Positions 1 through 10,790 of a DNA stretch of 10,790 bases are shown in pieces (position 1 is the stretch's first letter; each line of letters starts with the position of its first letter). The stretch covers positions 1 to 10,790 of the forward strand of contig JAJYPQ010000102.1 in NCBI GenBank assembly GCA_021795255.1, in the 5' to 3' direction. The notes below the pieces were generated by a model. It was not told the origin of the DNA and did no database searches. It saw only the letters and a program-made list of their open reading frames with translations. Made by a program: the position numbers and the translations under genes. Origin of the DNA: Pseudomonadota bacterium (GTDB taxonomy: Bacteria; Pseudomonadota; Gammaproteobacteria; Acidiferrobacterales; Acidiferrobacteraceae).

Positions 1-1
1 C

Positions 2-36
2 CCCTTTTTCAGGTGGACATATTCTGACAAAAAGGG
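2..36. repeat. Inverted repeat CCCTTTTT/AAAAAGGG around an AGGTGGACA copy
   Basis: CCCTTTTT (2-9) is perfectly complementary to AAAAAGGG (29-36). The 19-base loop contains AGGTGGACA (11-19). It could be a terminator-like hairpin of a gene lying to the left, or part of the integrase arm next to the tRNA fragment. The window edge prevents a decision. Confidence 0.4.
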
Positions 37-66
37 AAGGCGGCGTCTCTAAGTACTTGTTTTAAT

Positions 67-113
67 TGGCGTCCCCAAGGGGATTCGAACCCCTGTTACC
101 GCCGTGAAAGGGC
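67..113 (-). other. tRNA-Glu(UUC) 3' fragment, probable integration attachment core
   Basis: Read on the minus strand, this stretch is the 3' part of a tRNA-Glu: anticodon loop CTTTCAC (anticodon TTC, 106-108), anticodon stem 3' strand GGCGG, T arm AGGGGTTCGAATCCCCT (78-94), 3' acceptor strand, and an encoded CCA (67-69). Beyond position 113 the tRNA sequence stops. The 5' anticodon strand, D arm and 5' acceptor strand are absent, so this is not a functional tRNA gene. Tyrosine-recombinase elements commonly integrate into tRNA 3' halves and carry such a copy as their att core. The orientation puts element DNA on the right. A possible arm site (AGGTGGACA) also lies to the left, which would fit an attP of a circular form or tandem elements. 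Confidence 0.8.
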
Positions 114-149
114 ACAACTCGGCTTTATACATCAGTCATTTACGACGTA

Positions 150-164
150 ACATATTGAATATGT
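150..164. repeat. 15-bp palindrome ACATATT-G-AATATGT
   Basis: A perfect inverted repeat with a one-base centre lies between the tRNA fragment and the arm-type repeats. It could be a recombination directionality factor, host-factor or repressor site. No specific binder can be named. Confidence 0.4.
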
Positions 165-183
165 GCATAACCTCTACCCCTCC

Positions 184-201
184 ATATCCCTAAATATCCC
201 T
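184..201 (+). repeat. Direct repeat ATATCCCT x2, 10-bp period
   Basis: ATATCCCT at 184-191 and 194-201 are separated by AA. The helical phasing and location just before the tandem AGGTGGACA sites suggest an excisionase-type site, but this is inference. Confidence 0.35.
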
Positions 202-251
202 CTGTTTTTATGCGCAGGTGGACAAGAGGTGGACAGACTCAGAACGGCGTC

Positions 252-283
252 GTATAGGATACAAAACCATTTGTATAGCATAC
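252..283. promoter_or_regulatory. Two GTATAGSATAC near-palindromes, probable operator
   Basis: GTATAGGATAC (252-262) and GTATAGCATAC (273-283) are two copies of an 11-bp dyad starting 21 bp apart, two helical turns. A third half-like copy, GTATAGTCAC (351-360), covers the -10 box of the promoter at 328-357. The layout suggests a regulator that binds cooperatively here and controls that promoter, perhaps the AlpA-like product or an off-window repressor. Confidence 0.45.
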
Positions 284-327
284 GATACCACCCATTTACT
301 ATACTAAATATAATAGTAATCAATGGC

Positions 328-357
328 TTGACGAGTTATTGGAGGGTGGCGTATAGT
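328..357 (+). promoter_or_regulatory. Sigma-70 promoter for the leader RNA and AlpA-like operon
   Basis: TTGACG (328-333) and TATAGT (352-357) are separated by 18 bp, a near-consensus sigma-70 promoter pointing right. Transcription would start near 364, just before the structured leader, and give about 280 untranslated bases ahead of the gene at 642. Confidence 0.6.
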
Positions 358-363
358 CACTAG

Positions 364-641
364 TAACCCTGGCGGGAGTCGCGCCCAAAGCGACCAGGGG
401 GGCTCCGGCACTTACTCGTATGGAAAATCGGGGCGGCAGGTGATAGAGCCGCGCGGATCAGAACCCTAGGTATCAGACAGACGACCGGGGCCTGTGCAAG
501 TAAATAAGCAACGAGTAGCCTTATTTAGGGGCGAGTCCGGGACGCGGGGAAGCGAAACGGGGGGCCTCGGGCGACTGCCAGTGAGTAGATATCTGGCGTT
601 GAAACGTTGGGTCGGTTCTGTCCTCTAACGAGGACTGGGCC
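364..641 (+). ncRNA. Structured leader or small RNA between att and the AlpA-like gene
   Basis: This stretch has no convincing ORF but several perfect stems: CCCTG/CAGGG (367-371 with 395-399) enclosing GTCGC/GCGAC (378-382 with 390-394); GCGGC/GCCGC (433-437 with 448-452); TAAATAAG/CTTATTTA (501-508 with 520-527); GCCAG/CTGGC (577-581 with 593-597); and a terminal hairpin at 614-641. The loop of the 501-527 hairpin contains ACGAGTA (511-517), perfectly complementary to TACTCGT (413-419), so a pseudoknot can form. I recall a published bioinformatic RNA motif named int-alpA, found near integrase and alpA genes. The context fits, but I cannot confirm that this is a member. No intrinsic terminator is evident, so it may act in cis as an mRNA leader. 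Confidence 0.55.
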
Positions 642-642
642 G
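613..642 (+). promoter_or_regulatory. Hairpin sequestering the RBS of the AlpA-like gene
   Basis: GTCCTC (620-625) pairs perfectly with GAGGAC (630-635) across a TAAC loop. The stem extends through GGTTC (614-618) with GGGCC (637-641) and C613 with G642, the first base of the GTG start. The Shine-Dalgarno GAGGA is the inner 3' strand of this stem, so translation should be low unless the hairpin is opened or remodelled. Confidence 0.65.
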
Positions 643-926
643 TGGAAAATTGCCGCACTTCTAAAAATCTCGAATTACTAAACAGATTATTCCCTGGGCA
701 GGCATTTGTCTCTATTGCAGACGCCGCCCATGCCTGCACTCTCTCACACAAAACCATTAGAAACCGTATCGCGCAGGGTACATGGCCGACCCCAACGGTC
801 AAGTTGGGCACCCGTCGCGTCATCCCTGTGGCCGCCTTGGCCGATTTCCTTGATGATCTGACCGACCCCAAGCCCGGCATCGGCCGCCCCCGCAATTCTA
901 GCAATAATTCTGGCAAGGGGGTCTAA
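642..926 (+). CDS. AlpA/excisionase-like helix-turn-helix regulator
   Basis: A 94-residue protein resembling AlpA/HTH_17 (MerR-type winged-helix) regulators of mobile elements. The pattern VSIADAAHACTLSHKTIRNRI (about residues 23-43) is the helix-turn-helix. KLGTRRVIPVAALADFL (about 54-70) is the wing and following helix that anchors such domains. The tail (about 75-94) is Gly/Pro/Asn-rich. The start is GTG at 642, with GAGGA at 630-634 held inside a hairpin. In related elements these proteins act as excisionase or as activators of excision and transfer genes. The position next to the att core and upstream of the replication genes fits that role. The DNA target is unknown; the GTATAG dyads at 252-283 are candidates. 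The structural class is fairly sure, the precise role is inferred. Confidence 0.75.
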   Translation: MENCRTSKNLELLNRLFPGQAFVSIADAAHACTLSHKTIRNRIAQGTWPTPTVKLGTRRVIPVAALADFLDDLTDPKPGIGRPRNSSNNSGKGV

Positions 927-928
927 TC

Positions 929-1540
929 ATGCATACCCAGACCACAGACCCCGATTGCGCCCGTTCCTGGCTGATCACTAACGAAACACTAGCGGATATG
1001 GCTCCGAGTTGGGCCCGAGGGGATTACGACTATAGCTACGATGGTGGCGAGCGATTGGGTGAGGATACCGCCTCGATTACCGACCGCTGCGCTGGGCGGC
1101 TGTCCGCCCACGATTTGAAGACCGCCGAGTATGGCCGCCTGTTAAAAACATATCCTCACGACGGCGCAGACTATCAGGTCCTTCTTTGGCTTTCCTCGGG
1201 CTACACCATCAAGCGAATCGCGGCCGAGCTGGGACGCACCGACCGGGCCATACGCTATGCCCGCGCTCGGCTGGATCGCTTCAAGACAACAGGTTTTGTC
1301 CGGCGATTACTACCCTCCCAGGTTCGCACGGGCGAAGATCTCACAGAGCCGCTTCCCAAAAGTCGTGCCGGCCGTAAGCGGAAAACGTCATCAGGTAACG
1401 CTCTTGCCGCACCCATCTTGATGTTGGTGTCCCGCGTGCCGCCGCCACCCAAGGCGTCTTGTCGTGTAACGATCCGTCGTCCGCGCCGGCGGTTCGTGGA
1501 CCCGCGGCAATGCGATTTTGGGTGGGGGATAGCGGCATGA
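929..1540 (+). CDS. Hypothetical HTH protein between AlpA and initiator
   Basis: A 203-residue protein of unrecognised family. A helix-turn-helix of the sigma-region-4/transposase type is visible at about residues 90-116 (SGYTIKRIAAELGRTDRAIR), so it probably binds DNA. The N-terminus (about 31-45) is Asp/Tyr-rich. From about residue 140 the tail is rich in Arg, Lys and Pro and looks disordered. The start ATG at 929 has AAGGGGG seven bases upstream and lies 2 bp after the stop of the previous gene. Its TGA overlaps the ATG of the next gene (ATGA at 1537-1540), so the three genes are probably translationally coupled. A role in replication or copy-number control is plausible from position, but no function is claimed. 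Confidence 0.7.
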   Translation: MHTQTTDPDCARSWLITNETLADMAPSWARGDYDYSYDGGERLGEDTASITDRCAGRLSAHDLKTAEYGRLLKTYPHDGADYQVLLWLSSGYTIKRIAAELGRTDRAIRYARARLDRFKTTGFVRRLLPSQVRTGEDLTEPLPKSRAGRKRKTSSGNALAAPILMLVSRVPPPPKASCRVTIRRPRRRFVDPRQCDFGWGIAA

Positions 1541-2655
1541 CGACCATCCAAGACACTCATAGTGGCGGGGTGCTTTCCGTATCTATGCCGCCCGGCAGTC
1601 GGTATGGCATCGTCCCACGTGCGTTGTTGGAAGATCCACGTCTCAGTTTGGATACCCGGGCAGTAGCGGCCTGGTTATCCACGCAGGACGCCGGATTTCA
1701 AATTGTTATCACCGTTCTCTGCCGAAAAATGGGGCTTGGGAAAGAGCGGTGGTTGCGGATTGCCCGTGAACTGGAAGCGGGCGCCTATTTGAGCCGGCGC
1801 AAACGCCCCATTGGCGTCGACCCGATAACAGGACGGAAAAACCAGTGGAAGTGGGAGAACGCGTTCACCCCTGTTCCCCACGGCGCCCCCGGGGTCGACT
1901 TTTCCGTGGTCGGGTTTCCCGACCACGGAGCGCCCGTGCACGGACAGCCCGACCATATAAGAATACAACTTGAAGAACACAACCTGAAGAATATATACCC
2001 CCCTACCTCGCACCGCTCGGTAGCCCCCCCACGGGGGACTGTGCGACCGCCCACCACCGATGATCCTGGGCGTCGCAATACGAACATACCACTTGTACCT
2101 CAATCATCGCTCTCGCAGCCTTTGACAGGCGCGACGAGTCCCACGCACGCACTACCGCCGACGCCAAAGAGCGCCGCCACTTGCGGCGTACACCTTCCCG
2201 TGCGGCGCCGTACCCCCAAACCCGCCAACCCCCGTCGCGCGGATGCGCTCCGAGCGCTTCTCATGCCCTTGGTCGAAGGCTTGGATTTGGAGGCCTGGAC
2301 CGAGTTTGTGACGTTCCGATCCGCTATCCGTAAACCCATCCACTTGGCGTCTGCAAAAGCCGCCCAGACTCGGCTGGTGAAGTTCGGATCAGAGGCAGAG
2401 GCGTGGGGCGGACAACTCGCTGTTGTACACCAATCCATCGCAAACGGCTGGCAAGGCCTGTTTGCCCTAAAGCAGGAGATCCCTTATGCAAGACGTAGCC
2501 GCATTGATAACTCCGCTGTCGCTCGCGTCGAGCGCGCCACAGCCCACCTCTACCAGCAAGAATCTCTTGACGGAGCGTCACATGGCGGACCTATGGCGCC
2601 GGATGGCGCGGATCTACGGCCACCGCTGGACGTCAGCGTTTGGGGCGACGGATGA
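1537..2655 (+). CDS. Lambda O-like replication initiator
   Basis: A 372-residue protein built like phage or plasmid initiators that pair with a helicase loader. The N-terminal winged-helix segment is at about 22-90 (YGIVPRALLEDPRLSLDTRAV, then a helix-rich part ending ELEAGAYLSRR). A Pro/Thr-rich linker spans about 140-240. The C-terminal DnaD/DnaT-like segment at about 245-325 ends in SIANGWQGLF, a hallmark of proteins that recruit helicase or helicase loader to origins. The start ATG overlaps the previous stop (ATGA), with a G-rich RBS about nine bases upstream; an in-frame ATG at 1459 lies inside the previous gene and is rejected. The middle of the gene carries palindromes and AT-rich repeats that look like the origin itself, as in lambda O. 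The last 170 bases overlap the next gene in another frame. Confidence 0.7.
   Translation: MTTIQDTHSGGVLSVSMPPGSRYGIVPRALLEDPRLSLDTRAVAAWLSTQDAGFQIVITVLCRKMGLGKERWLRIARELEAGAYLSRRKRPIGVDPITGRKNQWKWENAFTPVPHGAPGVDFSVVGFPDHGAPVHGQPDHIRIQLEEHNLKNIYPPTSHRSVAPPRGTVRPPTTDDPGRRNTNIPLVPQSSLSQPLTGATSPTHALPPTPKSAATCGVHLPVRRRTPKPANPRRADALRALLMPLVEGLDLEAWTEFVTFRSAIRKPIHLASAKAAQTRLVKFGSEAEAWGGQLAVVHQSIANGWQGLFALKQEIPYARRSRIDNSAVARVERATAHLYQQESLDGASHGGPMAPDGADLRPPLDVSVWGDG
1903..1997. other. Candidate replication origin inside the initiator gene
   Basis: TCCGTGGTCGGG (1903-1914) and CCCGACCACGGA (1918-1929) form a perfect 12-bp inverted repeat around TTT. The octamer CCCGACCA recurs at 1948-1955, and a 10-bp palindrome CCGTGCACGG sits between (1934-1943). 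Directly after comes an AT-rich tract (1954-1997) holding the direct repeat CAACTTGAAGAA / CAACCTGAAGAA (1966-1977 and 1980-1991, 14-bp period). Initiator-site repeats followed by an AT-rich unwinding region within the initiator gene is the lambda ori layout. Function is inferred. Confidence 0.55.
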
Positions 2656-3106
2656 CTCAACCTGGTTGCGAGGATTGCGCGGCTTGACGCCCGCCCAGGT
2701 CGGCCGTGGATTGTCGCGCTGTGCGACCCATCGTGCGGATGGGTGGCCGCCGACGTTGCCCGAGTTTCGGGCGTTGTGTACGCCAATGGCCGAGGACCTG
2801 GGCTTACCGACGCCTGACGCTGCGTATCGTGAAGCCGCGTTGGCGGACAAGGATCATCGATGGAGCCACCCCGTGGTCTATGCCGCCGCGCAGGCCACGG
2901 GCCTCTTTGAGTTGCGCACGCTCCCGGAGTCCAAAAGCCGCCCGTTGTTTGAGCGAGCCTACGAGATCGTGACGCGCCGCGTATTGGCCGGCGAACAGTT
3001 CGATGTCCCGATTCCCCAAGCTCTTGCAAAACTTCCGGTGCCAGCGCGACCGGAAACTGCTAGTGCCGCTTTGGCGGCTATGCGGGAAACACTTCGTGTT
3101 CCTTAA
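2486..3106 (+). CDS. Lambda P-like helicase-loader candidate
   Basis: A 206-residue protein resembling phage replication protein P-type proteins. The middle has LWRRMARIYGHRW (about 36-48), GLRGLTPAQVGRGL (about 62-75) and WPPTLPEFRALC (about 87-98); the last block is characteristic of this group. In lambda, P delivers DnaB helicase to the O-bound origin, and the gene immediately follows the O-like gene here. The ATG at 2486 has a strong AGGAG seven bases upstream. A second in-frame ATG at 2582 also has GGAG at good spacing, so a shorter 174-residue form is possible. The gene starts 170 bases before the upstream gene ends, in a different frame. It faces the minus-strand cargo genes and ends 63 bp from them. 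Confidence 0.65.
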   Translation: MQDVAALITPLSLASSAPQPTSTSKNLLTERHMADLWRRMARIYGHRWTSAFGATDDSTWLRGLRGLTPAQVGRGLSRCATHRADGWPPTLPEFRALCTPMAEDLGLPTPDAAYREAALADKDHRWSHPVVYAAAQATGLFELRTLPESKSRPLFERAYEIVTRRVLAGEQFDVPIPQALAKLPVPARPETASAALAAMRETLRVP

Positions 3107-3128
3107 CCGAAGCGGGATGCGCTGATTA

Positions 3129-3169
3129 ATGGGGAATCGAAACCTTGCGTTGTCACCTTTCCCATTTTT
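3129..3169. terminator. Weak hairpin between convergent genes
   Basis: AATGGGGAA (3129-3137) pairs with TTTCCCATT (3158-3166), one G-T pair included, followed by a T tract to 3169. The loop is long (about 20 bases), so it is a poor intrinsic terminator. It lies between the ends of two converging genes, where one would be expected. Confidence 0.3.
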
Positions 3170-3799
3170 CTATAGCGGTCGGTTTTCGCTGCGGCCCGTT
3201 CGTGCCATCCATGTAAGGTACTCAACACCAATATTGGTTATGTGATAGACATCGCCGGTCACGGTAACCAGCGACTTCGTCAGAAGAAAGGTCATATACT
3301 GATCAAATGACCAGCTATCTAGATCGGGCCGAAACATTTGGCGCACATGCTCGAAATGCGCGACAACCATTGGCTTACTTTGGCCCTGTCCGGTGACCTC
3401 ATTTAATCTTTTCATGAGAAATATTTGGCTGCCAAAAATAAGATTATGTACTTGCTCGAACTCCAACAGGATTTGCGTGGCTGCCAAATGTTTAATGAGA
3501 ACCTTGACAGTATCTCCTTCTATTTCAAGGCCAAGATCCTTTAGAAACGATTTGATCCGCCCTTCGAGATCGCGCAGAACAATCGAATCACCAATAGAAA
3601 GCAATAGTTCTTGTACCGCTTCAGTTTTGTGCTGTTCTCTTTGGGATTCTGGCGCTGGAGACGTTTTGACGCCACTTTTGTCTATCGATGTTATCCGCGA
3701 TATAAGGGCGGCGAGCTGAGTTCGAAACAAAAGCATAAAGCTCAGGACAGTAAAAAGGAAAATGACCGGCCAAATGGCCTCCCTTACTATACTTACCAT
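3170..3799 (-). CDS. Membrane-anchored protein of unknown function
   Basis: A 209-residue protein I do not recognise. A single hydrophobic segment at about residues 9-27 (IWPVIFLFTVLSFMLLFRT) anchors it in the inner membrane, probably with the rest cytoplasmic. A juxtamembrane Ser/Pro linker (about 40-55) leads to a helical domain (about 60-165). The C-terminal part contains YHITNIGVEYLTWM (about 185-200), which looks like the end of a winged-helix fold. The ATG has GAGAGG about five bases upstream and starts 31 bp after the GYQP gene, so it is the last gene of the cargo operon. Lower GC than the backbone supports separate origin. A regulatory or effector part in the module is possible but unproven. 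Confidence 0.7.
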   Translation of the reverse strand: MVSIVREAIWPVIFLFTVLSFMLLFRTQLAALISRITSIDKSGVKTSPAPESQREQHKTEAVQELLLSIGDSIVLRDLEGRIKSFLKDLGLEIEGDTVKVLIKHLAATQILLEFEQVHNLIFGSQIFLMKRLNEVTGQGQSKPMVVAHFEHVRQMFRPDLDSWSFDQYMTFLLTKSLVTVTGDVYHITNIGVEYLTWMARTGRSENRPL

Positions 3800-3830
3800 A
3801 ACCGCCTCTCAAGATTTCAATGGCATGCGA

Positions 3831-3992
3831 TCATGGCTTCTTCGGGGGTGGCTTGACGGATTTTGCTTGGCTGGTAGGAGGCTGATATCCGCCCCTTTCC
3901 TCATGGCCTTTAGGCCCGTTCTCGGGCTTTGGTTGATAGCCCTTTTTGAGTGGTTGGTAACCATCATTGGCCATCGGCTTTTTGTCTGTCAT
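3831..3992 (-). CDS. 53-residue GYQP-repeat small protein
   Basis: A short ORF that is easily missed. It encodes 53 residues with three GYQP motifs (residues 11-14, 18-21 and 35-38) in a Lys/Pro/Gly-rich, probably disordered chain ending in KPPPKKP. No membrane segment or cysteine is present. The start ATG (3990-3992) has GGAG six bases upstream. The gene overlaps the last 29 bases of the DUF6338 gene in another frame, a sign of tight translational coupling. The repeat pattern, good RBS and operon position argue that it is real. My impression is that similar short repeat proteins occur beside DUF6338 genes elsewhere, but I cannot verify this. Role unknown; an adaptor binding its membrane neighbours is one guess. 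Confidence 0.7.
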   Translation of the reverse strand: MTDKKPMANDGYQPLKKGYQPKPENGPKGHEERGGYQPPTSQAKSVKPPPKKP

Positions 3993-4593
3993 TTTCTTCT
4001 CCATCCATCACGTTAAAAAACTCTACAGTCACTATATTGGACGCCAGGATCAGGATTCCGGCGCTGTCAACTCTGGGCCTCTCAAACCCGCCGTCGGCAT
4101 TCAATTCCCATGTTTCTTGAAGATAGAGCTGCTCGGGCGCTGGCGCGCTTGATGCGAAGGATCGCGAGTCATAAAGCCCGCCAATGCGGCTACCATCTTT
4201 GAGCGAAGCTCTTATCCAGAAGCGCCGTCTTTGGCTGAATACATAATCCCATGGTTTACCGGTAGGGTGCGGTAGGATAGCCTGGAAACGTTTTGTCGTG
4301 CGCAGTAGACCATATAGCCAGACCCAGAGCACGGGGGCGATTAAGAGCACAAAAACACAGAATGCTACATAAGCATCGGGGTATGACACCCAAACTCCGT
4401 GCGTTTCAATTTCGTAGATCGGCCACAGCAACAGCGCGTAGTTGATCGAACTGTAGGCAATCGCATCAATAAGTTGCTGCCCAGAATGCTTGCTAGCACC
4501 GGGAAACAGTAGCTCATAGGTTTTCAGACTTATGAAGCCTGGTACTACGAACGCGATAAACAGCGCGAGTTTATTGCCTTCCCAGATGTCCAT
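3964..4593 (-). CDS. DUF6338 family membrane protein
   Basis: A 209-residue protein fitting DUF6338. It has an N-terminal hydrophobic helix (about 8-25, ending VVPGF), a second at about 48-60, a third at about 74-97, and then a cytoplasmic domain with the family-like blocks HPTGKPWDYVFS (109-120), LKDGSRIGGLYDSRSFAS (131-148), LYLQETWEL (156-164) and GILI (179-182). The ATG at 4593 has GAGG six to seven bases upstream. An upstream in-frame ATG (4689) would add 32 Arg-rich residues without family character and is rejected. The biochemical function of DUF6338 is unknown to me; such genes turn up in accessory regions. It follows the AbiGi-like gene after 109 bp and overlaps the GYQP gene. Confidence 0.8.
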   Translation of the reverse strand: MDIWEGNKLALFIAFVVPGFISLKTYELLFPGASKHSGQQLIDAIAYSSINYALLLWPIYEIETHGVWVSYPDAYVAFCVFVLLIAPVLWVWLYGLLRTTKRFQAILPHPTGKPWDYVFSQRRRFWIRASLKDGSRIGGLYDSRSFASSAPAPEQLYLQETWELNADGGFERPRVDSAGILILASNIVTVEFFNVMDGEENDRQKADGQ

Positions 4594-4702
4594 TGATTTC
4601 CTCACAAGACATCGCAGTCGGCTCGCTTTCGGCCAAAGAAATAGTCTTGTCTTAAGCGGGATCCTACCCGCACATGCGAAGCACAGCAATCGCTAAAGGT
4701 AT
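4594..4702 (-). promoter_or_regulatory. Intergenic gap with small hairpin and weak promoter-like boxes
   Basis: On the minus strand GCGGG and CCCGC form a short hairpin (within 4657-4672). TTGCTG, 17 bp, TAGGAT resembles a weak sigma-70 promoter. The DUF6338 gene could therefore have its own promoter besides read-through from the AbiGi-like gene. Support is modest. Confidence 0.25.
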
Positions 4703-5698
4703 TTAGAGGTAGGGGCGTACCGCGACCTTGTTGCCTACGATTGCGCATACCCGCTGAATGGCGTACTCAGGGACGAATATCGCCTCGATCTGCTCGAAGA
4801 AATTCCAATCTGGCGCGGGCTCGTACACGAGCGCCAAATCTGACCGCTGTTGTTGAATACCCTCTACGATGAGTTTGTGGGTCCAGAAGTGACGGTCGAT
4901 ATTCTGTAACTTGCTAATCTCGGGCGTTGATAGGTTGCGGCCCACCGGCCGTCCATTGAGATTAATGTCACCGGCGATGAGACGCCATTCCCTCTGGCGG
5001 TAATAGCCGAGTTCTTCGTCAGTGCGTGTATTATCGGTCGGATAGAACATATTCAGAAAGACATTAAGGACAGCGATACTCTGATTGAATGGAATATTGT
5101 TGAAACCAACAAACTGGAGAACATCACGAACGCTAGAAGCGGGAATTGTATATTGAGCAGCGATATTACCCGCGTGGTCTGTGTTCTTCAGGATAAGCTC
5201 GTAGTTTGGAGAGACGGAGTGCTTGTATTTCTTAGCTGCTAACACCGGATCGCTTTCTTCCTTTAACCCCTCTAATTGACGCAAGACGTATCGGGTATGA
5301 TATGCACCACGGACACAAAATGTGCTTATCTGGCTGAGGGCACTAACATCGATTCCTTGTGGAACATAGATGACGGGGGTCGCTCCGACACTGCGTAGGG
5401 TGGCGATATCAAACGACAGGGCGATCGGACCAAATGTTGCTCCGTGTGTTGGCAGATCCGCTAAAGACAACTCTGTGAAGCACGTTCGACGCTGAAGAAG
5501 CGAAAGGTGTTCGTCGGGAGTACCGCTCAGCGTACTTACATTCCACTCTACGAGTTCTGGTGCAAGTATTAATCCGCATTCCTTCATAAAAGAAAGAATA
5601 CGGAGGCCGCGTTCTAAAGTGTCATGTTGGGATTCATTCGCCTTTGGTCGCGGGAAGCTGTGAAAAAATCGCCGGTCATACACGGAATCCCTGGTCAT
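4703..5698 (-). CDS. AbiGi-like abortive infection protein
   Basis: A 331-residue soluble protein whose pattern resembles the AbiGi family (named for lactococcal abortive infection system AbiG). The N-terminal block is DRRFFHSF (8-15), followed by RTCFTELSLADLPTHGATFG (71-90), ALSFDIATLRSVGATPVIYV (93-112), and near the end YYRQREWRLI (232-241) and IEAIFVPEYAI (304-314). The F-x-[DE]-L/I, H, Y/FG, PV-Y and xREWR elements in this order are what I associate with AbiGi. The ATG at 5698 has AAGGA six bases upstream; ATG 5770 lies inside the upstream gene and lacks such support. Known AbiG consists of AbiGi plus AbiGii; no AbiGii-like nucleotidyltransferase is seen here, so the DUF6338, GYQP and membrane proteins may take its place. 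Family call is moderate, role inferred. Confidence 0.6.
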   Translation of the reverse strand: MTRDSVYDRRFFHSFPRPKANESQHDTLERGLRILSFMKECGLILAPELVEWNVSTLSGTPDEHLSLLQRRTCFTELSLADLPTHGATFGPIALSFDIATLRSVGATPVIYVPQGIDVSALSQISTFCVRGAYHTRYVLRQLEGLKEESDPVLAAKKYKHSVSPNYELILKNTDHAGNIAAQYTIPASSVRDVLQFVGFNNIPFNQSIAVLNVFLNMFYPTDNTRTDEELGYYRQREWRLIAGDINLNGRPVGRNLSTPEISKLQNIDRHFWTHKLIVEGIQQQRSDLALVYEPAPDWNFFEQIEAIFVPEYAIQRVCAIVGNKVAVRPYL

Positions 5699-5733
5699 AG
5701 CTTTCCTTAACAAAACAGATATTTCGGCCAGCT

Positions 5734-6465
5734 CTAACCCGCGCCGTGCATTTCGCCAACTACGATGCACGACTCCCCTGGCGGGCAGCTTGCCGCCCGG
5801 TAGAGCGGCCCCACGAAATTGAGCTGCGGAGGGTTGCCCGCAGTCGCCCGATGGTACTCAACCGTCGAGGATAGAACAACTCGGTGGGACATGATGCCAA
5901 TGCCAGTCATCACCAGCATCCCGAAAATAAACATCCCCGCCAGCAGAGCGACCACCACAACCCAACCTTGGGCGAGCTTCCAAGCCAGACTTGCCTTGGC
6001 CTGTTCCTTGACCGCATGGGCCAGATGGACCTTCCACTGCTCGACGAAGGCGGCCGCCTTTTCGACCCCCATACGATCGAGGCCGGCGGCGGCCGTCTGG
6101 AGGTCGGCGGCGCCCTTGCCAGCTGCATGGGCGATGGCGCCGACCAGCGCCTGGCCGGCTTCCACGGTCTTGTCCTCGATGGCCTGAGCCACGCCTTCCT
6201 TGAGATCATTGCCGGCACGTATCGTCCCTTGGTAGATCAAATCCGGCACCTTCCCCGTTTCTTCTACCAATGTTTTTACGTGTTGTCCTGCCACCTGAGC
6301 GGCGGCCGCCGCATCGATGACCGAGGCGACGAGCGCCCAGACCACATCATCAGCGCGGTGTACGCCCAAGTCGGAAGCCTTACGCAAAAGGGCCTCGCGC
6401 AGCTCGGGGGGTAAAGACTCCAAGGCCACGTCGCGGGCATTGCTGTTCGTGTGCTCGTCACCCAT
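5734..6465 (-). CDS. StbC/TraM-like membrane protein of the transfer region
   Basis: A 243-residue protein. The first 165 residues are Ala-rich and helical, possibly coiled coil (about 85-160). A single transmembrane helix lies at about 168-191 (WVVVVALLAGMFIFGMLVM). The short C-terminal tail contains two cysteines (C227, C233; ASCPPGESC) that could form a disulfide if periplasmic. The chosen ATG at 6465 has GAGGA about seven bases upstream; a longer ORF reaching 6696 overlaps the StbB-like gene and is rejected. As third gene after StbA-like and StbB-like genes, it corresponds in position to stbC of IncW R388 or traM of IncP RP4. I assign it by synteny and membrane topology rather than sequence identity. 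It ends 35 bp before the cargo genes. Confidence 0.6.
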   Translation of the reverse strand: MGDEHTNSNARDVALESLPPELREALLRKASDLGVHRADDVVWALVASVIDAAAAAQVAGQHVKTLVEETGKVPDLIYQGTIRAGNDLKEGVAQAIEDKTVEAGQALVGAIAHAAGKGAADLQTAAAGLDRMGVEKAAAFVEQWKVHLAHAVKEQAKASLAWKLAQGWVVVVALLAGMFIFGMLVMTGIGIMSHRVVLSSTVEYHRATAGNPPQLNFVGPLYRAASCPPGESCIVVGEMHGAG

Positions 6466-6488
6466 ATTCTGTTCCTCGTTAAAGAGTA

Positions 6489-6509
6489 GCCGGGGTAATG
6501 ATCCCCGGC
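6489..6509. terminator. GC-rich hairpin between StbB-like and StbC-like genes
   Basis: GCCGGGG (6489-6495) and CCCCGGC (6503-6509) form a perfect 7-bp stem with a 7-base loop. On the minus strand it is followed by TACTCTTT, an imperfect U tract. It may attenuate transcription or process mRNA between the two genes rather than fully terminate. Confidence 0.45.
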
Positions 6510-6517
6510 CTTTGGGG

Positions 6518-7243
6518 TTAAACAATTGAGGCGATCGCTGCATGCGCGAGCGCCAACCAGCGCCGGAAGAGGGCGCGCTCGGTGATCGTGAGCGCCGCTT
6601 TATCTTCACCCAGGACCGAGAACGCGCCCGGTGCGGCCAGGATCTTGTCGCGCAGATCGTCGGGGCGCAGGGCCGGAATGGCGGCCTCTTTGCCACCCGC
6701 GCTCATAAAGTCCGCGCGGCTGGGCGACTTGCTCCAATCAAACTGCGCGGCGATCCCTAAGAAAAGCGGAAAGAGCACCGAGCGGCGGGCCGGATCGACA
6801 ACGGACAGGAGTCCCCGATCCAGCGATTTCAGGAGCGCGTCGGTGCTTGTGCGGTGTGGCCCGATACTGAATGTCACGATCAGTTCATACCCCACCGCAC
6901 TGACGATCTCCGACAGGACTGGGGCCAGTTCGTCAATCGTGTCACCGGCGCCGGCGGGCATATTGACCACGACATGCTGGCCGGCGGCAGCCGCGGCTTC
7001 CAGGACGTTGCCGAGCTTGTTAAACGAGGTCTCGGCGTCACCGGCGCGGTTCAAATTAACCAGCGTCACCGGCACCGACCCGCGAAATCGCAAGGCAAGG
7101 TCGGGGATTCCGGCGTCGCCCTCGATCAACAAGACGGGGGCACCGGTTGCCAGAAAGTGGTCGAGCGCTAAGGCTGCGGCCATAGACTTGCCGGTGCCGC
7201 CCTTGTCGCCATGGGAGATCAGAATTTTTAGGTTTTCGGTCAT
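6518..7243 (-). CDS. StbB/TraL-like ParA-family ATPase
   Basis: A 241-residue P-loop protein. The deviant Walker A GDKGGTGKS (residues 12-20), with the signature lysine before GG, marks the ParA/MinD/CobQ superfamily. LLIEGDAGIPDLALRF (about 38-53) is the switch-like segment. HVVVNMPAGAGDTIDEL (about 89-105) is the Walker B-like strand with DxPxx replaced by NMPAG. The length matches RP4 TraL (241 residues) and related StbB ATPases, which sit next to oriT and help position or process plasmid DNA. The ATG at 7243 has GAGAGGA about six bases upstream. A copy of the 21-bp promoter-like motif ends about 45 bp ahead of the start. Role by family and synteny. Confidence 0.75.
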   Translation of the reverse strand: MTENLKILISHGDKGGTGKSMAAALALDHFLATGAPVLLIEGDAGIPDLALRFRGSVPVTLVNLNRAGDAETSFNKLGNVLEAAAAAGQHVVVNMPAGAGDTIDELAPVLSEIVSAVGYELIVTFSIGPHRTSTDALLKSLDRGLLSVVDPARRSVLFPLFLGIAAQFDWSKSPSRADFMSAGGKEAAIPALRPDDLRDKILAAPGAFSVLGEDKAALTITERALFRRWLALAHAAIASIV

Positions 7244-7290
7244 GTTGGTTTCCTCTCAAAGGGGCTGGACGATCCGGCCCCGTTGGCTAT

Positions 7291-7311
7291 AGCGGCGGGG
7301 GCGGAAATTAC
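7291..7311 (-). promoter_or_regulatory. 21-bp shared motif, copy upstream of StbB-like gene
   Basis: AGCGGC-N4-GCGGAAATTAC on the plus strand, with N4 GGGG. Read toward the StbB-like gene, it ends in TATAGC (7286-7291), a possible -10 box. The TAA stop of the StbA-like gene (7308-7310) lies inside the motif. The two other copies are at 7691-7711 and 8177-8197. Confidence 0.5.
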
Positions 7312-7655
7312 CTATCAAACTCGGCCCGGATCCGGTCGAGTTCCGACATCTGATCCGGTGCCACTGGGCGTTGCCCCGGTGGAGGGGGTAGGGGTGGTGC
7401 CGTGGGGGCCGATTTTGTCGACGGCGCTGCGGCTCGTGGTACGGGCTTGGCAGCGGTTGATGCGGGCTCCGGCAAGGGTTTTTGCTCCGCGGTGTAGCGG
7501 CAGTGCTTCACCGCCCATTGCAGGCGCCGCGCCTTGACGTCAAAGAGGCGGCCGATATCCGCCCACGTCAGTCCCGCCGCGCGGGCCTTGGTAATGGCCT
7601 CAAGATAGGGTGCGACGCGCGCGGTCAGCCGTGTGGCCTGGTCATGGATGGTCAT
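7308..7655 (-). CDS. StbA/TraK-like oriT-region DNA-binding protein
   Basis: A 115-residue protein with a helix-turn-helix at about 27-50 (AAGLTWADIGRLFDVKARRL), a Pro/Ala-rich flexible linker (about 58-100) and a short charged C-terminal helix (about 101-115). This resembles StbA of R388 and TraK of RP4 in size, HTH style and place: the first gene of the operon leaving oriT. StbA binds arrays of 9-bp repeats at 11-bp period near its own promoter and controls plasmid location and transfer; phased CCNAACT repeats lie just upstream here (7712-7782). The ATG at 7655 has AGAGGA about seven bases upstream. Autoregulation through these repeats is likely. The family call rests on pattern and context. 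Confidence 0.65.
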   Translation of the reverse strand: MTIHDQATRLTARVAPYLEAITKARAAGLTWADIGRLFDVKARRLQWAVKHCRYTAEQKPLPEPASTAAKPVPRAAAPSTKSAPTAPPLPPPPGQRPVAPDQMSELDRIRAEFDR

Positions 7656-7690
7656 GTTGTGGTCCTCTTTTATAACGTCGTTACATGTTT

Positions 7691-7711
7691 AGCGGCACAC
7701 GCGGAAATTGC
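7691..7711 (-). promoter_or_regulatory. 21-bp shared motif, copy upstream of StbA-like gene
   Basis: AGCGGC-ACAC-GCGGAAATTGC on the plus strand, inverted with respect to the gene it precedes. TAAACA (7686-7691) at its gene-proximal edge could be a -10 box, giving a leader of about 25 bases before the ATG at 7655. It differs from the relaxase copy at one of 21 positions. Confidence 0.55.
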
Positions 7712-7782
7712 CCCAACAGGATCCGAACTCAGTACCAACTTTCGCCACCCTCTCCCAACTGTGTCTGAACTCTGTCGCAATT
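7712..7782 (+). repeat. Helically phased CCNAACT repeats, StbA-type binding array
   Basis: Related heptamers start at 7712 (CCCAACA), 7723 (CCGAACT), 7734 (ACCAACT), 7744 (GCCACCC, weak), 7754 (CCCAACT), 7765 (CTGAACT) and 7776 (CGCAATT, weak), every 10-11 bp, on one DNA face. Another CCCAACT is at 7809-7815. This is the layout of stb direct repeats in R388, with a different sequence. Confidence 0.55.
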
Positions 7783-7831
7783 GTGGCGTAAGACCGTCCC
7801 ATTAGCGCCCCAACTCGTTCCGGTTTCGTCC

Positions 7832-7871
7832 ATGTTGGTACCGTATTGGGAGGGTGTTGATACCGTATTCC
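7832..7871 (-). repeat. Second, inverted phased array containing GTTGRTACCGTATT x2
   Basis: GTTGGTACCGTATT (7834-7847) and GTTGATACCGTATT (7856-7869) repeat at 22 bp. Read on the minus strand, CCAACAT (7832-7838), CCAATAC (7843-7849), TCAACAC (7854-7860) and GGAATAC (7865-7871, weak) follow an 11-bp period in orientation opposite to the first array. It probably binds the same protein or a TrwA-like accessory factor. Confidence 0.5.
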
Positions 7872-7915
7872 GGCAAAGATGGGTCAAGCGCCCACCGCTT
7901 CGCGATGGGCTGAAA

Positions 7916-7948
7916 GATCACACATACGCACCAGCCTGCGGCTTGTGC
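7916..7948 (-). other. oriT: oriT: nic-proximal hairpin and R388-like nic sequence
   Basis: GCAC-C-AGCC (7928-7936) and GGCT-T-GTGC (7940-7948) form an inverted repeat with one mismatch and a 3-base loop. On the minus strand it is followed directly by GTATGTGTG, giving GGTGCGTATGTGTG. As I recall, R388 oriT has GGTGCGTATTGTCT after its own hairpin, cut at the end of that string. By analogy the nick lies near 7919/7918 on the minus strand. The exact site is a guess; the MobF relaxase gene next door supports oriT. Confidence 0.6.
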
Positions 7949-7949
7949 C

Positions 7950-8176
7950 CCTCGCGGCGCTCAGGGGTCGGCTTCGCCGCCGTCTGTGTGCCCTGCGCCC
8001 CTTCCATTCCCGTCCCTGAAGACCACGGCCGGGGAGCGGGTGGCGCCCGGCGAAGGCGAGATTGTCGAGCCGGTTTGAGCCGGGAGTGAACCCGTCCTAC
8101 CCCGGCCACCAACCCGCGGAGCGGAACCCGGTGGCGTTCGCCGCCAGGCGGGCGCGGAGACCATGCGGTGGGGGAA
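7950..8176. other. Non-coding GC-rich spacer between oriT and relaxase gene
   Basis: No gene is supported here. It contains GAGCCGG repeated at 8067-8073 and 8077-8083 (10-bp period), an inverted repeat GCCACC/GGTGGC (8105-8110 with 8130-8135), and GGCGTTCGCC (8133-8142). In R388 the trwA and trwB genes occupy the place between oriT and the relaxase gene; neither is present here. Confidence 0.5.
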
Positions 8177-8197
8177 GCAATTTCCGCGCGTGCCGCT
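8177..8197 (+). promoter_or_regulatory. 21-bp shared motif, copy upstream of relaxase
   Basis: On the minus strand this reads AGCGGC-ACGC-GCGGAAATTGC. It is placed relative to the relaxase start exactly as the other copies are to theirs: TATGAG (8197-8202) at the gene-proximal edge could be a -10 box, with about 20 bases of leader to the start at 8227. Confidence 0.55.
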
Positions 8198-8226
8198 ATG
8201 AGCAATCCCCCCCACGAGGAATGCTC

Positions 8227-10790
8227 ATGCTCCGAATTAAACCTCTCAAATCCGGCCGCGGCGCCGCCGGCATCGCCGACTACCTGGAAAACCAAAAGAA
8301 GTCGGCCGAGGCAAAGGCGGGCTATTACCAAAACAAAGCCGCACCGTCGGAATGGCTGGGCCAGGGCGCTGCCACCCTGGGCCTGGAAGGTACGGTGGAT
8401 CGCGAACAACTCGTCTGGCTATTAGAAGGGCGGTTGCCAGACGGTACCGATTTGTCCACAAGAGGCGGACGCAAGGACAGCGCCCGCCTCGGGACCGATC
8501 TCACTTTGTCGGCAAGCAAGTCCTATTCCCTCATGGCAACCGCTGATCCCCGCCTCCTGGCCCTGTGGGATGAATCAATAAAAGTCGCGGCGGGGGTTAT
8601 TGAAAAAGAGTGTGTCACCGCCCGTCGTGGGCATGCTGGCGCACAGGTCGAGCAGACGGGCACGCTGGTGGCCGCGGCCTATAGGCATGAGGACACCAGG
8701 ACCGTCGATGGGGTCCCGGATCCCGACCTCCATACGCATATTCTCGCCATCAATGCGACCCGGCGCGCCGATGGTGAATGGGTCCGTATGGACCTGTCGT
8801 TTGGGCAACAAATGGTGCTCGCCAAGACGGCGGACAGCGCGGCGAAGGCATGGCTGGCAACAGAGGTCCAAAAGCTTGGCTACGAGATTCGCCAGACGCA
8901 AGACGGCTGGGAATTTTCAGGTATAACAAAGAAACAGCTCGATAGTTTCTCTCGCCGCTCGCAGCAAATAGATGACGCCTTGCGCGCCCGCGGGATCGAC
9001 CCCGAGAGTGCGACGGACAAGCAGAAGGAGGCCGCTTGCCTTGCCACCCGGGGAAGCAAGTCGCAGCTTTCCCAGCAGGACCAGCGATGGGAATGGCGTT
9101 CGCGGATCCGCGAGGCCGGTGTCGACCTGGACAAGATTATGCGTGAAGCCAGTGTCCGCGGTCCCGTTGCCTCACTCGATCTCACCTCAGAGGCCGTAGC
9201 AAGCGCCGCCCGTCACCTGGGTGAGCGTGACAGTGTATTTAGTAAACAGCAAACACGACTGGAAGCACTGAAAGCGGGTATGGGCGGCACCACGCTCAAT
9301 CTGATCGACATGGCCCTGACTGGTGAAACAGCCGGCCTCATCGATGTGGGCGGCGGCAAGCTCACCACACGCGATGCACTGTACCGTGAACAGGAAATCC
9401 TGGCGCGGGCCCGCGCCGGTCGCGGCGAGACTGCCGCGCTCATGTCGGCTGCCGACGCGCAGTCCTATATAAAGGCCCGTGAGGCCGCCCAAGGTTTCTC
9501 CTTTAGTGCTGGCCAGCGTGAGGCCTTAGCGCTATCTCTCACGTCTTCCGATCGGGTGACAGGTGTCGTCGGCGCCGCCGGCGCCGGCAAGACGACATCG
9601 ATGGCGGGGTATGTCGAGGCGGCCAAAGAACGCGGCTATGAGGTCGTCGGTATCGCCCCCAGCGCCGCGGCCTCACACGAATTAAAAAGCGCCGGCGCGG
9701 ACGACACGCGCACCCTGGCCAGTCTCCTCGCATCAAAGCCGTCAGAAGGCCCGCGCATCTATATCCTGGACGAGGCGGGTATGGTGTCCGGCAAAGACAT
9801 GGACGCCTTGCTAAAACGCGTCGACGCCGAAGGGGCTCGTTTGCTTATGGTCGGCGACCCTCGTCAACTTTCGGCCGTGGAAGCCGGCAGCCCCTTCCAA
9901 CACATGCTGGAAACGCACGCCATCCAGTACGCCACCATCGACGAGATTCAACGTCAACGCGATCCCGATTTGCGTGAGATCGCGCAGGCCTTCGCTAAGG
10001 GCGAGACCGCCCAAGCAACCGCCTTAGCCCGTCCGTATATGCGCGAGGTCGAGATGGGCCGTTCGGCCCACAATGTACAGAAGGAAGGCGCTAAACCCAC
10101 TACGCAAGAAAAGCGGGCGGCCATCGCCCAGGCCACAGCGGCCGATTACCTGAACCGTGATGCCGATACTCGGGACAAGACTTTGGTTGTCAGTGGCACC
10201 AACGATCTGCGTCAGCAGATCAATCGCCATATCCGCGAAGGCCTGCGTGAGCAAGGCGCGGTGTCCAAAGAATCCGTCACCGTTACGGCACTCGATAAAG
10301 CAGGACTCACCCGCGAACAGCAGGCGCAGGCCGAATCGTACCGGCCCCGGATGGTGGTCCGGATTGAAGAAGGCCGCGGGCGTGAACGCCATCAAGTCGA
10401 GTATGAAGTGCAGGATGTGACAGGGAACACCGTCATTCTGGCAAATCATGAGGGCACGGCCCGCGACTGGAACCCTGCCAAAGAGAAGCCGGCCGGGGTC
10501 TATCAGCCCCGTGACATGGAACTGTCACCCGGTGACAAAATCGTGTTCCGCGAAAACCAAAAGGGCGTGGATCGGATCCGCAACGGCGAGTCCGCCACCA
10601 TCGACAGAATTGAGAATGGGAAGCCCGTCGCCCGCCTCGACTCGGGCAAAGAGATCATTCTAGACCGCTCCCAGGGCCAAACCGTTGACTACGGCTGGTG
10701 CCGGACCATTCACTCTGCCCAAGGCGCGACGGTGGATCATGTGATCGTGGCTGGCGAGGCCTCGCGGGTCGCCACCGCGCAGACTGCATA
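8227..10790 (+). CDS. MobF (TrwC/TraI-like) conjugative relaxase-helicase, 3' truncated by window
   Basis: At least 854 residues, open to the window end. It nicks oriT, stays covalently on the 5' end and unwinds the strand for transfer. The relaxase domain (1 to about 300) has Y19 and the pair Y33-Y34 as catalytic tyrosine candidates, TLSASKSYSLMA, H154 and DPDLHTHIL with H169 and H171 forming the three-histidine metal site. The RecD-like helicase has Walker A GAAGAGKTT (449-457), Walker B YILDEAG (D515, E516), VGDPRQLSAVEAGSPF, EIQRQRDPDLREIAQAF, and near the end TIHSAQGATVDHVIV. ATG 8227 is chosen because GAGGA (8216-8220) lies six bases upstream; ATG 8221 abuts it. The typical family has a YY pair at the first tyrosine site; here only one Y is seen. 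Confidence 0.92.
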   Translation, partial: MLRIKPLKSGRGAAGIADYLENQKKSAEAKAGYYQNKAAPSEWLGQGAATLGLEGTVDREQLVWLLEGRLPDGTDLSTRGGRKDSARLGTDLTLSASKSYSLMATADPRLLALWDESIKVAAGVIEKECVTARRGHAGAQVEQTGTLVAAAYRHEDTRTVDGVPDPDLHTHILAINATRRADGEWVRMDLSFGQQMVLAKTADSAAKAWLATEVQKLGYEIRQTQDGWEFSGITKKQLDSFSRRSQQIDDALRARGIDPESATDKQKEAACLATRGSKSQLSQQDQRWEWRSRIREAGVDLDKIMREASVRGPVASLDLTSEAVASAARHLGERDSVFSKQQTRLEALKAGMGGTTLNLIDMALTGETAGLIDVGGGKLTTRDALYREQEILARARAGRGETAALMSAADAQSYIKAREAAQGFSFSAGQREALALSLTSSDRVTGVVGAAGAGKTTSMAGYVEAAKERGYEVVGIAPSAAASHELKSAGADDTRTLASLLASKPSEGPRIYILDEAGMVSGKDMDALLKRVDAEGARLLMVGDPRQLSAVEAGSPFQHMLETHAIQYATIDEIQRQRDPDLREIAQAFAKGETAQATALARPYMREVEMGRSAHNVQKEGAKPTTQEKRAAIAQATAADYLNRDADTRDKTLVVSGTNDLRQQINRHIREGLREQGAVSKESVTVTALDKAGLTREQQAQAESYRPRMVVRIEEGRGRERHQVEYEVQDVTGNTVILANHEGTARDWNPAKEKPAGVYQPRDMELSPGDKIVFRENQKGVDRIRNGESATIDRIENGKPVARLDSGKEIILDRSQGQTVDYGWCRTIHSAQGATVDHVIVAGEASRVATAQTA

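What the first reader, a model, noticed from the sequence alone, without database searches (positions are those of the whole stretch)
3170..5698. Four-gene AbiGi-like / DUF6338 / GYQP / membrane-protein module as a candidate new defense system
Four minus-strand genes with short gaps or overlaps sit between the replication and transfer modules, in visibly AT-richer DNA than the backbone. One resembles AbiGi, the soluble partner of a known abortive infection system, but no AbiGii-like partner is present. Instead there are a DUF6338 membrane protein, a GYQP-repeat peptide and a second membrane-anchored protein. This suggests a membrane-coupled variant in which a soluble sensor or toxin controls a membrane effector. 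The grouping is seen; anti-phage activity is inference.
Basis: partly seen in the sequence, partly recalled or inferred. Interest (0 to 1): 0.8.

Follow-up and report, generated by a model that had tools for sequence, protein, structure and literature searches.

The report
Membrane Sm-like protein with proline-rich peptide
Two of the four genes, a membrane protein of unknown function (DUF6338) and a tiny proline-rich "GYQP" peptide, form a widely conserved pair found on mobile elements and sometimes beside antiviral genes; the other two genes look like separate neighbours, so the proposed four-gene defence system is not supported.

Summary
The four minus-strand genes are real and lie in AT-richer DNA; the AbiGi and DUF6338 labels hold.

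They are not a conserved unit. Among the 163 loci fetched, 27 carry AbiGi-like, 101 DUF6338 and 2 gene 4, and only the window has any two of them. None of 25 AbiGi-bearing genomes searched has DUF6338 anywhere.

What is conserved is the inner pair. Of 50 close DUF6338 loci, 48 encode a Gly-aromatic-x-Pro peptide just downstream, with protein-level conservation. A diverged DUF6338 class mostly carries a poly-proline peptide instead. The rule weakens in distant relatives: 22 of 80 loci lack a detected peptide.

DUF6338 is modelled as membrane helices plus an Sm/LSm-like domain. The pair occurs in prophages and on plasmids, some beside TIR-caspase, CBASS-type or E1-E2-JAB genes.

A 2023 paper detected three proline-rich peptides beside DUF6338 in Pseudomonas stutzeri and called them unconserved, possibly de novo genes. 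If they belong to this family, which I could not verify, that needs revising.

Function is inferred: probably a membrane-acting defence or exclusion module tuned by the peptide.

The parts
3964..4593 (-). DUF6338 protein, 209 aa: membrane helices in the N-terminal half, Sm/LSm-like domain about residues 112-195
3831..3992 (-).
   Evidence: Sequence; same kind of peptide downstream in 48 of 50 close DUF6338 loci; synonymous codon diversity
4703..5698 (-). AbiGi-like protein, 331 aa, with invariant YYRQREWR motif; model weakly resembles DarT/Tpt1 ADP-ribosyltransferase folds; a neighbour, not part of the conserved pair
3170..3799 (-). Membrane-anchored protein with C-terminal winged-helix-like segment, 209 aa; a neighbour, not part of the conserved pair
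   Evidence: HTH_45 17.6 bits, below cut-off 25.5; 336 protein homologues; two plasmid relatives, L007 and L008, without DUF6338 or peptide
61..113 (+). 53-bp stretch that reads like the 3' part of a tRNA gene (label recalled, from no call), possible attachment site of the element
   Evidence: Short blastn matches to many replicons, 87-100% in the rows listed; ARAGORN finds no whole tRNA

Best explanation
The AT-rich cargo of this mobile element holds three units that are separate elsewhere: an AbiGi-like gene, a DUF6338-GYQP pair, and a winged-helix membrane protein. The pair is a conserved two-gene module. SHOWN: DUF6338 is followed, often with overlap of its stop codon, by one or more short proline-rich peptides with Gly-aromatic-x-Pro motifs and mostly a basic proline tail, on plasmids, in viral contigs and in genome contigs of several groups. 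PREDICTED: DUF6338 has membrane helices and an Sm/LSm-like domain. INFERRED: the Sm-like domains assemble at the membrane as Sm proteins do, the peptides bind that domain and hold it inactive or tie it to a sensor, and infection or invasion changes this so that the membrane protein arrests the cell or excludes the invader. The unit serves the element that carries it, alone in prophages or beside other defence systems.
For: 48 of 50 close loci have the peptide, which is 31 of 33 clusters at 90% identity. Among 14,589 short ORFs, 69 that meet the motif rule lie next to DUF6338 and 9 elsewhere; by eye those 9 lack the repeated pattern. 28 codon spellings among 56 GYQP motifs and 11 among 12 PPPKKP tails show selection on protein. 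In distant DUF6338 loci 19 of 39 have a GYxP or basic-ended proline-rich peptide, against 53 of 605 control genes. Peptide class tracks DUF6338 class: class I has 47 GYxP and 2 poly-Pro, class II 0 and 9. Sm-like fold. Defence neighbours: L001 and L099 ThsB-TIR and caspase; L096 cyclase and 2TM effector; L002 E2/E1/JAB; L101 annotated CHAT. Three proline-rich small proteins beside DUF6338 are expressed in P. stutzeri, 44-114 spectra.
Against: No activity data. PADLOC has no model for the pair. Binding of the peptide to DUF6338 was not tested; no complex was modelled. The DUF6338 model is of moderate confidence (pTM 0.56). 22 of 80 classed DUF6338 loci have no detected peptide, most of them distant, several from the group of the Chloroflexota-titled centre. 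Defence neighbours were counted in 5 of 15 annotated records fetched (14 plasmids, one phage record; L104 has no annotation) with no random-gene control; in one of the five, L099, the peptide call is doubtful, and in L098, beside an annotated type I restriction gene, none was found. The close loci come from viral and plasmid collections, so the mobile bias is partly sampling. The classes and motif rules were set after seeing data and related loci are not independent. In one search the longest ORF was taken as DUF6338 and was wrong at least for L121 and L122.
Confidence: 0.5

Rival explanations
1. One reading: AbiGi-like, DUF6338, GYQP and gene 4 form one defence system in which a soluble AbiGi-like protein controls membrane effectors.
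For: Same strand, fairly close spacing, shared AT-richness; closest relatives of three of the genes share a longest-contig length of 4212.
Against: Of 163 other loci none has two of AbiGi-like, DUF6338 and gene 4; 0 of 25 AbiGi-bearing genomes searched have DUF6338; 109-nt gap before DUF6338.
Confidence: 0.08
2. The pair is a toxin-antitoxin-like addiction or stress module: DUF6338 is a membrane toxin and the GYxP peptides are its antitoxin, kept on mobile elements mainly for maintenance rather than defence.
For: Overlapping or adjacent genes and tandem peptide copies; peptides well detected while DUF6338 was not in P. stutzeri, though membrane fractions were not analysed there; occurrence on plasmids and in viral contigs.
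Against: Peptide lies downstream; no toxicity data; defence neighbours in some loci.
Confidence: 0.22
3. The pair is a membrane or RNA-linked housekeeping or stress function (Sm-like domain binding RNA or ligand at the membrane) that mobile elements have picked up.
For: Sm/LSm fold; DUF6338 also in genome contigs of five groups and in the Haloferax volcanii control; three proline-rich neighbours detected in ordinary growth.
Against: Patchy distribution: matches over the cut-off in 7 of 369, 14 of 385, 10 of 201, 2 of 198 and 3 of 199 genomes.
Confidence: 0.15
4. The AbiGi-like protein works on its own as an ADP-ribosyltransferase-like effector rather than the antitoxin its Pfam name says.
Confidence: 0.3

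Closest known systems
DUF6338 with three proline-rich small proteins, Pseudomonas stutzeri ATCC 14405 (PMC10433244; passages read)
   Same: DUF6338 gene in a predicted operon with three short proline-rich proteins under 50 aa, detected by mass spectrometry
   Different: That paper calls them confined to P. stutzeri and possibly de novo genes; here such a peptide is found in 31 of 33 close DUF6338 clusters. The P. stutzeri peptide sequences were not seen, so membership is likely, not verified.
AbiG abortive infection (AbiGi/AbiGii), Lactococcus (PMC3985639; passages read)
   Same: AbiGi Pfam family match
   Different: No AbiGii match in the window proteins scanned; the membrane pair beside it is unrelated. 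In that study's E. coli screen only AbiEii of the lactococcal proteins inhibited growth.
CBASS 2TM effectors; ThsB-TIR with caspase (Thoeris-like, name recalled)
   Same: Neighbours of DUF6338 in L096, L001 and L099; a membrane-effector logic would be similar
   Different: DUF6338 matches no PADLOC model and has an Sm-like domain plus a peptide partner
Sm/LSm proteins
   Same: Fold of the C-terminal domain
   Different: Attached to membrane helices; no significant sequence match to solved chains
DarT / Tpt1 ADP-ribosyltransferases
   Same: Weak fold resemblance of AbiGi-like
   Different: No profile-level homology to DarT

Membership tests
AbiGi (PF10899) | Profile match above curated cut-off | tested here: met
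   24.9 bits against 22.4; 38 of 42 relatives match at E <= 1e-3
AbiG system | Adjacent AbiGii partner | tested here: not met
   No AbiGii family reported for any of the ten window proteins scanned
DUF6338 (PF19865) | Profile match above curated cut-off | tested here: met
   140 bits against 26.5
Known anti-phage systems in PADLOC 2.0.0 | Match to a PADLOC model | tested here: not met
   Only a weak hit to WH_III-A, E 0.027, for gene 4
Four-gene AbiGi/DUF6338/GYQP/membrane system | Conserved co-occurrence in other genomes | tested here: not met
   0 of 163 other loci hold two of AbiGi-like, DUF6338 and gene 4; 0 of 25 AbiGi-bearing genomes hold DUF6338
DUF6338-GYxP pair | Short Gly-aromatic-x-Pro peptide directly downstream of DUF6338 | tested here: met
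   Present in the window; 48 of 50 close loci
Sm/LSm fold | Sm-like barrel in the C-terminal domain | tested here: met
DarT-type ADP-ribosyltransferase (for AbiGi-like) | Shared fold | tested here: inconclusive
DarT-type ADP-ribosyltransferase (for AbiGi-like) | Profile-level sequence homology | tested here: not met
   hhalign probability 0.7% against nine DarT proteins
Anti-phage defence | Protection against phage | not testable with these tools
   Needs plating assays

The most novel reading that the evidence does not exclude
DUF6338 and GYxP peptides are an ancient, unnamed two-part immune module: a membrane-anchored Sm-like effector whose state is set by tandem proline-rich micro-proteins, used alone by prophages and plugged into Thoeris-like, CBASS and ubiquitin-like defence loci, with peptide and receptor classes diversifying together.
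Probability: 0.35. Interest if true: 0.78.

Novelty: new variant of a known kind. Interest (0 to 1): 0.55.

Why it matters
It gives a sequence-based partner to a domain of unknown function and to a class of missed micro-proteins, three likely members of which were shown by mass spectrometry to be expressed. It challenges a published reading of those three as possible de novo genes. It points to a small, easily cloned unit carried by prophages and plasmids and sometimes found beside TIR-caspase and CBASS genes, so the question whether it protects its carrier is directly testable. It also warns that gene adjacency in mobile cargo DNA does not make a system, and that AbiGi's label as antitoxin is worth re-examining.

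Tried and rejected
Four-gene system: rejected by co-occurrence. AbiGi-like in viral contigs: 13 pattern matches, none confirmed; in plasmids: none. Gene 4 in viral contigs: none of 28 pattern matches confirmed; in 340 genomes: none, but no positive control. The first DUF6338 scan of viral contigs with the single protein found nothing; the alignment found 44 loci. DUF6338-peptide DNA of L001 in E. coli genomes: no match. L051 DNA in phages: no match. Window backbone against plasmids: only short matches. Fusion of peptide to DUF6338: not seen in the C-terminal tails printed (nine of its 23 loci gave no DUF6338 hit and were not examined). Repeats or transposon ends around the four genes: no direct repeats, three imperfect inverted pairs. 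Promoters and terminators: not above shuffles. The 121-nt leader before DUF6338 folds at z -2.16, not pursued. Rfam: none. The P. stutzeri genome was not in the collections, so its peptides were not compared.

Paper searches: DUF6338 1 paper; GYQP with 'small protein' 0; AbiGi with antitoxin 22, listing seen; AbiGi with ADP-ribosyl 4, listing seen, one of them (PMC4012209) read in passages; caspase/TIR/SLATT/CHAT, Thoeris with caspase-like and AbiGi/DarT, listings only.

Rows dropped: L091 (two pieces below 140 bits) from the 50 close loci. L039 and L136 gave no ORF (39 of 41 counted). L151 and L154 were missing (80 of 82 counted; L052 left out there because its contig ends at DUF6338). L026 and L027 were not given to (25 of 27). 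The motif rule was loosened and tightened between after seeing examples; each count names its call.

Full report
OBSERVATION. Four minus-strand genes lie between 3170 and 5698, in DNA of 0.45-0.52 GC against 0.58-0.65 just left and right. From upstream to downstream they are AbiGi-like (4703-5698), DUF6338 (3964-4593), the GYQP peptide (best start 3992, stop at 3831) and a membrane-anchored protein with a winged-helix-like end (3170-3799). Pfam supports AbiGi (24.9 bits, cut-off 22.4) and DUF6338 (140 bits, cut-off 26.5). Gene 4 has only a sub-threshold HTH_45 hit, and the peptide has none. PADLOC gives only a weak hit for gene 4. The window also holds a MobF relaxase and a 53-bp stretch, matched in many replicons, that reads like a tRNA 3' end (label recalled), so it is probably a conjugative or mobilisable, perhaps integrative, element.

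NOT A FOUR-GENE SYSTEM. An alignment of 42 AbiGi-like proteins (38 of 42 match PF10899) found 27 loci in genomes. None has DUF6338, the peptide or gene 4 in the DNA fetched, up to 6 kb each side and less at contig ends. I gave 25 of these 27 loci to a whole-genome search, and none of those 25 genomes has DUF6338; many are metagenome assemblies by title and their completeness is not told. Over all 163 loci fetched, 27 carry AbiGi-like, 101 carry DUF6338 by a broadened profile and 2 carry gene 4, and only the window has any two of them. In favour of a larger block, the best relatives of AbiGi-like, DUF6338 and gene 4 (91, 89 and 93% identical) each list a longest contig of 4212 bases, which suggests one close relative of the same cargo.

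THE CONSERVED PAIR. Plasmid, phage and viral searches gave DUF6338 loci. Of 50 with more than 140 bits (window, L001-L006 and 43 of 44 viral loci; L091 dropped), 48 encode a short peptide with Gly-aromatic-x-Pro motifs and a proline tail just downstream, one to four frames per locus. The commonest tails are PPPKKP (24 of 69 peptides) and PPPKKR (12 of 69). The two misses are L052, which ends at its contig end, and L089. The 50 loci fall into 33 clusters at 90% identity, 31 with the peptide. In the same DNA 9 of 14,589 short ORFs met the rule away from DUF6338, and by eye they lack the repeated pattern. Among cluster representatives GYQP is written with 28 codon combinations in 56 occurrences and PPPKKP with 11 in 12, so the protein and not the DNA is conserved.

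DISTANT RELATIVES. PF19865 matches above the cut-off were found in 7 of 369, 14 of 385, 10 of 201, 2 of 198 and 3 of 199 genomes of five groups, and in 4 of 6 of one family. Judged by the titles of the centre loci the groups are those of Burkholderia, Kaistia, a Dehalococcoidia bacterium, Pedobacter and an Acidobacteriaceae bacterium. By an automatic rule, 8 of 39 distant loci have a GYxP peptide and 19 of 39 either that or a proline-rich basic-ended peptide; for 605 control genes the figures are 28 and 53. That rule took the longest ORF as DUF6338 and was wrong at least for L121 and L122. By eye, further candidates exist (for instance L037, L039). With a broadened profile 80 of 82 loci could be classed: class I has 47 GYxP, 2 poly-proline and 21 none; class II (EWP motif) has 0 GYxP, 9 poly-proline and 1 none. 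Fisher's test on the 58 peptide-bearing loci gives 5e-9, but loci are related, the classes were defined after looking, and a few GYxP calls (L099, L100) are doubtful.

CONTEXT. In viral contigs the pair often stands alone, facing phage-like genes on the other strand (phage gene labels by eye, no count made). Among 15 annotated records fetched (14 plasmids, one phage record), five have defence-type genes beside DUF6338: ThsB-TIR plus caspase in Proteus penneri next to Tn7-like transposition genes (L001) and in Curtobacterium (L099, peptide doubtful), a cyclase plus 2TM effector in Mesorhizobium (L096), an E2/E1/JAB protein with a metallohydrolase in Acinetobacter ursingii (L002), and an annotated CHAT gene in Streptomyces (L101; no Pfam or PADLOC hit for that protein). 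L098 adds an annotated type I restriction gene, but no peptide was found there. L104 has no annotation. No random-gene control was run for this point.

LITERATURE. The single library paper naming DUF6338 (passages read) reports three proline-rich proteins under 50 aa in a predicted operon with DUF6338 in P. stutzeri ATCC 14405, well detected (44-114 spectra), while DUF6338 itself was not detected and membrane fractions were not analysed. It calls the three not conserved beyond P. stutzeri and possibly de novo genes. The architecture matches the triple peptides of L049 and L053. Short length and divergent linkers would explain why they seemed unconserved (inference).

MECHANISM. Shown: pairing, protein-level conservation, occurrence on mobile DNA, defence neighbours in some loci. 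Predicted: membrane anchoring and Sm-like domain. Inferred: peptide binding to that domain, control of a membrane effector, and defence or exclusion as the outcome. Confidence in the pair as the real unit is high (about 0.9); confidence in the defence mechanism is about one half or less.

Noticed in passing
window 4703-5698: AbiGi-like proteins carry an invariant YYRQREWR motif and their model weakly resembles ADP-ribosyltransferase folds, at odds with the Pfam label 'antitoxin'.
   Followed up: partly
window 61-113: 53-bp stretch that reads like a tRNA 3' end, matching many plasmid records; possible attachment site of an integrative element.
   Followed up: partly
L001 5001-7221 and L099 1496-3639: DUF6338 lies next to a ThsB-type TIR gene and a caspase gene in two phyla, in opposite orientation to them in the second.
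   Followed up: partly
L077 7413-9064: Viral contig with two further uncharacterised genes downstream of the pair, the second starting with a hydrophobic stretch.
   Followed up: no
window 4590-4710: Leader before DUF6338 folds somewhat better than shuffles, z -2.16.
   Followed up: no
window 3170-3799: Gene 4 family has 336 database homologues; of the 120 listed only one has a precomputed domain. In L008 it follows a RelE-type toxin and an HTH gene.
   Followed up: no
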